Below, piece by piece: positions 1 through 64,000 of a stretch of 64,000 nucleotides of DNA (its first letter is position 1; every line of letters starts with the position of its first letter). Both the position numbers and the translations under genes were made by a program. This DNA comes from a virus. The stretch spans positions 1-64,000 of IMG/VR virus record IMGVR_UViG_3300013006_000024; one strand, 5' to 3'. Below the pieces are notes generated by a model. It did not search any database. It had not been told where the DNA came from and saw nothing but the letters and a program-made list of their open reading frames with translations.

Positions 1-780
1 AAGCATATTTTCTTTCTTTTCAGGAGAAATAGACTTTAAAATGGTCTTTAAATCTTTAATATCTTTTTGTTCTACTAAAACGCAAAAATCACTCCAGTTT
101 AAATATTTTTCAAACGGCAGCCAGGCTTTGTCATATATATAAACCGGTATTGAATTTAATTGTAGTATTTCATAGAGTCTAAAGCTTGAAGGACCATAAC
201 CACGCGGGCACAGTGAAAATTCTGATTTACTAGTAGTAGTTACAAAGTTATCGAACTTATCGCTTGAAACTGTAGATTCCCATTGACTAGTAACAAATTT
301 AAAATCATTATCTGAATTAAAATTATTAAAAATTTCATTTCGTATATGATGTGTAAAGCAGCCTACAAAAGAGCAAAAATATTCTTTATTATGTTCTGGT
401 ATTTGCTTTATTGGCGAACAAATTAAAGGTATGGGTATACCATTTTTATTACCTCCTGCTTCAAAGCTAAGAGTATTTTTTGGTAATATTTCTTTAACCG
501 CGTCGTCGTGCTGTGAAACACAAAAATACTTACCCTCAGGTAGTGCATTAATATATTCCTGTATAAGATGTTTGCTATCGTTTTGCGCTGTAAAGAATAC
601 GTTTTGATTGTAAACGGCAGTCCAGAAAATCGGTATTAAAGTAAAACCAGTTTTATCAAATCTATCTTTATTATTTAAATAAAAATTATAAAAATATTCT
701 TCTAAGTATAAGCCTTCGTGATAGGGCGGATATACAGGACCTTTGTTTTGAATCCTTAAATTGCTAAAATCATACTGCAT
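1..780 (-). CDS. Exostosin-like (GT47) glycosyltransferase, 3' end outside window
   Basis: The frame is open from an ATG at 780 to the window edge, giving 260 codons with the C-terminus missing. The translation contains SEFSLCPRGYGPSSFRLYE followed by an IPVYIYD segment and NWSDFCV, which is the sugar-nucleotide-binding signature of exostosin/GT47 glycosyltransferases. The start overlaps the stop of the upstream glycosyltransferase gene by 11 nt, so it is the fourth gene of a minus-strand operon. The acceptor is unknown; virion, DNA or host-surface glycans are all possible. Family call is by motif recognition only. Confidence 0.8.
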   Translation of the reverse strand, partial: MQYDFSNLRIQNKGPVYPPYHEGLYLEEYFYNFYLNNKDRFDKTGFTLIPIFWTAVYNQNVFFTAQNDSKHLIQEYINALPEGKYFCVSQHDDAVKEILPKNTLSFEAGGNKNGIPIPLICSPIKQIPEHNKEYFCSFVGCFTHHIRNEIFNNFNSDNDFKFVTSQWESTVSSDKFDNFVTTTSKSEFSLCPRGYGPSSFRLYEILQLNSIPVYIYDKAWLPFEKYLNWSDFCVLVEQKDIKDLKTILKSISPEKKENML

Positions 781-1441
781 AATTTTTAGTTATATAATTT
801 TCTCTAATAAGATTCATAAGCCTTATCTTATCTGCTGTACCTCTAACATAATTAGCATGGTGCATTAATATTTCTTTAGGCGGTAATATTATTGTCTTTC
901 CGTCCCACTCGTGTGTGTTGTTGTCCGTATTAGAGAATACATTTCCAATTGTAAAATATTTCTTTGTATTTAGCAGTGCATTTGTAGTTAGATAACTAAA
1001 ATTATTTAGTGCTGCTTGGTCATTTACCATGCCTCTAAAATGACTTCTTATAGATTGAAAAAGAATTTTTGTCTTTTCTGTTGCATTGCATGCGAAAAAA
1101 CCTGCGCATAAGCTGCCTCTATCCTCTTGACAAGCTAAATCATTCTTTTTTAAATATGCTCCTATATCATCTAAAAACGGATTAAAGAATTGAATATCAC
1201 AATCAGCAAAGACAAACCAACTACCCATGCATTCTTCAATAGCTTTGAGTATAACTAGTAATTTATAATCCATTGCTTCCAACCAACCTGGTTCCATAAA
1301 TGAACCGCTTTCTGTGGTTTGCTCATGGTTTAACGCTCTTACTGGTAATTCCTTTTTACTATATATATTTCTTAATGTCTTTAAGAAAAAGTCGTTATAT
1401 AGTTCTTCGTGTGTCTTACTGTAATGTGTATAGATCTTCAT
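770..1441 (-). CDS. Putative nucleotide-diphospho-sugar transferase (GT-A fold)
   Basis: A 223-residue protein. Near residue 80 it has FADCDIQFFNP, a DxD-type metal and nucleotide-sugar-binding motif preceded by a hydrophobic strand, typical of GT-A glycosyltransferases. A later NDQAALNNF segment resembles the D/N-Q-A-A motif of the same superfamily. The start codon overlaps the previous gene by 4 nt (ATGA arrangement), consistent with translational coupling in the operon. Donor and acceptor sugars cannot be deduced. Confidence 0.7.
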   Translation of the reverse strand: MKIYTHYSKTHEELYNDFFLKTLRNIYSKKELPVRALNHEQTTESGSFMEPGWLEAMDYKLLVILKAIEECMGSWFVFADCDIQFFNPFLDDIGAYLKKNDLACQEDRGSLCAGFFACNATEKTKILFQSIRSHFRGMVNDQAALNNFSYLTTNALLNTKKYFTIGNVFSNTDNNTHEWDGKTIILPPKEILMHHANYVRGTADKIRLMNLIRENYITKNYAV

Positions 1442-2190
1442 GGTTGTGTTTGCCTGTCAACTTTTGACCAATCAGGAGATATGTTCAAATATTTTGATAA
1501 TTTTTCAACAGCTTCAATACGCTGCGGTGCAAGTGAGTACCATAAGCTATCACTTATTTTATCATGATTATCGCTTAACATTCGGTCTGCAGTCTTATCT
1601 TTCTTTCTACCGCCATAGATCCAATGATTATGCTGAATATGAATATCCTTAATCCATTTTACTCTATTAAATGCGGCGAAGGTTTGATACATCCATTGAT
1701 CAGACCAATTAATTAAAAAATCTTCCTTAGTAAAATATCCAAGAACTTCATAATATTTTCTATGTATAAAGGCATTAACACAAATTTCATCACGCATTCT
1801 ATGACCATCATAACAATGCACTAATTTTATCTTATCTTTCGGTAAATCTGGCTCAGTAAACTCTTTGATAATCATCTCATCCCAATTGGGTGTCATAAAA
1901 ATCATATCATCACCAATATAACCAAATATTTCTGCCTTAGTATTATCTGCTAAAATATTCCATATTTTATTAATACCTATAAACTTACCGTTATTTTCTA
2001 TATCAACAATACGAACAAAAGGTATTGCATCAGCTATTTTATAGACTGTTTCTCTGGTAGGATCATCTTTATCAACACCAAAGACTAGCTCTACATTATT
2101 AATATCTTTTACAGAAGTTATAATTGAACTTATTAGTGTGAGCTTTAAATTTAATCTCTCACGACTCGGTACTAATAGACTTATTTTCAT
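1438..2190 (-). CDS. Glycosyltransferase, family 2-like
   Basis: A 250-residue protein beginning MKISLLVPSRER, the usual GT2 N-terminal strand. It has FGVDKDDPT near residue 40 and GYIGDDMIFMTPNWDE near residue 92, a DD-type metal-binding motif. The C-terminal half has the HNHWIYGG segment seen in phage GT2 proteins. It overlaps the gene upstream by 32 nt and the gene downstream by 4 nt. It is the second gene of the minus-strand glycosyltransferase operon. Confidence 0.75.
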   Translation of the reverse strand: MKISLLVPSRERLNLKLTLISSIITSVKDINNVELVFGVDKDDPTRETVYKIADAIPFVRIVDIENNGKFIGINKIWNILADNTKAEIFGYIGDDMIFMTPNWDEMIIKEFTEPDLPKDKIKLVHCYDGHRMRDEICVNAFIHRKYYEVLGYFTKEDFLINWSDQWMYQTFAAFNRVKWIKDIHIQHNHWIYGGRKKDKTADRMLSDNHDKISDSLWYSLAPQRIEAVEKLSKYLNISPDWSKVDRQTQP

Positions 2191-2989
2191 ATTTTTTCTT
2201 TATTTCCTTAAGTAGTTTAATTAATTTTTCTCTTGAAGTATCAGGTACAGCATTTTGCCATGCAGGTGAATAGCCATGTTTTTTCTCAAACAATTTAACG
2301 CCCATTTTAATATTATCCATCCAATCTTCTCTAGGTCTAATAGAACTGCTATTTTCTGAGCACTCTATTTCATCTAAATAATCGCAGCTATTAGCCAAGT
2401 CAGGAAAATTCCAGTAAGGGGTACAGAAACCAGCTTTATACATTCTATAGTCATGATCTACATGTTCAAAGGCATTAGTATAATCTTCATCTATTAACCC
2501 GACTTTTTCTAGAGCTTCTCTTGTATAATAACAAAAAGCTCCAACACTATTAGCGTTTATAGCCAGCTTTGTCTTTCCATAATCAATTACATATCTCGGC
2601 ATCGGGGTACCTTTTGATATATTGCCCCTATTTGCAGGCCCATGGTAACCAAAATTAAAATGCTGAATACCGGTAACACTTCTTAACTCTATATATTTGT
2701 TAAAAACTTCTGGATCCTTAATAATTATATCATCTTCTATTATAAAGATATGCTCACAACCGCTATCTAAAAGATATCTAAGCAATTTATTCTTTGATCT
2801 ACCAACACCTAGGTTCTTATCATTATAAAAATATGTAAAGTGTTTTTCTTTTTGAAGTTTATCAATATCTTCAAAATCCGCACCATCATTTACAACAGCT
2901 AGTAAATAATCATTAGGTATTGATCTAAAACATTTTAGAAAAAACTTAGGTCTATTGCATGTAACTATACCTATACCTATTTTATCCAT
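2159..2989 (-). CDS. Glycosyltransferase, family 2-like
   Basis: A 276-residue protein, first gene of the minus-strand glycosyltransferase operon. MDKIGIGIVTCNRP is the canonical GT2 opening strand and loop. YNDKNLGVGRSKN and HIFIIEDDIIIKDP (EDD metal-binding triad) support a GT-A catalytic domain. HVDHDYRMYKAG resembles the acceptor-side motif of GT2 enzymes. A sigma70-type promoter lies 12 nt upstream. Confidence 0.78.
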   Translation of the reverse strand: MDKIGIGIVTCNRPKFFLKCFRSIPNDYLLAVVNDGADFEDIDKLQKEKHFTYFYNDKNLGVGRSKNKLLRYLLDSGCEHIFIIEDDIIIKDPEVFNKYIELRSVTGIQHFNFGYHGPANRGNISKGTPMPRYVIDYGKTKLAINANSVGAFCYYTREALEKVGLIDEDYTNAFEHVDHDYRMYKAGFCTPYWNFPDLANSCDYLDEIECSENSSSIRPREDWMDNIKMGVKLFEKKHGYSPAWQNAVPDTSREKLIKLLKEIKKKYENKSISTES

Positions 2990-3001
2990 ATTAATTTAAG
3001 T

Positions 3002-3029
3002 ATTATAATATAAATAATAATAATGGCAA
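3002..3029 (-). promoter_or_regulatory. Class A promoter of the glycosyltransferase operon
   Basis: On the minus strand TTGCCA (3029-3024), 16 nt, TATAAT (3007-3002), then 12 nt to the ATG at 2989. It overlaps the divergent late box and start codon of the plus-strand gene at 3023. Confidence 0.5.
3009..3016 (+). promoter_or_regulatory. Late promoter box TATAAATA
   Basis: Exact T4-type late box, 6 nt before the ATG at 3023. Confidence 0.65.
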
Positions 3030-3760
3030 TTAATTCAACAAACAGTAATTACGTCAATATTAGTAATTTACCGCAAACACAAGAAGCAGTAAATACTGAT
3101 TTATTAATTTTACAAACTGAAAATGGTACTCAAACTATTACATTTGATAATTTCAATGTAGTAAAGACGGATGCTGTTGGAAATGCTACTATTATTGGTG
3201 GGGTTACCGGTACAGGAGCGCAGTTTAATACGCTTTCTGCTTTAAGTTATGTCTCATCCTCTCAATACTATGCAAATAGTATTCCCGGGTATACAGCATT
3301 AAATGGATTTTATAATAGGTTTACTCTTAATAGCGGCATTGTTACAAGCGCCACTTATGTTGGTCGTGCAGATGATGATTATAACTACCTAACTCAAACA
3401 TTCATACCCACTTTAACCGCTGAACAAAATACAATTTATACTAGAACTATTGATAAAGTTGGATTAGCATTAGCTAATCCTAATTCTGAAGGCGTTACTA
3501 TAACTATAGGAAGCTTTTTTACTGATTATCCATTTGTTGGCGCGGCAAATATTAAGCCATGGCATTTTACAATTGCATTAGACAATAAGCTATCTGGATG
3601 CCCGTATATACCACCTGGTTCGATAGCAAATAACGGTACCGGTGGATTAAGATTCGACGTTGTTTTCCCAGCACGTAATGTTCCGAGTATTAATGTTTAT
3701 GCGCGTGTCTTAATTACATATACCATAAATAACGGTACTTATAATTTCGGATCGCAATAA
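3023..3760 (+). CDS. Putative virion/fibre-associated protein
   Basis: A 245-residue protein rich in N, T, S and G with a beta-strand-rich look. The N-terminal segment (NISNLPQTQEAV...DLLILQTENGTQTITFDNF) resembles, in a more divergent form, the N-terminal module of the MADTTIS-type fibre proteins elsewhere in the window. It is the only plus-strand gene of this group. A perfect late box directly upstream supports a late structural role. Function is otherwise unknown. Confidence 0.5.
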   Translation: MAINSTNSNYVNISNLPQTQEAVNTDLLILQTENGTQTITFDNFNVVKTDAVGNATIIGGVTGTGAQFNTLSALSYVSSSQYYANSIPGYTALNGFYNRFTLNSGIVTSATYVGRADDDYNYLTQTFIPTLTAEQNTIYTRTIDKVGLALANPNSEGVTITIGSFFTDYPFVGAANIKPWHFTIALDNKLSGCPYIPPGSIANNGTGGLRFDVVFPARNVPSINVYARVLITYTINNGTYNFGSQ

Positions 3761-3761
3761 T

Positions 3762-3974
3762 TTATTTTGCGTGAAATAATAAAGCTTTATTAATTCTGGC
3801 TAAAGCTTTACGAGGGTGGTTACCTTCATCAATAAGCCTTCTATATTCATTTCTAAAAGCTTTTACGAACTCTTCAGATAGCCTAAAATTTTTTGGATAA
3901 AATTCTCTTCTTATTGTTTTAATACTTTTAAAGCTTTCTAGAAGCTCATCATATTTCTCATTAAAATTAGCCAT
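3762..3974 (-). CDS. Small late protein, possible capsid-targeted protein
   Basis: A 70-residue basic protein, not recognised. Its N-terminus (MANFNEKYDELLES) contains LLE at residues 11-13, resembling the (L/I)xE site at which T4-type prohead protease removes capsid-targeting peptides. It has its own late box 5 nt upstream, and it is convergent with the plus-strand gene ending 2 nt away. Function unknown. Confidence 0.5.
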   Translation of the reverse strand: MANFNEKYDELLESFKSIKTIRREFYPKNFRLSEEFVKAFRNEYRRLIDEGNHPRKALARINKALLFHAK

Positions 3975-3979
3975 GTAAA

Positions 3980-3986
3980 TATTTAT
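3980..3986 (-). promoter_or_regulatory. Late promoter box ATAAATA
   Basis: ATAAATA on the minus strand, 5 nt before the ATG at 3974. Confidence 0.6.
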
Positions 3987-4720
3987 TCACCAAGTATAAT
4001 TTTATTTTTAATCTTTTGCTCATATTTCTCATCGTAATGTGCACTTTTATTAGCTTTTAATATATCTTCCATACTCTTAATGTTATCACTATCTAATACG
4101 CTAGTCTGGTCTTCAATTAAACCACCTCCTTCGTTTAAATAAAGCTTAAGCATCTCAATACGCTCCTCAGGACTACCAAAGATTTCTATCATAGGAGGTC
4201 TATCATCACTAGCTAAGAACGGACAAACACCATGACGAGCTAAATTATGACTAATAATTTTAAAAATATTATCAATTTCTTTTATATAAACTTCATCAAC
4301 TTCTCTATTTTTCTTTTTCTCTATAGGTACAGGCGCTACTTTTGTAATAGGTAGGAAAAGAACTATGTCAATAGCTTTCATACTTTCCTGTACCAACGGT
4401 ATACATTCTTTTATAAAGTCTTTATCAATATCTGAAGATTGCTTATCTTCTGCCCATAGTGAATAGATAATATTATCTAGAGGGCATCTATCAAAAATTA
4501 TCTTATCACCCTTTTGCGTGTGCTGTATATCATCAATTAAACAATTTAAAATCTTCCACTGACCATCTTTATTAACATCCTTATTAAGTTTTAATTTTTC
4601 TTTTTTAATGAGGTCTCTATATGATTCGTTTGACCGTTTATATGATGGCCATTTCTTAAGAAAATCGTTTATAAGAGTTGTCTTACCTTGACAGGCGCTA
4701 CCTACAATTGCTATTCTCAT
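3983..4720 (-). CDS. P-loop nucleoside/nucleotide kinase-like ATPase (NadR/AAA_28-like)
   Basis: A 245-residue protein starting MRIAIVGSACQGKTTLI, a Walker A loop at residues 7-15. FDRCPLDNIIYSLW near residue 97 fits the DR-containing lid and substrate region of the AAA_28/NadR-kinase group. Nicotinamide riboside kinase is one possible activity, but the family is broad and substrate cannot be assigned. It is translationally coupled (ATGA) to the 54-residue gene upstream and lies downstream of queE. A nucleotidyltransferase at 12289-12945 could be a pathway partner. Confidence 0.6.
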   Translation of the reverse strand: MRIAIVGSACQGKTTLINDFLKKWPSYKRSNESYRDLIKKEKLKLNKDVNKDGQWKILNCLIDDIQHTQKGDKIIFDRCPLDNIIYSLWAEDKQSSDIDKDFIKECIPLVQESMKAIDIVLFLPITKVAPVPIEKKKNREVDEVYIKEIDNIFKIISHNLARHGVCPFLASDDRPPMIEIFGSPEERIEMLKLYLNEGGGLIEDQTSVLDSDNIKSMEDILKANKSAHYDEKYEQKIKNKIILGE

Positions 4721-4881
4721 TGCTTTAGTTTATTTATAAAGCTGCCAACAATAATATACACCTTCTCCGTATCAAGACCTTTACCATCTGTAAGCTCGTT
4801 TACCCAATCTTTAACTGAAAGCTTACCATCGTCTTCTTTTTTTAGTACTTCAGGCCCGTCTATAAATTCTTTAAACTTCAT
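4717..4881 (-). CDS. Small hypothetical protein between queE and the P-loop kinase
   Basis: A 54-residue frame beginning MKFKEFIDGPEVLKK. Its ATG overlaps the queE stop as ATGA, and its TGA overlaps the kinase start as ATGA, so three genes are linked by four-base overlaps. This tight coupling is the main argument that it is real. Its N-terminus loosely resembles T4 capsid-targeting peptides but lacks the (L/I)xE site. Function unknown. Confidence 0.6.
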   Translation of the reverse strand: MKFKEFIDGPEVLKKEDDGKLSVKDWVNELTDGKGLDTEKVYIIVGSFINKLKQ

Positions 4882-5621
4882 ACCTTTAGGGCTTTATCCC
4901 AGATAACCAATTGTAATCTTGGACTGAATTTAAGATTATGTTTCTTACATAATTCTGCTACCATAACTGATTTTTCTGTATGCTCTTGTCGACTGCCGCA
5001 ACAAGGCATAAGCCATATTCTATTATATGGAATTCGAATTTCCGGATTTTGCATATACTTCTCTATTATCTCATTTAAATCGCTTTCATTATTAATAACA
5101 AATTTAAATCCTGATCCATTGTCAACATGCCACTTAAGTACTTGAGGTTTGTAGCGCTTCTCTTCAGGATCACCGTTGTTAGTTAATTTAGGCGATACAG
5201 TAAATGTAGCAGAATATTCCTTTACCCATATATTATCCGGCATAATAGTACCGTTAGTTTCAAAGTCAATATTAGGACAAAATGCATAACGAGCAACAAA
5301 CGCTTCCATAAGCTTTAAAAGCTGCTTTTGCTGTATAAGTGGCTCTCCACCGGTTATTTTTAATATAGCTCCGTCTTTGAGATAGCAGTTATATCGGTTC
5401 TGAGACATATATTCAAAAATCTCATCAAACGTTAACTTATTTTTTACCGACCAACTAACAAAACTATCACAGCCATTTGGTGAATCTGCAGACGCAAATC
5501 CTTTACATGTTAAGTTACACATTGAAAGTCTCATAAACACTGAAGGCCGACCTACATACTCACCTTCACCCTCTAACGTATAAAAAAGCTTATCGTCGCT
5601 AAGAAAAATAGTATTATCCAT
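4878..5621 (-). CDS. queE: 7-carboxy-7-deazaguanine synthase-like radical SAM protein
   Basis: A 247-residue protein. QueE converts 6-carboxytetrahydropterin to 7-carboxy-7-deazaguanine, the third step toward preQ0. The N-terminal FYTLEGEGEYVGRPSVFMRL matches the QueE family (substrate-contacting EGEG). Radical-SAM cysteines are C35, C39 and C51 followed by D52, and ITGGEPL (about residue 88) is the SAM-binding GGE motif. The third cysteine is 11 residues after the second instead of the usual two, which is unusual. It is first in a three-gene operon with a strong class A promoter. Confidence 0.88.
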   Translation of the reverse strand: MDNTIFLSDDKLFYTLEGEGEYVGRPSVFMRLSMCNLTCKGFASADSPNGCDSFVSWSVKNKLTFDEIFEYMSQNRYNCYLKDGAILKITGGEPLIQQKQLLKLMEAFVARYAFCPNIDFETNGTIMPDNIWVKEYSATFTVSPKLTNNGDPEEKRYKPQVLKWHVDNGSGFKFVINNESDLNEIIEKYMQNPEIRIPYNRIWLMPCCGSRQEHTEKSVMVAELCKKHNLKFSPRLQLVIWDKALKV

Positions 5622-5627
5622 AATCTT

Positions 5628-5655
5628 ATTATAAACTAATTATAATTAGTTTCAA
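5628..5655 (-). promoter_or_regulatory. Class A promoter of queE
   Basis: On the minus strand TTGAAA (5655-5650), 16 nt, TATAAT (5633-5628), 6 nt, ATG at 5621. Predicted +1 falls on the start codon, so the mRNA would be leaderless. Confidence 0.75.
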
Positions 5656-5666
5656 CTAGTACTAGT
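5633..5666. repeat. Palindromes between divergent queE and phoH
   Basis: Perfect 20-bp palindrome AAACTAATTATAATTAGTTT at 5633-5652 lies within the queE promoter, overlapping its -10 and -35 elements. A second palindrome, ACTAGTACTAGT, lies at 5655-5666. It could be an operator or a short RNA hairpin; no regulator is identified. Confidence 0.45.
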
Positions 5667-5684
5667 ATATAAAGTCAAAAAAGA

Positions 5685-5691
5685 ATAAATA
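5685..5691 (+). promoter_or_regulatory. Late promoter box ATAAATA upstream of phoH
   Basis: ATAAATA, 7 nt before the phoH ATG at 5699. Confidence 0.55.
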
Positions 5692-5698
5692 TTAATAG

Positions 5699-6442
5699 AT
5701 GTCTAAAAAGGATAGACAGCTTAAAAAAGCTGCTAAACAACAGGCGCGCGACGAAAACGGGATCCTTAGAAACGATATTTTTCTCAATTTTAAAGTTGAT
5801 CAAAAATTTCACTTCAACGATCATCATAAGACTTTTGTCGACAAAGCGTTTGATGAAAGCTCACATATTCTCTTTTGCGATGGCCCTGCGGGTTCATCTA
5901 AAACCTATTGCGCAACATATGTTGCTTTGACTATGTTAAAGGAAAAACGTATAGATGAGGTTATCTATATAAGAAGTATAGTTGAATCAGCAACTCGTAA
6001 GCTAGGAAGTCTTCCAGGTGAAGTGGATGAAAAGTTTAAACCGTGGAGTATTCCATTAGTCGAAAAGTGTGATGAATTAGTAGGTAAACAAATAACAAAT
6101 ATGTTATTTGAAAGTGAATATCTTAAATGTATACCGGTAAATTTCTTACGTGGTTCGACATTTCAAAATAGTGTTGTTATTGTTGACGAAGCGCAAAATT
6201 TAGAGCATAGTGAACTTGTAACCATTTTAACTAGATTTGGAAAAAATTGTAAGCTTTTTGTAATAGGAGATTCACTACAGTCTGATATTCAAAAATCTGG
6301 ATTTAAAAATATTATGACAGGATTTGATTCGGAAGAAAGCAGACATAACGGAATTCATGTTTGTCATTTTACAGAAGATGACATTACAAGAAGTAAATTA
6401 CTTAAATTTATAGTTAAAGTTATAGCGACGCTTAAGAAGTAA
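5699..6442 (+). CDS. phoH: PhoH-like P-loop ATPase
   Basis: A 247-residue PhoH-family protein. FCDGPAGSSKTYCA (about residues 59-72) is the Walker A region, in which the final GK of the usual motif is SK, as in many phage PhoH proteins. VVIVDEAQNLEH is Walker B, and FVIGDSLQSD follows as motif III. PhoH ATPases are linked to RNA metabolism or phosphate stress in bacteria and are common in marine phages; the phage role is unsettled. The upstream box is of the late type, unlike the other metabolic genes. It is convergent with queD. Confidence 0.88.
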   Translation: MSKKDRQLKKAAKQQARDENGILRNDIFLNFKVDQKFHFNDHHKTFVDKAFDESSHILFCDGPAGSSKTYCATYVALTMLKEKRIDEVIYIRSIVESATRKLGSLPGEVDEKFKPWSIPLVEKCDELVGKQITNMLFESEYLKCIPVNFLRGSTFQNSVVIVDEAQNLEHSELVTILTRFGKNCKLFVIGDSLQSDIQKSGFKNIMTGFDSEESRHNGIHVCHFTEDDITRSKLLKFIVKVIATLKK

Positions 6443-6443
6443 C

Positions 6444-7139
6444 TTAACGATTTATTCCCCACGATGTACCGCCATATAAATCTGACCAACCTGAAGTAAC
6501 CTTATTCTTTACCGGTGCTGGCTGTACACTTGATGAACCGGGTTTATTACTAATAGGTGGGGGGTTCTTAATAACCGACTCTAAATTAATACCTGTTGTT
6601 TCTGCAATATCTGCCATAAAATTCCTAATATGATTTTGCGGTGCACCTTGTGTCACAGTATTACCGGATTCAAAAGAATTTTGCACGTCAACTTTTATTG
6701 TATCGCTTGAAACTATTGCAGAGTTTTTATCATGCTCCCATACTTCAACCTTATCTACCCAACATCTATTGTTAGTAATGCTTCGAATATAATTGTCTGC
6801 TGTACCAAGACACCATTCCGCAGTTCTCTCTATACCTACACCATTCTCCATTATACGTAAATCGCAACCACCTGATGCATGTAATGATTTAAATCCATCT
6901 AATAATGGATCGTCAATTGCAATGCATAATGTATGATCAAATTGTTTCTCTAAAATATCCTTTAACCCCTTTAATCCACCGAAATCTACTACCCAATTCT
7001 TTTCATCTAATTCTGTACAACAAAACCAAAACTTAGCTTGTAAATTATAGCCGTGAATAAACTTGCAATGACTATCAGCCTTCCATTGTCTAAATGCACA
7101 ACTACCTAAATCAATAATCTTAGTACTTTCGTATTTCAT
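6444..7139 (-). CDS. queD: QueD-like 6-carboxytetrahydropterin synthase family protein with altered zinc site and C-terminal extension
   Basis: A 231-residue protein; typical QueD has about 120 residues. The pterin-synthase fold is visible at residues 1-140: C25 aligns with the catalytic cysteine, NWVVDFGGLK matches the conserved viDF segment, and FDHT (D68-H69) matches the catalytic dyad. Of the three canonical zinc histidines only H29 is obvious: HGH has become HGY and the first histidine region reads AFRQW. Residues about 141-231 form a low-complexity extension. In canonical enzymes the product feeds QueE. The changed metal site leaves the true activity open. Confidence 0.75.
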   Translation of the reverse strand: MKYESTKIIDLGSCAFRQWKADSHCKFIHGYNLQAKFWFCCTELDEKNWVVDFGGLKGLKDILEKQFDHTLCIAIDDPLLDGFKSLHASGGCDLRIMENGVGIERTAEWCLGTADNYIRSITNNRCWVDKVEVWEHDKNSAIVSSDTIKVDVQNSFESGNTVTQGAPQNHIRNFMADIAETTGINLESVIKNPPPISNKPGSSSVQPAPVKNKVTSGWSDLYGGTSWGINR

Positions 7140-7199
7140 TATACCTGATCTTAATATACCTGTATTATTATAATCAAATATACCTAAAAAATCAACTGG

Positions 7200-7358
7200 T
7201 TATTTTACAGTTCCAGTAATATTTTTTTCTTTTAAGTAGTTTTCGGCCGCTTCTTTTTCTTTAAACGTTACCGGCTTACCGTTTTCACCTAATATAATAT
7301 TATTACTTTCATCTAACAAGTAATAGCCTGCTTTAGTAATTACAAAGCTTTTTGACAT
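7200..7358 (-). CDS. Small hypothetical protein
   Basis: A 52-residue frame (starts MSKSFVITKAGYYLLDES) whose ATG overlaps the stop of the gene upstream, suggesting coupling. The sequence reads like a compact beta-alpha domain (GYYLLDESNNIILGENGKPV then FKEKEAAENYLKEK). No family is recognised. Confidence 0.55.
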   Translation of the reverse strand: MSKSFVITKAGYYLLDESNNIILGENGKPVTFKEKEAAENYLKEKNITGTVK

Positions 7359-7558
7359 TATTTTTTAAATTTAAACAATTCCGTTAAAATATTATTAACA
7401 GCATCACCGAAACTCTCTTTATGTAGAAATTTCTTAATTTCTTTTTTAGGCATTTCTTTAGCAGCTTTCTTAGCAGCACCTGTAACACCTTTTTGACCCA
7501 TTTTAGCGCCCATAACGGCACCGAAGAATTTTTTTTGTTTTTCTGATTTTGATGGCAT
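7358..7558 (-). CDS. Small basic protein, DUF3008-like
   Basis: A 66-residue lysine-rich protein. The N-terminus MPSKSEKQKKFFGAVMGAK resembles the DUF3008 pattern (KSxxQxxFMGMV), a family of short phage and bacterial proteins without known function. The C-terminus ends FGDAVNNILTELFKF. It has a late box 8 nt upstream. The late class and basic charge would fit an internal or DNA-associated virion protein, but this is inference. Confidence 0.6.
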   Translation of the reverse strand: MPSKSEKQKKFFGAVMGAKMGQKGVTGAAKKAAKEMPKKEIKKFLHKESFGDAVNNILTELFKFKK

Positions 7559-7566
7559 AGTAATAA

Positions 7567-7573
7567 TATTTAT
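7567..7573 (-). promoter_or_regulatory. Late promoter box ATAAATA
   Basis: ATAAATA on the minus strand, 8 nt before the ATG at 7558. Confidence 0.55.
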
Positions 7574-8175
7574 TATTTTTGTTGTTGCGATCCAGGTAAT
7601 AATCGTGATTCGTCGTCCGAAAGTATATATTCCTTTTGTGATGCGTTAGGATTTTGACCTATGTAAGTATACCTCGTTAAGGTAGAGTCGTTTGTGATAG
7701 GGTTTCCAGTTTTATCAAAGTAAAATATATCTCTTACTTTGCCTTGTGATGTATTAGGGTTATCGTAAACCTTAATTGAGCCTATCTTAGGGTGATTATT
7801 AACTACAGCGTTATAAAGATTACCTCCCTTATATTTTTGAGGTTGATCTAATTTAGCTTCTACACCTTTTGGCATATTTTTAAATGCATTACCAAATATC
7901 CTGACCTTATCACCCGCTTTTAAAGGAGGTACATCACCACCTTGCTCGGGCTGTTGGTCTGTAGGTTTCTTATTTTTATCTTGTAACTTATCACCTAAAG
8001 CTTTTGCTGCACCTGTGATAGGAGATATATCCCCTTGCTGTACTACTTGATTAAGAGCTCCGATAGCTTTACCAGGCATATTATAAGCTTTTTGAGCCAT
8101 AGTAGCAGCGCTAGATATAGTCTTACCTAACCCGTTTAAAAACCCTTCAGATAGTTGATCAAATTTAGGCGTCAT
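7573..8175 (-). CDS. Hypothetical late protein with N-terminal LSE site
   Basis: A 200-residue protein, not recognised. Residues 1-65 are helical and small-residue rich (KFDQLSEGFLNGLGKT), residues 66-85 are a Q/P/D-rich linker, and residues 86-200 look beta-rich. LSE at residues 8-10 followed by G resembles a T4-type prohead protease site. It overlaps the gene upstream by 11 nt and is probably read from the late promoter at 8605. A packaged virion protein is the most likely role. Confidence 0.55.
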   Translation of the reverse strand: MTPKFDQLSEGFLNGLGKTISSAATMAQKAYNMPGKAIGALNQVVQQGDISPITGAAKALGDKLQDKNKKPTDQQPEQGGDVPPLKAGDKVRIFGNAFKNMPKGVEAKLDQPQKYKGGNLYNAVVNNHPKIGSIKVYDNPNTSQGKVRDIFYFDKTGNPITNDSTLTRYTYIGQNPNASQKEYILSDDESRLLPGSQQQK

Positions 8176-8599
8176 TAGTTATAAAATCTCTATACATATC
8201 AGCTAACCTTTCACCGGTAAAGCCTGATTGTTTTAAATACTGTTCAATATCATTAAGGCAACCTGAATTAAGAACCTGCTCTAAAGTAGGGCTATTTTCA
8301 GGCATACCATCTTTAATTAAATTTTTAATAGCAAAAGCTTTGAATTCTTCAAATACATCCATATCGTGTTGGGTAGCTAGCATTTCAATAAATTGTTCAG
8401 GTATGTCATGTACAGCCATATCTGGTGTAAGGACTAATATTTTTAATTTACCCATACATTCTTCTAGAACATAACCTTCATATCCATCTAAACCAGTCAA
8501 GTCAGCGCTGGCATTAACCAAGGCAGGATCCACTTTGATGCGAATGCGCTTCAAAGCTGTTTTTTTCAAACTCTCTTGTATTATTCGGTCGTAATGCAT
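8165..8599 (-). CDS. Hypothetical late protein with N-terminal IQE site
   Basis: A 144-residue protein starting MHYDRIIQES; IQE at residues 7-9 resembles the prohead protease site. The middle segment (GLDGYEGYVLEECMGKLKILVL) suggests a small SH3-like beta domain, followed by a helical region. It is first in a late transcription unit with the box 5 nt upstream. Function unknown. Confidence 0.55.
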   Translation of the reverse strand: MHYDRIIQESLKKTALKRIRIKVDPALVNASADLTGLDGYEGYVLEECMGKLKILVLTPDMAVHDIPEQFIEMLATQHDMDVFEEFKAFAIKNLIKDGMPENSPTLEQVLNSGCLNDIEQYLKQSGFTGERLADMYRDFITNDA

Positions 8600-8604
8600 A
8601 ATAT

Positions 8605-8611
8605 TATTTAT
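8605..8611 (-). promoter_or_regulatory. Late promoter box ATAAATA
   Basis: ATAAATA on the minus strand, 5 nt before the ATG at 8599. Confidence 0.6.
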
Positions 8612-9432
8612 CCTATCAGATACCCCATTAACGTGGGGTAATCATAACCTTGTTCAGCTGCACCACCAAAATGGTAGTTTGAAGCCCACATGTCAATATA
8701 ATCACCCTGACTGCATTGTATTATGATGCTCCAACTGGTGCTCATGGGATGTGAATTACTGTTATGAACATAACACTGTCTTACATTATTTTTTCTTATT
8801 TCAAAAATACCGACACCAGAATTATTTTGACTATTCATATGCCCTGCTGTAAAATGATAATTACCGGCAATGGGTACATTGAATTGTTTATCTGTTAAAC
8901 TGTAGTGGCCACCCACATTTACTGGTGCGTAGTTAAAGGGAACCTTAATAAGTGTATTTCCTTGATTTCCGCCACCGCCTGTCATGCTAACTCTAAATAT
9001 GGGTTGATAGGGTATAGTTACATAACCTGCTGAACTTATTGTCATTTTTGCTGAATTGTTTGTTATGAATTGTGTGGCATGGGCTGTTCTTGAGCCAAAA
9101 TAAGATGCATTATCAAGTGTGCCGGCCACATCAGTTCTACCTGATGAAGAACCTTCAACACCACAATACAAGTTTGCGCCATTACCATTTAAATGCGAGT
9201 TTAACTGATGTTTTGTTACGGATGTGCTTTGAAATAAATTTGTTTCTTGAGGCGCCTGTATATGCAGTCTGGTAAAAGTTAATGGTGTAGTTGTTCCAAT
9301 TGCCACACACTCTGTATTCTGAAATAATGCACTTACCGGTACACCCAAGGTATTGGAACCTGTGCTGTAAGCAAGTAAATTATTACCAGCAGGTACACCT
9401 GGTGTCAATTGAGATATGGTTACGTCTGCCAT
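8608..9432 (-). CDS. Fibre/adhesin, MADTTIS-type N-terminus with C1q-like C-terminal domain
   Basis: A 274-residue protein. Residues 1-40 (MADVTISQLTPG...LLAYSTGSNTLGVPVSALFQ) are the shared N-terminal module, closest to the protein at 30804-31667. Residues about 145-274 look like a C1q/TNF-like jelly roll: FNVPIAGNYHFTAGHM, then FEIRKNNVRQCYV, then GDYIDMWASNYHFGG. C1q-like trimers at fibre tips bind receptors. The middle carries the FITNNSAKMTISSAGYV repeat unit common in phage fibres. The gene ends near the start of the next late unit. Confidence 0.7.
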   Translation of the reverse strand: MADVTISQLTPGVPAGNNLLAYSTGSNTLGVPVSALFQNTECVAIGTTTPLTFTRLHIQAPQETNLFQSTSVTKHQLNSHLNGNGANLYCGVEGSSSGRTDVAGTLDNASYFGSRTAHATQFITNNSAKMTISSAGYVTIPYQPIFRVSMTGGGGNQGNTLIKVPFNYAPVNVGGHYSLTDKQFNVPIAGNYHFTAGHMNSQNNSGVGIFEIRKNNVRQCYVHNSNSHPMSTSWSIIIQCSQGDYIDMWASNYHFGGAAEQGYDYPTLMGYLIG

Positions 9433-9445
9433 AGATATACAATAT

Positions 9446-9452
9446 TATTTAT
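9446..9452 (-). promoter_or_regulatory. Late promoter box ATAAATA
   Basis: ATAAATA on the minus strand, 13 nt before the ATG at 9432; longer spacing than most. Confidence 0.45.
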
Positions 9453-9453
9453 G

Positions 9454-9481
9454 TTGATCTTGTTATAACTTATAATATAAT
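9454..9481 (+). promoter_or_regulatory. Class A promoter of folE
   Basis: TTGATC (9454-9459), 16 nt, TATAAT (9476-9481), 7 nt, ATG at 9489. Confidence 0.65.
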
Positions 9482-9488
9482 AGCTAAT

Positions 9489-10142
9489 ATGTCTAAAGTA
9501 AAACTCGCTTTCGCTAATCACAATCATCCTCATACTCAAGAAGAAAGAGAACAAATAATTGAAAGAGCATCTAAGGCTTATGAAGCTTATATGGATGCAT
9601 TAGGTTATGATTGGAGAAATGATCCAAACAGTGATAATACCCCACATCGCGTGGCTAAGGCTTTCGTAGAAGACTTCGCATGGGGCTGTTATAGCAAGCC
9701 ACCGAAGATTACAGCTTTTGATAATATTGATCAATATGATGGAATGGTTTGTCAGAATAATATTAAATTAACCTCGCTTTGTTCCCATCATCATGCACCT
9801 TTTACCGGGGTAGCTCATGTTGCTTATATTCCTTCTAAAGAAGGTAAAGTTATTGGTCTGAGTAAGCTTAATCGTATTGTAGATTGGTTTGCTCGCCGTC
9901 CACAAGTACAAGAAAATCTTACTATGCAAATTCATGCGCATATCGATTTAGTATGCGAAAAGAATAATGGTGTAGCAGTAATGATTGAAGCTAATCATAC
10001 TTGTTGCTCTAATCGTGGTATTAGACATGATTCAACGATGCGGACAGCTAGAATGTCTGGTGCGTTCTTAGATAATAATGATAATTCTCGAGCTGAGTTT
10101 TATAAGTTTGTTGAATTTGCGCAGAATAAAAAGTTAATTTAA
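9489..10142 (+). CDS. folE: GTP cyclohydrolase I
   Basis: A 217-residue GTP cyclohydrolase I, converting GTP to 7,8-dihydroneopterin triphosphate, the entry step for both folate and 7-deazaguanine pathways. DNTPHRVAKAFVED is the family helix motif. The zinc and active-site motif SLCSHHHAPFTG lies at about residues 95-106, IGLSKLNRIVDWFARRPQVQE at about 130-150 is conserved, and HTCCSNRG supplies the second zinc cysteine. With queD, queE and queC it completes a preQ0 gene set. It is transcribed alone between minus-strand late units. Confidence 0.95.
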   Translation: MSKVKLAFANHNHPHTQEEREQIIERASKAYEAYMDALGYDWRNDPNSDNTPHRVAKAFVEDFAWGCYSKPPKITAFDNIDQYDGMVCQNNIKLTSLCSHHHAPFTGVAHVAYIPSKEGKVIGLSKLNRIVDWFARRPQVQENLTMQIHAHIDLVCEKNNGVAVMIEANHTCCSNRGIRHDSTMRTARMSGAFLDNNDNSRAEFYKFVEFAQNKKLI

Positions 10143-10945
10143 AAATCGCCTCTGTAATAACCACCGCCGTTATAATATCTACAACACATCCATAATTCTT
10201 GTGCAAACGGTCTATGTTCGTAAGGTGTAGCTACCGAGCCTCTCTCTAACTGTACACCGGTAATTTCAATATAATCGTTTGCATTAGATGCTGTACCTTG
10301 TGTATCCCAGAAAAATCCAACTAACATTTCACCTATTCCTGCTCCTACAGTACCAGTTAATTTATAAAAAGTACCGGTTGTCGTTAATTCGCTAGAAGTA
10401 AAACTTTTAAAAATAGCATTTGTTTGACCCGTCCAATTGTTACCAGCTGCTAAATTACCTGCTTGATCTACCCCTGTACCAGTAGTAACAGAAGTCCAAA
10501 CATAAGTACCGGAGAAGCTAGAGCCTTTTCTAAGCCAAAAAGAGAGGGTTATCTCTTGATTTGCTAGATCAAAACAATCAGTAGATTCTATTTGATTCCA
10601 TAATCTGTACTGCTCAGTTAAAGTAGAGCCTGATGGTTTTCCCGCTCTAATACAATATGGACGGCCACCGAAACCAGTTTGCCGAGTAATAATATTTATC
10701 GGAGAATTATTTTGACTAAAAGCCCACCTATCAGCAGTATAAGTTGAAGTTCCATTACCTGCAATATTTGTAAAGGTTGTACCTCTTTGCCAAACTATAG
10801 GGGAGCCATTTATTAAGCGATTTCTCGTACCTAATAAACTATTTGTAGAAAGTTTTGTAGTTGTATTACCATCACTCAGAGGTAAAAAATTTTCCGCTGA
10901 TAGCACTAAATTAGTTGTTAGCTGCGATATTGTTGTATCAGCCAT
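10139..10945 (-). CDS. Fibre protein, MADTTIS-type N-terminus with carbohydrate-binding-like domain
   Basis: A 268-residue protein. Residues 1-40 are the shared N-terminal module (MADTTISQLTTNLVLS). Residues about 40-260 have the layout of phage fibre carbohydrate-binding modules: NRLINGSPIVWQRGTTF, YTADRWAF, then ITGVQLERGSVATPYEHRPF near the C-terminus. It likely sits at a fibre tip and binds host polysaccharide. It overlaps the upstream retropepsin-like gene by 8 nt and is convergent with folE, overlapping by 4 nt. Confidence 0.7.
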   Translation of the reverse strand: MADTTISQLTTNLVLSAENFLPLSDGNTTTKLSTNSLLGTRNRLINGSPIVWQRGTTFTNIAGNGTSTYTADRWAFSQNNSPINIITRQTGFGGRPYCIRAGKPSGSTLTEQYRLWNQIESTDCFDLANQEITLSFWLRKGSSFSGTYVWTSVTTGTGVDQAGNLAAGNNWTGQTNAIFKSFTSSELTTTGTFYKLTGTVGAGIGEMLVGFFWDTQGTASNANDYIEITGVQLERGSVATPYEHRPFAQELWMCCRYYNGGGYYRGDF

Positions 10946-11585
10946 TGTTATCTACTTTCTTTTTCTTCTTAAAAACTATAAAAGGTCTTTTTGTTTGTGG
11001 GTTATATATCTTAAGAACATCTTTACCTTTAAATTTAGCTCCACCATGCTGGTTAACTATTAAAGTTTTTTGTTTGTTAGCAATATGACGGATAGCATTT
11101 TCACTAAAACTTGGTCTCATCCATTCTTTTGAAAGAGGATCTTTTTTATTAATAGCTATTACATTGTAACGAACTGATTCATTTACCTGTTTATTAACAT
11201 CAATCACTGCATTTAATTTCTTAAGAAAAGGTTCGCCTACTAAGATAGGATCTTCATTTTCAGAACGATCCGCTATGCTAAAAGGAACATCTTTATACTC
11301 TTTTCCGTTAATTTTAATATTGAGCTTTACTATAGGTCTATCTTCTTTAACCCCACTTCCAATATGTATCTTTATGTCACCCGCACGAGGTGCTTTCATT
11401 GGTTTACCATCTACAGTAGTGAAAGAAATGTTTTCACCGTCTTCAGAAATATCTACACCATGCAGAACATTATAGGCTTCATTACCACTATCAATTTTAG
11501 CCTTAAGCTTACCTAAGCCATTAATTTCGATTAATTCGTTTACACCAAACACTGGTTTGTTATAAAAATCTTTAAACGGTTCCAT
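10938..11585 (-). CDS. Retropepsin-like aspartic protease (RimB/ATP-dependent zinc protease-like)
   Basis: I start this at the ATG at 11585 because a late box lies 5 nt upstream; the same frame extends to 11657. The translation (215 residues) contains LGKLKAKIDSGNEAYNVLHG, where the retropepsin-like family has AKxDTGA, and later FSIADRSENEDPILVGEPFLKKLNAVIDV, matching the family's ADR...PvLlGr.fL pattern. The usual DTGA loop reads DSGN. It may process a virion protein, or act as a fold-only structural protein. It is co-transcribed with a fibre gene. Confidence 0.65.
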   Translation of the reverse strand: MEPFKDFYNKPVFGVNELIEINGLGKLKAKIDSGNEAYNVLHGVDISEDGENISFTTVDGKPMKAPRAGDIKIHIGSGVKEDRPIVKLNIKINGKEYKDVPFSIADRSENEDPILVGEPFLKKLNAVIDVNKQVNESVRYNVIAINKKDPLSKEWMRPSFSENAIRHIANKQKTLIVNQHGGAKFKGKDVLKIYNPQTKRPFIVFKKKKKVDNNG

Positions 11586-11590
11586 AATAT

Positions 11591-11597
11591 TATTTAT
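11591..11597 (-). promoter_or_regulatory. Late promoter box ATAAATA
   Basis: ATAAATA on the minus strand, 5 nt before the ATG at 11585; decides the start of the protease-like gene. Confidence 0.6.
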
Positions 11598-11676
11598 TGA
11601 TTTATAAACTGTTTTCATGTAACACCATAGTATGATAAATCTATTTGGAAAAAGCACATTTATCTCTTAATTTAGA

Positions 11677-11683
11677 ATAAATA
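11677..11683 (+). promoter_or_regulatory. Late promoter box ATAAATA
   Basis: ATAAATA, 8 nt before the ATG at 11692. Confidence 0.55.
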
Positions 11684-11691
11684 TATATAAC

Positions 11692-12288
11692 ATGTTTGCT
11701 AATGATTATAATAATCTTAATGATCTATATGATAAAAAGATCATAAAAGAAAACGTTGGTCTTGGGACTCTAGCTGACAATGAGACTGTATCGCCCACAC
11801 CGGCCAGAGTTAAGAAGATACAAATGCCTCCTAAAAGATCTTGTGGTAACAATGAAGAACAAGAGCATTATAGCAAGAGTGAGGATTGTGAAGGTTATGA
11901 TCCTGCATCTTACGACAGCAATGGTCAAATGGCAAAACAGCTTCTTTTTAGATGTGCAAAAATTTCTGCAATGCTCCATGATATATTAGCAGGTAAAGAT
12001 AATGTTGAAGCTTGGGTTTTAAGCAAGATTACTAATGCACACGATCAGCTAGAGTCTGTATTCGGTTATGAAGATTATGAAGCCGCTAAGAATCCAATGC
12101 ATGGTACATGTGATGATGCAGGTAATTTAGAAGAAAATAATGAAGAAGAACTTTTTTCTGCAATTGCTGCAGGTGGTGATAAATTATTGACTAATCTTAA
12201 AACAGCATTAAGAAGAGAATCGAGAGAAAATTTAGAAAAAGTTTTATTTGAAACAATTCTTATCCTAGAAGAAAAAAATAAGAAATAA
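11692..12288 (+). CDS. Putative virion protein with N-terminal IKE site
   Basis: A 198-residue protein. N-terminal IKE (residues 18-20) resembles the prohead protease site. A helical domain (QLLFRCAKISAMLHDIL ... NVEAWVLSKITNAHDQLESV) resembles a small conserved phage domain of the MAKxL...LEAWVxxKIxxAxDxL type found in many marine phages, of unknown function. The C-terminal 40 residues are helical and charged. It is alone on the plus strand with its own late box. Confidence 0.5.
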   Translation: MFANDYNNLNDLYDKKIIKENVGLGTLADNETVSPTPARVKKIQMPPKRSCGNNEEQEHYSKSEDCEGYDPASYDSNGQMAKQLLFRCAKISAMLHDILAGKDNVEAWVLSKITNAHDQLESVFGYEDYEAAKNPMHGTCDDAGNLEENNEEELFSAIAAGGDKLLTNLKTALRRESRENLEKVLFETILILEEKNKK

Positions 12289-12945
12289 TTATTTTAGTTT
12301 CGTATTGAAGAGATTGTAGATTTTAGGATCAAATTTACCTAGTATTTGAGCGATATATTCTTTTCTTTGTTGCTCATTAGCAGCTTTATACATATTTCTT
12401 AGCTCTGTAGCACTAGTTATATTCTTACCACCTATATTAAACTGGATAGTGCCAGGTGAGTATATGTAGCCGTGGCCGCCATCTTCTCTAAAAGGATACA
12501 TTTCATTTAAACTTCTAAAGGGCTGAAAGTATGTTGGCTTGCCTTTTTTGGTCATACCGAATGCAAATCTAGGATCTTCTTTCATATCCTTTTCACCTAC
12601 AACATAAACTACTTTAGCTACATTAGGATCATAGTCTTTTAAAATTTCTAAAGGCTTATAAGGTTGTTTAACGAGCTTAATTTCTTGCTCAGGAACACCT
12701 GCTGCTAACATAATCTGCTTTTTTTCATTAAAATTAAAAGGGTATCTGCTTGGATCTTTACCAGCATCTTTAGCAGGCATATCGGATGTAGCTATAAAAA
12801 AATCAGCACCTGGAAATTGCTTTTTAGCCATATCAAAAAACTTTTTATGACCAATATGAAAGGGTTGAAAGCGACCCGGGAAAATAACTATAAGGTTATT
12901 CTTCTGAGGCATTAAAATTTCATTTACTAAATCATCGAATTTCAT
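12289..12945 (-). CDS. Nucleotidyltransferase (NMN adenylyltransferase/cytidylyltransferase-like)
   Basis: A 218-residue protein. FPGRFQPFHIGHKKFF (residues 22-37) contains the HxGH ATP/CTP-binding motif, and NITSATELRNMYK near residue 180 matches the ISSTxxR motif. The family includes NMN adenylyltransferases of NAD synthesis; the substrate is not certain here. The catalytic domain is preceded by MKFDDLVNEILMPQ, a short helical leader like those of capsid-targeted proteins, though VNE replaces the strict (L/I)xE. It overlaps the ligase-like gene by 4 nt. Confidence 0.8.
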   Translation of the reverse strand: MKFDDLVNEILMPQKNNLIVIFPGRFQPFHIGHKKFFDMAKKQFPGADFFIATSDMPAKDAGKDPSRYPFNFNEKKQIMLAAGVPEQEIKLVKQPYKPLEILKDYDPNVAKVVYVVGEKDMKEDPRFAFGMTKKGKPTYFQPFRSLNEMYPFREDGGHGYIYSPGTIQFNIGGKNITSATELRNMYKAANEQQRKEYIAQILGKFDPKIYNLFNTKLK

Positions 12946-14156
12946 ATAGGCATTCCTGGCGTTAATCTTCCTTGTAAAATATCCTTACTATAGGGCGGAG
13001 CAGTTTGATAGTTTGGGGTGTTATTAACCCTATCCATATTTGCTAACTGTCCTCTAATACCGTATTCTTCATTTTCACCTCTATTAGCAAATTTACCAGC
13101 TTCTTTTCCTGTAATAAAGCTCCCTGTTATTTTAACTGGGTTAGCTGATATAGTGTTATCCCTTACAACTATACCCTCCTGATCACCAATGCTACCAAGC
13201 TTTGAATTGGCAGCTTGCTTAATCTTGTCACCTAGCTTAATTGTAGCATAATAAAACAATGCACCATTAATAGCCTTTTCAATATCTTTCTTATTATTAC
13301 CAATATAGGTATGCATAGGTACACCATTAATTATATTCTTAAAATTCTCTAGACTCATAGCGCTAATAGATTTACCAGAAGCTAGTTTAATTTTATCAGC
13401 TCGAGGATTAACAGCCTTAGTTAACCATTCACTTAAAGGCTTGGTAACAATATTCTTTGTGTCGTAGTTAACTGTAAACTTTGAACTTAATACATCATTA
13501 AAATTTACATTACCCTGTTCAACAGTAAACTCGTGTTCCACATCAAAGCCAGACTTCTTAGCAATAGGATTAACTTTAAATATTAAAGATAATAATGCTT
13601 TTTTATCATATGGTATTTCGCGTGATGCTCTTCTCACACTACCACGTACCGGGCTCTTAACTTCTATAATCTCATTTAACCCGTGTATAGCTAAAAAGTT
13701 ATTAGCATAACCAATTACATTGGTTGCGCCTTTCACAAATTCCATATTAAAAAGTATTTTTGGATTATTCCACATTTTAAGTTTTTTAAGCTCCGGCTCT
13801 ATGCTGGGAATAGCAGTATTAAAAATATTGAGTACAGTCTTACCTGTTTCTATCATACCATGGCCTTCAGGAAAGCGAGATGTTAACTTAGCAATTGTTA
13901 CACCCTCTACATCTTCAGGTTTATTAGAACCTCTATCCATAGCAAACTCTTTATTACCTTCTGCATTGGTAATTAATTTAATGGAAGCATTTACACCGTC
14001 AATCTTAACAGAAGAAGGTTTTTTCTTAAGACTATTAACAAGCTTATTAAAAATATTAATTAGATCTTTCCCTGTACGTGCATTAGGTAGATCAAAAGGA
14101 TGTGCCATGTGACCGGCTACCCCGCCTTCTAATAAAAATTGTGCAAATGTTATCAT
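12942..14156 (-). CDS. ATP-dependent ligase-like nucleotidyltransferase with N-terminal LLE site
   Basis: A 404-residue protein with covalent-nucleotidyltransferase motifs in order: motif I VKIDG (lysine 51), motif III-like FNMEFV, motif IV QEGIVVRD and motif V-like VKITGSF. These define the DNA/RNA ligase and capping-enzyme superfamily. DNA or RNA as substrate cannot be settled. The N-terminus MITFAQFLLEGG is a near-ideal T4-type capsid-targeting peptide, with LLE at residues 8-10 followed by G. Coupled (ATGA) to both neighbours, it is the third gene of a four-gene late operon. Confidence 0.75.
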   Translation of the reverse strand: MITFAQFLLEGGVAGHMAHPFDLPNARTGKDLINIFNKLVNSLKKKPSSVKIDGVNASIKLITNAEGNKEFAMDRGSNKPEDVEGVTIAKLTSRFPEGHGMIETGKTVLNIFNTAIPSIEPELKKLKMWNNPKILFNMEFVKGATNVIGYANNFLAIHGLNEIIEVKSPVRGSVRRASREIPYDKKALLSLIFKVNPIAKKSGFDVEHEFTVEQGNVNFNDVLSSKFTVNYDTKNIVTKPLSEWLTKAVNPRADKIKLASGKSISAMSLENFKNIINGVPMHTYIGNNKKDIEKAINGALFYYATIKLGDKIKQAANSKLGSIGDQEGIVVRDNTISANPVKITGSFITGKEAGKFANRGENEEYGIRGQLANMDRVNNTPNYQTAPPYSKDILQGRLTPGMPI

Positions 14157-15643
14157 GGATTAACAGTCACCTGTACTGACGGGCCAAATTTATCTATTGA
14201 ATTACCAATAGACGCTTTGACTTGATTTAAAAAATTATATGCGCTTTCTATTTTTTCTCCAACCGAATTACCTGGAAATGTGAAAGTAACTAAATTTTTA
14301 GTTTTATTATTACCAAAAATAATATACTTAAATTCTTCTACATAATGATATAATACTAAATGTATTGCTGCTAAAAGTCTCAATCTAGTATCGCTAGAAG
14401 CTAAAATTGCATTTTTATTAGATTTTATTTTATTTAAAAGATATGTCTCTAGTTCAGTTTTTAAAGATTGACCTTTACCGGATTCTAATGAATAACTTCT
14501 GCAAGCTACTAAACCTTTTGCAAGTTGTTCATCAGTTAATGTTTGCCAGTTATTAAAAAATGCTTCGAATGCAGGCTTAAATGTACCTTTTATTTCACCA
14601 GCTTTTTTTCGCGTAAATTCTTCTATTTGTGATTTAACAGATGTTTTGAGCTGTGATTTCCACTTTGCAGTTGTAGAATCAGTAGGTATTACTTGATCTA
14701 TGGTTGATATTAATTGCTGTAATGTTTTATCATCGTTAAGTGCATTCTGAACTTGCTTTAAATAATTAATAATCTGTTCATCTTTTCCTCTTTTTGTTAT
14801 CCAGCTTTCAATTGCTTTGTAAGCCATTTCTTTTGCTCTATCTAGTATTTTTGCTGAAAGCTGCTGTGTGTTAGGCGAAGAAGCAAATATTTTAGATAAT
14901 TCTTCTGATGAAGAAACACCTGCATAGCCATCACCGCCAAGCCGGGCTTCTGAGGCCTTGTATTCAACTTCACCAATGCCATCAAAATATAAATCGCCTT
15001 TTTCTCCTTTAATTGCATCTGAAATTAAAGTTAAAGCTATTTCACCTTTCCCAACATAAACTTTAGCCTTAAAATCATAATTATAAATCTTATCCATTAC
15101 AGATATAGCGTCCTGAGGATTTACAAAGAGCTGTTTAAATTTATCCGGAATAAGATCATTGAAATTATAAGCAGCAACCGCACCATTTGAACCTAAACTT
15201 TTTCCAATTAAAACAGTACGAACAAGATTATCTTTATCTTTTTGTAAGCTAATTAGCTCATAGAACTTATCTGCATTTAAATTCGCTTCATCGAAATAAC
15301 TCTGTATTGACGTTAAAACTTGTTTCCATCTTGGATTAGCTTCATTCCAGCGATCTATTTCTAAAGCTTTCTGAATAAGTGAATCGACAGAAGCTTCACC
15401 CTCCGGTGTTTTTACTGATTTTTGTCTAGTAAGTGTGTTAATTAATTTATTAGCTAATTTATCACTAATTTCAAACTCATGCATCTGACCATGAGGGGGG
15501 TCCTGCTGTACTACAACATCTGCATTTTCTCGATAAATTAAAACTCTGGAGCGCGGAAGAATCGGTACAGGTTTAGAGAAGGATTCGTTTAAATAGATGT
15601 CTTTAAGAGACTTGTATGGTTTTTTAACCTTAGGCTTACGCAT
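14153..15643 (-). CDS. Putative PD-(D/E)XK-like protein in late operon, N-terminal LNE site
   Basis: A 496-residue protein. Residues 200-240 contain E201, then D217, then E227-Y-K229 followed by ASEARLGG, an arrangement like the E...D...ExK active site of PD-(D/E)XK nucleases. The rest is mainly helical and not recognised. LNE at residues 18-20 follows a basic leader, again resembling a prohead protease site. Nuclease activity is an inference from one local motif. It is the second gene of the late operon. Confidence 0.45.
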   Translation of the reverse strand: MRKPKVKKPYKSLKDIYLNESFSKPVPILPRSRVLIYRENADVVVQQDPPHGQMHEFEISDKLANKLINTLTRQKSVKTPEGEASVDSLIQKALEIDRWNEANPRWKQVLTSIQSYFDEANLNADKFYELISLQKDKDNLVRTVLIGKSLGSNGAVAAYNFNDLIPDKFKQLFVNPQDAISVMDKIYNYDFKAKVYVGKGEIALTLISDAIKGEKGDLYFDGIGEVEYKASEARLGGDGYAGVSSSEELSKIFASSPNTQQLSAKILDRAKEMAYKAIESWITKRGKDEQIINYLKQVQNALNDDKTLQQLISTIDQVIPTDSTTAKWKSQLKTSVKSQIEEFTRKKAGEIKGTFKPAFEAFFNNWQTLTDEQLAKGLVACRSYSLESGKGQSLKTELETYLLNKIKSNKNAILASSDTRLRLLAAIHLVLYHYVEEFKYIIFGNNKTKNLVTFTFPGNSVGEKIESAYNFLNQVKASIGNSIDKFGPSVQVTVNP

Positions 15644-15644
15644 A

Positions 15645-16100
15645 TCATTTTGTTTTAAGATTTGGATCGTCGCTATAACGCTGCATTATATTAAGAATCT
15701 CTTTATACTTTGCCATAAAATTATTTTCATTTATAGATTGTTCAAACTTTCTAAAATGAGGGTTAGTTAATTTAGTAGGATTATCTTCAAAATTTTCATT
15801 CTGTGCAATAGATTGCTGTAAAGCTTCTCTCACATCTGTAGCAGTCTCTCTATTAATAGGCTTTGTGAAAAGAGTATCAATTGAACCAGGAGGGATGTTC
15901 ATAACTAATGCTTTTGCAAGCATTCGAACAATATCTACATAACCTTCAGGCGGGAGAGCATCAGGCTCCTCCTTAACCTGAGACTGAGGTCTTGAGGGAT
16001 CGGGAATAGCAGATTGAGCTTCAGGCATTGCTGCATCTTCAGGCTGATCTTGCTCATTAAAGAGATTCATATACTTAGATATTTTGTCGTTAAAGCTCAT
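15645..16100 (-). CDS. Hypothetical late protein, first gene of the packaged-enzyme operon
   Basis: A 151-residue acidic protein with a P/Q/E-rich linker (about residues 18-50) after a helical leader (MSFNDKISKYMNLFNEQ). FNE at residues 14-16 is close to, but not exactly, the (L/I)xE site. The C-terminal part is helical. It resembles prohead-core or internal head proteins in composition. It is transcribed from a late box 5 nt upstream, ahead of three enzyme-like genes. Confidence 0.5.
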   Translation of the reverse strand: MSFNDKISKYMNLFNEQDQPEDAAMPEAQSAIPDPSRPQSQVKEEPDALPPEGYVDIVRMLAKALVMNIPPGSIDTLFTKPINRETATDVREALQQSIAQNENFEDNPTKLTNPHFRKFEQSINENNFMAKYKEILNIMQRYSDDPNLKTK

Positions 16101-16105
16101 ATAGT

Positions 16106-16112
16106 TATTTAT
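16106..16112 (-). promoter_or_regulatory. Late promoter box ATAAATA
   Basis: ATAAATA on the minus strand, 5 nt before the ATG at 16100; likely drives 16100-12289. Confidence 0.62.
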
Positions 16113-17248
16113 TGTGGATACGTATAACTTATTATAATCTTACCATTAGAACCAGCAGCATTTACACCTTTACCACCTTGCCCAGCGCCTCCTCTATCCG
16201 AATCATTAGGATTACCGGGTAGCCCGGTGTTATTGTCAGGATTATCTCCAGCTACTGTGTTAATATTACTAGATAATCCACCTGTATACCCGGATCCACC
16301 GCCCCCACCACCACTAGCAGTCCGTATATAATAGCCATATCCGCCTCCACCCCCGTAGTACCCCCCTCCACCACCCCCACCTGGACCATAGCCACCAGAT
16401 GGCTGACCTTTTCCGCCCTGCAACTGAGCTCCAATATATAAAGCATCAGAAGTGTTTTGCCCTGCTGCTCCACCAGCAGATTGTGTACCTCTCTTACCGC
16501 CAGATGCACCCCAATAATTACCCTCACCACCTCCACCGCTATCTAATCCGGATGCACCACCGCCTGCTCCTCCCTTAAGACCTCCTGCTTCCCCAGCCCC
16601 GCCTCCACCGCCACCTGCAATTGCAATTGCATTTGCAAAAGTTTTACTTACCAGGAATATACCAGAATAACCACCACCTCCACCAGAGCCGTATGTTAAG
16701 TTGTAAGATGCATCACCAACACTACCTCCACCGTTGTAACCGCCTATGTGTGTACTAGAGGCTCCTCCTCCAACAGAAATAATATATACTTGACCTGATG
16801 TAACGGTTTTAGTACCGCTTGTATAGCCACCTCCACCTCCAGCTGTATTAGAGCCTACAGTCGAACCGCCTGCACCCCACATTTTAACAGATAATGAAGT
16901 AATACCTGCAGGCACTATAAAACTAACATCTAATCCAGTATAATCATATACTGTTGTTACAGTACCTGTTGACGATGTAGCTTGTGCTAATCCAAGCCAA
17001 TATCCATTATTGTATATTTCTAAAGTATTAAGAGAAGTATTAAACCTTAACATTCCGGAGCTCGGAGCACCCGGTCTTTGTGCAGTTGTACCAGCAGGAA
17101 TAGGTAGAGCGCCTCCAATATTACCGGTAGCAGTAATAATTCCGCTTACCGGTATACCAGATGTAACACCGTCAACAGAAATAGGTACTATAGCACCGGT
17201 ATTAGTTGTCAAAATTCTAGATAAACCGGAAATGGTAGTATCAGCCAT
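16109..17248 (-). CDS. Fibre protein, MADTTIS-type N-terminus with glycine-rich C-terminal domain
   Basis: A 379-residue protein. Residues 1-45 are the shared N-terminal module (MADTTISGLSRILTTNTGAI). After TTVYDYTGLDVSFIVPAG the sequence becomes a glycine-rich domain with repeated GGGGG blocks (about residues 120-370), ending GKIIISYTYP. Glycine-rich adhesins of this kind occur at the tips of T4-like tail fibres (gp38-like) and in bacterial surface proteins. The DNA of this stretch is clearly more GC-rich than its surroundings because of the Gly codons. Confidence 0.7.
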   Translation of the reverse strand: MADTTISGLSRILTTNTGAIVPISVDGVTSGIPVSGIITATGNIGGALPIPAGTTAQRPGAPSSGMLRFNTSLNTLEIYNNGYWLGLAQATSSTGTVTTVYDYTGLDVSFIVPAGITSLSVKMWGAGGSTVGSNTAGGGGGYTSGTKTVTSGQVYIISVGGGASSTHIGGYNGGGSVGDASYNLTYGSGGGGGYSGIFLVSKTFANAIAIAGGGGGGAGEAGGLKGGAGGGASGLDSGGGGEGNYWGASGGKRGTQSAGGAAGQNTSDALYIGAQLQGGKGQPSGGYGPGGGGGGGYYGGGGGYGYYIRTASGGGGGGSGYTGGLSSNINTVAGDNPDNNTGLPGNPNDSDRGGAGQGGKGVNAAGSNGKIIISYTYPQ

Positions 17249-17253
17249 CTAAT

Positions 17254-17260
17254 TATTTAT
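17254..17260 (-). promoter_or_regulatory. Late promoter box ATAAATA
   Basis: ATAAATA on the minus strand, 5 nt before the ATG at 17248. Confidence 0.6.
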
Positions 17261-17264
17261 TAAT

Positions 17265-17828
17265 TTAACTAATGAGAAGTTGTTTAGTCTTAAGCTGATT
17301 AAAGTATTCTTTATTTAGAAAAATAAGATCATTCTTCTTAGTAAACGTTCTTACGCTAGCAAATGTATAGTTTTCTATATTAACACTATCTATATAACTT
17401 CTAATACTATTAATAACTTCAATACCTCTGCCGTCGTTAGAAGAAAGGAGGTGGGTAAGAAAATCAAACGATATATTAGTAATAAACATCTTTATAGGTA
17501 ATAATTTCTTTATTTTAGCTAAAACAATATTAAGAGTCTTAAGAACGTCCTCTTCTTTAAAATACTTAAAAATATGTAACTGTTCGAGTTGGGTATTATT
17601 AAAGTAAATAATAGTTTTTTCAGTACTAGGGTTATTCAAAAGCTCTTCACAAAGACTATGAATAATATGATGATAGAAAAACTTCTTAGCATGATTAGAT
17701 ATTTTCTCTTTTAAAAGATCAAACCTATGCAGATCGTTTATTAAATTAACTTCCATCTTTCTTGCGAAAATATAGTTAAAATTTAGCAGCTTAAAATTAT
17801 ATTGACTAAACTCAATTTTTTTGAGCAT
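17265..17828 (-). CDS. Hypothetical protein under early-type promoter
   Basis: A 187-residue protein, mixed alpha/beta in appearance, with TIIYFNNTQLEQLHIFKYF and KKLLPIKMFITNISFDFLTHLL segments and a FLNKEYFNQL C-terminus. No family recognised. Unlike its late neighbours it has a class A promoter 5 nt upstream of the ATG, so it is probably expressed early. Confidence 0.5.
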   Translation of the reverse strand: MLKKIEFSQYNFKLLNFNYIFARKMEVNLINDLHRFDLLKEKISNHAKKFFYHHIIHSLCEELLNNPSTEKTIIYFNNTQLEQLHIFKYFKEEDVLKTLNIVLAKIKKLLPIKMFITNISFDFLTHLLSSNDGRGIEVINSIRSYIDSVNIENYTFASVRTFTKKNDLIFLNKEYFNQLKTKQLLIS

Positions 17829-17833
17829 ATCTT

Positions 17834-17861
17834 ATTATGAATGAAAATATAAACTACTCAA
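17834..17861 (-). promoter_or_regulatory. Class A promoter
   Basis: On the minus strand TTGAGT (17861-17856), 16 nt, CATAAT (17839-17834), 5 nt, ATG at 17828. It overlaps the 3' end of the SegE-like gene. Confidence 0.55.
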
Positions 17862-18267
17862 GAAATTTTTTAGGCGGTCTGCCGATTCTCACATTAATAA
17901 TACCATTATAATAATCTTCTCTCATTAAAACGTTTTTGTCGATTTGTTCGCTTATTTCGAAATATGCTAATTCCCATTTCGAGCCGCATGCCCGTAATAT
18001 CTTGAATATAAATTTATCTTTACCATATTTTTTAATATCTTCGTTTAAATCGGTCGATGAGCTAGTATACTCTTTCCAATCTGATTCTTTAATTTCAATT
18101 CTTTTATTCTTTTTTCCTTTTAAAGGCTTTCTCTTTAATTTTGACTTACACTGTTTTTTGCCAATATATTTCTTACCGGTAATAGTATTTGTAATTTCAT
18201 ATATAAAGCCAAACGTATTCTCGTCTATAATTACGTTTTCATTTAATATCCAATGACCTAGATCCAC
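17854..18267 (-). CDS. SegE-like GIY-YIG endonuclease domain protein
   Basis: A 137-residue protein read from GTG at 18267. FIYEITNTITGKKYIGKKQ (about residues 21-39) is the GIY-YIG motif, ESDWKEYTSSSTDLNEDIKKYG is the conserved second block of the SegE-like family, and FIFKIL plus EDYYNGIINV follow. Such proteins are common in T4-like phages and are not necessarily mobile homing enzymes. A CTAAATA box lies 4 nt upstream of the GTG, a variant of the late box. It overlaps the gene upstream slightly. Confidence 0.72.
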   Translation of the reverse strand: MDLGHWILNENVIIDENTFGFIYEITNTITGKKYIGKKQCKSKLKRKPLKGKKNKRIEIKESDWKEYTSSSTDLNEDIKKYGKDKFIFKILRACGSKWELAYFEISEQIDKNVLMREDYYNGIINVRIGRPPKKFLE

Positions 18268-18270
18268 GAG

Positions 18271-18522
18271 TTATTTAGAAAGCTTTAAGACTAATCCAGG
18301 TAATGGACGTCGCTGTACAAAAAATTTCTTCTTCTTTTTACCAGCACCTAATACTTTTGGAACCCTTGAATCATTTGGCGCGTAATTGTCTTTATGACCG
18401 GGAAATGCATTCCCAGTAGCTCCGGAATCAACCGTACCAAATACGCTTGTAGCTCCTCCTGCTACATTCATTTCACTTAATGTTTTATAAAAAGCCTGTT
18501 CAAATAAACCTATTGATTTCAT
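18271..18522 (-). CDS. Small late protein with N-terminal LSE site
   Basis: An 83-residue protein. Its N-terminus MKSIGLFEQAFYKTLSEMN has LFE (6-8) and LSE (15-17), both fitting the prohead protease pattern. It is followed by a Gly/Ala-rich segment and a very basic patch (KVLGAGKKKKKFFVQRR). Short proteins of this layout, with SRVPKVLG near the middle, recur in T4-like phages; an internal head protein is likely. The gene start faces the plus-strand early operon. Confidence 0.5.
   Translation of the reverse strand: MKSIGLFEQAFYKTLSEMNVAGGATSVFGTVDSGATGNAFPGHKDNYAPNDSRVPKVLGAGKKKKKFFVQRRPLPGLVLKLSK
18272..18278 (-). promoter_or_regulatory. Late-type box variant CTAAATA
   Basis: CTAAATA on the minus strand, 4 nt before the GTG at 18267, inside the end of the preceding gene. 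Confidence 0.35.
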
Positions 18523-18540
18523 ATAACTATATACTATTAT
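18513..18540 (+). promoter_or_regulatory. Class A promoter of the uvsW-55-47-46 operon
   Basis: TTGATT (18513-18518), 16 nt, TATTAT (18535-18540), 8 nt, ATG at 18549. It lies partly within the start of the opposite-strand gene. Confidence 0.68.
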
Positions 18541-18548
18541 TTAAGTTA

Positions 18549-18941
18549 ATGCTGCTAGAAGATTACATAAAAGAGCTAGAAAATGACTTAAAAATTGATG
18601 AGCTTATTTTAAAAGAATATCAATTAAAGTTACCGGGTATAAAGCATAAATGGGCTGGCCGATGCATTCGTCATAAGCTAGAGCTAGTAGCGATTCGTAA
18701 GAAGAGAGAAAAACTAAAGAAAGAAATTGTAGATAAAATACAGGAACAAAGTCCGGTAAAACTCGCAATACCTATGGTGGAACGCACAGCAGAGAAATGT
18801 TCTGAAATTACTGACATTGATAATACTATAAAAGAATTGGAACTGATAATAGAGTTGTTAGAAAAATCGGAAAAGACATTAAGCTCTACGTCTTATGATA
18901 TTAAGAATCTTGTTGATATTATTAAACTTGAAACAACGTAA
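18549..18941 (+). CDS. Hypothetical coiled-coil protein, first gene of early operon
   Basis: A 130-residue protein read from the ATG at 18549 (the frame extends upstream to 18480, but the promoter at 18513-18540 would then lie inside the gene). It is strongly helical and charged, with likely coiled coils at LEDYIKELENDLKIDELIL and IDNTIKELELIIELLEKSEK. No family recognised. The stop overlaps the start of the next gene (TAATG). Confidence 0.55.
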   Translation: MLLEDYIKELENDLKIDELILKEYQLKLPGIKHKWAGRCIRHKLELVAIRKKREKLKKEIVDKIQEQSPVKLAIPMVERTAEKCSEITDIDNTIKELELIIELLEKSEKTLSSTSYDIKNLVDIIKLETT

Positions 18942-19810
18942 TGAAGGTTTTATTTATTGCAGACGGGCTTTGTGATTATCAAAGTGATACTATTTTTCAC
19001 GGCTTGTATGATCTGTTGGGTGCTGATTTTACTCATTCAAATGAGTATCATTTTATGTATAGAGAGCAGACTAATGTAACGGATCTAATTAATAGATGCT
19101 CTGGCCGCGGATTTACAATGTGGGGGCATCTACCGAAATATTATAATGATAATTCTGACCTCGAATCAAAGATTAAAAATAAATTATTTGATTATATAAT
19201 ATATGGTAGTATTAGACGTAATAAAAACTATCTAGAGCTAGTAAAGCAATATTATCCTAAAAATAAAATCTGTTTTATAGAAGGAGAAGACTGCACGGGT
19301 GTTTTTGATACTGATGGTATTATACTCTTTAAAAGGGAATTAGTTTTTGAACCTACAACGTTATTACGACCAATTTCCTTTGGTATACCACCAAAAAAAA
19401 TTGTTACTGATACTACTATTATTAATAAGACAAGGGATATAGCTGAATATATACCTAGCTCACCTGGTACAGGTTATATTTTTGAAAATGAAGACGCATA
19501 TTATAATAACTATAAAACAGCTAAATTCGGTATAACGAAGAAAAAATCTGGTTGGGATTGTATGAGGCACTATGAAATTTTGGCAAATTATTGTATACCT
19601 TTATTTGAAAATTTAGACGCGTGTCCTTCATGTACTATGGTAAATTTTCCTAAAGAGGATATTATTAATATTAATAGAAAGTTTATTAGTAATGATTTAT
19701 CTCATTTAGAGTATAATGATGTATTAAATAAACTATTTGAATATACTAAAATAAACCTCACGACAACTGCAATTACAAAATACGTATTAGATACGCTTAA
19801 AAATCTGTGA
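18941..19810 (+). CDS. Putative glycosyltransferase (GT-B/exostosin-like)
   Basis: A 289-residue protein beginning MKVLFIADGLCDYQSD. The C-terminal third has KKSGWDCMRHYEILANYCIPLFENLDACP, the pattern of the sugar-nucleotide-binding region in GT-B and exostosin-type enzymes (conserved E after RxxE/YE, then a proline-leucine strand). It is embedded between an unknown gene and uvsW and overlaps both, so it is expressed with recombination genes. Acceptor unknown. Confidence 0.55.
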   Translation: MKVLFIADGLCDYQSDTIFHGLYDLLGADFTHSNEYHFMYREQTNVTDLINRCSGRGFTMWGHLPKYYNDNSDLESKIKNKLFDYIIYGSIRRNKNYLELVKQYYPKNKICFIEGEDCTGVFDTDGIILFKRELVFEPTTLLRPISFGIPPKKIVTDTTIINKTRDIAEYIPSSPGTGYIFENEDAYYNNYKTAKFGITKKKSGWDCMRHYEILANYCIPLFENLDACPSCTMVNFPKEDIININRKFISNDLSHLEYNDVLNKLFEYTKINLTTTAITKYVLDTLKNL

Positions 19811-21264
19811 TTCAATTTTTATACGATATTAAAAAATGTACGGCTATAATTTCTGGTGATAAGCTAGAAGAAATACGCGAAACGTTTTCTGTAAAGAACG
19901 ATGCAGCTTTTTTCGTTCGCAAGCGTTACGGAAGATTTTTACCACAACGTATATATGCTATAACACCAACAGGTAGATTTGAGCCCGGTCTTTATTTTGA
20001 GATAAGAAAATATTTAACTAACAACCAATATATTGGTGAAGTTACAACGGAGTCAGGATTAACAGAGTATATAATACCTGCAAGTAAATGGAAGTCTAAT
20101 CCACATTATAGTGAAAATATTGTGCCTCTTACTTTACCCTTAAGAGATTACCAGGAAGAGATAGTTAAGAAAGCATATACAATCGGTAGAGGTACAATTG
20201 TATTAGCAACCGCAGGCGGTAAAACACTTACAGCAGCTTCTCTTCTAACTAAACTATTTCTTTTATATGGATCAAAATTTAACTGCTTATATATTGTTCC
20301 TGATCTAGGTCTAGTACAGCAAACATTAGGTGATTTCAATTCATATAATGTACCATTTACAGTGCGTAAATGGACAGGAAGCTGTCCTTTAGAAGGAAGC
20401 GCAAACGTAACAGTAGCCAATCTAGGTATTTTACAAAGTAAAAATACAGATTTATCTTGGATAGAGGATATTGATTGTCTAATTGTTGACGAGGTTCATA
20501 AAATTAGAAAAGGCAATGAGGTTAATAAGATTATAAAGAAAATAAAAACACCCGTTAGATTTGGTTTTACGGGTACTATGCCTGAGAATTTAATAGATCA
20601 ATGGAACATTATAGGAAAGATAGGGCCAATAATTTATGAAAAGCATAGTCACGAATTACGATTAGAGAATTATGTTAGTAATGCACAGGTGCAGATTTTT
20701 AAATTATTATTTAAAGAAGATCCATTTAAAGATACGGTTATCTCTTCTGCTAATCTATATAGAGAAGAGCAGCGCTTTTTAATGCGCAGTCAGTTTAGAA
20801 ATAATGTTATTGGAAAAATATCATGTAAGCTGGCAAATAATACTCTGATTTTAATCGACTTTATTGAGCATGGCGAGACTCTCTATAAAACTATTAAAGA
20901 AATATGCCCAGATAAGCAAGTTTATTTTATTCGCGGCGAGGTTGAAGTAGCTGAAAGAGAGAAGATTAGAGCTTTAATGGAGAATAGAACCGATGTTATA
21001 GTTGTAGCGATTTCTAAGATATTTTCGACCGGTATTAATATTAAAAATTTACACTACATTATATTTGCATGCGGCGGCAAAGCTAAGATTAAAATTGTCC
21101 AATCTATAGGACGAGGCCTTCGCTTGCATAAGGATAAGGATAAGCTTATAATATTCGACATCGCCGATAACTTCAAGTATAGCTCTGCTCATATGGAGAA
21201 GCGAATAAACCTTTATGAAAAAGAAAAAATACAATACAGCATTAAAGAAATCCAAGAAGCCTAA
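19807..21264 (+). CDS. uvsW: UvsW-type SF2 DNA/RNA helicase
   Basis: A 485-residue SF2 helicase; T4 UvsW has about 500 residues and resolves recombination intermediates and R-loops. It has LPLRDYQEEIVKKA (Q-motif-like), ATAGGKTLTAASLL (motif I), LIVDEVHKI (DEVH box), FGFTGTMPE (motif III), VAISKIFSTGINIKN (motif V) and VQSIGRGLR (motif VI). It starts with GTG in a GTGA overlap with the previous gene. Confidence 0.9.
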   Translation: MIQFLYDIKKCTAIISGDKLEEIRETFSVKNDAAFFVRKRYGRFLPQRIYAITPTGRFEPGLYFEIRKYLTNNQYIGEVTTESGLTEYIIPASKWKSNPHYSENIVPLTLPLRDYQEEIVKKAYTIGRGTIVLATAGGKTLTAASLLTKLFLLYGSKFNCLYIVPDLGLVQQTLGDFNSYNVPFTVRKWTGSCPLEGSANVTVANLGILQSKNTDLSWIEDIDCLIVDEVHKIRKGNEVNKIIKKIKTPVRFGFTGTMPENLIDQWNIIGKIGPIIYEKHSHELRLENYVSNAQVQIFKLLFKEDPFKDTVISSANLYREEQRFLMRSQFRNNVIGKISCKLANNTLILIDFIEHGETLYKTIKEICPDKQVYFIRGEVEVAEREKIRALMENRTDVIVVAISKIFSTGINIKNLHYIIFACGGKAKIKIVQSIGRGLRLHKDKDKLIIFDIADNFKYSSAHMEKRINLYEKEKIQYSIKEIQEA

Positions 21265-21823
21265 AGCTGAGGAATCTGCTGATGCAGATCAGATAAAAAA
21301 TGATCCAGATCTTAAAAAGATTATGTCTAAAGGTGTTATGGCTACGCCAGAAGTTACGCCCACCGGTAAAAAACTTAAGCCAAAGGAAAAGGTTTATTAT
21401 GTTAACGGTAAAGAGTTTGAAGAAGAGATACGTGTATACTATAAATCAGGTGTTGTTTCTCAGAAACTCGGTGAAAGCATTACAAAGATTGCAAACGGGT
21501 TATCTTATGCACCCAATTTTATTAACTACTCCTATAAGGATGATATGATAGGCGATGCAATCGTAAAAATGTTTTCCGCATTACGTAATCAAAAGTTTAG
21601 ACTTGATACTGGGTTTAGCCCCTTCTCTTATTTTACAACAATTGCATTTCATGCTTTTATTAATCGGATTAAGAAAGAAAATAAGCATCATGCCGTACTA
21701 AATGAATATCGTGACAAAGTATATACGGATTTAATGCTAAGCCCAGATGGAAACGGGAATACATATAACATTTATGTAGAGCCAAGCGACGACGACAATT
21801 ATAATACAAGTAGTGAAAGCTGA
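21215..21823 (+). CDS. 55: Late-transcription sigma factor gp55-like
   Basis: A 202-residue protein similar in size and layout to T4 gp55, the sigma factor that directs host RNA polymerase to TATAAATA late promoters. YVNGKEFEEEIRVYYKSG, FINYSYKDDMIGDAIVKMF and FSPFSYFTTIAFHAFINRIKK match the gp55/sigma region 2 pattern (SPFSYFTTI). It starts inside the end of uvsW (50-nt overlap) and overlaps the start of 47. Its presence fits the many late boxes in this window. Confidence 0.82.
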   Translation: MKKKKYNTALKKSKKPKAEESADADQIKNDPDLKKIMSKGVMATPEVTPTGKKLKPKEKVYYVNGKEFEEEIRVYYKSGVVSQKLGESITKIANGLSYAPNFINYSYKDDMIGDAIVKMFSALRNQKFRLDTGFSPFSYFTTIAFHAFINRIKKENKHHAVLNEYRDKVYTDLMLSPDGNGNTYNIYVEPSDDDNYNTSSES

Positions 21824-22886
21824 TAAAGAAATAACACTCAGCACAGATAAAGTTTGTTGTATTTCCGATATACATATTGGTGTACATCAGAATAGTCTTG
21901 TGTGGCACGAAACAGCTCTAAAGTGGGCTGAATGGCTTAAATCTGAATTACAGAAAAAGAAGATAAAAGATATTTTTATACTCGGTGATCTTTATCATTA
22001 TAGAGATGAAATTGCTGTAAATACAATCCATGTTGTTAATCAAATATTAAAACTTTGGGAAGATTTTAATATTGTTATTTTAGTAGGCAATCATGATTCT
22101 TATTATAAAGACAGAACTGATGTAAACTCATTATCTATTCTTAACGGGTGGAAGAATATTAAAGTTATTAGTGAGATACATCATTGTACAATTTTAGGTA
22201 AAAAGGTTTCGTTTGTTCCGTGGGGTGCAGATATATCTAAATTAGAAGAAAGTGATTTAATGCTTGGTCATTTAGAAATAGAAAGCTTTAAAATGCATAG
22301 CTATAAGCTATGTGATCATGGAATAAAATCTACCGATCTTTTATCTAAAGCTAAGCTTATTATGAGTGGTCACTTTCATCTACGCGATGAAAGAAAATAT
22401 AATGATAAAACTATTTTATATATTGGCAATCCTTTTGAAATGGATTTCGGTGATACCGGCGACACAAAAGGATATTATATTTTAGACTTTAATGATTTGA
22501 ATTATAAATTCTACGAAAATACTATTTCACCGAAACATAAAAAAATAGCTATTTCAGAGCTATCCAAGTTTGTAGCCCTTAGTGCAGCAGATATAAAAAA
22601 TAATATTCAAAATAATATTGTTAAAGTTTTAATTGATAAAAATATTCAAACCGATGATATTGACCTATTAATACAAAAGCTTTCAGCTCATCAACCATTT
22701 AATCTATCTGTTGATTATTCACTATATAATAACAGTGTCGTTGTCAATGACGATCAAGCGTGTGATATATCGGGAGTAGATATGAGTAAAGCTATCGAAG
22801 AGTTTATTGAGATACTTGATATAGAGAAAAAATCAGAAATATCCAAATATTGTGTTGAGCTTTACAAAAAGGCAGTTAATAAATGA
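21813..22886 (+). CDS. 47: SbcD/Mre11-type recombination endonuclease subunit gp47
   Basis: A 357-residue metallophosphoesterase forming the nuclease with gp46. Motifs in order are CISDIHIGVH, ILGDLYHYRDE, LVGNHDSYYKD and SGHFHLRDERKY, the complete set of metal-ligand motifs of Mre11/SbcD enzymes. It is read from GTG, overlaps gp55 by 11 nt, and overlaps 46 by 4 nt (ATGA). Confidence 0.92.
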   Translation: MKADKEITLSTDKVCCISDIHIGVHQNSLVWHETALKWAEWLKSELQKKKIKDIFILGDLYHYRDEIAVNTIHVVNQILKLWEDFNIVILVGNHDSYYKDRTDVNSLSILNGWKNIKVISEIHHCTILGKKVSFVPWGADISKLEESDLMLGHLEIESFKMHSYKLCDHGIKSTDLLSKAKLIMSGHFHLRDERKYNDKTILYIGNPFEMDFGDTGDTKGYYILDFNDLNYKFYENTISPKHKKIAISELSKFVALSAADIKNNIQNNIVKVLIDKNIQTDDIDLLIQKLSAHQPFNLSVDYSLYNNSVVVNDDQACDISGVDMSKAIEEFIEILDIEKKSEISKYCVELYKKAVNK

Positions 22887-24694
22887 AGAACGTTGTTTTT
22901 AAAAGCATTAGTATTAAGAATTTTTTATCGGTTGGTAATCAGCCTGTCAAGGTAGAGTTTAAACCCGGGCTTCATATTATTACAGGCGTTAATAGAGATA
23001 AGGAGGATCGTAGAAACGGTGTCGGTAAATCTACAATAGCTGATGCTATATATTTTGCTGTGTTTGGTGAAACACTGCGAGATCTTAAAAAAGAAAATAT
23101 TATTAATAATGTCAATCGTAAGGGCTGTGAAGTTGTTCTTGAATTAGCAATTAATAATATGGATAAAAAAGAAGATATACAGATTATTAGAACTATTGAG
23201 CCTTCGAAATGTTATCTTTATATTAACGGAGAGGATAAGACGAGAGATAGTATAACAAATACGACATCTTATATTGCTTCGAAGATCAGTAGCAACCCAG
23301 AAGTATTTCAAAACTGTGTTATTATGACCATAAACAACACCATACCGTTTATGGCAAAGAAGAAGCAAGAGAAGAGAAAGTTTATCGAAGATATTTTTAA
23401 TCTTAGTGTATTCGGTGATATGTTAGATATTCTTAAGACAGATATTAATGAAAAGAAAAAAGTATTTGATATAAGCGTTGCAAAGCATGATGAGATACAG
23501 AAAACAATTCTTACATATGAAAAGCAAAAAGAAGCTTCTTCTTTCGAGAGGTATAAGAAAAAGGAAAAATATCTCACGCGTCAAGAAAACAATACAAAGG
23601 AAATAAAAGAAATAAATGATAAGCTTACTAAGTTTGTTCTACCGGATGTTGAGCAAATTAAAAAAGATATAGCAGAGCAAGAAGCCAATACATTAAAGGT
23701 TGATAATAAGCTCAAGGATGTTCGACATACTATCTCAGAAAATACAACTCTTATTTCACAATGCAATAAGAAACTAACTTCTGTAGGTACGGATAAAGAG
23801 GTATGCCCGACGTGCTTGAGATCGATAGAAGAGACAGACAGGAATCATATTAAAAATGAAAAGAAGAAGATAAAAGTTGAGATTGAAAATTATGAAACTG
23901 ATATTGAGAAGTTAAAGGTTGAAGAAAAGCAGTACATAACATTACAGAATGCTCTAGATACTAGAATTCAAAAACTAAGAGAAAATGCATCTGAATATAA
24001 GCATAAAGTTAAAGAGAAACAGAATCTAGAAGAAAGGTTATCGCAGCTAGAGAAGTGGCAGATTGAACTACAACAAGATTTAAAAGATATCGATAACGAT
24101 TCGAATTCTTTTGATGCGCTTATTCAGGAGCAAAATAAAAGACTTACCGATATTAAGTCTGAAATAGATTCTATTAAGAAAGATTTAAATTTATTCGATG
24201 TAGTTAAGTTTGTTGTATCTGAAGAAGGTGTTAAGTCATATATCGTTAAGAAGATATTACAACTGTTCAATAGTAAGCTAGCATACTACTTGAAAAAGAT
24301 GGATGCTAATTGTATTTGTACGTTTAATGAGTATTTTGAAGAAGAGATTATAGACAATAAAGGTAAAAATTGTTCCTATTTTAACTTTAGCGGAGCCGAG
24401 CGTAAGAATATTGATTTAGCATGTCTTTTTACTTTTATGGATATTCGCCGTCTGCAGGGTGATGTTTCTTTTAATTTTAGTATATATGACGAACTTTTTG
24501 ATTCGAGTTTAGATGAGAGAGGTGTTGAGTTAGTTATTAGTATTCTTAAAGAAAGAGTGGAGAAGTATAAAGAATCAATTATGGTAATTAGTCATAGAAA
24601 AGAAAGTATAAAAGCTGCAACAGGTGATATTATTTTCCTAGAAAAGAATAATGGTATAACAAAACGAGTTGATTACAAAGAGTATACCATTTAA
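22883..24694 (+). CDS. 46: SbcC/Rad50-type recombination ATPase subunit gp46
   Basis: A 603-residue SMC-like ATPase. NGVGKSTIADAIYF (residues 45-58) is the Walker A core, but several extra residues separate ITG from NGVGKS compared with the usual ITGxNGxGKS. A long coiled coil (about 190-440) carries the zinc-hook CPTC. The C-terminal FNFSGAERKNIDLACLF signature and SIYDELFDSSLDERG Walker B/D-loop complete the ATPase. It forms the end-resection complex with gp47. Confidence 0.92.
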   Translation: MKNVVFKSISIKNFLSVGNQPVKVEFKPGLHIITGVNRDKEDRRNGVGKSTIADAIYFAVFGETLRDLKKENIINNVNRKGCEVVLELAINNMDKKEDIQIIRTIEPSKCYLYINGEDKTRDSITNTTSYIASKISSNPEVFQNCVIMTINNTIPFMAKKKQEKRKFIEDIFNLSVFGDMLDILKTDINEKKKVFDISVAKHDEIQKTILTYEKQKEASSFERYKKKEKYLTRQENNTKEIKEINDKLTKFVLPDVEQIKKDIAEQEANTLKVDNKLKDVRHTISENTTLISQCNKKLTSVGTDKEVCPTCLRSIEETDRNHIKNEKKKIKVEIENYETDIEKLKVEEKQYITLQNALDTRIQKLRENASEYKHKVKEKQNLEERLSQLEKWQIELQQDLKDIDNDSNSFDALIQEQNKRLTDIKSEIDSIKKDLNLFDVVKFVVSEEGVKSYIVKKILQLFNSKLAYYLKKMDANCICTFNEYFEEEIIDNKGKNCSYFNFSGAERKNIDLACLFTFMDIRRLQGDVSFNFSIYDELFDSSLDERGVELVISILKERVEKYKESIMVISHRKESIKAATGDIIFLEKNNGITKRVDYKEYTI

Positions 24695-24697
24695 TAT

Positions 24698-25906
24698 ATG
24701 AATATGTTTCCAAGCCCGTTTGTATCGCCTTTTGCTTCTCCTTTTCCCCAAGCTATGCCTAATATGCCAAAGCAAAAAGAGGCACCACGTCCACCAGAAT
24801 TGGATTTACCAAGAGCTCTAAATTACTATGCTGACTATAGTGGTTGCGGATTTTGGAGAATGATTTGGCCAGAGCATGTACTTAACGCGCATCAAAAATT
24901 TATAGTACATGGTAGTACAGTAATGTGTTTTGATCCTAATTATTATCGGGGAATTAAAGCTGTGCGTATTCAAAGACAAGCTACACCACATCAATTACGA
25001 TTTGTTAAATTTTTAAAAGAAGTCAGCAAGCAAGCTGGGTTTAAATTGATATATGAAATTGACGATCTTGTTTTTATTGAAGATATCCCGGAGTATAATA
25101 AATTTAAACCTGCATTCGCTGATCCAGAGATTAGAAAAACAGCACAAGAAATTATGAGCATGTGTGATGAAATAACAGTTACTTGTGACTTTATGAAATC
25201 ATATTATGCTGAAAAGACAGGTCACAAAAATATTACAGTAATACCTAATTTCCCTCCTAAGTTTTGGATGGGCAACTATTATAATGAGAGAAAAATTTCT
25301 GATAACTATGATGAATTTGAAAAGAGACCTCGTATATTGTATGCTGGATCAGGAGCGCATTTTGATGTTGAAAATAGAGTTGGATTTGATGATGATTTTG
25401 CGCATGTAATTGATACTATTATTAAGACACGTCACAAGTATAGGTGGGTATTTTTAGGTGCCTTTCCTATACCCCTACAACAGTATGTAGCCAACGGTGA
25501 TCTCGAATTTCATCCCTGGCAACAACTCTATAGCTACCCGGAGAAAATTTATAATTTGAGAGTTAATATGATGGTTGCACCATTACAGAACAACACATTT
25601 AACAAAGCAAAAAGCGATTTAAAGTATATTGAAGCATGCTGCTATGGCATACCGATTGCATGCCAAAATCTCATTACATATAAAGATGCTCCCATTAAGT
25701 TCCAAACCGGAGAAGAGATGATCGGCTGTATTGAGGATACATTGAGTAAAAAGGGTAAATATATGAATAGCTGCGCAAAGTTTAGAAAAGTTGCAGAAGG
25801 TAGATGGCTTGAAAATGAAGACAATGTTAACTGCTATACCGAACTTTATGGCCTCCCGTATGGCGATCCCAAGAGAGTACTGCTAAATAAAATTAACGGA
25901 ATATAA
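24698..25906 (+). CDS. Glycosyltransferase, family 4/1-like (GT-B)
   Basis: A 402-residue protein. After a proline/phenylalanine-rich N-terminus (residues 1-35) it has FKLIYEIDDLVFIEDIPEYN, VTVTCDFMK-type and VIPNFPPKFWM segments, and PRILYAGSGAHFDVE, a layout seen in phage and bacterial GT4 enzymes. SDLKYIEACCYGIPIACQNL is the conserved E-containing donor-binding motif. It sits between 46 and 43, separated from 46 by 3 nt. Confidence 0.75.
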   Translation: MNMFPSPFVSPFASPFPQAMPNMPKQKEAPRPPELDLPRALNYYADYSGCGFWRMIWPEHVLNAHQKFIVHGSTVMCFDPNYYRGIKAVRIQRQATPHQLRFVKFLKEVSKQAGFKLIYEIDDLVFIEDIPEYNKFKPAFADPEIRKTAQEIMSMCDEITVTCDFMKSYYAEKTGHKNITVIPNFPPKFWMGNYYNERKISDNYDEFEKRPRILYAGSGAHFDVENRVGFDDDFAHVIDTIIKTRHKYRWVFLGAFPIPLQQYVANGDLEFHPWQQLYSYPEKIYNLRVNMMVAPLQNNTFNKAKSDLKYIEACCYGIPIACQNLITYKDAPIKFQTGEEMIGCIEDTLSKKGKYMNSCAKFRKVAEGRWLENEDNVNCYTELYGLPYGDPKRVLLNKINGI

Positions 25907-25920
25907 TAAATCGTCCGCAT

Positions 25921-25944
25921 ATAAAAGTTTAACTTTTATTTTTG
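25921..25944 (+). terminator. AT-rich hairpin before gene 43
   Basis: ATAAAAGTT (25921-25929), one base, AACTTTTAT (25931-25939), followed by a short T run. It is positioned between a gene end and the gene 43 promoter, as an intrinsic terminator would be, but has only two G/C pairs. Confidence 0.35.
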
Positions 25945-25955
25945 TGAATTGATAT

Positions 25956-25961
25956 TATAAT
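25956..25961 (+). promoter_or_regulatory. Class A -10 element of gene 43
   Basis: TATAAT, 6 nt before the GTG start at 25968. No convincing -35 is seen (TTTTAT at 25934-25939 has the 16-nt spacing). Predicted +1 coincides with the GTG. Confidence 0.55.
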
Positions 25962-25967
25962 AGTATT

Positions 25968-28550
25968 GTGTATAGGAATGTAGCATACTTACCTAGAGAG
26001 CAGCTAATGAGGCTCTTTACATGGGATCAGAACGGCAAACGTATAGCCGTCGATACTACCTTTGAGCCATATATTTATTTAGAAACAAATAATAAACCGG
26101 ATAGTACAAGTATATTCAATACAAAGCTTAAGAAGAAAAAATTTCGTAATCAAGCCGAGAGATCTCGATATCTTAAAGATAATAAAATAACTCGCATATT
26201 TGAAAATTTAAATATTCAGCAACAATTTTTAATTGATAGTTTTTGGGAGCTTAATGAACGACAGGAATTTACTAATCAGCAGATAAGAGTGTTGTTTATC
26301 GATATTGAGACATATAGCCCAGATGAGTTTCCAAAGCCTGAAGATCCCCAGCATCCTATTAATGTTATAACAGTATACGATACTTTAAGAAGACAATTTA
26401 TAACATGGGGATTAAAACCATATCATAAGAAAAACGAAAACGGTATATACATTTATTGTAAGAGCGAGAAAGAGTTATTATCTAAATTTATAAATTTCTT
26501 TACTTCTGACTACCCGGATATTCTTTCGGGATGGAATAGCGAATTCTTCGATGTACCTTATATTATTAACCGTATTACAAGACTATTAGGTGAAGAAGAA
26601 ACAAAAAGATTATCACCAGTAGGGTATATAAGACCGATTGTTTTTAAAGGCAGGTTTGGTAGAGAGCAAGTGCATTGGCATATTGAGGGCGTTTCCTGTG
26701 TTGACTATCTTGATATCTATAAACGATTTTGCCCGGTACTTAGAGAGTCATATAAGCTAGATGCTATTGGCGAAACAGAGCTCGGTGAAAATAAGATTGA
26801 TTACGGGGATACAAATCTCGCAAGTCTAGCAGATGATAATTGGGAATTATTTATTGACTACAACATACAAGACGTAAATCTGCTTATTAAACTAGAGGAA
26901 AAATTACAATACTTAAAATTACTTAGAATGATAGCATATGCAGGCTTAACTACTTTTGAGGGTGCTCTAGGGTCTTTATCTGTTATTACCGGTCTATGTG
27001 CTGTAAGAGCTAGGATGCGTCAACAACGAATTCCTACTTTTAATAGAGAAGTTACAAACACAGAACAAAACGCTGGCGCTTACGTTGGCGATCCGCAGAG
27101 AGGATTTCAAGAAAATATTGTATCGTTTGACGCTAATAGCCTATATCCAAATGTAATGATCACATTAAATCTTTCACCAGAAACGAAAGTAGGTGTAATA
27201 ACAGAGAAGACTGATAAAGAGATTACCATACAGCATGTAAATGGTCAGACGTTTAATTTATCACATCAGCATTTTGTTGAATTTGTTAAGAAAGAAAAGA
27301 TAGCAATATCTAAGGCTAAGGTACTCTTTACGCAAAAAGAAAAAGGTATTATTCCAGAAACGGTAGATCATTTTTATAAAAAGCGAGTTGAAATCAAACG
27401 AGAGCTTAAGCTTGCTAAGAAACGTTTACTAGATATACAGAAAGATACCGATGAATATGCAAAACTATCTATTCAGATTGAAAATCTAAATATTACCCAG
27501 CATACTATCAAGATTTTAATTAATACAATTTACGGCTACTTTGGTAACAAGCATAGCCCGCTAGGTGACGACGAACTAGCAGAGTCAATTACATTAACTG
27601 GTCAAGCAGTTATTAAGGAATCGAATAGATTGCTAGAAGAATATATTAAGGAAAAGACCGGTCTTACAGATGAAGAATTAAAGACTAGCTCACCTATTAT
27701 TTACAACGATACAGATAGTTCCTATATATCCATCAGGCATATTGTTAATAAGACAGGTCTTAAAATGCTTAATAGTAAAGGTAAGATAACCCCGGAATAT
27801 TATAAAGTTGTACAAGATATTGAAGACCATTTAAATGAAAAAATAATTGAATGGGGTAAATCCGCTCTTGGTTCGATAGATTGCAGGCTAAACTTTAAAA
27901 GAGAGGCAATTGCAGATGCAGGATTATTTTTACAGAAAAAGCGATATGTATTACACGTATTAGACGAAGAAGGTATTCCTTGTGATAAATTTAAATATAC
28001 TGGCGTAGAGGTTGTAAGGACTACGATGCCTGCTCCTATTAAACCTTACGTTAAGAAAATTATTGAGACCATGCTTCTTACGAAAGATCTAGCGCAAACT
28101 AATAAGCTTTTTAATGAGACGTATGATATTTTTAAGAACTTGCCTATTGAAGATATAGCGTTTGTAATGGGTATTAAAGGGTATGAAAAGTACGCAGCGC
28201 AATGTGACGGATTTAAAACTGCCAAGCATATGCCTATCCATGTTAAAGCTGCATATTTTTATAACATGTTATTGGATCGGTTTAATACGGGTAAGAAGTA
28301 TGAAAAAATATCATCTGGTGATAAAGTTAGATATTTTTACGCTAAACAGCCAAACAGATTTGGCATTACTACAATAGGGTACAAGTATTCATATCCAAAG
28401 GAATTTGCCGATAACTTTCTTATTGACCATGAATTAATGTTTGAAAAGATTATTTTTTCTGTAATTGAAAGATTCTATGAAGCTGTAAATTGGAAGCTTC
28501 AATCGCCTGGTACACAGGTACAAACAAATTTATTTGAATTACTGCAGTAG
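25968..28550 (+). CDS. 43: Family B DNA polymerase gp43
   Basis: An 860-residue replicative polymerase with 3'-5' exonuclease (T4 gp43 has 898). Exo I FIDIETYSPDE lies near residue 110 and Exo II GWNSEFFDVPYIINR near 190. Pol motif A SFDANSLYPNVM is near 386, motif B KILINTIYGYFGN near 515, and motif C IIYNDTDSSYIS near 579. It is read from GTG. No internal intein or intron is visible. Works with gp45, gp44 and gp32, all encoded in this window. Confidence 0.97.
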   Translation: MYRNVAYLPREQLMRLFTWDQNGKRIAVDTTFEPYIYLETNNKPDSTSIFNTKLKKKKFRNQAERSRYLKDNKITRIFENLNIQQQFLIDSFWELNERQEFTNQQIRVLFIDIETYSPDEFPKPEDPQHPINVITVYDTLRRQFITWGLKPYHKKNENGIYIYCKSEKELLSKFINFFTSDYPDILSGWNSEFFDVPYIINRITRLLGEEETKRLSPVGYIRPIVFKGRFGREQVHWHIEGVSCVDYLDIYKRFCPVLRESYKLDAIGETELGENKIDYGDTNLASLADDNWELFIDYNIQDVNLLIKLEEKLQYLKLLRMIAYAGLTTFEGALGSLSVITGLCAVRARMRQQRIPTFNREVTNTEQNAGAYVGDPQRGFQENIVSFDANSLYPNVMITLNLSPETKVGVITEKTDKEITIQHVNGQTFNLSHQHFVEFVKKEKIAISKAKVLFTQKEKGIIPETVDHFYKKRVEIKRELKLAKKRLLDIQKDTDEYAKLSIQIENLNITQHTIKILINTIYGYFGNKHSPLGDDELAESITLTGQAVIKESNRLLEEYIKEKTGLTDEELKTSSPIIYNDTDSSYISIRHIVNKTGLKMLNSKGKITPEYYKVVQDIEDHLNEKIIEWGKSALGSIDCRLNFKREAIADAGLFLQKKRYVLHVLDEEGIPCDKFKYTGVEVVRTTMPAPIKPYVKKIIETMLLTKDLAQTNKLFNETYDIFKNLPIEDIAFVMGIKGYEKYAAQCDGFKTAKHMPIHVKAAYFYNMLLDRFNTGKKYEKISSGDKVRYFYAKQPNRFGITTIGYKYSYPKEFADNFLIDHELMFEKIIFSVIERFYEAVNWKLQSPGTQVQTNLFELLQ

Positions 28551-28578
28551 TTGATTTTAATAAAGTTAATAATAAAAT
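28551..28578 (+). promoter_or_regulatory. Class A promoter
   Basis: TTGATT (28551-28556), 16 nt, TAAAAT (28573-28578), 9 nt, ATG at 28588. Confidence 0.45.
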
Positions 28579-28587
28579 AAACTAATT

Positions 28588-28944
28588 ATGAGCGACAAAC
28601 AACTAGTTACCTTTATTGACCATATTGGTCGTACAATTCTTGCAACTCTAGAGAGTTCTGACAAAACAACAATTACAGTAAGAAATCCTGCTATTATACA
28701 TGTGCAGCCCACACAGCAGGGGCAACTCAATGTGCAGACAATTCCTCTATATTTTAGAGAATTTGTTGGCCCTAAGAGTAAGGAAGCTGGTACTACTTGG
28801 AAATTTAATCTAGCAAGTATTGTAATGGGAGAAGATATTGACAATGATGCTAGATTGGTAGATCAGTATCATAAGCTATTTGCAGCGCCTACTGTTTCTT
28901 CTGCAGGCCAAGACGAAAAAACAATTAAGTTGTTTGACGAGTAA
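28588..28944 (+). CDS. Hypothetical protein between 43 and uvsX
   Basis: A 118-residue protein. The N-terminal FIDHIGRTILATLESSDKTT and TITVRNPAIIHV suggest a small five-stranded Sm-like barrel, but this is impression only. The C-terminus ends in an acidic IKLFDE tail, as seen on proteins that contact replication partners. It lies alone between the polymerase and recombinase genes. Confidence 0.5.
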   Translation: MSDKQLVTFIDHIGRTILATLESSDKTTITVRNPAIIHVQPTQQGQLNVQTIPLYFREFVGPKSKEAGTTWKFNLASIVMGEDIDNDARLVDQYHKLFAAPTVSSAGQDEKTIKLFDE

Positions 28945-28953
28945 TTTATTACT

Positions 28954-28980
28954 TGTTTTTAAACTTACTTCATATATACT
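28954..28980 (+). promoter_or_regulatory. Class A promoter of uvsX
   Basis: TTGTTT (28954-28959), 15 nt, TATACT (28975-28980), 6 nt, ATG at 28987. Nearly the same -35 region (ACTTGTTTTT) occurs before gene 61. Confidence 0.62.
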
Positions 28981-28986
28981 AAAACT

Positions 28987-30105
28987 ATGAGTAAAGATCT
29001 TAATAAAATATTCGCGTCGCTAGACAAGCTTAATAGCGAGGCATCGATGTTAAATGAAAATGCACTTAGTAAAGTTGATGAGTGGTTTGATACTGGATGT
29101 TACGCTCTTAACGCTATTCTCGGCGGTAGTTGTCGTAGTGGTGGCGTACCTAAGGGAAGAATAACCGGTTTCTCTGGACCTAGTCAGACAGGTAAGACAT
29201 TTATTGTAAATAAGATTCTTGCTACTGCGCAGAAGAAAGGTCTTACTCCTGTTATATTTGATACCGAGATCGCTATTGATGAGAATAGTACAAAGGGAGT
29301 CGGATTAGACCCGGAAGGCACAAAATATGTACCTGTTGATACCATTGATCAGTGCCGTAATCAGATTAGTGCTTTTCTTGATAGCGTAATCGAAAATAAC
29401 GCGAGAGGTAAGTTTATTATTAGTATTGATAGTTTGGGTAACTTAGCCTCACAAAAAGAGCTTGATGACGTAGCTAAAGATAAATCTGCATCAGATATGG
29501 GTCTTCGCGCAAAGTCTTTAAAGAGTATGTTCCGAACGTTAACCTTTAAAGCTGCTAAGGCTGGTGTTACGATTCTATTTACAAACCATACTTACGAAGA
29601 CCCTGCTTCGATGTTTCCAAGTCTTGTAAAAAATCAGGCTGGAGGCTCAGGCCCGGTGTATATGGCTAGTATTCTAGTACAGCTTGCTAAGCGTCATGAG
29701 AAGGAAGGTGAAGGTGATTCCATGGATGCAGATGATAAGAAGCTTGCAGAAGCCAATAAGTACAGTGGTACAACACTTCGTGCGCTAACTGTTAAGAATC
29801 GCTTTCTCCCACCGTTTTTAGAGACAGAAATGTACCTTTCCTTTAAGACTGGTCTTAACAAGTATAGCGGGTTGCTTGGTATGGCGACTGCAAGAGGTAT
29901 CATTGAACAAAATGGTGCAACATATACTGTTGGTATTACTAGCGGTAAGTATAAAAAAGGTGATAAACTAGGTTATGCAAAGACTTTTGCAAAAGACCCC
30001 GCTTTCTACGAGGAGTTTATTATTCCAGAACTCGACAAGCGCTTAACAGAGGAATACAAATACAACGTTAATGAAGCGCCAAGCGAAGAAGAGCCCATCG
30101 CGTAA
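28987..30105 (+). CDS. uvsX: UvsX recombinase (RecA family)
   Basis: A 372-residue RecA-like strand-exchange protein. GFSGPSQTGKTFIVNK (about residues 61-76) holds Walker A, FIISIDSLGNLASQKE is Walker B, and ILFTNHTYEDPA and KNQAGGSGPVYMAS fit the RecA L1/L2 region. T4 UvsX has about 390 residues. The acidic C-terminus (APSEEEPIA) overlaps the queC start by 35 nt. Confidence 0.93.
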   Translation: MSKDLNKIFASLDKLNSEASMLNENALSKVDEWFDTGCYALNAILGGSCRSGGVPKGRITGFSGPSQTGKTFIVNKILATAQKKGLTPVIFDTEIAIDENSTKGVGLDPEGTKYVPVDTIDQCRNQISAFLDSVIENNARGKFIISIDSLGNLASQKELDDVAKDKSASDMGLRAKSLKSMFRTLTFKAAKAGVTILFTNHTYEDPASMFPSLVKNQAGGSGPVYMASILVQLAKRHEKEGEGDSMDADDKKLAEANKYSGTTLRALTVKNRFLPPFLETEMYLSFKTGLNKYSGLLGMATARGIIEQNGATYTVGITSGKYKKGDKLGYAKTFAKDPAFYEEFIIPELDKRLTEEYKYNVNEAPSEEEPIA

Positions 30106-30814
30106 AGCAGTTGTTCCTATTTCCGGTGGAATGGACAGTACAGTACTGTTACATTTAGCTGCGAGCCAGTATGATGAGATTATAGCAATTAGCTATAATT
30201 ACGGTCAGAAGCACAAGGACAAAGAGCTCAATTGTGCTGCTCTGCAGGTTGAATCAATCAAAGTACCAGTTGAGTATAAATGGATAGATTTACCGTTTTT
30301 CAAGAGTATTTGTGAGGTCTCTTCACTTCTTAATACTAAAATTGCTGTAGCTAAGGCTAAAGATGTGATGGGAGATCCACAGACGGTGAACTATGTTCCG
30401 TATAGGAACCTAATGCTTCTTAGTATATCACTAGCAATAGCGGAGAACGCTGGGGCTAGCACTGTTTTTCATGGTGCTGCACAAGCCGATAGCGTTGCAG
30501 GGTTCTGGGATGGCAGCGAAGAATTTCTGGAGCAAATCAATAAAGTATCAGCTTTGAACCGTAGAAATAAAATTATAGTACAAGCACCGTTAATCGACAA
30601 ATCTAAGGAAGAAATCATAAAACTCGGTATTAAGCTTGGTGTAGATTTTAGTAAGACTTGGACTTGTTATGAAGGAGAAGAGCAAGCTTGCGGTGAATGT
30701 ACTGCGTGCTCTTTGCGAATAAAAGGCTTTATAGATGCGAGGTATATAGACCCGTTAAACTACAAGATATCGTTGCCTTGGGAAAAATACAATTGTAAAC
30801 AGATTAGTATTTAA
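30071..30814 (+). CDS. queC: 7-cyano-7-deazaguanine (preQ0) synthase
   Basis: A 247-residue enzyme converting 7-carboxy-7-deazaguanine to preQ0 with ATP and ammonia. ISGGMDSTVLLH (about residues 17-28) is the PP-loop, YNYGQKHKDKEL and VPYRNLMLLSISLAIAENAGA are QueC hallmarks, and TWTCYEGEEQACGECTAC carries the four zinc cysteines. The N-terminus may be shorter than drawn because the first residues lie within uvsX. It is the last step of the preQ0 set and is coupled to uvsX. Confidence 0.92.
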   Translation: MKRQAKKSPSRKAVVPISGGMDSTVLLHLAASQYDEIIAISYNYGQKHKDKELNCAALQVESIKVPVEYKWIDLPFFKSICEVSSLLNTKIAVAKAKDVMGDPQTVNYVPYRNLMLLSISLAIAENAGASTVFHGAAQADSVAGFWDGSEEFLEQINKVSALNRRNKIIVQAPLIDKSKEEIIKLGIKLGVDFSKTWTCYEGEEQACGECTACSLRIKGFIDARYIDPLNYKISLPWEKYNCKQISI

Positions 30815-31667
30815 TTACAGGCAGCATCGCTAGATTTCTAGGCCTTATTGCACCGCCACCCCAACTGCCGTCATTAATCCAATCACCACCATTAGCAACA
30901 TTACCTGGACCAGCTGTACTGATAGTCCCGGCATAATCTGATTTAGCTGCTGTATCCAACCCAATAAGAGTCCTCCCATCTGACGGGCTTGATCCTGCAG
31001 CAATACTGTGTACATAGTTCTCTGAGCTTGGAGTGTTAAAAGCCATAACAGTAGATTTTTGATAGCTGCCAAATGCTCTATCTGTATCTACACCTCTACT
31101 GTTATCCCAACCTCTTAAAAACTCTCCTCTCAAGTCAGGCAGTTTACCAGCTACACCGTATGTGGTACCTAATAATGTAAATAGCGCGCTAAAATTATAA
31201 GTTATCCCCTGTACAACACCGTTTCCATTTGGAACAGTATCACCATTGCAAACCAAATAACCTGAAGGTGTTGTAGATGTTGCCATGTAAAAAACTGCTC
31301 CTACTGGTACTGCTACAGGAACATTTTTCAGTGTCAAACCTCCAGTAATATTAATATTTCCTGCCGTATCAATGCGCATACGTTCAGTGTTATTTGTTAC
31401 TAAAGAAAGAGGATGGTTAGTATATGAACCAAATCTATTTTCCAAGCTAGTAGTATTTGCTTGAATGTAAACGGATTGCGAATTGAGCGATATATTTGTA
31501 CTTGCCCATATTGTAGGGTTTGACGAGTTGACTAAATAAAAAGAACTACTGCCTTGAAACAAGGCACTTACAGGCGTTGCAAGTGTGTCGCTCCCTGTGC
31601 TGTATGGCAGCAAATGCCCCGGAGAGGGGTTAGCGCGCGCTAAATCAGATATTGTTGTATCAGCCAT
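30804..31667 (-). CDS. Fibre protein, MADTTIS-type N-terminus with phage tail collar domain
   Basis: A 287-residue protein. Residues 1-40 share LLxYSTGSxTLxxPVSALFQ with the C1q-type fibre at 8608-9432. The middle has LSLVTNNTERMRIDTAGNI, and residues about 120-287 form a collar domain: PSGYLVCNGDTV, LFTLLGTTYG, KLPDLRGEFLRGWDN, ending RPRNLAMLPVIKY. It is convergent with queC and overlaps it by 11 nt. No late box is seen directly upstream, so it is probably read through from 32402. Confidence 0.82.
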   Translation of the reverse strand: MADTTISDLARANPSPGHLLPYSTGSDTLATPVSALFQGSSSFYLVNSSNPTIWASTNISLNSQSVYIQANTTSLENRFGSYTNHPLSLVTNNTERMRIDTAGNINITGGLTLKNVPVAVPVGAVFYMATSTTPSGYLVCNGDTVPNGNGVVQGITYNFSALFTLLGTTYGVAGKLPDLRGEFLRGWDNSRGVDTDRAFGSYQKSTVMAFNTPSSENYVHSIAAGSSPSDGRTLIGLDTAAKSDYAGTISTAGPGNVANGGDWINDGSWGGGAIRPRNLAMLPVIKY

Positions 31668-31685
31668 ATGTTATATCCATGTGTA

Positions 31686-32402
31686 CTAAATTTCTACTAC
31701 CATGCAACTGGATGCAGTTCCTAGTTTTATTAAGGATTTTGAGTTTGCAGTTATAAGCTCATCAATTTCTTTCTTAATTCCATCCACTAGTATGGTCCCA
31801 TCAATAGGAATCACATAACTGCTTGTTTGTATTTGTTCATCTTTAAAAATCATTTTGGCATTATAATCCCTTGCAATATCCTCTGGGCAGAATGCCACCC
31901 ATTTGATCTCATCTGTGGAGATTAAAAATTTGCGCGTTGTTGTAAATAAGCTTTTTACATTATAAAAACCATCCTTTTCAAATATTGTGCCTGTAGTTTG
32001 CTCTACACCTCTACCATCAATCATAAACAAGTAATGAGAGGTATATCGGGACTCAACTCTATATGCATTTGTGAACTCTGGCCCCTTCACAATACCTCTG
32101 CACACAGAGAATGGCTTAAAATTTTGCACTTCATTCATTTTCAATAGAGTTTCGGTAGGTGAATATTTGCTTCCCTTCAATATTACCTCATCTATGATAT
32201 GATCATATGCATCACTGCTGTTGAATTCTGAATTGACAACAGCTTTATCCTTGTGTTCAATCAACCCACGCCCCTCTTTGCATGTAACTGTGCTCACCCC
32301 GTTGAGGAGAAATTTATTTAAATTTAAAAAATATATTTTATTATTAATTTCAACATAGTTATCATCAAAGCTAATTTTAAAATATGTATTGTTGTATTGC
32401 AT
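31686..32402 (-). CDS. Hypothetical late protein in fibre block
   Basis: A 238-residue protein without the MADTTIS module, in appearance a mixed beta protein (YFKISFDDNYVEINNKIYFLN, then RGIVKGPEFTNAYRVESRY). It is not recognised. A late box is 8 nt upstream and it lies between two collar fibres, so a fibre-associated or chaperone role is plausible but unproved. Confidence 0.5.
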   Translation of the reverse strand: MQYNNTYFKISFDDNYVEINNKIYFLNLNKFLLNGVSTVTCKEGRGLIEHKDKAVVNSEFNSSDAYDHIIDEVILKGSKYSPTETLLKMNEVQNFKPFSVCRGIVKGPEFTNAYRVESRYTSHYLFMIDGRGVEQTTGTIFEKDGFYNVKSLFTTTRKFLISTDEIKWVAFCPEDIARDYNAKMIFKDEQIQTSSYVIPIDGTILVDGIKKEIDELITANSKSLIKLGTASSCMVVEI

Positions 32403-32410
32403 ATTAATAA

Positions 32411-32417
32411 TATTTAT
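32411..32417 (-). promoter_or_regulatory. Late promoter box ATAAATA
   Basis: ATAAATA on the minus strand, 8 nt before the ATG at 32402. Confidence 0.55.
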
Positions 32418-32914
32418 GATATTTTAATTATATAATGCAGGCTGATGTAAGGGGGGAGTGTAGCCACCGTAACCGGGTGAGTGTGTGATCCTCCATAGCT
32501 TGCAATTCCGGTTAAGTATGTTGCACAGGCTGGCTGATTTTTTCCACCGCATGCCGCACCTGGCGCGTATGTACTTGATCTAAAAGAGCTTTGTTGTGTG
32601 GAGTTTAAAGATGTTGCCCCCACAGTTCCTGTTACAGAAGCTTGCCCTCCAGTTGTATTGAGAGGATAAGTACTTCCTGCACCCACAGCAAATCGATCGC
32701 GCAAATCTGGCCTGCCTGCTTGCCCATCACACAATGCCCAACCTGAGGGTATGCTAGCTCCATTGTAATTAGACCACATGACTATAGTGCCAACGGGCAC
32801 TCCCCCGATGTCTGATATGGACACCCTTCCAGTTGTTGTTCCATCTGACACAGGAACAGACAAGCTCCCACTGGGGGTCATTGGACTAAGCGCAGAGATG
32901 GTTGTATCAGCCAT
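32414..32914 (-). CDS. Short fibre protein, MADTTIS-type N-terminus with tail collar domain
   Basis: A 166-residue protein. Residues 1-35 are the shared module (MADTTISALSPMTPSGSLSV). The remainder is a minimal collar domain: VPVGTIVMWSNYNGASIPSGWALCDG, RPDLRDRFAVGAGS, GSHTHPVTVATLPPYISLHYIIKI. Its codon use is less AT-rich than the surrounding genes, which hints at recent acquisition. It directly follows a truncated copy of the same N-terminal module. Confidence 0.8.
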   Translation of the reverse strand: MADTTISALSPMTPSGSLSVPVSDGTTTGRVSISDIGGVPVGTIVMWSNYNGASIPSGWALCDGQAGRPDLRDRFAVGAGSTYPLNTTGGQASVTGTVGATSLNSTQQSSFRSSTYAPGAACGGKNQPACATYLTGIASYGGSHTHPVTVATLPPYISLHYIIKIS

Positions 32915-32918
32915 ATTA

Positions 32919-32999
32919 TTAAGTTATAGTTATAGGTAATATAGCGCCTGTATTAGTAGTTAGCGCGCGCGCTAAATCAGTAATTGTTGTATCGGCCAT
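32919..32999 (-). pseudogene. Orphan N-terminal module of a MADTTIS-type fibre gene
   Basis: A 26-codon frame beginning MADTTITDLARALTTNTGAI, followed within six residues by a stop. It matches the first residues of the glycine-rich fibre at 16109-17248 (both have LTTNTGAI). It lies immediately upstream of a complete fibre gene that starts with its own MADTTIS module. The simplest reading is a remnant left by a fibre replacement event. It could still be translated as a short peptide. Confidence 0.65.
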
Positions 33000-33001
33000 T
33001 T

Positions 33002-33910
33002 TTAATCTCCATAGCTAAACCCACCTGAGTCATAACCACGGCGACCTGGCAGTGCACCCATTCCACGCAATTCACTGGTCGGTAAATCATCTTCTGGATA
33101 TTCTTCAACAGTTTCTACTTCACCGGTACCTTCACCTTCTTTTTTCTCCGAAGCGGGGGTATAGCTGCTTTTAAATTTTAATGAATCAATAAAGTCTTGA
33201 ACAACTTCTTTATCATTAGCCATTTTTTGATCATACGCACGCGTTATAGCCTCAATTACTTCATTTTTAAGTTCAGGTGAATCATAAATGTCGCCTTTCT
33301 CGATAGTAATTTCATCAGGAAGCTCAACAAATATTGGCATCCATTCTTTAATAAAACGTGCATTTGGATTTTTTACAAAACTATTTGCTTTTGGTACTTC
33401 AGGTTGTGCAGGAGATGTACCAGGAGTACCAGGTGCTATAACAGCTTTACCCTTTACTCCTGCATCAACTGCTTGCTTGACTTGATGGGGGCTAGCAGCT
33501 GTACCGCCTTCTGCATCTACTCTTACTACATTTAAAAGATTGTCAACGATGCGCGCAGTATATTTAGCCTCCGTACCACCAAGCTTAAGCTCGTTTTTAA
33601 TTAAATTCTCTAATTCAGTTCTAAATTTCATCTTAGAACCCGGGTAAAACAAATCATATTCTTTACCGTCAACAACATGCTTTGCAGGTTTAAAAAGTTT
33701 AGTCTTTATAGCAGCCAGCAAACGATTAGCAACATCAGCCATAGGTTTACCTTCTTTTGCCGCTACTTTGCCGATTCCATATCCCTTGCCAGGTGCTGAT
33801 TCGAAGTCACCAGAATACCCTATATCACCCATTCCATATATGGGAGCTTCAGAAATAACAGGTTTTTTAACTAAATACGCTTCAAATATGAGTTTACAGT
33901 CCTTATTCAT
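33002..33910 (-). CDS. Putative virion or prohead-core protein with N-terminal IFE site
   Basis: A 302-residue protein, not recognised. IFE (residues 8-10) followed by A, and ISE (about 19-21) followed by A, both fit the prohead protease pattern. The middle is lysine-rich and helical, there is a P/G/T-rich linker near residues 150-175, and the C-terminus is acidic then Gly/Tyr-rich (GRRGYDSGGFSYGD). A late box lies 7 nt upstream. Confidence 0.5.
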   Translation of the reverse strand: MNKDCKLIFEAYLVKKPVISEAPIYGMGDIGYSGDFESAPGKGYGIGKVAAKEGKPMADVANRLLAAIKTKLFKPAKHVVDGKEYDLFYPGSKMKFRTELENLIKNELKLGGTEAKYTARIVDNLLNVVRVDAEGGTAASPHQVKQAVDAGVKGKAVIAPGTPGTSPAQPEVPKANSFVKNPNARFIKEWMPIFVELPDEITIEKGDIYDSPELKNEVIEAITRAYDQKMANDKEVVQDFIDSLKFKSSYTPASEKKEGEGTGEVETVEEYPEDDLPTSELRGMGALPGRRGYDSGGFSYGD

Positions 33911-33911
33911 C

Positions 33912-33939
33912 TTGAAATATTTATTCTATTTAATATAAT
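33912..33939 (+). promoter_or_regulatory. Class A promoter with a true leader
   Basis: TTGAAA (33912-33917), 16 nt, TATAAT (33934-33939). Predicted +1 is near 33945-33946, so the mRNA would begin at or just inside GGAGG, about 13 nt before the ATT start at 33959. It overlaps a divergent late box. Confidence 0.65.
33918..33924 (-). promoter_or_regulatory. Late promoter box ATAAATA
   Basis: ATAAATA on the minus strand, 7 nt before the ATG at 33910, inside the spacer of the opposite class A promoter. Confidence 0.55.
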
Positions 33940-33943
33940 AATT

Positions 33944-33949
33944 AGGAGG
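33944..33949 (+). promoter_or_regulatory. Strong Shine-Dalgarno AGGAGG
   Basis: AGGAGG, 9 nt before the ATT at 33959. It is the only full-length Shine-Dalgarno I noticed ahead of a start codon in the window, and it supports initiation at a non-standard codon. Confidence 0.65.
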
Positions 33950-33958
33950 TATAATACT

Positions 33959-34648
33959 ATTTGCGGAATATTTGGAGCTAAAGAATTTACAAACTATGTA
34001 AATCTCTATAAGAGTAATAAGAAAAGAGGCACCTTTTCATATGGCGGACTACTGATCGGTAATAAGATACATGCTATTCTAAAGTCACCTGGTACTGCAA
34101 CTCTTTCTAAAAAGCTAGTTATTGAGTATGGCAAGAAAAGAAGGAACATTACAGATTTTAATTATTTCTTAGGTCATACGCAAGCGCCAACATCATCACA
34201 AAGAGCATTCTCACCTACAACGTCACATCCTTTTCAATATAAAGATTGGCTTATAGCACATAATGGTGTTCTAACAAACCATAAGGAGCTTAAGCTATTA
34301 ATTAGCAATAAAAAAAGCTATAACGTTGTCGATTCGTCAATTATCGCACCATTATTAGATATGCATCTCAAGAAGCATGGTGATGAGATTCTAGCTATTA
34401 TTAAAACTCTTTCACTTTTAAAAGGAACATTCGGTCTTTGGATCTATAATCAAAAATCAGGCCACGTATATATAGCTAGATCTGGTAGTACACTTTATGC
34501 GGATTTTTTAAATAATGAATTTTCTTCTTTACCAAATCCAGATAATGAGTTTGTAGAAGTTGAGGAGGGTTTATTGTACCTCTTAACAAAAGAAGGTATA
34601 ACTAGTGTAGGTAAGTTCACAACAAACTCACCGTTTTTTAATCCATGA
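33959..34648 (+). CDS. Class II glutamine amidotransferase domain protein, ATT start
   Basis: A 229-residue protein. Class II (Ntn-type) amidotransferases need cysteine right after the initiator; here the first codons are ATT-TGC-GGA-ATA-TTT-GGA, i.e. (M)CGIFG, with no ATG, GTG or TTG at that site. FLGHTQAPTSSQRAFSPTTSHPF and LIAHNGVLTNHKEL are the conserved glutamine-binding blocks, and DSSIIAPLLD follows. The next in-frame ATG (34361) would delete the catalytic half. No synthase partner domain is fused, so the ammonia acceptor is unknown. It is coupled to a glycosyltransferase. Confidence 0.85.
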   Translation: MCGIFGAKEFTNYVNLYKSNKKRGTFSYGGLLIGNKIHAILKSPGTATLSKKLVIEYGKKRRNITDFNYFLGHTQAPTSSQRAFSPTTSHPFQYKDWLIAHNGVLTNHKELKLLISNKKSYNVVDSSIIAPLLDMHLKKHGDEILAIIKTLSLLKGTFGLWIYNQKSGHVYIARSGSTLYADFLNNEFSSLPNPDNEFVEVEEGLLYLLTKEGITSVGKFTTNSPFFNP

Positions 34649-35322
34649 ACAATATTGCTTTTTATTTTGCTACTAGAAGCTCGGATGCTAAACAAACTTC
34701 AGCATATAAGTCACTTATTCGATTGAAAGATAAAATAGATATCTTATTTGATGCTGATAATAAAGAAGGATTAAGCAAAAAATATAATGAAATTTTAAAT
34801 GAATATAGAAACGATTATAAATTTATCGTTTTTGTTCATGATGATGTTTATGTTGACGATCTTGCAGTAAATGAAAAGCTAGAGAAAGCTCATCAAGATT
34901 TTGATATAGTCGGGCTTGCCGGTGGCGTTAATCCGAAGATCCAGAAATTAGCTTTATGGCATTTAATGTGTGGTGGGTTTAATGGAAATAATTTGAGGGG
35001 CGCGGTAGCCCATCCTTGTAATGATCATGGACAGATATTTATGACGTCGTTTGGACCTACCCCTGCAAGAGTAGCTATACTTGATGGGCTATTCATGAGT
35101 ATTAACACAAAAAGAACCAAACAGGTCGACTGGAAGTTTAATGAAAATTATACCTTTCATCATTATGATATAGCTAGTAGCTTAGACGCAAATGTTAAGA
35201 AACTAAAATTAGGGGTAGCACCTATATGGGTCGTACACAAATCGCCCGGACTTTTAAATACGAATGATGAAATATTTGTATCGAGCCAAGATAAGTTTTT
35301 AAAAGAATACAGTGGTTATTGA
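34645..35322 (+). CDS. Glycosyltransferase, StrF/Glyco_tranf_2_5-like
   Basis: A 225-residue protein. YKFIVFVHDDVYVDD (about residues 58-72) is the metal-binding strand of a GT-A domain. IVGLAGGVNP and VAILDGLFMSINTKR, then FNENYTFHHYDIASSL, match the StrF-like glycosyltransferase layout. It overlaps the amidotransferase gene by 4 nt, suggesting an amino-sugar-related joint function, which is inference. Confidence 0.7.
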   Translation: MNNIAFYFATRSSDAKQTSAYKSLIRLKDKIDILFDADNKEGLSKKYNEILNEYRNDYKFIVFVHDDVYVDDLAVNEKLEKAHQDFDIVGLAGGVNPKIQKLALWHLMCGGFNGNNLRGAVAHPCNDHGQIFMTSFGPTPARVAILDGLFMSINTKRTKQVDWKFNENYTFHHYDIASSLDANVKKLKLGVAPIWVVHKSPGLLNTNDEIFVSSQDKFLKEYSGY

Positions 35323-35346
35323 TTACTATAAAGTCTAGTATATCAT
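35319..35346 (+). promoter_or_regulatory. Class A promoter of gene 41
   Basis: TTGATT (35319-35324), 16 nt, TATCAT (35341-35346), 6 nt, ATG at 35353. Confidence 0.7.
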
Positions 35347-35352
35347 AGAGTA

Positions 35353-36681
35353 ATGGCTAAGCTAGATTTAGATTATTTTGAAGTTATTATAGCTTACAAA
35401 TCTCTTACAGACGAATCATATTTAGCTTCTATCGTCGATTACATTAAACCTTTGTATTTTAAAAACAAAGACATAAAAGTTGTTTTTGAAATTATTAGAG
35501 AGTTTTATGAAAAAAGAGCGACATGCCCTACTCTAACAGAAATTAAATCTTATTTAACTACCGATGAACTTAAAAGTTCTTTTAAGAATGCCGTTAATCT
35601 TTTTAATAATATTGAAAAGAATTTTAATGTCGATGAACTTACTGCTAATACCGAAATTTTTATTAAGGAAAAATCAGTCTACCATACAATGATGGATGTG
35701 GTGGATGATATTAATAAAAACAGCGTAGATACATCTAAAATATTAGATAAGTTTGAAAAAGCATGCAATATCTCGCTTACTACTGATATTGGGTTAGATC
35801 TGTTTAATGATGTTAGTAAAGTAATTGATAATCTCCATTCTAATGAAAAATATATTCCCTCTAAGTGGAAATGGTTAGACGATAAAATCGGCGGTGGGTT
35901 TTTAGAGGAAGGTAAAGCCCTTTATTTGTTTGCCGGTGAAACTAATATTGGTAAGAGTATATTTCTAGGTAATATTGCGGTAAACATCGCTGAACAAGGA
36001 AAAACAGTATTATTGGTTTCTCTTGAAATGCCAGAAATTATTTACGCTAAACGCCTTTGCTCTAGTGTATCAAAGATTCCCCTTGGACAGCTTAAAATTG
36101 AATCCGAGACCCTTAAGACTCAGTTAGACGAATATTGTATCGAGCACCCTAATTCAAAAATTATTATTAAAGAATTTCCGCCCGCAACTATAACTGCAAA
36201 TCATCTCAAAGCATTTACAAAAAAACTAATTCAAAAGGGAATTAAGATTGATGCGATAGTTCTTGATTATGTTAATTTGCTTAACTCTACCTACGGTGAT
36301 AGTAGTTATGAGAGAATTAAGATATGTACTGAGCAGCTAAGAGCTATTTCTTATCACTTTAATTGCCCTATTATATCTGCAACTCAGCTTAATAGAGAAG
36401 GCTATGATATATCTGATCCCGGCTTAAAGACTATATCCGAAAGTATTGGACTTGCTATGACCGGTGACGTTATTTTAAGTATTTGGCAAGAAGATACAGA
36501 TAAAGAGCTAGGTGTTATAAAGATGGGCTTTATGAAAAATAGATTCGGTCCAAATTTCGGTCATTGTGCAATGCGTATAGACTATTCTACATTAACTATT
36601 ACCGAAGACGAACATATAAATGATACGGAGGCGAGCACATCTTCTATTAGTACTTTGTCTAAATTAGCAATAGATAATTGA
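35353..36681 (+). CDS. 41: Replicative DNA helicase gp41 (DnaB-like)
   Basis: A 442-residue SF4 helicase (T4 gp41 has 475). The N-terminal helical domain spans residues 1-150. LFAGETNIGKSIFLGN (about residues 192-207) is Walker A, LLVSLEMPEIIYAKR is motif 1a, DAIVLDYVNLLNS is Walker B (about 300), and ISATQLNREGYD is motif 3. It unwinds the fork with primase gp61, encoded further downstream. Confidence 0.93.
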   Translation: MAKLDLDYFEVIIAYKSLTDESYLASIVDYIKPLYFKNKDIKVVFEIIREFYEKRATCPTLTEIKSYLTTDELKSSFKNAVNLFNNIEKNFNVDELTANTEIFIKEKSVYHTMMDVVDDINKNSVDTSKILDKFEKACNISLTTDIGLDLFNDVSKVIDNLHSNEKYIPSKWKWLDDKIGGGFLEEGKALYLFAGETNIGKSIFLGNIAVNIAEQGKTVLLVSLEMPEIIYAKRLCSSVSKIPLGQLKIESETLKTQLDEYCIEHPNSKIIIKEFPPATITANHLKAFTKKLIQKGIKIDAIVLDYVNLLNSTYGDSSYERIKICTEQLRAISYHFNCPIISATQLNREGYDISDPGLKTISESIGLAMTGDVILSIWQEDTDKELGVIKMGFMKNRFGPNFGHCAMRIDYSTLTITEDEHINDTEASTSSISTLSKLAIDN

Positions 36682-36686
36682 TTTTT

Positions 36687-36694
36687 TATAAATA
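36687..36694 (+). promoter_or_regulatory. Exact late box TATAAATA upstream of the S21 operon
   Basis: TATAAATA, 12 nt before the TTG at 36707 and 21 nt before a GTG at 36716. Confidence 0.5.
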
Positions 36695-36706
36695 ATTAAT
36701 AATTAG

Positions 36707-37003
36707 TTGTCTACAGTGAAAGGCTACGATCCCTCAGAACAAATAACTGAGTTCGAACAAAACCATACGTTTTTGTCGTTCTGCTCTTTAATAACATTAA
36801 TGCATACAAAAAAGTTGAATTTAGCGAATGTGTTCATATTATTATTAAAGAGTAAGGAAATAAGGGAGCTATTTAAAATGCATTGTGAACTTAAAAACGA
36901 TTTTTCAGCAGTAAAATTTTTCTTGCAATTCGACTCAGGATTGTATAAAAGTAAGTACATTATGAAGTTTTTAAATTCCTGCAAAAAGAGTTTATTTTTA
37001 TGA
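36707..37003 (+). CDS. Hypothetical protein upstream of S21
   Basis: A 98-residue helical protein with cysteines and many hydrophobic residues (FLSFCSLITLMHTKKLNLANVFILLL). The start is TTG at 36707 or GTG at 36716; neither has a clear Shine-Dalgarno. Its location between 41 and 32 is where T4-type phages often keep small transcription or helicase-loading factors (33, 59), but I see no specific similarity. It overlaps the S21 start by 4 nt. Confidence 0.45.
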   Translation: MSTVKGYDPSEQITEFEQNHTFLSFCSLITLMHTKKLNLANVFILLLKSKEIRELFKMHCELKNDFSAVKFFLQFDSGLYKSKYIMKFLNSCKKSLFL

Positions 37004-37209
37004 GACCAGTAAATGTTGAAGTTAAGTTGGATAAGAAGAAGTGCACCGATAAAGCATATTTTGATAAAATGTGGAATAAATTTAGTAGAGAATATATGAA
37101 CTCTGGTATTGTTGAAGAATTGAGATTGAAGAGGTGTTATTACAAGCCAAGTATGTTACGCAAGATAAAGAAGCAGATAGTTAGAAACAAGTGGAAGCAT
37201 TTGCGTTGA
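37000..37209 (+). CDS. rpsU: Ribosomal protein bS21 homologue
   Basis: A 69-residue very basic protein. The pattern matches bS21: short N-terminal strand (VNVEVKLDK), FDKMWNKFSREYMNSGIVEELRLKR, YYKPSMLRKIKK, and a basic C-terminal helix ending KWKHLR. In bacteria S21 sits on the 30S platform near the anti-Shine-Dalgarno and takes part in initiation. Phage-encoded S21 proteins are known from marine and huge phages. Here it is coupled (ATGA) to an unknown gene and follows a TATAAATA late box. Confidence 0.82.
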   Translation: MRPVNVEVKLDKKKCTDKAYFDKMWNKFSREYMNSGIVEELRLKRCYYKPSMLRKIKKQIVRNKWKHLR

Positions 37210-37847
37210 TCACCGAGTTCGATAAATTAATTTACAATACATTTTTAAGGGTTTCGCGATCGAAAAACAAATTACCTTTTAAATTGCGTAAAAATTTTGA
37301 TAAACTTAATAACGAAACATTTGTATCAATTAAAAAGGTTAGTAATTTTTTAAAAAGATTTCCGCATATTAAGATTGAAGAGTATTTTAAAGCGCCGTAT
37401 TCTATATACTCTGACGAAGAATATTTTCCTTTAGATTATTATCACACTCTTAAGGCTACTAAAGCATATACATTGTTTAATAAGAAGCAAGAAAATTTAG
37501 ATCCAGATTCTGATGAACAATTAATCGGTATAAAAGAATCTATTTTGTTTATTAAGAATTTTTGTATAGCTAAAAATCTCTCTCCTGCAAATTACATTAA
37601 TCATAGAACAAATAATGAATATTCTTTTATTCTTCATCTAAAAGAACATAAAGTGAACATATATACGCTTTTAGGGTATTCCAATTTTGAGAAAACTATA
37701 AAACAAAGAGATGCCGAGGTAGTCAAATTTATTATAGGCGAGAATCTTTATAATAACATTTCTGTATATAGAACAAAATTATATAATTCTCAAAAAGCTT
37801 CTAAATTAGTTGAACTCGGTCTCAAAAAAATTTTAAATAATGCTTGA
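37191..37847 (+). CDS. Hypothetical protein downstream of S21
   Basis: A 218-residue basic helical protein read from GTG, overlapping the S21 gene by 19 nt. Segments include FDKLIYNTFLRVSRSKNKLPFKLRKNF and LKEHKVNIYTLLGYSNFEKTIK. Its size and position just before gene 32 would fit a helicase loader (T4 gp59 has 217 residues), but no convincing sequence similarity is visible. Confidence 0.5.
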   Translation: MEAFALITEFDKLIYNTFLRVSRSKNKLPFKLRKNFDKLNNETFVSIKKVSNFLKRFPHIKIEEYFKAPYSIYSDEEYFPLDYYHTLKATKAYTLFNKKQENLDPDSDEQLIGIKESILFIKNFCIAKNLSPANYINHRTNNEYSFILHLKEHKVNIYTLLGYSNFEKTIKQRDAEVVKFIIGENLYNNISVYRTKLYNSQKASKLVELGLKKILNNA

Positions 37848-37871
37848 TTTAAAATTATAAGCTATTATCAT
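37844..37871 (+). promoter_or_regulatory. Class A promoter of gene 32
   Basis: TTGATT (37844-37849), 16 nt, TATCAT (37866-37871), 9 nt, ATG at 37881. Its -35 and -10 hexamers are identical to those of gene 41. Confidence 0.65.
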
Positions 37872-37880
37872 AATAATAAT

Positions 37881-38720
37881 ATGAGTACATTTACCGCATC
37901 GATGTTTGAGAGCATTAAAGGCGCTCTTACTAAAAATAACGAAACCGCTTCTTCTAAAATTAAGGATTATTTGCGCTGTGAGGTAGGAAATACCTATACA
38001 GTCCGACTTCTTCCTAATGTAAAAGACCCATCGAAGACATTTTTCCATTATTATTCTTATGGGTGGAATAGCCTTACGACTGGTCAACTAGTCACAGCTA
38101 TTAGCCCGACTACTTGGAATCAACGCGATCCTATTGCCGAGGAACGCTATCGTGTATTACGCAACGGTACTGAAAAAGAAAAAGAGAAAGCACTTGCTAT
38201 TAAGCGCCGTGAAAATTGGCTTGTAAGTGTATATGTTATTAACGATCCGGTTAATGCCGACAATAACGGGAAGATTAAGCTTCTGCGCTTTGGTCGTCAG
38301 CTTCATAAAATTGTTATGGACGCTATTGAGGGCGAAGAAGCCGCTGAGCTTGGCCCGCGTATTTTCGATCTTTCACCTAAGGGCTGTAATCTTAGAATTA
38401 AGGTTGAGAAGCAGGGTGATTATCCTACATATGTTTCTTCGAAGTTCTCTACTCCTAAGGAAATCGAAGGTCTGGAAGAAGATGACTTTAAGAAGATCTA
38501 CAATAATGCCTTTGATCTTGAGTCATATGTATCTGTCAAGAGTTACGATGAACTCAAGACTATACTTGATGAGCATTATCATGGTACTAAAGACGTTGAT
38601 GATACTGCTGATGCACCGGTGCAAGTCACAACAAGCGCACCAACACCTGTTGCTAAAAAAGCTACAGTAAAAGTCGCTGAAAGCGATGAATCAATAGATA
38701 ACCTTTTAAAAGATCTATAA
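37881..38720 (+). CDS. 32: Single-stranded DNA-binding protein gp32
   Basis: A 279-residue protein (T4 gp32 has 301). YTVRLLPNVKDPSKTFFHYYSYGWNS, the WLVSVYVINDPVNADNNGKIKLLRFG block and the acidic C-terminal tail (SDESIDNLLKDL) match the gp32 core and partner-binding tail. The CPVC-type zinc cysteines of T4 gp32 are missing; the corresponding region reads ISPTTWNQRDPIAEERY. It coats ssDNA and recruits gp43, gp41 and UvsX partners. Confidence 0.85.
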   Translation: MSTFTASMFESIKGALTKNNETASSKIKDYLRCEVGNTYTVRLLPNVKDPSKTFFHYYSYGWNSLTTGQLVTAISPTTWNQRDPIAEERYRVLRNGTEKEKEKALAIKRRENWLVSVYVINDPVNADNNGKIKLLRFGRQLHKIVMDAIEGEEAAELGPRIFDLSPKGCNLRIKVEKQGDYPTYVSSKFSTPKEIEGLEEDDFKKIYNNAFDLESYVSVKSYDELKTILDEHYHGTKDVDDTADAPVQVTTSAPTPVAKKATVKVAESDESIDNLLKDL

Positions 38721-38724
38721 TAAC

Positions 38725-39102
38725 ATGGATGCTTTCAGAGAAGATCTTTCTCCAGAAGAAATTAAGATGGCTACCATAGCTTTTATGGGCCAACATCTAA
38801 CAGGTGATCTTAAGATGCTTCAGAGTAATATGGTCTCACAGAACCCTACTTGCCTTGGTAATTCATTAAATCCGCTACAGGTGATTAATACTATACCGAC
38901 TGCACAACAGCCTAACCCAGTGCATACAACCGTTAATGCGGGTATTAATATTCCACGCCCGCAACCTCAACAGAATTATGTACAGGTAACAGAGCATCGA
39001 AATAGTATCCAGGAAAAAGCTACCGATAATTTAATTTTAAAAGAAATAGCTAATACATTAAAGAGAATAGAAGAGAAGCTGGATAAGATAAAAATATCTT
39101 GA
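38725..39102 (+). CDS. Hypothetical protein between 32 and 45
   Basis: A 125-residue protein, 4 nt after gene 32 and so co-transcribed. The N-terminal part is helical (EEIKMATIAFMGQHLTGDLKML), the middle is P/Q/N-rich (about residues 45-90), and the C-terminus forms a likely coiled coil (LKEIANTLKRIEEKLDKIKI). Not recognised. Confidence 0.5.
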   Translation: MDAFREDLSPEEIKMATIAFMGQHLTGDLKMLQSNMVSQNPTCLGNSLNPLQVINTIPTAQQPNPVHTTVNAGINIPRPQPQQNYVQVTEHRNSIQEKATDNLILKEIANTLKRIEEKLDKIKIS

Positions 39103-39126
39103 ATAACAAGATATATATGCTATTAT
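39099..39126 (+). promoter_or_regulatory. Class A promoter of gene 45
   Basis: TTGAAT (39099-39104), 16 nt, TATTAT (39121-39126), 8 nt, ATG at 39135. Confidence 0.6.
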
Positions 39127-39134
39127 AAAGATTA

Positions 39135-39866
39135 ATGAATCTTAAAATAGCTAATAAAGATATTTTTTTAAATAACTTTTTAACACCGTTAAGTAAGGTA
39201 ACGGATAGTGCAGTAATAAATGTTAGTAAGGGTAAGTTGAGCTCGCTTATTTCTACGAGCGATAATACAATTATTGTTGGTGTTAATTTTACAGACAGTA
39301 GTATTGATGCTGTTAAATGTCTCAATATACCCGATGTAAAGAAATTTGTTAGAGTTATTTCTTGTATTGAGCATGATACATTTGAGCTAGATATTTCATC
39401 GAACTTTATTGGGTATTCGTCTGATAGCGTTAGGTTTAAGTACCATCTATACGATGATAATATTATTACTACACCTAAGCTAAACATGGAAAAGATTAAA
39501 ACTCTTGAATTTGATGGCTCCTTTACGTTGCCTTATACATCAGTTATTAGCCTCATAAAAGGCAGTTCTATAAGTACGGAGACAAATAAGATTTATATAT
39601 CTGTTAAAGATACTACAGTTTTCGGTGAACTAACGGATAAAACGAGAAGCAACATAGATTCGTATGGTATAAAGATTGCTGAAGATTATAAGGGCACTCA
39701 ATTTGCCTTACCTTTACCGTTGAACTTTGAAATATTTAGAATAATTTCTTCTATGAGATTCAAAGAATTACAATCCCAAATAATAACAAAATTAGGAGTA
39801 ATGACATTAGATCTTAAACTTGAAAATTCTGACTTTAAGTTTGTTATCTCTGCATTAGCAAATTAA
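39135..39866 (+). CDS. 45: DNA polymerase sliding clamp gp45
   Basis: A 243-residue protein (T4 gp45 has 228). VINVSKGKLSSLISTSDNTIIVGV, FVRVISCIEHDTFELDISSNFIGY and a second-domain half with VMTLDLKLENSDFKFVISAL follow the duplicated clamp fold of gp45. Besides processivity it is the coactivator of gp55-dependent late transcription in T4. The stop overlaps the next start. Confidence 0.78.
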   Translation: MNLKIANKDIFLNNFLTPLSKVTDSAVINVSKGKLSSLISTSDNTIIVGVNFTDSSIDAVKCLNIPDVKKFVRVISCIEHDTFELDISSNFIGYSSDSVRFKYHLYDDNIITTPKLNMEKIKTLEFDGSFTLPYTSVISLIKGSSISTETNKIYISVKDTTVFGELTDKTRSNIDSYGIKIAEDYKGTQFALPLPLNFEIFRIISSMRFKELQSQIITKLGVMTLDLKLENSDFKFVISALAN

Positions 39867-40237
39867 TGTATAAAACAAGTAAAAATAAATTAAGAACGCC
39901 AAGTTACTTTATTAAAAGGCTTAGGGACAATAGATTTATTGTAATTAAGATTTTTTCTGTTTATTCCAAAGGTGACCCGCGGCAATGGACTATAATGGTT
40001 AATCCTAGCGAGGCATCTGTTATGATTACTTGCTACCTTAATAAGGATAATATGGACGAAATTCTATTTGAATTCAATGATGGGGGCCGTAAGATTCTTA
40101 AGAATTTCTTTATTAAAACCGATAGTATTGAAGTTATTATTGATTATCTTATTAAAAACGGTGTTTCTAACAATGCTGATTACCCAGGAAGAGAAAGATA
40201 CTTGTCAAAAAGATTAAATACTTATGATGAAAAATAA
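39866..40237 (+). CDS. Hypothetical protein downstream of 45
   Basis: A 123-residue basic protein starting at the stop of gene 45 (TAATG). WTIMVNPSEASVMITCYLN and FNDGGRKILKNFFIKTDSIEVIIDYLI suggest a small alpha/beta domain. No family is recognised. Confidence 0.5.
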   Translation: MYKTSKNKLRTPSYFIKRLRDNRFIVIKIFSVYSKGDPRQWTIMVNPSEASVMITCYLNKDNMDEILFEFNDGGRKILKNFFIKTDSIEVIIDYLIKNGVSNNADYPGRERYLSKRLNTYDEK

Positions 40238-40556
40238 GAACTCATCTAAAGGTAATGACGGTAAAAATACACCCTTTAATCCTAATGAAAATAAAGAGGT
40301 AAAAGAGCTTACTCATAAAGCATTAGTTTCTTTCTTGAGAGATCAAATTAAAGAAAAGTCTGACAATAAAACGGATTTAGACGTATTAACTAGTCAGGTT
40401 TTAGAATTTTTAAATAGCTTTATTTTAATCGGCTACAATTTTAATGGTGAGCCTATTTCTATTATTTCTGCTCATAACCAACAAGAAGCCGATTCTCTTG
40501 GAACACTAATTAATAAGTTTATTTTTAATAACGCTAAAGATACTTTTGGAGATTAA
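40224..40556 (+). CDS. Hypothetical protein
   Basis: A 110-residue protein overlapping the preceding gene by 14 nt. It has an N-rich, K-rich N-terminus (residues 1-25) and a helical domain with DVLTSQVLEFLNSFILIGYNFNGEPISII. Not recognised. Confidence 0.5.
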   Translation: MMKNKNSSKGNDGKNTPFNPNENKEVKELTHKALVSFLRDQIKEKSDNKTDLDVLTSQVLEFLNSFILIGYNFNGEPISIISAHNQQEADSLGTLINKFIFNNAKDTFGD

Positions 40557-40574
40557 TAAAAGTTATATTAAAAT
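40546..40574 (+). promoter_or_regulatory. Possible class A promoter
   Basis: TTGGAG (40546-40551), 17 nt, TAAAAT (40569-40574), 8 nt, ATG at 40583. Confidence 0.35.
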
Positions 40575-40582
40575 AATAATAC

Positions 40583-41419
40583 ATGAGAGTATTATTGCTT
40601 GGTAAAGGATTCATTGGTACTAAATTAGGTCAATTTTTACAGACAGCTGATGTTGACGTTTTTCATATTAGTCAGCAAGAAATAGATTATACAAATAGTA
40701 AAACGTTATCACGTATGTTTCGTGATTATAATTTTACACATGTAGTTAATTGCTGTGGGTATACCGGTACTCCTAATGTTGATGGTTGTGAAAAAAATAA
40801 AGAAACCTGTTGGAATCTAAACGTTACTGTGCCAAATGAAATTGATAAAATTGCAGATAGACATAATAAAAAAATTATTCATATTTCAAGTGGGTGTATA
40901 TATACAGGCTACGAAAAAGAGTTTCTAGAAACAGATCAACCCAATTTTGGTCTTTATAATCCGCAATCTAGTTTTTACAGTAAATCAAAACATGCTTTTG
41001 AAACAGTTATTGATACTAAACAATCAGCTATTCTTAGAATTCGTATGCCTGTAACGTCAGTTAAAGAGGATAAAAATTATCTATACAAACTCTTTAAGTA
41101 TGATAATTTAATTAGCTATAAGAATAGCATTACATGCATTGACGATCTTAATCGCTTAGTCAAGCATTTATTAGATAATTTTATCCCAGGTATCTTTAAC
41201 GCTGTTAATACAAAGCCTATAACTGCAAAAGAAGTAGTAGACATATTTAAAAAATATAATAAAGTTAATCCTAATTGGAATTTTGTTGAAATGGACGATC
41301 TAGATATAGTAGCTAACCGATCTAATTGTATTCTCAGTACTCAAAAATTACAGCAGCATGGGCTAGAATTTTCCGATACCTTTGAAACAGTTGAAAAATA
41401 TATACAGGAATTATGTTAA
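40583..41419 (+). CDS. NAD(P)-dependent sugar reductase/epimerase-like (RmlD/extended SDR)
   Basis: A 278-residue protein. MRVLLLGKGFIGTKLGQFL is the Rossmann nucleotide-binding start (GxGxxG). HVVNCCGYTGTPNVDGCE and KIIHISSGCIYTGYEKEFLETD match the catalytic serine region. YSKSKHAFE supplies YxxxK, and AILRIRMPVT follows. RmlD-like enzymes reduce dTDP-4-keto sugars. It probably supplies a sugar to the phage glycosyltransferases, by inference. Confidence 0.78.
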   Translation: MRVLLLGKGFIGTKLGQFLQTADVDVFHISQQEIDYTNSKTLSRMFRDYNFTHVVNCCGYTGTPNVDGCEKNKETCWNLNVTVPNEIDKIADRHNKKIIHISSGCIYTGYEKEFLETDQPNFGLYNPQSSFYSKSKHAFETVIDTKQSAILRIRMPVTSVKEDKNYLYKLFKYDNLISYKNSITCIDDLNRLVKHLLDNFIPGIFNAVNTKPITAKEVVDIFKKYNKVNPNWNFVEMDDLDIVANRSNCILSTQKLQQHGLEFSDTFETVEKYIQELC

Positions 41420-41700
41420 CTGAAATATTTAAACACCCAAAAAAGAGATACGTTTATGCAATTACAGGCGGTGCATTTTTAGGCGAACTCTTTGTATACA
41501 TGGAAAAGAAGAATGATGATTTTGTATTTTTGTCTTTACCTGATATGAAAATAAGAGAGGTACCATGCGATAAATTTGATTTTGGGTTAACACAAAAAAT
41601 AGTAGATATAGTTGAAAAGCTGCCAGCAAATGTTTACGACGTCTGCAGAATACAATATAATAAAAATAACACTTTAAATACGGAAGTAGCTATTAAATAA
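41413..41700 (+). CDS. Hypothetical protein
   Basis: A 95-residue protein overlapping the reductase gene by 7 nt. YVYAITGGAFLGELFVYMEKK and FVFLSLPDMKIREVP suggest a small beta-sheet domain. Short proteins of this type are common in T4-like phages. Not recognised. Confidence 0.5.
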   Translation: MLTEIFKHPKKRYVYAITGGAFLGELFVYMEKKNDDFVFLSLPDMKIREVPCDKFDFGLTQKIVDIVEKLPANVYDVCRIQYNKNNTLNTEVAIK

Positions 41701-41704
41701 CTAT

Positions 41705-41893
41705 ATGGACCTAATTAACCCCATACCTATTGTTTCACCTATTAGTGGTGAGCCTGTTAGACCTCGTCTACGTACTTACATTCGTGAAGGTAATGAAATT
41801 GTTGAAGCAGAATATATTGATCCGGCTAGTGGTACCTTTATTAGAAAAGGTATAGTTTCTGTTAAACCTATACCTAAACAAAATAAGGCTTAA
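41705..41893 (+). CDS. Small hypothetical protein
   Basis: A 62-residue protein beginning MDLINPIPIVSPISGEPVRPRL, with EAEYIDPASGTFIRKGIVSVKP later. It looks like a short beta domain built around two SGEP/SGTF-type turns. No family recognised. Confidence 0.5.
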   Translation: MDLINPIPIVSPISGEPVRPRLRTYIREGNEIVEAEYIDPASGTFIRKGIVSVKPIPKQNKA

Positions 41894-41894
41894 C

Positions 41895-41922
41895 TTGTTT
41901 TTGATAGTATATAACTTATACT
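41895..41922 (+). promoter_or_regulatory. Class A promoter of gene 61
   Basis: TTGTTT (41895-41900), 16 nt, TATACT (41917-41922), 6 nt, GTG at 41929. Confidence 0.68.
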
Positions 41923-41928
41923 ATACGT

Positions 41929-42963
41929 GTGTTAATACCTAGAGAGTATATACTTCAGAAGTTTTATCAATTTGCTGGTTATCCGCAATATAAAAAGCAT
42001 AGTAATACGTATATTGCAGGGTGTCCGATTTGTAGAGAAGGCCGATCTTGGGGTAAGAAAAGACGATGTATTTATATTGTTGAAGACAATGCTGTTTGTT
42101 GTCATAATTGCGGTTGGTATAGCGATGCTATAAAATGGATTCAAGAAGTCTCCGGTCAGTCGTTTAATGAAATTTTGAATGAATCGAGAGAGTTTGATAT
42201 TTTACCTTTAGATGTATTAAGCGATAAAACCGAGCCAATAATACGTAAGCCTGTCGAAGATTTGCCTAAAGATTCAATTAATTTATTTGATAGTAAGCAG
42301 GTCGAATTCTATAGCGATAATCAGGTAGTACAAGACGCCTTAAGCTTAGTTAAACGAAGAAGAATAGATAGAGCTATTAATAGACCGGAGACGTTATGGC
42401 TATCACTAAATGACCATACCCATAAGAACCGAGTTGTCATTCCGTTTTATAATGAAAATAATAATATTATTTTCTATCAATCTCGTGCTTTATATGACCG
42501 TGATTTAAGACTTTATCCAAAATATCTAAGTAAAATAAATGGTGAAAAGTCACTATACAATATTAATAAAATTACATCCGATATTGATTATATTTTTATA
42601 TTCGAAGGACCAATCGATTCTTTTTTTATTAAAAATGGAACAGCTGTTGCAGGCATTCAGGAGAATAGTAATGCTATGTTTTCTAAGCTACAAGAGATGC
42701 AGTTAAACACGTTCAAGTTTCATAAGAAAATTTGGGTATTAGATAATCAATGGGTTGATAACGCTAGTCGTAATAAAACAAATAAGCTTATAGAAAACGG
42801 TGAATGCGTTTTTATCTGGCCTGAGAATTTGAGTAAGAAATATAAAGATATGAACGATCTTTGTATTGATCAGGAGAAGGATAGCTTAGATGTAGATTTT
42901 ATAGTAAGCAATTCGTTTACGGATATGAAAGCTAAACTACTAATGAGCGTTATCGGTCGTTAG
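41929..42963 (+). CDS. 61: DNA primase gp61
   Basis: A 344-residue primase (T4 gp61 has 342), read from GTG. The N-terminal zinc domain has C32-x2-C35 and C58-x2-C61 (GCPICREG and CCHNCGW). YIFIFEGPIDSFFIKNG (about residue 222) is the start of the TOPRIM domain, and WVLDNQWVDNASRNK is its second acidic motif. It makes RNA primers with gp41. It is convergent with a late gene overlapping by 14 nt. Confidence 0.9.
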   Translation: MLIPREYILQKFYQFAGYPQYKKHSNTYIAGCPICREGRSWGKKRRCIYIVEDNAVCCHNCGWYSDAIKWIQEVSGQSFNEILNESREFDILPLDVLSDKTEPIIRKPVEDLPKDSINLFDSKQVEFYSDNQVVQDALSLVKRRRIDRAINRPETLWLSLNDHTHKNRVVIPFYNENNNIIFYQSRALYDRDLRLYPKYLSKINGEKSLYNINKITSDIDYIFIFEGPIDSFFIKNGTAVAGIQENSNAMFSKLQEMQLNTFKFHKKIWVLDNQWVDNASRNKTNKLIENGECVFIWPENLSKKYKDMNDLCIDQEKDSLDVDFIVSNSFTDMKAKLLMSVIGR

Positions 42964-43366
42964 ACGAAATAAGATACCCCTTAAGCGATTCGCTCAAAGA
43001 ACTCAATTCAGCTGCAAGTCTTGCAATCTTCTTTTTCTCACTTCTAGCAATATCCTCAAAAATTGAATCGCAAGGAGCGGAGTGTAGTTGTACTTGCATT
43101 GAAGATGCATCTGTACCATTTAGGAAACCAATAAACGTATCGATTTGGGCAATCCAATCTTTTAGTTTCTGTGCCTGATCAATTTTAGTTCTATCTAAAA
43201 GCTTCTCTCTACCAGGTTGCTGCACATCAAAATCTTCAGGCTTTGCAGTAGTTAACGACTGTGCCATTGCTTCTTTATCTGTTTGCGGGGTAGAATCTTG
43301 ATTAACAGGTGCTGGAGCTTGATCAGCTTCTAGAATGGTGTCAAATATACGTTCGAAAGATATCAT
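42950..43366 (-). CDS. Late protein with N-terminal ILE site, prohead-core-like
   Basis: A 138-residue protein starting MISFERIFDTILEADQ; ILE (residues 11-13) followed by A is a good prohead protease site. Residues 14-60 are P/Q/T/D-rich and residues 60-138 helical, a layout like small prohead core or internal head proteins. It has its own late box 6 nt upstream and shares a divergent promoter region with the plus-strand gene at 43401. Confidence 0.55.
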   Translation of the reverse strand: MISFERIFDTILEADQAPAPVNQDSTPQTDKEAMAQSLTTAKPEDFDVQQPGREKLLDRTKIDQAQKLKDWIAQIDTFIGFLNGTDASSMQVQLHSAPCDSIFEDIARSEKKKIARLAAELSSLSESLKGYLISSNDR

Positions 43367-43372
43367 ATTAAT

Positions 43373-43379
43373 TATTTAT
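43373..43379 (-). promoter_or_regulatory. Late promoter box ATAAATA (divergent pair, minus)
   Basis: ATAAATA on the minus strand, 6 nt before the ATG at 43366. Confidence 0.6.
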
Positions 43380-43388
43380 TACAAGAGA

Positions 43389-43395
43389 ATAAATA
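43389..43395 (+). promoter_or_regulatory. Late promoter box ATAAATA (divergent pair, plus)
   Basis: ATAAATA, 5 nt before the GTG at 43401; decides that start over an upstream ATG at 43335. Confidence 0.6.
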
Positions 43396-43400
43396 ATTTA

Positions 43401-43784
43401 GTGAAAAAGACGGTTTTGTTTGAAGACTTTACTAACTACTATAATAAATGGGTTTCCGGTATAGCTTCCAGAGAGCTTGGCTCTCAACGTGTTACTTTAA
43501 AGGATCTATTTGATAAGAGTGTGACAGACCAGCTACCTGGTTCAGCAAAAGCTGAAAAGGTACTGCCTTTCCCTTTGCCTAGTGTTGTTGAGCAAGTAGG
43601 TGAGCTATATTTAAACGCGACAAACACAAGAGCACTATTTAACGATTCATTAAAGAACCCTATTATTAATAAAAACGAGAGTGCATTTGAGACAGTAAAA
43701 CAAGTAGTAGCTAAGCTTGACAATATAATAGAAGAAATTAATCATATATTTAAAATCACTGATACACCGGTTGCAAAAAAATAA
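43401..43784 (+). CDS. Late protein with N-terminal LFE site
   Basis: A 127-residue protein started at GTG 43401 because of the late box 5 nt upstream; the open frame reaches back to 43335. The N-terminus KKTVLFEDFTNYYNKWVSG has LFE at residues 6-8 followed by D, resembling a capsid-targeting site. The remainder is helical. Function unknown; an internal head protein is likely. Confidence 0.55.
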   Translation: MKKTVLFEDFTNYYNKWVSGIASRELGSQRVTLKDLFDKSVTDQLPGSAKAEKVLPFPLPSVVEQVGELYLNATNTRALFNDSLKNPIINKNESAFETVKQVVAKLDNIIEEINHIFKITDTPVAKK

Positions 43785-43798
43785 ACTAATACTATAAT
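43771..43798 (+). promoter_or_regulatory. Class A promoter
   Basis: TTGCAA (43771-43776), 16 nt, TATAAT (43793-43798), 6 nt, ATG at 43805. It overlaps the end of the preceding gene. Confidence 0.7.
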
Positions 43799-43804
43799 AG
43801 TTAA

Positions 43805-44233
43805 ATGCTTACAAAAGTTAGCTTTCAGCTTTTTTCTCTTACAATAGTATCTCTCCTTTTTGGATATTGGACTACCACTATAGGTGTTAATATAATTGTC
43901 GGAACGTTAACTGGTGCAGTTATTCAATTCTTAGGGTTTAACGCCTTTTCAACTGTTTTTAATTCTATTGTATTATTGAAAAATAAAAAACTTGAAAACG
44001 AAAGACTTCAAGAGTTTTCTTATCAAGGTCTTGAATTAGAATGTCCTTGCTATAAAAAAGAAAGAGAACTAGTTCCAGTTAGATTTAATACACCTAACTA
44101 TTATAGATGTAAAGCTTGTAACAAACAGCTTAGTGTTATAGTTACTGCGGAATCCGCTGTGGTTACCGAACCTATTTTAAATACAGATTTATCCAGTCTT
44201 GACACCAGTATTATAGAAAAAGCTATACAATGA
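43805..44233 (+). CDS. Membrane protein with zinc-ribbon-like C-terminal region
   Basis: A 142-residue protein. Residues about 5-27 and 28-56 form two likely membrane helices, with a basic patch after them (KNKKLENER). C80 and C82 with C102 and C105 (ECPCYKK ... RCKACNK) form a possible zinc site on the cytoplasmic side. No family recognised. Its class A promoter suggests early expression, for instance in membrane or takeover functions. Confidence 0.55.
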   Translation: MLTKVSFQLFSLTIVSLLFGYWTTTIGVNIIVGTLTGAVIQFLGFNAFSTVFNSIVLLKNKKLENERLQEFSYQGLELECPCYKKERELVPVRFNTPNYYRCKACNKQLSVIVTAESAVVTEPILNTDLSSLDTSIIEKAIQ

Positions 44234-44688
44234 ATATACCCGACAGTATAGCTAAGTTAACTACTGAAGTATCAAATGATCATTTTAATACTAAACCAGT
44301 TGATCCTATTTTAAATTTAAACGATGTTGTTTTGCTTGTTAAAAAATCTCTAAATTTAAAGCAACTTAATAATTTTGAGCAAGGTTTAAATTTTTATAAA
44401 ACCAATGTTACATCCGATAAATCAGTATCACAAAATATGATGGGTCTAGTTTCGGACATTATAATAACTGCTCTCAAAGATAGTGACATCAATGAAGAAT
44501 ATAAAATAAATCTAGGACTCAGTATTAAAAATTCATTTACGGGTATTAATGAGATTTTAGAATCCGTATTTAAGAATTTAAACATGCTGAATAAAAATAA
44601 TAATTTACTTGACGTCAAAGATTTTACCTTGATAATACTAGGATATGCAATCGGACTCCTTAAAAAAATCGATAACAATAGAAGCTAA
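44230..44688 (+). CDS. Hypothetical protein
   Basis: A 152-residue helical protein coupled (4-nt overlap) to the membrane protein gene. LNDVVLLVKKSLNLKQLNNF and YKINLGLSIKNSFTGINEIL are amphipathic. Not recognised. Confidence 0.5.
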   Translation: MNIPDSIAKLTTEVSNDHFNTKPVDPILNLNDVVLLVKKSLNLKQLNNFEQGLNFYKTNVTSDKSVSQNMMGLVSDIIITALKDSDINEEYKINLGLSIKNSFTGINEILESVFKNLNMLNKNNNLLDVKDFTLIILGYAIGLLKKIDNNRS

Positions 44689-44953
44689 AAACGGAAATCA
44701 TAAACTCAAGGTGAGTGAATATGCCCGTTGGTTTTGTCTTATTGAAGCTTTGGACATTATAAGTCGAAAAGCTCAACAATTCAAAGTTGACCTGCAAAAC
44801 AAAGATGCTGACTGGGTAAAACCTCTAGCATTTCAAAAATATATAGATGAAAGATATGAATCTATGGTCGACGAGGTTCTTATGAATGAATCGACCGATA
44901 CAACACCGGTAGTACCAAAATGCATTACATCATTGGAACCAGCTTTAAAGTAA
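44645..44953 (+). CDS. Hypothetical protein
   Basis: A 102-residue protein overlapping the gene upstream by 44 nt and the next by 34 nt. SEYARWFCLIEALDIISRKA and FQKYIDERYESMVDEVL are helical. The large overlaps leave the exact start uncertain. No family recognised. Confidence 0.45.
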   Translation: MQSDSLKKSITIEAKNGNHKLKVSEYARWFCLIEALDIISRKAQQFKVDLQNKDADWVKPLAFQKYIDERYESMVDEVLMNESTDTTPVVPKCITSLEPALK

Positions 44954-45198
44954 GTCAAGCTGGACGCACTCTTTTAAGAGATAAGCGTTTTGCTGTAGGA
45001 GGGGTTTACTCTCTCATCCACATTACACCGCGTAATGGGAAATACGTTTACTACTTTATGGATTTAAGTAGAAATAAACTAGATATAGAATTTAATTCTT
45101 GCAGAGAGGCAGACTCTTTGTTAGCCAAATTAAAAAACGAGAGAATTCCAAACTACGAAGAGCAAAAAGAAGATATTATTGATACCATTGCGGATTAG
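44920..45198 (+). CDS. Hypothetical protein
   Basis: A 92-residue protein. MHYIIGTSFKVSQ, FAVGGVYSLIHITPRNGKYVYYF and a C-terminal acidic helix suggest a small SH3-like beta domain. It is the last gene of the plus-strand unit and converges with the neck gene, overlapping it by 4 nt. Confidence 0.5.
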   Translation: MHYIIGTSFKVSQAGRTLLRDKRFAVGGVYSLIHITPRNGKYVYYFMDLSRNKLDIEFNSCREADSLLAKLKNERIPNYEEQKEDIIDTIAD

Positions 45199-45920
45199 TA
45201 ATAACCGCCGTATACATCAGAGTAATCTGTCTTACTGTAGTCAAAAACCTTCTTTGACTCAATATCCATACTATCCGTGTACGGTTTATTAGCCCCGGAA
45301 GCATAAGGGGTTTTAGTATCGTCAAATAATTGATCATTCTGAGCTTCCGGTATAACACCTGGTTCGAAAGAATATTCAAAGCGCTTAGCTTTAATTAACC
45401 ACACATAATGTCCCATAAGAGTGTTGATTTGGGCAATATCTTGGTCTAATCTTTGTGTTATTTCGTATATATTACCGTTTCTACCCCCGGGTCTATCACT
45501 ACCATACTCTACTAGTTGGAATAGGTCACCGGATTTAGGTTCTGCACCATAGCCAAACGTTTCATAGAACGCGCTTATGTGGATAAAAGCTGTTACCTCA
45601 TCATCTGATACTAAACCAAATTTACTTAGCATTAATGCATTTTCATTAAGATTAATAGCCATTATAATATTTTGAGGCGGCGAAAAAGCTTGGGTTGGCT
45701 GTTCACCGTATAGCATATCTGCACTTAAAGTGGTCGTGTTATTAACAATATAGCCTACTTGCTGGCCATACAGATTAATTTGTTCTCTCCAATAGTTAGA
45801 GTATGTATTTCTTTCGCAATTATTATTTTGCTTATTAGTATATCTAAAGCAGGGATTATCCTCAAAGAAAAACGGATATACCTTAGGTTGTGGACTACCG
45901 GTATAATACGCTACGCTCAT
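45195..45920 (-). CDS. 14: Neck protein gp14-like
   Basis: A 241-residue protein (T4 gp14 has 256). Order and wording of segments follow T4 gp14: a middle SADMLYGEQPTQAF (T4 SPDLIFGED), then LSKFGLVSDDEVTAFI (T4 FGMQVQDEVTLSI), then AEPKSGDLFQLVEYG (T4 EPKEGDLIYFP), then IYEITQRLDQD and KRFEYSFEPGV. gp14 joins the head to the tail with gp13. It overlaps the upstream gene by 4 nt and is separated from the main tail operon. Confidence 0.7.
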   Translation of the reverse strand: MSVAYYTGSPQPKVYPFFFEDNPCFRYTNKQNNNCERNTYSNYWREQINLYGQQVGYIVNNTTTLSADMLYGEQPTQAFSPPQNIIMAINLNENALMLSKFGLVSDDEVTAFIHISAFYETFGYGAEPKSGDLFQLVEYGSDRPGGRNGNIYEITQRLDQDIAQINTLMGHYVWLIKAKRFEYSFEPGVIPEAQNDQLFDDTKTPYASGANKPYTDSMDIESKKVFDYSKTDYSDVYGGYY

Positions 45921-46237
45921 TTTTCTAATACCGGTTTTTGTAATATAGGATCTAATTTAATAGTCACGCCTGTATTACCTAGTTTCTTAGGCTTAACGGG
46001 ATCATACTTAAAATGGAATTCACCTTCAATTTGTGCGACTTCTCGAGTATTTAAAGTATATTTACCTGATGGTTTCCTTAATAAGCTTTGTACTTTTTGA
46101 TTATTATGCTTTGTTCTATGCATGTGAGGTACTGTGCGACCTGGATTCTTAGGATGTGAAGATGGGTCGCGTACAACAGGATGCATATGTCGTTTATCTG
46201 TACCTATTTTACCGGAATAAAAATCTCTAAACGTCAT
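45917..46237 (-). CDS. Hypothetical late protein upstream of gp14
   Basis: A 106-residue very basic protein rich in His, Pro and Lys (HMHPVVRDPSSHPKNPGRTVPHMHR) with a beta-rich C-terminal third. It begins MTFRDFYSG. It is co-transcribed with gp14 from a TTAAATA box 5 nt upstream. A small head-completion or tail-attachment role is possible; no similarity is recognised. Confidence 0.5.
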   Translation of the reverse strand: MTFRDFYSGKIGTDKRHMHPVVRDPSSHPKNPGRTVPHMHRTKHNNQKVQSLLRKPSGKYTLNTREVAQIEGEFHFKYDPVKPKKLGNTGVTIKLDPILQKPVLEK

Positions 46238-46242
46238 ATAGT

Positions 46243-46249
46243 TATTTAA
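46243..46249 (-). promoter_or_regulatory. Late-type box variant TTAAATA
   Basis: TTAAATA on the minus strand, 5 nt before the ATG at 46237; sits next to the terminator hairpin. Confidence 0.4.
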
Positions 46250-46251
46250 GC

Positions 46252-46289
46252 AAAAAAAAGGGCCTAATTTGACTTAGGCCCTTTTTTTT
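46252..46289. terminator. Bidirectional intrinsic terminator
   Basis: A run of A (46252-46259), GGGCCTAA (46260-46267), loop TTTGAC, TTAGGCCC (46274-46281), then a run of T. The GC-rich stem flanked by A and T tracts makes a rho-independent terminator on either strand. For the minus strand it would end the 47199-46306 unit. Confidence 0.9.
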
Positions 46290-46305
46290 ACTATTTTTTG
46301 ATTGC

Positions 46306-46902
46306 TTATTTTAGACCAGCTAGATAAGCACCGACCTTAGAGGTCTTAGAATTCACTACGTTAGCCTTACCCTTGGGGGATGTGGGGGCGCCACCTTTTA
46401 TGCCACCACCAACAAGAGCATGGCCCTTTTCACCATCATTACCAACTTTGTCAGTTACCTTGGAATCACCAGGGCCACTCGACTTTAAACTATTTGTTAC
46501 ATCGCCAACCTTGTTATCTTTCTTTTGAAGAGATTGGCCAGCAGAAGTAGGAAGCTCTTTCATTTCAGTGCCTTCTTTAGCAACACCTTCATTATCTTCA
46601 TCTTCTTCTGTCTTCTCTTTTTCTTCGTTAGCTTCATCGGCGCCACCAGCGTCGAGTTCACCAATTTCATCGGAACCTTCATCAGAAGACTCATCAGAAT
46701 TTTCTTCACCTAATGCGGCATGCATAACATCACAAAGCTTTTGAGCGACATCACGAGGCAATGTGAAGGTTACATCACCTTCCTCACCAGCACCTTCCTC
46801 ACCAGCAGGAAGACCGAGAGCCTCTGCATCGCTAGCCTCGACATCCTCAGGCCGGCCGGACATTACGTCCTCGTATAATTTATCAAAAATAGATTTGCTC
46901 AT
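46306..46902 (-). CDS. Acidic internal/prohead-core-like protein, short form from internal late start
   Basis: In-frame internal start MSKSIFDKLYEDVMSG at 46902 with ATAAATA 5 nt upstream, giving 198 residues. LYE (residues 9-11) followed by D fits the prohead protease site, so a capsid-targeting peptide would lie at the true N-terminus only in the short form. This argues the short form may be the main product and that the upstream segment could be a separate fused module or readthrough frame. Confidence 0.55.
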   Translation of the reverse strand: MSKSIFDKLYEDVMSGRPEDVEASDAEALGLPAGEEGAGEEGDVTFTLPRDVAQKLCDVMHAALGEENSDESSDEGSDEIGELDAGGADEANEEKEKTEEDEDNEGVAKEGTEMKELPTSAGQSLQKKDNKVGDVTNSLKSSGPGDSKVTDKVGNDGEKGHALVGGGIKGGAPTSPKGKANVVNSKTSKVGAYLAGLK

Positions 46903-47199
46903 AAAATTATTTATTGTTTGTACCTCTGTTTTTTCAAGATTTTGTGAGAATTTTTTTGGAGTATAAAAATTATCGTTTTTGGCAGTCTCGGGATCAATTA
47001 AATCTTTCTTAAAACCATCAGCATTTTCCGGGCCAGAATTCTTGGGAGTGAAGGCTTTAGGATCTGCTTTAGCTTCTACTGGCTTCTTATCTGTAGCTAG
47101 TTTAAATGTGCCTTTAGGGGGAAATACGGCCTTCTTTTCTTCAATTATATTGTTTTCATAGAAGGCACCCAATTCTACTAGCGATCTTGCTTGATTCAT
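46306..47199 (-). CDS. Acidic internal/prohead-core-like protein, long form
   Basis: A 297-residue protein. Residues 1-99 are a K/P/A-rich segment (MNQARSLVELGAF, then FPPKGTFKL and AFTPKNSG), joined in frame to a 198-residue acidic part with long E/D/S blocks and a G/K-rich C-terminus (ALVGGGIKGGAPTSPKGK). A late box lies 6 nt before this start. A second start with its own late box lies inside (46902). Composition suggests a scaffold or internal head protein. Confidence 0.55.
   Translation of the reverse strand: MNQARSLVELGAFYENNIIEEKKAVFPPKGTFKLATDKKPVEAKADPKAFTPKNSGPENADGFKKDLIDPETAKNDNFYTPKKFSQNLEKTEVQTINNFMSKSIFDKLYEDVMSGRPEDVEASDAEALGLPAGEEGAGEEGDVTFTLPRDVAQKLCDVMHAALGEENSDESSDEGSDEIGELDAGGADEANEEKEKTEEDEDNEGVAKEGTEMKELPTSAGQSLQKKDNKVGDVTNSLKSSGPGDSKVTDKVGNDGEKGHALVGGGIKGGAPTSPKGKANVVNSKTSKVGAYLAGLK
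46908..46914 (-). promoter_or_regulatory. Internal late promoter box ATAAATA
   Basis: ATAAATA on the minus strand, 5 nt before the internal ATG at 46902. Confidence 0.6.
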
Positions 47200-47205
47200 A
47201 TTAAG

Positions 47206-47212
47206 TATTTAT
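47206..47212 (-). promoter_or_regulatory. Late promoter box ATAAATA
   Basis: ATAAATA on the minus strand, 6 nt before the ATG at 47199; overlaps the first ATG of the divergent terminase gene. Confidence 0.55.
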
Positions 47213-48929
47213 GTTATATATGCCTAAAAAACAAGAAAGTAAATTTTATTTAGGTAATCAAAACTTACCCACATCAGATGCGGTGTTTGATTATGAAGCA
47301 CATCCTGAGTGGGTAGAAGATATAGCAAAATCAAGAAAGAACATTTTATACTTTGCAGAAAATTTCTTTTATATAACAAATCTCGATGAAGGTAAGATGA
47401 AGATAAGACTTCATTCTTATCAAAAAAGAATTTTAAGAAGTTTGAGAGATAACAGATTTGTTTGCTTACTAGCATCTAGACAGGTGGGAAAAACGACCTT
47501 AATGACAATATATGCATTATGGATTGCATGCTTTTTTGAAGATCAACGTATTCTTATTGTAGCGAATAAAGAGCAGACTGCGATTAACATTTTTAAGAGA
47601 GTTCGTTTAGCTTATGAAAAGCTACCGAACTACCTTAAACCAGGAACTGTAGAATATGGTAAAACATCTATGTCGTTAGGAAATGGATCTAGTATTGGTA
47701 TTTCAACTACTAGTAGTGATGCAGGGCGAGGTGATAGCTGTAATGTTCTCATTTTGGACGAGTTGGCATTTATTGATAACCATCTTGTTGAGCAATTTTG
47801 GAGTTCGGTATACCCAATTATATCATCTTCTAAGAAATCTAAAATATTTGTTGCTTCAACGCCAAACGGTACTGGAAATCTTTTTCATGAGCTCTATAGC
47901 GGTGCATTCGAAAAGAAAAATGACTGGCATGCAGAAAAGGTTGACTGGTGGGAGTTCCCGGGGCGTGATGAGGTGTGGAAAGAAAAGACAATTAAAACTT
48001 TAGGAAGTAGAGAAGTTTTTGATCAAGAATTTGGAAATGTATTCTTGCAAGCTGGTGAAAGTGCCTTGGATGAAAAACTTTTTGAAGAAATGAAAACCGA
48101 GTGCACTGAACCTAAATTTGTATTTGAAGAAGGAAAATATCTTTTATGGGATGAACCCAATAAAGATCATATTTACGTTGCGGGTGTTGACATAAGTGAA
48201 GGAGTTGGTGAAGCAGCAAGCGTAATTCAAATATTTGACTTAACCGACTTAAGAGAGATAAAACAGGTGGCTACTTACCATGATAGACTAATTAGCCCTT
48301 ATAATTTTACTTCCAAAGTTTACGAAATCTTGCAGCACTGGGGATCACCATTAGCAATGATAGAAAGAAATAATTGCGGGGCGCAAGTAGTTGATCAATT
48401 AAAAAACACTCATGCGTATGAAAATATTGTTTCGTATGGAACTAAAGTCGGCCCTGTATCTTTTAATAAGATTGGTGTGCAAGCACATACTAATACCAAA
48501 TACAAGGGTGTAGTTAATATGCGCTATTGGATGAATGAAGTACGTGCATTAAAAATTAGGGACTTTAAAACTTTAAACGAACTTAAAGGTTTTGTAAGAT
48601 ACCCAAACGGTACATGGGCTGCAAAGCAAGGATCAGATAGTTGGGATGACCGAGTAATGTCGTTATTATGGGGGTTAATGATCCTTGAAACAGATCTTTG
48701 TGAAAAGTATTTTGAAGTTGTAGAATATGATAAAAATAAAAAACCCCTTAAAATTAAATCGTTAGATTACGGTATAAAATACTTCATTAATCCTACATCT
48801 ATGTATAGTAACGAAAAAATGGGTATAGATGGTGTACCGCCTTTGCCAATTGTTATATCGCAGGACGGTAATCAGGATCATAATGAAATAGCTGACCTTG
48901 AGTCACAAGGTTACCGCCGTTTAATATAA
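47211..48929 (+). CDS. 17: Terminase large subunit gp17
   Basis: A 572-residue DNA-packaging ATPase/nuclease (T4 gp17 has 610). LLASRQVGKTTLM (about residues 87-99) is Walker A in the T4 SRQxGKT form, SCNVLILDELAFID is Walker B, and SKIFVASTPNGTGN is the coupling motif. VAGVDISEG (about residue 325) opens the RNase H-like nuclease domain, with GSDSWDDRVMSLLWG near the end. ATG at 47220 (MPKKQES) is an alternative start. It is first in the terminase and tail operon. Confidence 0.95.
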   Translation: MLYMPKKQESKFYLGNQNLPTSDAVFDYEAHPEWVEDIAKSRKNILYFAENFFYITNLDEGKMKIRLHSYQKRILRSLRDNRFVCLLASRQVGKTTLMTIYALWIACFFEDQRILIVANKEQTAINIFKRVRLAYEKLPNYLKPGTVEYGKTSMSLGNGSSIGISTTSSDAGRGDSCNVLILDELAFIDNHLVEQFWSSVYPIISSSKKSKIFVASTPNGTGNLFHELYSGAFEKKNDWHAEKVDWWEFPGRDEVWKEKTIKTLGSREVFDQEFGNVFLQAGESALDEKLFEEMKTECTEPKFVFEEGKYLLWDEPNKDHIYVAGVDISEGVGEAASVIQIFDLTDLREIKQVATYHDRLISPYNFTSKVYEILQHWGSPLAMIERNNCGAQVVDQLKNTHAYENIVSYGTKVGPVSFNKIGVQAHTNTKYKGVVNMRYWMNEVRALKIRDFKTLNELKGFVRYPNGTWAAKQGSDSWDDRVMSLLWGLMILETDLCEKYFEVVEYDKNKKPLKIKSLDYGIKYFINPTSMYSNEKMGIDGVPPLPIVISQDGNQDHNEIADLESQGYRRLI

Positions 48930-48932
48930 ATA
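48925..48932 (+). promoter_or_regulatory. Exact late box TATAAATA
   Basis: TATAAATA, 5 nt before the ATG at 48938, overlapping the end of gene 17. Confidence 0.68.
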
Positions 48933-48937
48933 ATTAA

Positions 48938-49591
48938 ATGGCAAACCTAGTAACATATACTCAAAGCCCTTTTAATAAAGCGCGTAAAGATAAATTTTTA
49001 TTTGTTTTAAATTTACCCGCTTGCTTAAAAGATATTTCTCGTAAATTTGAACGCGATAATAATACCGTAATTCCCGATGCTCTACAATTTTCTGTTTTCG
49101 GTGCCACAATTCCCGAAGTATCCGTACCTGCAGTTAATATTAGATACTCCGGTCAAACATTAGCTAATTCAGGATATTCTAGAGATCCCTACCCACCCGT
49201 AACAGTTAATTTTACCATTGATAACAGGTTTAACAATTATTGGATTATATACAAATGGTTAGATCTTTTAAATAATGCAAGACTTAGTATATTTGATGCT
49301 GATAATCTCATAGATAACGATATTAAGAATTCATTAAATAAGCAAGTAGCTATAGTAAATAAAACTAACTCTTCAGGTGCCGATTTTCTTAAGTTTAGAG
49401 CTAATTTCTCTTTATTTGCATTAGACGAATATGACAAAAGAATTATTGAATTTATTTATAAAGATGCGTTTCCAACAGCAGTCGGATCGATCAATTTTAA
49501 CAATAGAGATGCAACAGAAATTGAAACTTCTTTCACTTTTGAATATTCACAGCTGGAAGTATCTCTAGTTGAACAGATAGATAATTTATAA
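48938..49591 (+). CDS. Tail-tube-fold protein (gp19 paralogue)
   Basis: A 217-residue protein with the tail-tube pattern: FGATIPEVSVPAVNIRYSGQ near residue 50, NFTIDNRFNNYWIIYKWLD near 90, and IEFIYKDAFPTAVGSINF plus TEIETSFTFEYSQLEV near the C-terminus. A second, shorter tube protein follows the sheath gene. The longer one may be a tube variant or a terminator or initiator ring. Confidence 0.68.
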   Translation: MANLVTYTQSPFNKARKDKFLFVLNLPACLKDISRKFERDNNTVIPDALQFSVFGATIPEVSVPAVNIRYSGQTLANSGYSRDPYPPVTVNFTIDNRFNNYWIIYKWLDLLNNARLSIFDADNLIDNDIKNSLNKQVAIVNKTNSSGADFLKFRANFSLFALDEYDKRIIEFIYKDAFPTAVGSINFNNRDATEIETSFTFEYSQLEVSLVEQIDNL

Positions 49592-49618
49592 AAACTGAAA
49601 AGTTTTATCCGAAAAAAC

Positions 49619-49625
49619 ATAAATA
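49619..49625 (+). promoter_or_regulatory. Late promoter box ATAAATA
   Basis: ATAAATA, 6 nt before the sheath ATG at 49632. Confidence 0.6.
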
Positions 49626-49631
49626 TTTTAT

Positions 49632-51932
49632 ATGGCACGCACAATTCAAAGTCCCGGTGTACAAATTCAAGAGGTAGATCTTTCGTTATCAAATGTCGGA
49701 ACCCCTTCTACCACAGTATTTATTCCAGGTTTCTCTAACAAAGGACCGTCGTCTGAACCGGTCTCCGTATCCTCATTATCTGAATTTGAGCAAATATTTG
49801 GCACACCTACTAATGGTGCAGAGAGATATTTTTATCATTCCGTAAAGGCTGTACTACAATCTCCTGCAAATGTTTTAGTATACAGATTACCGTACGGAGC
49901 GGGTGCTGGTGTTGATACAAGCGATGAGTATAGCGCACTAGTATACCCTGTCCTAACATATTGCCCTTCTACACAATATACATCAAGCGACTTAACCAAA
50001 ACAGATTCAAGATATTTCTTCGGCACTCCAACGCATTTAAAACTTACACAAGCTGAATATATAGGTATTCTACAAGGAGATGCATTTGCTTGGGCTACTA
50101 ATACTGAAAATAGAGTAAACTTTCCTAACGTTGCATCGCTTAGCGGTGCAGGGCTAATCATTCTTAATAAGAATCAATCAACAATTAATTCTAAATTTGA
50201 AGGAACATATGTTGGTATTATCGATAACACCAATTTAAATCCCGCTACACCTTTTAACGGTGTAAACTCAGTTTATACGATTAATAGTGAAACAATATCT
50301 GTTTACGGTAATGATAATTTTGTACAAGTACCCTCTACAAGACTTAACTTTACCTTAAGTGCTGAATCTACAGGTTTACAAGGCTCTGTTTCTGAAGTAT
50401 TAGAGAATATACCTTCTTTTGATATTTCATCGCATCAATTTGATGATACTGTTTCAATCGGCGTATTTAAACTCCGTCAATCAGTATTTTCACCCGATAC
50501 AATTGCCTTAGATTACGTTTTACAGGAAAGTTATACAGGGTCGTTTGATTCAAACAGACAAATTAATAGTGAGAATGGTGGACCCGCAATTAGTTTTTCG
50601 ATTGAGCAATCAAATGCAGGCTCGCTTAATACAACGATTATAGTTAATCCCTTTATCGCTAATAAAAACGATACAACATGGCTAGATCTTTCTGGTATAC
50701 CGTCAAAGAAAGTTCGCTTCCTTACCGATGCATTAGCTACTCCTTTAGATGGCGAAACCGCAAATGAGTATACCGCCCGTGTAGGTGCGCCTGAGATAAG
50801 CGTTGAAGTGATGCTATCACTTCTTGGTAGTACTGCAGCCCTTTATGCGTTAGGTGATTACGATAATCAAGATTTAGCTACAAAGATTATCGGCAACTTG
50901 CCTCTTAAGCTTACTACCGCCACAGAGAGATTGAATAACGTCGATTTATATCCAATTACTGTAACTGTTGAAGCTGGATTAGGTACAATTTATGCCAATT
51001 CATTTAATCCTTCTACATTTACATATTTTGATGAAACTGCACCGTTTGAAGAACTAGTAGAATCGTTAAAGGTACAAAATCCTTCTTCTCTACCAGTAGG
51101 TATAACGCGCTATAACGCTGCTGTACAGCCGTTATTGAACTTAGCTGAAGGCAGAAAAGATCATATTTTAATATTAGACGCTCTATCGAATATATTTGTA
51201 CAAGGTGCAAACGTTAAGACGTTAGATCTTCGCGGAAAGAGCTTCTCGGATGATATCTATTGGCCATTAAAAAATCAATTTACTGCATATAATACAAGTT
51301 ATGCATGTACATTTGCCAATTGTGCACAAGTTAGTGATGCTGCAACCGATCAGCAGGTCTGGGTTCCATTCTCCGGGTTTGCTGCAGCTGCTATGGCAAA
51401 GACAGATAATAATTATCAGCCTTGGTATGCACCTGCAGGATTCTCCCGCGGTGTTATTATTGGTGTAAATGATGTCGGTATTTACCCCAAGCAGAAGCAG
51501 CGCGATCAGCTTTATAAGATCAATATTAATCCAATTGCGTTCTTCCCGTCTGAAGGCTTTGTAATCTTCGGACAAAAGACCCTGCAGAAGAAGCCAAGCG
51601 CATTCGATAGAATTAATGTTCGTAGGCTATTTCTTAATCTCGAGACAGCAACACGCGATACATTAAAATATTTCGTATTCGAGCCAAATACACTCTTTAC
51701 ACGTACACAGGTTATTAATACAATCAGCCCATTGTTTGAGAATGCTAAAAACACTCAAGGTATATATGATTATCTAATAATATGCGATGAGCGTAATAAT
51801 ACACCTGCTATAATAGATGATAATACTTTAGTAATTGACATTTATATTAAACCTGTAAGAACAGCAGAGTATATACTTTGTAATTTCTACGCTACTAGAA
51901 CCGGAACAAACTTCCAGGAGATAGTATCATAA
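49632..51932 (+). CDS. 18: Contractile tail sheath protein gp18
   Basis: A 766-residue sheath protein (T4 gp18 has 659). MARTIQSPGVQIQEVDLSLS and TVFIPGFSNKGPSSEPVSV are the family N-terminus, and EQIFGTPTNGAERYFYHSVKAVL continues it. The C-terminal domain has FEPNTLFTRTQVINTISPLFEN and DIYIKPVRTAEYILCNFYATR, typical of T4-like sheath. Sheath monomers contract to drive the tube. Confidence 0.95.
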   Translation: MARTIQSPGVQIQEVDLSLSNVGTPSTTVFIPGFSNKGPSSEPVSVSSLSEFEQIFGTPTNGAERYFYHSVKAVLQSPANVLVYRLPYGAGAGVDTSDEYSALVYPVLTYCPSTQYTSSDLTKTDSRYFFGTPTHLKLTQAEYIGILQGDAFAWATNTENRVNFPNVASLSGAGLIILNKNQSTINSKFEGTYVGIIDNTNLNPATPFNGVNSVYTINSETISVYGNDNFVQVPSTRLNFTLSAESTGLQGSVSEVLENIPSFDISSHQFDDTVSIGVFKLRQSVFSPDTIALDYVLQESYTGSFDSNRQINSENGGPAISFSIEQSNAGSLNTTIIVNPFIANKNDTTWLDLSGIPSKKVRFLTDALATPLDGETANEYTARVGAPEISVEVMLSLLGSTAALYALGDYDNQDLATKIIGNLPLKLTTATERLNNVDLYPITVTVEAGLGTIYANSFNPSTFTYFDETAPFEELVESLKVQNPSSLPVGITRYNAAVQPLLNLAEGRKDHILILDALSNIFVQGANVKTLDLRGKSFSDDIYWPLKNQFTAYNTSYACTFANCAQVSDAATDQQVWVPFSGFAAAAMAKTDNNYQPWYAPAGFSRGVIIGVNDVGIYPKQKQRDQLYKININPIAFFPSEGFVIFGQKTLQKKPSAFDRINVRRLFLNLETATRDTLKYFVFEPNTLFTRTQVINTISPLFENAKNTQGIYDYLIICDERNNTPAIIDDNTLVIDIYIKPVRTAEYILCNFYATRTGTNFQEIVS

Positions 51933-51945
51933 ATGATCGAGGTTA

Positions 51946-51952
51946 ATAAATA
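51946..51952 (+). promoter_or_regulatory. Late promoter box ATAAATA
   Basis: ATAAATA, 5 nt before the tail tube ATG at 51958. Confidence 0.6.
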
Positions 51953-51957
51953 ATTTT

Positions 51958-52506
51958 ATGGCTGACGTAAATCAATTAATTACAGACTTTTACAGAGTAG
52001 CGACGACACGTGAGTTTGCACGTGATTTTAACTTCCGTGTATTATCCATTAATACTGGCGGTGCAAGTACGGTATCTTTTGATGAGAATGATTTAGTATA
52101 TGTTAAAACAGCTACATTACCTGCTCGTTCTATTACCAACGTGCCGGTGCCTTACATGGGGTTAAATTTTAATTTACCCGGCAATGCTACATATCCTAAT
52201 AGTGATAGCTATGAATTAACATTTTATGCGGATGCACAGTCTCAAATCCGCCAGAAGTTTGAACAGTGGTCAACGGATATTTTTAATGATGCTAATTCGA
52301 CAGGTAATTATTTCGCCCCTAAGCAGACAGCTATTATTGATTTAGTACAACTAGATAATGCATTAAACAGCGTTGGTCAATATCAATTAGTTGGCGTTTC
52401 AGTAAGAAACGTTGGACCCCTTCAGTATAATATTGCTACCGGTACTGGTGAGACGATTGAATTTACTGCTACTGTTTCTTATCACTACTGGAGAAAACTT
52501 AGCTAA
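51958..52506 (+). CDS. 19: Tail tube protein gp19
   Basis: A 182-residue protein (T4 gp19 has 163) directly after the sheath gene, as in T4. ATTREFARDFNFRVLSIN, VKTATLPARSITNVPVPYMGLNF, a YELTFYADAQSQIRQKFEQW central strand and a C-terminal IEFTATVSYHYWRKLS are the conserved tube features. It polymerises as the inner tail tube. Confidence 0.9.
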   Translation: MADVNQLITDFYRVATTREFARDFNFRVLSINTGGASTVSFDENDLVYVKTATLPARSITNVPVPYMGLNFNLPGNATYPNSDSYELTFYADAQSQIRQKFEQWSTDIFNDANSTGNYFAPKQTAIIDLVQLDNALNSVGQYQLVGVSVRNVGPLQYNIATGTGETIEFTATVSYHYWRKLS

Positions 52507-52520
52507 TTCGTTAGTTAGAT

Positions 52521-52527
52521 CTAAATA
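52521..52527 (+). promoter_or_regulatory. Late-type box variant CTAAATA
   Basis: CTAAATA, 5 nt before the GTG at 52533. Confidence 0.45.
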
Positions 52528-52532
52528 ATTAG

Positions 52533-53441
52533 GTGAACAATCCGTTTACCAGTGCTTTAAATTCGTTAGGTCAAAATTTTACAGATTTGGGTAGAGGTAC
52601 TAACGCCTCTTTTGCTCCTCAAGCAATTAATCTTTTCGGGTTCAATATCCCGGGCGTACCTATAATAAGTCCAAGAGATTATTTCTTGGTACAAATGGAA
52701 TCATGGTTTACTTCGATTCCCAATTCGACACAGTGGATTATAGTTATAGATAATTATCCCCCTGCATTAAGAAGCAGTATTATTCAAGGATTAGAAAGAA
52801 CTGACGGTAGTAAAAAAGGGTTTGATATTGATACAGCTAGATCTATTTTAAATAGCTTTCCTTTACAAAAAATTGTAGGTTGTTTGTTCGCGCATTCAAT
52901 TGTTATACCCACCGAACAATATTCAGTAAGCACAGTATCAATTAATAATAATAGAGGTTTTTTACCTGGTGTTTTAGGTGGTCCGAGAATTACCGAAGCT
53001 CCGGAATTAGTAATTGAGTTTAGAGAAACAAATACATCGTTTGTCGACTTCGTACTCAGACCTTGGGTGATAGTGGGGTCGCATTACGGGATGACCGCCC
53101 GCCCGGGTGATACTCAAGGTAATAAAGATCCTAAAAATATGAAAGTAAATATGACTTTATTAGAGTATACAAGAACATATCAAGGTATATCTATGATACC
53201 TAGAAAAGTGTTTAATTTTTACAATTGTATGCCATATCAAGTTTCAGAGCAATCCTTAGATTATTCAGATGAAAAGCTAACTACATATAGTACAAGATGG
53301 ACGTATTCAAATTATACGGTTGAAAACAATCTTTACTTGCCTATTGCTGATCTTGTTAATAGAATATCTAATGGATCTATACCTCGAATTACTAGCTTCC
53401 AGAACGGACTCGGGAATATAAATCCTTTAGGATTTTTATAA
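52533..53441 (+). CDS. Baseplate tube-initiator-like protein (gp54-like)
   Basis: A 302-residue protein read from GTG. FLVQMESWFTSIPNSTQWIIVIDNYP near residue 50, then FVDFVLRPWVIVGSHYG and VNMTLLEYTRTYQGISMIPRKVFNFYNCMPYQVSEQSL follow the tail-tube-like fold of gp54/gp48 family proteins. T4 gp54 (320 residues) is the site where tube polymerisation begins. Assignment is by size, position and fold pattern. Confidence 0.55.
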   Translation: MNNPFTSALNSLGQNFTDLGRGTNASFAPQAINLFGFNIPGVPIISPRDYFLVQMESWFTSIPNSTQWIIVIDNYPPALRSSIIQGLERTDGSKKGFDIDTARSILNSFPLQKIVGCLFAHSIVIPTEQYSVSTVSINNNRGFLPGVLGGPRITEAPELVIEFRETNTSFVDFVLRPWVIVGSHYGMTARPGDTQGNKDPKNMKVNMTLLEYTRTYQGISMIPRKVFNFYNCMPYQVSEQSLDYSDEKLTTYSTRWTYSNYTVENNLYLPIADLVNRISNGSIPRITSFQNGLGNINPLGFL

Positions 53442-54298
53442 TGGCATTTTATTTAAATTTCGAAACACCTACTTTAAAAACACCTCTTAAGATAAAAGAA
53501 TTATCTTTTAAGCAATTTAGAGAGCTTAACAAATATATTTTATCTAATAATAATGAATTTATTGAAAGCTGTTTAAATACAATTATTTTTGATAATCTAG
53601 AAAACAAAACACAATTCCATCGACTATCAAATTTTGATAAATTTTGCTGCATGCTTTTGCTAAGAAGTGTATGTGTATCTCCTGATTTAGAAGTTTTTCA
53701 GAAGAAGCAAAACGTAAAAATATCTGTATCAGATTTTTTAAATAGTTGCTTAAACTTCAATAAAGAATTTACAAAGACAATTACACAACCAGATATAGAG
53801 ATCACACTTGAACTACCTCATAATTTTATTATACAAAACTTCTTAGAATTACCTCATCTTGTTATTAAGAAAGTTAAGATTCAAGACTCTTCATACAACT
53901 TTAATGAATTAGAAGAAACAATAAAAAATGATATTATTGAGACATTACCTGGTAGTATTATTTTTGAAATTAAAACGTTTTTTGAAGAAACAGTTGAAAA
54001 ATTTAAAGCTTTAGAATTTAAAATACCTAGCTTTGAAGAGGTAATAGTACTAAACCCATTTGATGGTACTTTACTTGAGCTACTAAAGCTTATCTTTAGA
54101 GCTAATTTGTCTAATATATATGAAATGCAGTATATCCTTGTCAGTAAACTATATTACACGCCTGAATATTTAGATGAAAATACCTTTACAGAGAATCTCC
54201 TTATAATACGGCTATTTGAAGACGAAATTAAGCGTCAAGAAGATCAGCATAAAAAGTCAAAATCCCCTTCTATACCGATTAACCCTGGAAAACCATAA
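53441..54298 (+). CDS. Baseplate hub assembly protein-like
   Basis: A 285-residue protein sharing one base with the end of the previous gene. LKTPLKIKELSFKQFRELNKYIL at the N-terminus and the helical, charged remainder fit the T4 gp26/gp51-type baseplate assembly factors. A proline-rich tail ends SPSIPINPGKP. Position between tube initiator and tape measure supports hub assembly. Alternative: tape-measure chaperone. Confidence 0.45.
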   Translation: MAFYLNFETPTLKTPLKIKELSFKQFRELNKYILSNNNEFIESCLNTIIFDNLENKTQFHRLSNFDKFCCMLLLRSVCVSPDLEVFQKKQNVKISVSDFLNSCLNFNKEFTKTITQPDIEITLELPHNFIIQNFLELPHLVIKKVKIQDSSYNFNELEETIKNDIIETLPGSIIFEIKTFFEETVEKFKALEFKIPSFEEVIVLNPFDGTLLELLKLIFRANLSNIYEMQYILVSKLYYTPEYLDENTFTENLLIIRLFEDEIKRQEDQHKKSKSPSIPINPGKP

Positions 54299-54305
54299 CT
54301 TTAGG

Positions 54306-54312
54306 ATAAATT
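54306..54312 (+). promoter_or_regulatory. Late-type box variant ATAAATT
   Basis: ATAAATT, 5 nt before the ATG at 54318. Confidence 0.35.
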
Positions 54313-54317
54313 ATTAA

Positions 54318-55091
54318 ATGAGCAGCAATTCAGTAGTTGACAAAATTAAGCAAATAGCTATTATTAATAAAGTTAATACGTATGCACGTTCAGTCAATGC
54401 AGACGTTTCATTCTTACCCTTAACTATTAAGCAGCAAAAAAATATTATAAAGACTGCATTAGATGTAGTTCTTTCTCCTATTACTTTTTCTCTTACTACT
54501 ACAGAAATTATTAAGGAAAATATTCAAACAAAGACTAACCTTTCAATAATAGATAAGCCTCTAATTCTCTTAGCGTTAAGGGCTAATTCTTTAGGAACCT
54601 CTTATGTTATAGACGGTGCACAAAAAGAAGTTGTAGATTTATCTGAATGCTTAAAGAGACGCGAAGCAATAAATATAGCTGATCTTGCAGAAACCTTAAC
54701 GTTTGATAATTTGGAAATTACAACCAAGGTTCCTTCTTTAGAAGAAGATTACCGTGTTAATTTAGATTGTAAGAGAGTATTAGAAAGTCGTAAGAGTAAT
54801 GATAATGATAAAATAAAAGATCTTATAGGCGAAGTTTATGTTTATGAAATTATTAAGTTTATCGATAATATTAAGGTCACTGTTGATAGTAAAACCGATG
54901 AGATAAAATTTAATATCTTATCTATTAATCAAAAAGTTGAGACTGTAGAAAGCCTTCCTATGGCAGTTACAACGAAATTAATACAGAGTATTGCCAATAT
55001 TAGAAAAGTAGAAACTGATTCTTTAAAATTAATGGTTGGCGATAAAGAAGTTACTATTAATTTAGACACCTCATTTTTTACAAAAGAATAA
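54318..55091 (+). CDS. Baseplate hub protein-like (gp26 family-like)
   Basis: A 257-residue protein. FLPLTIKQQKNIIKTALD near residue 33 resembles the conserved N-terminal segment of T4 gp26-like baseplate hub proteins, and the following NLSIIDKPLILLALRANSLG is similar in layout. The rest is helical. It directly precedes the tape measure gene. Confidence 0.5.
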   Translation: MSSNSVVDKIKQIAIINKVNTYARSVNADVSFLPLTIKQQKNIIKTALDVVLSPITFSLTTTEIIKENIQTKTNLSIIDKPLILLALRANSLGTSYVIDGAQKEVVDLSECLKRREAINIADLAETLTFDNLEITTKVPSLEEDYRVNLDCKRVLESRKSNDNDKIKDLIGEVYVYEIIKFIDNIKVTVDSKTDEIKFNILSINQKVETVESLPMAVTTKLIQSIANIRKVETDSLKLMVGDKEVTINLDTSFFTKE

Positions 55092-55112
55092 TGCAATTTT
55101 GACTATTCATTC

Positions 55113-55119
55113 ATAAGTA
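55113..55119 (+). promoter_or_regulatory. Late-type box variant ATAAGTA
   Basis: ATAAGTA, 10 nt before the ATG at 55130. Confidence 0.3.
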
Positions 55120-55129
55120 TTAATAGCTT

Positions 55130-57166
55130 ATGGATCCTCAGCAATTTCAGCTATTTTTAGATCAACTAACTAAAATAAGTTCAAGGCTTGATTCTATCTA
55201 TAGCACGATGCCTGAACCTGATGATAAAAAAGGTAAAGATAAAGACAAGATAGATAGATTACAGCCCCGCGAAAAGGAAAGAATAAAAGAAATAGCTAAA
55301 ATTTATTCTAAAGAGTTTGATAAAAACTTTACGAGACTTACTAAAAAACAAGAAGAGTTAAATGATAAAAATGAAAAACTTTTTCAAAAAAATGGTATTA
55401 AAGTTAAGCTAGAATCTGTTTCCAGAGATGTTTTAAGAAGTCTTAAAAAAATATTTTCTGAAAGCACTGCAAGGTCTTTATCAATGCAAACAGCACCCGG
55501 TGGAGGCAAAGGCGGCGGTATAGCAGGTGCAGCTGGAAACTTTTTAGGTAATTTAATTGGAGGTGCTGGGCCTTGGGGAGCTATAATTGCTGCTATAGCT
55601 GCCGTCGGAGGTGTAGCTATTATATATCTGCTTTTACAAAATCTTGATAAGCTTTCTACATTTTTAAAAGACGCATTACCTGCTATAGGAGATTTCTTTG
55701 TTAAAGTTTTACCCCCTGCTATTGAAAGTGCAGGTAAAGCTATGTCTACTGTTATAATACCTTTAATACAAACAGTTGTTGAGAATGTTGTAAAATTAGC
55801 TGAAATCATTTTATCTCATATCCCTCCTGTTTTAAAAGCAATCGGAGATATATTACTTCCTATTATTAGTGATGTAAAAGAATTTTTTGAATTTATAATA
55901 GCTAATATACCTTCTATAGTAGAGTCGTTTTTTGGTGGTATAGCTAATCTTACAGAAGTAATTTTAAAAAATTTACCCCCTATAATGCCCTACATAACTG
56001 AGTTAGCCAGTTACATTAAAGAAATATATTTGTCTTTAATTGATAAAATTCCTGTAATTTTAAATACGTTTAAAGATGTATTTTTACCTACTTTATCAGC
56101 TGTTAAAGATGTAATTTTAGCACTAATACCACCATTAAAAGACATTCTTTCTGAAACTATTAATGGTATTACTACTATAGCACCTTATGTAAAAACAATC
56201 TTAGTATCAGCATTCGAAAATTTAAGAAAAATTATTAATACCTTAGTTGTTAGTCTTGAGCCGTTTGTAACATTAATAGGTCAAACTCTACTAGAAGCAT
56301 TTAAAGCTATTACAGTTTTTGTAGATCAATTTTTTGATTCGTTTAAAACTCTAGTAAATTTTATTAAAGATGTAGCATTACAATCGATTAGTACTGTTGA
56401 AAAAATATTTACTAAATTTAGTGATACGTTTAAATGGATTATCACACAAGATCCAGCTCATATTACAGCAGTAGCTGCAGCAGTAGTTGCGCTAGGTGCC
56501 GCAGTTGCAACCTTTGGATTAGCTGATGCTAGCGGTACACTTATATCTGCAGCAGGGTCTTTCTTCAAGAAAGGCAAAACACCTTTAGATGCTATTATAG
56601 ATCTTGCTGATAAAAGCGATAAACTAATAATAGCGTCAAATAACATAGGAATTTTATCTAGTACATTAGCTGAATTTACAAAACAAACTTACGGTGATGA
56701 ATTTGTAGATCAAATGGCTAAAGTAGGTAAAGGTATAGAGCAAATAACTAATGTAAAGAATTTAGATAAATTACAAAATCTTAAATATGTCAATGATCTA
56801 AAAAACGTAGAATTACCTGCTAAATCAGTTGAAATAGCAGCACAGCAAAAAACAGATGTAAGCTTTAAGGAAGGTAGCGATATATTCGAGGACCTCTATT
56901 CATCAACAACTACTTTAAACGATAGTATTACCGAACTAACAGCATCGTTAGATAATATTAAGAATAGAATAGAGGACTCAATTAAGGTACAGCAACAACA
57001 AGCTAAACTCACAGATAATAGCTTAGGAACTCTAAAAGAGATTCGAGATAAAGAACAATCGAGTAACAACGTTGTTGTTAATAATAGCTCAAGTCAAATG
57101 GTTCTAACTCAAAAACAATCATCAAATTTTGATTTTAGAAGAGGACTTGTAGCTGTCAATTATTAA
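55130..57166 (+). CDS. 29: Tape measure protein (gp29-like)
   Basis: A 678-residue protein (T4 gp29 has 590). N-terminal charged helices span residues 1-115, followed by a G/A-rich hydrophobic segment (about 125-170, GNLIGGAGPWGAIIAAIAAV). Then a long array of amphipathic helices repeats an IPxxLxxIxD-like unit (180-440), with a second hydrophobic Ala-rich segment near 445. This is the usual layout of a tape measure that sets tail length and is injected. Confidence 0.7.
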   Translation: MDPQQFQLFLDQLTKISSRLDSIYSTMPEPDDKKGKDKDKIDRLQPREKERIKEIAKIYSKEFDKNFTRLTKKQEELNDKNEKLFQKNGIKVKLESVSRDVLRSLKKIFSESTARSLSMQTAPGGGKGGGIAGAAGNFLGNLIGGAGPWGAIIAAIAAVGGVAIIYLLLQNLDKLSTFLKDALPAIGDFFVKVLPPAIESAGKAMSTVIIPLIQTVVENVVKLAEIILSHIPPVLKAIGDILLPIISDVKEFFEFIIANIPSIVESFFGGIANLTEVILKNLPPIMPYITELASYIKEIYLSLIDKIPVILNTFKDVFLPTLSAVKDVILALIPPLKDILSETINGITTIAPYVKTILVSAFENLRKIINTLVVSLEPFVTLIGQTLLEAFKAITVFVDQFFDSFKTLVNFIKDVALQSISTVEKIFTKFSDTFKWIITQDPAHITAVAAAVVALGAAVATFGLADASGTLISAAGSFFKKGKTPLDAIIDLADKSDKLIIASNNIGILSSTLAEFTKQTYGDEFVDQMAKVGKGIEQITNVKNLDKLQNLKYVNDLKNVELPAKSVEIAAQQKTDVSFKEGSDIFEDLYSSTTTLNDSITELTASLDNIKNRIEDSIKVQQQQAKLTDNSLGTLKEIRDKEQSSNNVVVNNSSSQMVLTQKQSSNFDFRRGLVAVNY

Positions 57167-57172
57167 TAAGTA
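57166..57172 (+). promoter_or_regulatory. Late-type box variant ATAAGTA
   Basis: ATAAGTA followed by CTATT then the ATG at 57178; matches the extended T4 late consensus apart from one base. Confidence 0.42.
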
Positions 57173-57177
57173 CTATT

Positions 57178-58485
57178 ATGAATCATGTATTTTCTATTTC
57201 AAGAAGTCGTACGGTAGATGCATCTAATTTAAGCGATGCTGAGGTTAGCCCGCCTTTATTAGTTGCCCCAAATATTGCACAGACTGGCACCGGTTTAGCT
57301 ACATCTAACACTTCACAGGTAGGTACCACCGTTGATGTCGTTTCAGACTTTTACTGGACGTACTCAAAATTAAAAGAATCTAGACAAGAAGTACCTAAAA
57401 TCATCCTAACCGAAAGACGCTTAAAATCTAATGCACTTATCTCACAGTTAAAATATTCTTTTGGTGTTACCAAAGATGCAGTTACCGCTGCTATTAATAA
57501 GTTACCCGATAATGTTAAAAACGACTTAAATGATTTTTTTAAAAATATAGAAACAAATACCGGAGTGGTGCAAAACACAACTAATTTTGTAAACAAATTT
57601 GACTTCTTACAAGATAATAATGATATCTATGATAACAACCCATATTTAAGACCTTACAGAAACCTGTATATTACTGAACCCACAGGATGGCAGTTTGTAT
57701 TACCATACTTTGAAAATTTTTCCGGTGCTCAAGCTAATGCATTTTCTGATGATGCTCCTAACCCGTTTTTAGGTATACTTAAAAAAGCATCTGAGGGTCT
57801 CTCTGATTTAGCTTCAACTGCTTCTATCTTAACGGGCCCTGCTTCTATAAGCTTTGTCGAAAAATCTAAGTTTTATAGCTATAACACAGAAGGTGAAGAT
57901 ATTACATTTACATTTCCTTTAATTAATACAGGTTCGGTTACATTTGATGATGTAATTAGAAACTGGGAATTGCTTTTCTTATTACTCTACAATAATAAGC
58001 CTGCTAGAAGAAATACCGCTTTAATTGACCCGCCAAACATTTATCAAGTAGAAATACCAGGCGTTAAATTTTTGCCTTTTTGTTATATGTCTAGTATTGC
58101 TATAGAATTTCAAGGCTCGAGAAGAGAACTAACTTTTGATCTTTCTTATTTAGATAATTTAAATGTTGAATCAGCTACTCCTATTTTCGGAGGCGGTGTA
58201 GGAAACGCGGTAGGAGGTGCTATTAGAAATTTCTTTAATAATAAAGCGTCACAAACAATAGGATTCTTTAATCAACCAATTAGAAAGAAAATAACTACTA
58301 TTATACCCGATGCATATCTTATAAAAATTACTGTAAAAAGCTTATTAGCTGATTCTAAGAATTTTATGTATTCTATAATAAACAATCAACCCGTGGTTAC
58401 TACTAGTGTTTCCGATGCTGCAGCTTTAGAAACAGTAACTCAAGCAGCCGAGCAAATACTAGTTAATAGGAGTCTAGGAAGATAA
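57178..58485 (+). CDS. 48: Baseplate tail tube cap-like protein (gp48-like)
   Basis: A 435-residue protein (T4 gp48 has 364). YRNLYITEPTGWQFVLPYFE, DITFTFPLINTGSVTFDDVIRNWELLFLLLYNN, YQVEIPGVKFLPFCYMSSIAI and IIPDAYLIKITVKSLLADSKN follow the gp48 layout, including the C-terminal IPDAYxIxIxxxSLxxxS signature. It is predicted to cap the hub with gp54. A G-rich linker occurs near 345. Confidence 0.6.
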   Translation: MNHVFSISRSRTVDASNLSDAEVSPPLLVAPNIAQTGTGLATSNTSQVGTTVDVVSDFYWTYSKLKESRQEVPKIILTERRLKSNALISQLKYSFGVTKDAVTAAINKLPDNVKNDLNDFFKNIETNTGVVQNTTNFVNKFDFLQDNNDIYDNNPYLRPYRNLYITEPTGWQFVLPYFENFSGAQANAFSDDAPNPFLGILKKASEGLSDLASTASILTGPASISFVEKSKFYSYNTEGEDITFTFPLINTGSVTFDDVIRNWELLFLLLYNNKPARRNTALIDPPNIYQVEIPGVKFLPFCYMSSIAIEFQGSRRELTFDLSYLDNLNVESATPIFGGGVGNAVGGAIRNFFNNKASQTIGFFNQPIRKKITTIIPDAYLIKITVKSLLADSKNFMYSIINNQPVVTTSVSDAAALETVTQAAEQILVNRSLGR

Positions 58486-58486
58486 T

Positions 58487-58855
58487 ATGGAAGGCCTTGG
58501 AACATATCAAAATAAATTATCAGATCTTCCTGTTTTAAAAAACTTAAGATACGAGAATATATTTAAAGTATATACAACAGATAAAAGTCAATATTATTAT
58601 AATTTACTACAATCAATTTTCTTACCGGAAAAGTTAAATCCGGATTTAATATATTATCAGTCTTTAAATACAAAAACACCTTGGACAGTAGTAAGTTTTA
58701 ATGCTTACAAAACTATTGAATTGTGGTGGCTGATATGTCTAACTAACCAAATATATAACCCTGTTAAATTTCCTGATAGAGGGGCAGTTTTAAAGATTAT
58801 TAAGCCGCAATACGTACCTAATATCTTGAGCGAAATAAAACAAGCATTAAAATAA
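58487..58855 (+). CDS. 53: Baseplate wedge gp53-like, LysM-like domain
   Basis: A 122-residue protein. FNAYKTIELWWLICLTNQIYNPVKFP followed by GAVLKIIKPQYV has the WWxIxxxNxIxNPxxxPxGxxLxI pattern of the LysM-like domain found in T4 gp53 and related wedge proteins. T4 gp53 has 196 residues, so this is a compact form. It lies 1 nt after the gp48-like gene. Confidence 0.6.
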   Translation: MEGLGTYQNKLSDLPVLKNLRYENIFKVYTTDKSQYYYNLLQSIFLPEKLNPDLIYYQSLNTKTPWTVVSFNAYKTIELWWLICLTNQIYNPVKFPDRGAVLKIIKPQYVPNILSEIKQALK

Positions 58856-58858
58856 TAT

Positions 58859-60418
58859 ATGGCTGATTCTATAGCTTACGATGAAAATTTTAATAATATT
58901 ATCAACGGTAATAATTACCGCTTTAATATTGGCTTAGTTACTGCAGACGGTAGATATCAAGAGCTAAAAATAGCATCAATAAATTCTCTTGTTATTGAAG
59001 ACCTATTTACCGACTTCTATCACAAAGGATACATTATTATAAACAACAGATTTGATGGCGTAGAAAGATTAGCTGATGTAAAGAATAAAGAAAGACTTAC
59101 AGTAACATCTAATTTTATAGCCGATAAAGGGTTTATCTTTAGAGGCGATTCTAGAGACTTTTTAATCGTAGATATTATGCCTAAACTTGATGATACGCAA
59201 TTTAGTTTTAATGACGATAGCAAAGCTAATACTTCTTTTAGAATGCTTTTTACCTTTTCAATATATAATACAGAAGAAATTGCCGGAGAATTACCTGGTG
59301 AAAAATTCAAAAAACTTTATTTTTGGGATATATATCATGACGTTTTAAAGAATAAAAATTCATATTTTTCAACTTCAAATTATTTAAAAGATAAACCCGG
59401 TATTAATAATTTATCTAATACTGATAGAGGTATACCTACAGGTACTGCAATAAAACACTTTTTACAAGAATTTTTTAATAAAGATGACGGTTTATCTATT
59501 TCTATTAATGAAAATGAATTTGATCCCGGAAGCACTTCCGTGTTCTTTTCTGCACCTGCGCGCTTTAAAGGGATTGATTGCCTTACTTATCTTTTGAATA
59601 GACATGTTTCCGATGCAAATAATAATTTTGACCAAGGGTTTTTAAGGAAAAGTAGAAGCGATTCATCTTTCTCACTTCAAAGCTTAGGAACCTACTTTAA
59701 AAAAGCATTGACAGAGAATAGCCCTTCTATTGGTCAGTATTTTTTAGAGACGTTTAAACTTGGCGAATACTCGGATAAAAATAATGAGTTCATTATAGAA
59801 AGCGTATCATTTACTCCTCCAAATTCCTTGTACTTAGGAAAATACGGAACTATTAGCAATTTTGTATATGACCCTATGCCTGGTGAATATACCCAACAAG
59901 ATTTGGTTACCACATTGGTTCATAGCTATAATAATGATGAGAAATCTTTTAATATAGATCAAGACCGTAATACAATAATGTCTGCACTTTCTGTTTACGG
60001 AAAAAACTATGTAGAACCATTTAATAAATTATGTCCAGATGAAAATGCACATATTAATTTTTACCCCGGTGAGTATAGATTGCAGCAAAAAAATGTTAAG
60101 AACGTTCTTTCTGTAGTTGAAGCTAATTCAGATCAAAGACTAGCTGCAGGAAGAAATAGAGCTATTTTTAATAATGTGTTTCTTAATAATACAGTGTTAT
60201 TTAAAGTGCCTGGGTCGACCCATCGTCAGGCAGGTAGGTTTATAGGTATTAATAGAGAAGGCGCAACCGCTTATAGCGATTTTGATAGTAAAATTTTAGG
60301 TGTATATTTTGTTTTAGAAGTTAAACACTTATTTGAAGGCAATGATTATTTTACTGAACTAAGATGCGTTAAGACATATAGTTATGATAATCTGTTCTTA
60401 AATACAAAGAGTAGATAA
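58859..60418 (+). CDS. 27: Baseplate hub protein, gp27-like
   Basis: A 519-residue protein (T4 gp27 has 391). It begins with a beta-rich domain (YRFNIGLVTADGRYQELKIASINSLVIEDLF), and the C-terminal third has FKVPGSTHRQAGRFIGI and GVYFVLEVKHLFEGNDYFTELRCVKTY, which resemble the hub-ring domain of gp27/gpD-like proteins. It would form the trimeric hub under the tube. No spike or lysozyme domain is fused. Confidence 0.55.
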   Translation: MADSIAYDENFNNIINGNNYRFNIGLVTADGRYQELKIASINSLVIEDLFTDFYHKGYIIINNRFDGVERLADVKNKERLTVTSNFIADKGFIFRGDSRDFLIVDIMPKLDDTQFSFNDDSKANTSFRMLFTFSIYNTEEIAGELPGEKFKKLYFWDIYHDVLKNKNSYFSTSNYLKDKPGINNLSNTDRGIPTGTAIKHFLQEFFNKDDGLSISINENEFDPGSTSVFFSAPARFKGIDCLTYLLNRHVSDANNNFDQGFLRKSRSDSSFSLQSLGTYFKKALTENSPSIGQYFLETFKLGEYSDKNNEFIIESVSFTPPNSLYLGKYGTISNFVYDPMPGEYTQQDLVTTLVHSYNNDEKSFNIDQDRNTIMSALSVYGKNYVEPFNKLCPDENAHINFYPGEYRLQQKNVKNVLSVVEANSDQRLAAGRNRAIFNNVFLNNTVLFKVPGSTHRQAGRFIGINREGATAYSDFDSKILGVYFVLEVKHLFEGNDYFTELRCVKTYSYDNLFLNTKSR

Positions 60419-60419
60419 T

Positions 60420-62471
60420 ATGGTTAAAACAGCGACAAAAACACTTTATCCGGAATTAGTAGATTCTAATATCGCTAATTCTGTAGAGTTTGTAAAAAAA
60501 TACTCTAATTTTTTACCTAGAATTGGAAGTATAACTTATACTAATCCTAATCAGCCTGTCGATTCTGTAGTACCACAAGCTTTACCAGGTGTAAACGAGG
60601 ACGGTACTTATCAAATGGATGTTAGAGTTACTGGCTACTCGCCAGATGAACCGACTTCAGACCCTGATACACGAGCCGGACTCGCTTCACAGACAAACAC
60701 CTACGGAAAACTACGTCAAGGCTATAGTGTTGCTGTTGACCCCAAAGTTATACCTTATGGTAGCCGTATATCTATACCTGGGTTGGGTGATAATTTTGTA
60801 GCTATGGATACAGGTGGTGCTGTAAAGAGTCGTCAGGCCAGTAAAAAAACAGGTGGTCAGCCTGTAATAGATGTTTACTTTGATTCATACAGTCAGCAGC
60901 TGCAGTTTGAAAGAACAAATAAACCCGTTTTAGCGGCAAAAATTTATCCACCAGATGGTACAGCTATTCAAAGCGTAGCGCAAACAGATAAAACAGAGCA
61001 ACAACAAACTGAGACTGTTGGCGATTTAACACCTCAATTAGAGACTTCTATTAACTACTGGAATGCTAAAAAAAGCGGAGATCCTATAACAGCGTTAGTT
61101 AGCTTTTTTGAATTATTAGATAGCACTACTTTAAAAGAATTTAATAATGATTTTGTATTTTTTTGGTATAAGAAACTCAACTCTACAATTGATGTAGTAA
61201 AATCGCAGTTAAATTTAGCAGATGATTCGTTACTAAACGCTCCTAGCGATAGCATAGGGCTGTTAGTTAATGTTAAAAATAAGTTTGATGATAGTGTATC
61301 ACCTATTACTGATGTTATACTATCGTATGGCCCGCCTAATATAGTGCCTGTATCTTTAAAAAACAAGATAAGCTCTGTTACAAGTAGTGTTGTAAGTGAG
61401 ATGTCTACAAAAAATAGTATTTTAATGAAAGGAAATCTTCTCAATATAGTAAAAACTAGCGACCCTACAAGCATTATTACGGATACAACGCAGTCACATG
61501 GACTTAATCTAATGACTGATTATAATTTTTACCAAACGTTTTATAAAAATATAGAGTCTCTAATTAATGAATTGTTCGCAGAGTTTAGTAACACTAAAGA
61601 TTACATCACGTTCTTTAGCAATATTAATGATAAAATAGGATATAATTGCAGAAACTACACAAATAATAATTTACAGCAAATAACAGACGTAACTTTTGAT
61701 ATGTACATAGAGGAAGCCAATCAAACCTTAGATTTACTAAAAAATAAAATAAAAGATTCAATGAGTAATATGACTATTAAAAATACTCTATCCATAAACC
61801 AGACTCTCTTAAGTAAACCTACATTAACTACAAAGGATATTAATGACAAATTTACTTACAAGCAGAGATCATTCAATGTTATACCTATCTCAAGAGCATC
61901 ATCTGCACTTACTAACACACGAGGAGCTATTCAGAACCTTCAAATACCTAACGCTAACTTATCTAGACTTAATATAGTTGCGCAAAAGACAGGGATTACA
62001 GAAATACCCTCCGCTTCACAATATTTAGGCGATGTAAATAATCTAACTAGCTCTATCACTAACCTAGACGCTATTAAGCAAGTAGCTAATTTAAATATGC
62101 CATTGTCTCTACCTTCAGTTGACGCAGGTTCATTCCCTGAACTAGCAGCAATTGCTACTAATACTAGCTTTAATAATTCTGATCCCCAAGCTATACTAGC
62201 AAGAGCCGAGGCAATTAAAAATACTTTATGCGATTTCAGGTTACCAGTTGTGGGTGAGATAGATTTTAATGCATTAGCTAATGCAGATATTGATTTTGAC
62301 CCGGAATCGCTTGCTAAAAGACTAGAAGCAATACTACCCAAGATAACATTACCCAAGACAGATGATTTTAAGAAGATGTTTATTAAGTTAAAACCTACCT
62401 TTAATCAAATATGGAAAGATTTTTATGCTAAATACTTTGAATGCAAAAATAATAATAATAATTTAGCTTGA
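60420..62471 (+). CDS. Tail-tip protein with 3D-type (MltA/RlpA-like) murein hydrolase domain
   Basis: A 683-residue protein. Residues about 65-155 form a double-psi barrel of the 3D family: VTGYSPDEPTSDP, VAVDPKVIPYGSRISIPGLGD with D107, FVAMDTGGAVKSRQ with D130, and VIDVYFDSYSQQ with D151, the three aspartates that name the domain. Such domains cleave or bind peptidoglycan. The rest (about 200-683) is helical with a low-complexity stretch. It probably replaces the lysozyme role of T4 gp5 during penetration. Confidence 0.75.
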   Translation: MVKTATKTLYPELVDSNIANSVEFVKKYSNFLPRIGSITYTNPNQPVDSVVPQALPGVNEDGTYQMDVRVTGYSPDEPTSDPDTRAGLASQTNTYGKLRQGYSVAVDPKVIPYGSRISIPGLGDNFVAMDTGGAVKSRQASKKTGGQPVIDVYFDSYSQQLQFERTNKPVLAAKIYPPDGTAIQSVAQTDKTEQQQTETVGDLTPQLETSINYWNAKKSGDPITALVSFFELLDSTTLKEFNNDFVFFWYKKLNSTIDVVKSQLNLADDSLLNAPSDSIGLLVNVKNKFDDSVSPITDVILSYGPPNIVPVSLKNKISSVTSSVVSEMSTKNSILMKGNLLNIVKTSDPTSIITDTTQSHGLNLMTDYNFYQTFYKNIESLINELFAEFSNTKDYITFFSNINDKIGYNCRNYTNNNLQQITDVTFDMYIEEANQTLDLLKNKIKDSMSNMTIKNTLSINQTLLSKPTLTTKDINDKFTYKQRSFNVIPISRASSALTNTRGAIQNLQIPNANLSRLNIVAQKTGITEIPSASQYLGDVNNLTSSITNLDAIKQVANLNMPLSLPSVDAGSFPELAAIATNTSFNNSDPQAILARAEAIKNTLCDFRLPVVGEIDFNALANADIDFDPESLAKRLEAILPKITLPKTDDFKKMFIKLKPTFNQIWKDFYAKYFECKNNNNNLA

Positions 62472-62927
62472 TGGTTCTATATCTATTATTTTTGCATTAG
62501 TGTTTGCTGTGTCTATAAGCATTTTAAAGACTTGCTCTCGTGTAGCTAATAATTTATTATTATTATCAGCCTCTTTTAATTCCTTTTTAGTAGCTATATC
62601 CATTTCCTTAGCTTTAATAACAGTTTCATTTCTTTTATCCGTTACAATAATCTTATTAAGTGTCTCAATAGCAGCGGAAGTTGCAGCAATTAAATCAGCA
62701 AGTGACCCTACATCCTTACTTTCGGGTGCAGATGATATATAATCTTTAACGTTAGACACCACATCCAGGCTTTCCTCTACTAACTTACCTGCCTTTTCGA
62801 CGACAAACCGTTCCATATCCTCTTTCTTAAGTGGGTTTGATTCCTTTTTAGCTATTTCTGCCTTTTTATTAGCATCATTTAACTGCTCTAATAGATCGCC
62901 TACCATTTCGTTAAGTTCTTCACTCAT
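62463..62927 (-). CDS. Possible small terminase subunit (gp16-like)
   Basis: A 154-residue helical protein (T4 gp16 has 164). The central helical hairpin (LDVVSNVKDYISSAPESKDVGSLADLIAATSAAIETLNKII) resembles the core of T4 gp16, where two helices flank a loop with a short acidic stretch. It is followed by K/E-rich helices. A late box lies 5 nt upstream. Similarity is by layout, so this stays tentative; another oligomeric coiled-coil virion protein is possible. Confidence 0.4.
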   Translation of the reverse strand: MSEELNEMVGDLLEQLNDANKKAEIAKKESNPLKKEDMERFVVEKAGKLVEESLDVVSNVKDYISSAPESKDVGSLADLIAATSAAIETLNKIIVTDKRNETVIKAKEMDIATKKELKEADNNNKLLATREQVFKMLIDTANTNAKIIDIEPSS

Positions 62928-62932
62928 AATAT

Positions 62933-62939
62933 TATTTAT
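62933..62939 (-). promoter_or_regulatory. Late promoter box ATAAATA
   Basis: ATAAATA on the minus strand, 5 nt before the ATG at 62927. Confidence 0.6.
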
Positions 62940-62945
62940 CTACTA

Positions 62946-62972
62946 TTGATTTTTATAAACATGTATTATAAT
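62946..62972 (+). promoter_or_regulatory. Class A promoter of dut
   Basis: TTGATT (62946-62951), 15 nt, TATAAT (62967-62972), 6 nt, ATG at 62979. Confidence 0.65.
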
Positions 62973-62978
62973 AGATGT

Positions 62979-63446
62979 ATGTATAATGTAACTAAAGATG
63001 CAGATCCAAATATACAGTTTCTACCTGTACTAAAATTTGAAAAAACACATGAGCTAGCTAAATTACCGACTAAAAATCATGAATCCGACACAGGATATGA
63101 TGTTTATTCAGTCGAAGACACGGTAATACCAGCAAAAAGCAATGCAGTTGTTGGGGTCGGTCTAAAATTCGCTTCAATACCCGAAGGATACTGGGTAAAA
63201 GTCGAATCCAGAAGCGGTTTAGGGTTTAAACATAGCATTTTAGCACATCCCGGTATTATTGATTGTGGGTATAGAGGCGATGCAGGTGTAAAGTTATATA
63301 ATCTTTCTGATAAAGATTACGAAGTCAAAGCTGGTGATAGAATTGCTCAGTTTGTCGTATATCTTAACTTTTCTATGCCAGTTGAATGGGGTAAATGTGA
63401 GAATAGTGAGAGGGGTGAGAAGGGATTTGGCTCTTCAGGTAAATAA
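62979..63446 (+). CDS. dut: dUTP diphosphatase
   Basis: A 155-residue trimeric-type dUTPase, hydrolysing dUTP to dUMP. The start at 62979 is chosen because the TATAAT lies 6 nt upstream; an in-frame ATG at 62946 falls inside the promoter. DTGYDVYSVED is motif 1, VESRSGLGFKHSIL motif 2, GIIDCGYRGDAGV motif 3, AGDRIAQFVVY motif 4 and ERGEKGFGSSGK motif 5. The stop overlaps the gene 44 start by one base (TAATG). Confidence 0.92.
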   Translation: MYNVTKDADPNIQFLPVLKFEKTHELAKLPTKNHESDTGYDVYSVEDTVIPAKSNAVVGVGLKFASIPEGYWVKVESRSGLGFKHSILAHPGIIDCGYRGDAGVKLYNLSDKDYEVKAGDRIAQFVVYLNFSMPVEWGKCENSERGEKGFGSSGK

Positions 63447-64000
63447 TGAGTATTGATTTCAGTAACCTATGGGTCGAAAAGTATAGGCCTAGCGCTTTAT
63501 CTGATTTCACTATATCAGATAAAAATAAAACCGTTATAGAGTCGTATAAATCGCAGAAAGAAATACCTAACCTACTTTTTATTGGTACCCCTGGTATAGG
63601 TAAGACGACATTAGCTAAGATTCTTGTTAATGAGGTACTAGAGTGTCAGTACCTCTATATTAATGCAAGCGATGAAAACGGAATTGACACAATTAGAACA
63701 AAAGTTACAAGTTTTGCGCAGACAAAAAGCATAGATGGTAAAATAAAGGTTATTATTTTAGATGAAACAGACGGTCTTTCTATTGATGCTCAGCGTGCTC
63801 TTAGAAATACTATGGAAGAGTTTGCTAAGATTACTCGTTTTATCCTAACTGCTAACTATAAGCATAGAGTTATAACAGCATTGCAAAGTAGATGTCAAGG
63901 ATTTGACCTTACACTTAGCTTAGATGGCGTTGTAAAGAGATGTGTACATATTCTTAAGGCGGAAAAAGTTAATATACCTACAGAAGAAAAGCAGAAATTA
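63446..64000 (+). CDS. 44: Clamp loader large subunit gp44, 3' end outside window
   Basis: The first 185 codons of a AAA+ clamp loader ATPase (T4 gp44 has 319). LWVEKYRPSALSDF is the family N-terminus, FIGTPGIGKTTLAK is Walker A (about residues 46-55), IILDETDGLSIDAQ is Walker B, and LQSRCQGFDL holds the SRC arginine-finger motif. It loads gp45 onto primed DNA. It is co-transcribed with dut. Confidence 0.93.
   Translation, partial: MSIDFSNLWVEKYRPSALSDFTISDKNKTVIESYKSQKEIPNLLFIGTPGIGKTTLAKILVNEVLECQYLYINASDENGIDTIRTKVTSFAQTKSIDGKIKVIILDETDGLSIDAQRALRNTMEEFAKITRFILTANYKHRVITALQSRCQGFDLTLSLDGVVKRCVHILKAEKVNIPTEEKQKL

What the first reader, a model, noticed from the sequence alone, without database searches (positions are those of the whole stretch)
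12289..16112. Late operon encoding a possibly packaged ligase, nucleotidyltransferase and nuclease-like protein
Four tightly spaced genes read from one late box encode an acidic leader-bearing protein, a 496-residue protein with an E...D...ExK arrangement, a ligase-superfamily protein with a textbook LLE/G leader, and an HxGH nucleotidyltransferase with a similar leader. Enzymes made late and carrying head-targeting peptides would be delivered with the DNA. Possible roles are genome end repair, defence evasion, or restoring NAD in the next host.
Basis: inference. Interest (0 to 1): 0.72.

Follow-up and report, generated by a model that had tools for sequence, protein, structure and literature searches.

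The report
Phage head-targeted nuclease, ligase, nucleotidyltransferase cassette
A late gene cassette of uncultivated T4-like phages encodes a fast-diversifying nuclease-like protein, a ligase-like enzyme and a nucleotidyltransferase that carry the address tags T4 uses to load proteins into its head, so the virus probably injects these enzymes together with its DNA.

Summary
Four minus-strand genes (16100-12289) overlap or abut behind one T4-late-type box; the box is kept before P4 in 22 of 31 relatives tested (22 of the 24 nearest) and never found before P2 or P1. P4 is leader-bearing, P3 has E..D..ExK, P2 has ligase-superfamily motifs, P1 has HxGH. Comparative data extend it. (1) P2 relatives exceed 500 in IMG/VR and occur as separate genes or fused to P1 in either order; [LIV]xE directly precedes the ligase core in 39/40 leader forms and 29/29 internal junctions. 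(2) A T4-CTS-like start (MKTFKQF type) occurs at N-termini of several unrelated proteins, never internally in 243,463 residues. (3) P3 keeps its leader (60% identity) while the whole protein averages 24%, against 63-70% for P1, P2, P4; P3 bodies keep a PD-(D/E)XK-like signature. (4) T4-like cyanophages carry the same ligase-to-nucleotidyltransferase pair (P2 resembles DUF6267); their nucleotidyltransferase has a CTS-like leader, and such proteins were found in virions by mass spectrometry (literature). Packaging is likely, though undemonstrated here. Function stays open: the known NAD+ salvage route is weakened (no NadV found); nuclease and ligase folds were not confirmed by structure search.

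The parts
16106..16113 (-). T4-late-type promoter box AATAAATA, 5 nt before the P4 start; no such box before P3, P2 or P1
   Evidence: Sequence; box before P4 in 22/31 relatives (22/24 near ones), 0/71 before P2, 0/22 before P1. 26 of 111 ORFs of the record have such a box, including tail sheath and tube genes.
15645..16100 (-). P4, 151 aa, Asp/Glu-, Pro- and Gln-rich protein with leader MSFNDKISKYMNLFNE/Q; first gene of the cassette
   Evidence: homologues in 40 ORFs of related loci; [LIVMF]xE followed by A/Q/G/S/D/N near the N-terminus in 25/35.
14153..15643 (-). P3, 496 aa, hyperdiverse nuclease-like cargo with conserved leader KKPYKSLKDIYLNE/SFSKPVP.LPR
   Evidence: E201, D217, E227, K229 invariant in 15 relatives; mean identity 0.24 overall versus 0.60 for the leader; D...ExK...R(L/I/M)G type pattern also in unalignable bodies. 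Foldseek found no PDB match.
14957..15043 (-). PD-(D/E)XK-like catalytic motif of P3 (E201 ... GD 216-217 ... ExK 227-229)
   Evidence: alignment A2; AF2 model gives helix 201-206, strands 218-220 and 224-229, helix 240-254.
12942..14156 (-). P2, 404 aa, divergent ligase-superfamily (covalent nucleotidyltransferase) protein, related to cyanophage DUF6267
14127..14156 (-). P2 leader MITFAQFLLE with predicted gp21-type cleavage between E10 and G11
   Evidence: AF2 pLDDT below 50 for residues 1-15, ordered core thereafter.
12289..12945 (-). P1, 218 aa, HIGH-superfamily nucleotidyltransferase (NMNAT-like) with leader MKFDDLVNE
   Evidence: PF01467 33.2 bits over cut-off 21; NCBIfam best hits after the general domain are NMN adenylyltransferases, below cut-offs; HxGH at residues 30-33 (12858-12847), ITSATELR motif near the C-terminus.

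Best explanation
This is a late cassette of internal head proteins of a T4-like phage. The four proteins are made from one late promoter and carry N-terminal capsid-targeting leaders that draw them into the prohead core. A gp21-type prohead protease trims the leaders at [LIV]xE sites, and may also separate the domains when ligase and nucleotidyltransferase are fused. The enzymes are then ejected into the next host with the DNA. P2 and P1 form one functional pair: P1 is an NMNAT-like adenylyltransferase and P2 an AMP-transferring ligase-superfamily enzyme, probably acting on nucleic-acid ends or nicotinamide nucleotides early in infection. P3 is a PD-(D/E)XK-type nuclease whose body diversifies fast behind a constant leader, as expected for an arms-race effector against host or rival DNA. 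Shown here: gene order, late box, leader modularity, motif conservation, P1-P2 linkage. Inferred: packaging, cleavage, injection, all biochemical activities and the biological roles.
For: Synteny P4-P3-P2-P1 in about 25 loci. Single conserved late box. Ligase and nucleotidyltransferase occur separate, fused ligase-first and fused nucleotidyltransferase-first. [LIV]xE directly before the ligase core in 39/40 leader forms and 29/29 internal junctions, in a stretch the P2 model leaves disordered. Strict CTS-like start M[KIMR][TS][FY]x[EQ][FYL] at 32 distinct N-termini of P2, P1, a retropepsin-like protein, an MCP-arm mimic and others; zero internal occurrences in 243,463 residues; T4 IpII and IpIII begin MKTYQEFIAE/A. 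Leader swap in L025, where a P3-type leader heads the ligase. gp21-type protease in 6/8 related records; relatives' major capsid proteins show matching xE/A or xE/S sites. Minus-strand ORFs of the record carry N-terminal [LIV]xE[AGS] in 8/34 versus 1/68 on plus. Cyanophage nucleotidyltransferases start MKKFSAFLSE/A and MKSFSQFLTE/T and follow DUF6267 genes in several phages; such proteins were found in virions. P3 24% versus leader 60% identity.
Against: No virion proteomics exists for this clade. The window's own record lacks the protease, probably because it is incomplete. The simple [LIV]xE[AGS] statistic is only about twofold above lambda and T7 N-termini (23% versus 11-12%). The P1 leader site is followed by I, not A/G/S. 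No profile or fold search confirmed the ligase or the nuclease at significance. The nucleotidyltransferase-first fusions often sit beside recombination genes rather than in this cassette and have a changed HxGH, yet keep the internal [LIV]xE. No NadV. CsCl-purified virions in the cited papers could carry contaminants, as PMC10665884 itself says.
Confidence: 0.6

Rival explanations
1. The leaders are not targeting signals: [LIV]xEGG is part of the ligase fold or of an N-terminal helix used for complex formation, and the enzymes act inside the producing cell, late in infection.
For: The LxEGG motif is retained inside nucleotidyltransferase-first fusions that often lie next to SbcCD/gp46-47-like genes and outside the late cassette. 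GG is invariant.
Against: The stretch is low-confidence in the AF2 model; the same leader type heads unrelated proteins; T4 internal proteins and the cyanophage nucleotidyltransferase share it; cyanophage nucleotidyltransferases were detected in virions.
Confidence: 0.2
2. P1 and P2 restore or recycle NAD+ in the new host against NAD-depleting defences, as in phage NAD+ reconstitution.
For: P1 is closest to NMN adenylyltransferases; cyanophage authors propose an NAD role for the virion protein.
Against: No NadV/NAPRTase in 7 records, whereas published work says NadM-bearing phages also carry NadV (PMC9503650); the role of a ligase-like partner is unexplained; NMNAT cut-offs are not reached.
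Confidence: 0.25
3. P1 and P2 repair RNA (for example cleaved tRNA) or seal and cap nucleic-acid 5' ends, using the adenylyl chemistry common to both enzyme classes.
For: Motif I KIDGVN resembles the KxxGxN of RNA ligase 2; a few weak PF09414 RNA_ligase hits; archaeal RNA ligase and mRNA capping enzymes are among weak fold matches. Phage RNA ligases are known counter-defence repair enzymes (PMC7824862, PMC9503650).
Against: hhalign against an RNA ligase 2 profile is negative; no kinase or phosphatase partner was recognised in the cassette.
Confidence: 0.3
4. P3 is a structural or scaffold-associated protein whose motif is coincidental, its variability reflecting relaxed constraint.
For: No convincing Pfam, PHROG or PDB match.
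Against: E, D, ExK are invariant in 15 otherwise divergent relatives, and unalignable bodies show a similar pattern.
Confidence: 0.2

Closest known systems
T4 internal head proteins IPI, IPII, IPIII (CTS-tagged, ejected; IPI* blocks GmrSD)
   Same: Short N-terminal leader of the MKTYQEFIAE/A type ending in a gp21 site; diverse bodies behind a conserved leader
   Different: T4 IPs are small; here large putative enzymes, one slot hyperdiverse and nuclease-like
DUF6267 (PF19782) plus cytidylyltransferase (T4-GC190, phrog_395) of T4-like cyanophages
   Same: Same gene order or fusion, same HxxHPxD...KxDG...EGxV...K motif order, nucleotidyltransferase with CTS-like leader; such nucleotidyltransferases reported in virions
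   Different: P2 does not hit PF19782; in the cyanophages examined the ligase-like protein lacks a leader; no P4 or leader-bearing P3 recognised beside it
NadM / NMN adenylyltransferase
   Same: GRFQPFHxGH and I(S/T)SATELR motifs; best NCBIfam family hits after the general domain
   Different: Below curated cut-offs; no Nudix domain recognised; no NadV partner found
T4 RNA ligase 2 and ATP-dependent DNA/RNA ligases
   Same: KxDGxN-like motif I, E (III), EGxV (IV), K (V)
   Different: No significant profile or fold match; extra N-terminal HxxHPxD motif and large insert before motif IV
PD-(D/E)XK nucleases
   Same: E...D...ExK in helix-strand-strand order
   Different: No family or fold match; long helical C-terminal part

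Membership tests
T4-type CTS-tagged internal head proteins | 10-20 residue N-terminal leader shared by unrelated proteins | tested here: met
   strict motif at 32 N-termini of several families, 0 internal; for the P3 leader; L025 leader swap
T4-type CTS-tagged internal head proteins | gp21-type site [LI]xE before A/G/S at the leader end | tested here: met
   P2 39/40 and 29/29; P3 22/28 and P4 25/35 by a looser pattern; P1 only partly (E followed by I)
T4-type CTS-tagged internal head proteins | Phage encodes a gp21-type prohead protease (S77) | tested here: inconclusive
   Present in 6/8 related records; not in the window's own 105-kb record, in which I also found no portal or capsid gene and which is probably incomplete
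T4-type CTS-tagged internal head proteins | Late transcription | tested here: met
   Late box before P4 conserved in 22/31 relatives, 22/24 near ones; sequence evidence only
T4-type CTS-tagged internal head proteins | Present and trimmed in virions, ejected | not testable with these tools
   Only distant cyanophage nucleotidyltransferases reported in virions
Ligase / covalent nucleotidyltransferase superfamily | Motif I KxDG and motifs III, IV, V | tested here: met
   K51, D53, G54, E139, E327, G328, K342 invariant in 49 sequences
Ligase / covalent nucleotidyltransferase superfamily | Significant profile or fold similarity to a known ligase | tested here: inconclusive
   PF09414 only E about 0.02-0.05; Foldseek PDB ligases E above 0.1; hhalign to RNA ligase 2 negative
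DUF6267 (PF19782) | Match to the Pfam model | tested here: not met
   P2 has no Pfam hit at E up to 1, while the Syn9 protein scores 1.1e-98
DUF6267 (PF19782) | Co-linear HxxHPxD, KxDG, EGxV, K motifs and pairing with a nucleotidyltransferase | tested here: met
   hhalign score 26 versus 16-19 for controls (weak); BFVD hit to an S-PM2 protein E 1.2e-4
HIGH-superfamily NMN adenylyltransferase | HxGH and ISxTxxR-type motifs, PF01467 above cut-off | tested here: met
HIGH-superfamily NMN adenylyltransferase | Curated NMNAT model above cut-off | tested here: not met
PD-(D/E)XK nuclease | Invariant E..D..ExK in the alpha-beta-beta order | tested here: met
PD-(D/E)XK nuclease | Fold match | tested here: not met
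   Foldseek PDB: no match below E 1.3; the model is moderate (pLDDT 79.5, 15 sequences), so this is weak negative evidence
Phage NAD+ salvage by NadV plus NadM | NadV/NAPRTase partner | tested here: not met
   0 of 7 records; all records may be incomplete

The most novel reading that the evidence does not exclude
A whole class of uncultivated T4-like phages injects a three-enzyme kit: a hyperdiverse nuclease that destroys non-phage DNA, plus a ligase-nucleotidyltransferase pair that protects or repairs phage nucleic acids. In some lineages the pair is made as a polyprotein cut apart inside the head by the prohead protease. The phage's predicted 7-deazaguanine pathway could mark its own DNA as exempt from the nuclease.
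Probability: 0.25. Interest if true: 0.85.

Novelty: new variant of a known kind. Interest (0 to 1): 0.62.

Why it matters
T4 internal proteins are known mainly as small proteins, one of them an anti-restriction inhibitor. If virions of abundant aquatic phages carry large enzymes, including a fast-evolving nuclease, then enzyme delivery at the moment of infection is a broader strategy. The [LIV]xE leader also gives a sequence handle for predicting injected proteins in uncultivated phages, and the P2/DUF6267 family, of unknown function in hundreds of cyanophage records, gains a testable function and partner.

Tried and rejected
RNA ligase 2 membership of P2 by profile: hhalign with T4 Rnl2 alone and with 8 sequences gave nothing. 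PDB sequence search with P2 and its profile: no hit. Foldseek of P2 against PDB: ligases and capping enzymes only at E above 0.1. Foldseek of P3: nothing. PADLOC: no match for the four proteins. A simple [LIV]xE[AGS] count looked strong within the loci, but lambda and T7 controls showed a high N-terminal background, so I rely on the strict CTS motif, leader swaps and junction conservation instead. The A1 profile found nothing in four cyanophage genomes. I looked for a cultured carrier: only Microcystis phage Mel-JY01 and two huge metagenomic phages had clear homologues. Relatives in prokaryote genomes are 7 contigs, all from metagenome or uncultured assemblies.
Full report
WHAT IS THERE. Reading on the minus strand, P4 (16100-15645), P3 (15643-14153), P2 (14156-12942) and P1 (12945-12289) form a tight cassette with one 1-nt gap and two 4-nt overlaps. 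A T4-late-type box, AATAAATA, sits 5 nt before P4. In relatives the box is kept before P4 in 22 of 31 distinct sequences; it is missing in 2 of the 24 nearest and in all 7 of the ligase-first fusion clade. It is never found before P2 (0/71) or P1 (0/22). The window is part of a 105,162-base virus record with terminase, contractile sheath, tube and tape-measure genes.

P1. PF01467 (33.2 bits, cut-off 21), GRFQPFHIGH and ITSATELR motifs. NCBIfam's best hits after the general domain model are NMN adenylyltransferases, all below their cut-offs. HxGH is kept in separate genes and in ligase-first fusions, but reads GxHH or SxHH in nucleotidyltransferase-first fusions, so activity may differ there.

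P2. A longer fused relative found Microcystis phage Mel-JY01 and a huge metagenomic phage, and Mel-JY01's own protein found one more. In 49 aligned relatives, K51, D53, G54, E139, E327, G328 and K342 are invariant, as is GHMAHPFD. The AF2 model is good (pLDDT 82.5, pTM 0.77), with residues 1-15 and 356-404 disordered. PDB fold matches are weak, but RNA ligase, mRNA capping enzymes and DNA ligase 1 are among them. BFVD matches are strong to uncharacterised or cytidyltransferase-annotated phage proteins, with a weaker one to S-PM2.

LINKAGE OF P1 AND P2. Relatives show three architectures: separate overlapping genes, ligase-first fusions (about 600 aa) and nucleotidyltransferase-first fusions (mostly about 565 aa). 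Fusion in both orders is strong evidence that the two act together. [LIV]xE stands directly before the ligase core in 39/40 leader forms (the exception is a truncated, insertion-bearing gene) and in 29/29 internal junctions. By eye, seven of eight distinct ligase-first junctions keep an [LV]xE just before the nucleotidyltransferase core (sequences).

LEADERS. T4 IpII and IpIII start MKTYQEFIAE/A. A strict motif of this type occurs at 32 distinct N-termini in the loci, from P2, P1, a retropepsin-like protein, a small protein mimicking the capsid-protein N-arm, and others, and never in 243,463 internal residues. Most of the 32 are P2 sequences; the argument rests on the other families sharing it. 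In L025 a P3-type leader is joined directly to the ligase. Six of eight related records carry a gp21-type protease, with scaffold-like and capsid-protein-like genes beside it; the capsid proteins show CFE/A, CME/A, LNE/A or VVE/S at the expected place (gene and site assignment by eye). In the window's record, N-terminal [LIV]xE[AGS] is found in 8/34 minus-strand but 1/68 plus-strand ORFs. Caution: lambda and T7 N-termini reach 11-12% for the same pattern, so the raw count is weak evidence.

P3. E201, G216-D217, E227 and K229 are invariant in 15 relatives. Mean pairwise identity among 22 loci is 0.70 (P1), 0.69 (P2), 0.63 (P4) but 0.24 for P3, whose first 28 residues still reach 0.60; only 51 of 231 body pairs are detectably similar. 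Bodies that do not align still show D...(E)xK, mostly followed by R(I/L/M)G. No family or fold match was found, so 'nuclease' is a motif-based prediction.

CULTURED COUNTERPARTS. In Syn9, S-SSM6b, S-MbCM25 and S-CAM1 a DUF6267-type gene is directly followed by the nucleotidyltransferase; S-PM2 has a comparable arrangement. DUF6267 shares the HxxHPxD, KxDG, EGxV, K order with P2, although P2 does not hit the Pfam model and the profile comparison is weak (score 26 against 16-19 for controls). Cyanophage nucleotidyltransferases start MKKFSAFLSE/A (Syn9), MKSFSQFLTE/T (P-SSM2), MKLFNQFFKE/A (S-CRM01). Published mass spectrometry found NMNAT- or cytidylyltransferase-like proteins in cyanophage virions (PMC3037559, PMC9602691, PMC10665884); the last paper warns that contamination is possible. 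I did not check that the proteins detected are the very ones in the phages I read. T4 internal proteins are described as diverse proteins sharing only the CTS (PMC3012670), and T4 CTS propeptides as 10-20 residues (PMC5694885).

MECHANISM. I commit to capsid-targeted, ejected enzymes (about 0.7 for packaging), P1-P2 as one adenylyl-transfer unit, and P3 as a diversifying nuclease (about 0.7). The NAD-restoration role is weakened by the lack of NadV in seven records, all possibly fragments, given the published statement that NadM-bearing phages also have NadV (PMC9503650). Roles in RNA repair, NAD supply or end processing cannot be separated here.

VERDICT. It is a new variant of the T4 internal-protein theme.

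Noticed in passing
window 18271-18522 (-); also L069 4146-4403, L024 4765-5022, L096 8462-9400: Small proteins with a leader ending in xE followed by a sequence resembling the major capsid protein's N-terminal arm (VAGGATSVFG...GNAFPG...) and a Lys/Arg-rich tail: possible capsid-lattice mimics.
   Followed up: partly
window 10938-11657 (-): Retropepsin-like protein (AKIDSGNEAYNVLHG; PF05618 1.6e-5, just under cut-off) syntenic with the cassette, with CTS-like starts such as MQTFKEFY or MKTFKQYIQE in relatives.
   Followed up: partly
window 11692-12288 (+): Convergent leader-bearing gene next to P1, with homologues in 37 ORFs of related loci, function unknown.
   Followed up: partly
window 4878-5621, 6444-7139, 9489-10142, 30071-30814: Likely preQ0 / 7-deazaguanine pathway (QueC E 2.7e-59, PTPS/QueD 9e-18; QueE-like and FolE-like by eye), suggesting modified phage DNA.
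   Followed up: partly
window 8608-9432, 10139-10945, 16109-17248, 30804-31667, 32414-32914: Several separate genes share the N-terminus MADTTIS or MADVTIS with different bodies: possibly exchangeable tail-fibre parts.
   Followed up: no
L058 6567-9041, L059 1540-4014: An in-frame insertion with endonuclease-like look splits the LLTEGGAA / GHMAHPFD junction of the fused enzyme; intron, intein or homing gene not decided.
   Followed up: no
L116 291-968 (P-SSM2): A PD...EVK nuclease-like gene lies two genes before the nucleotidyltransferase in P-SSM2, hinting at a similar grouping in a cyanophage.
   Followed up: no
L038, L042, L067 and similar: Nucleotidyltransferase-first fusions often lie beside SbcCD/gp46-47-like genes rather than in the late cassette, with HxGH changed to GxHH.
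   Followed up: partly
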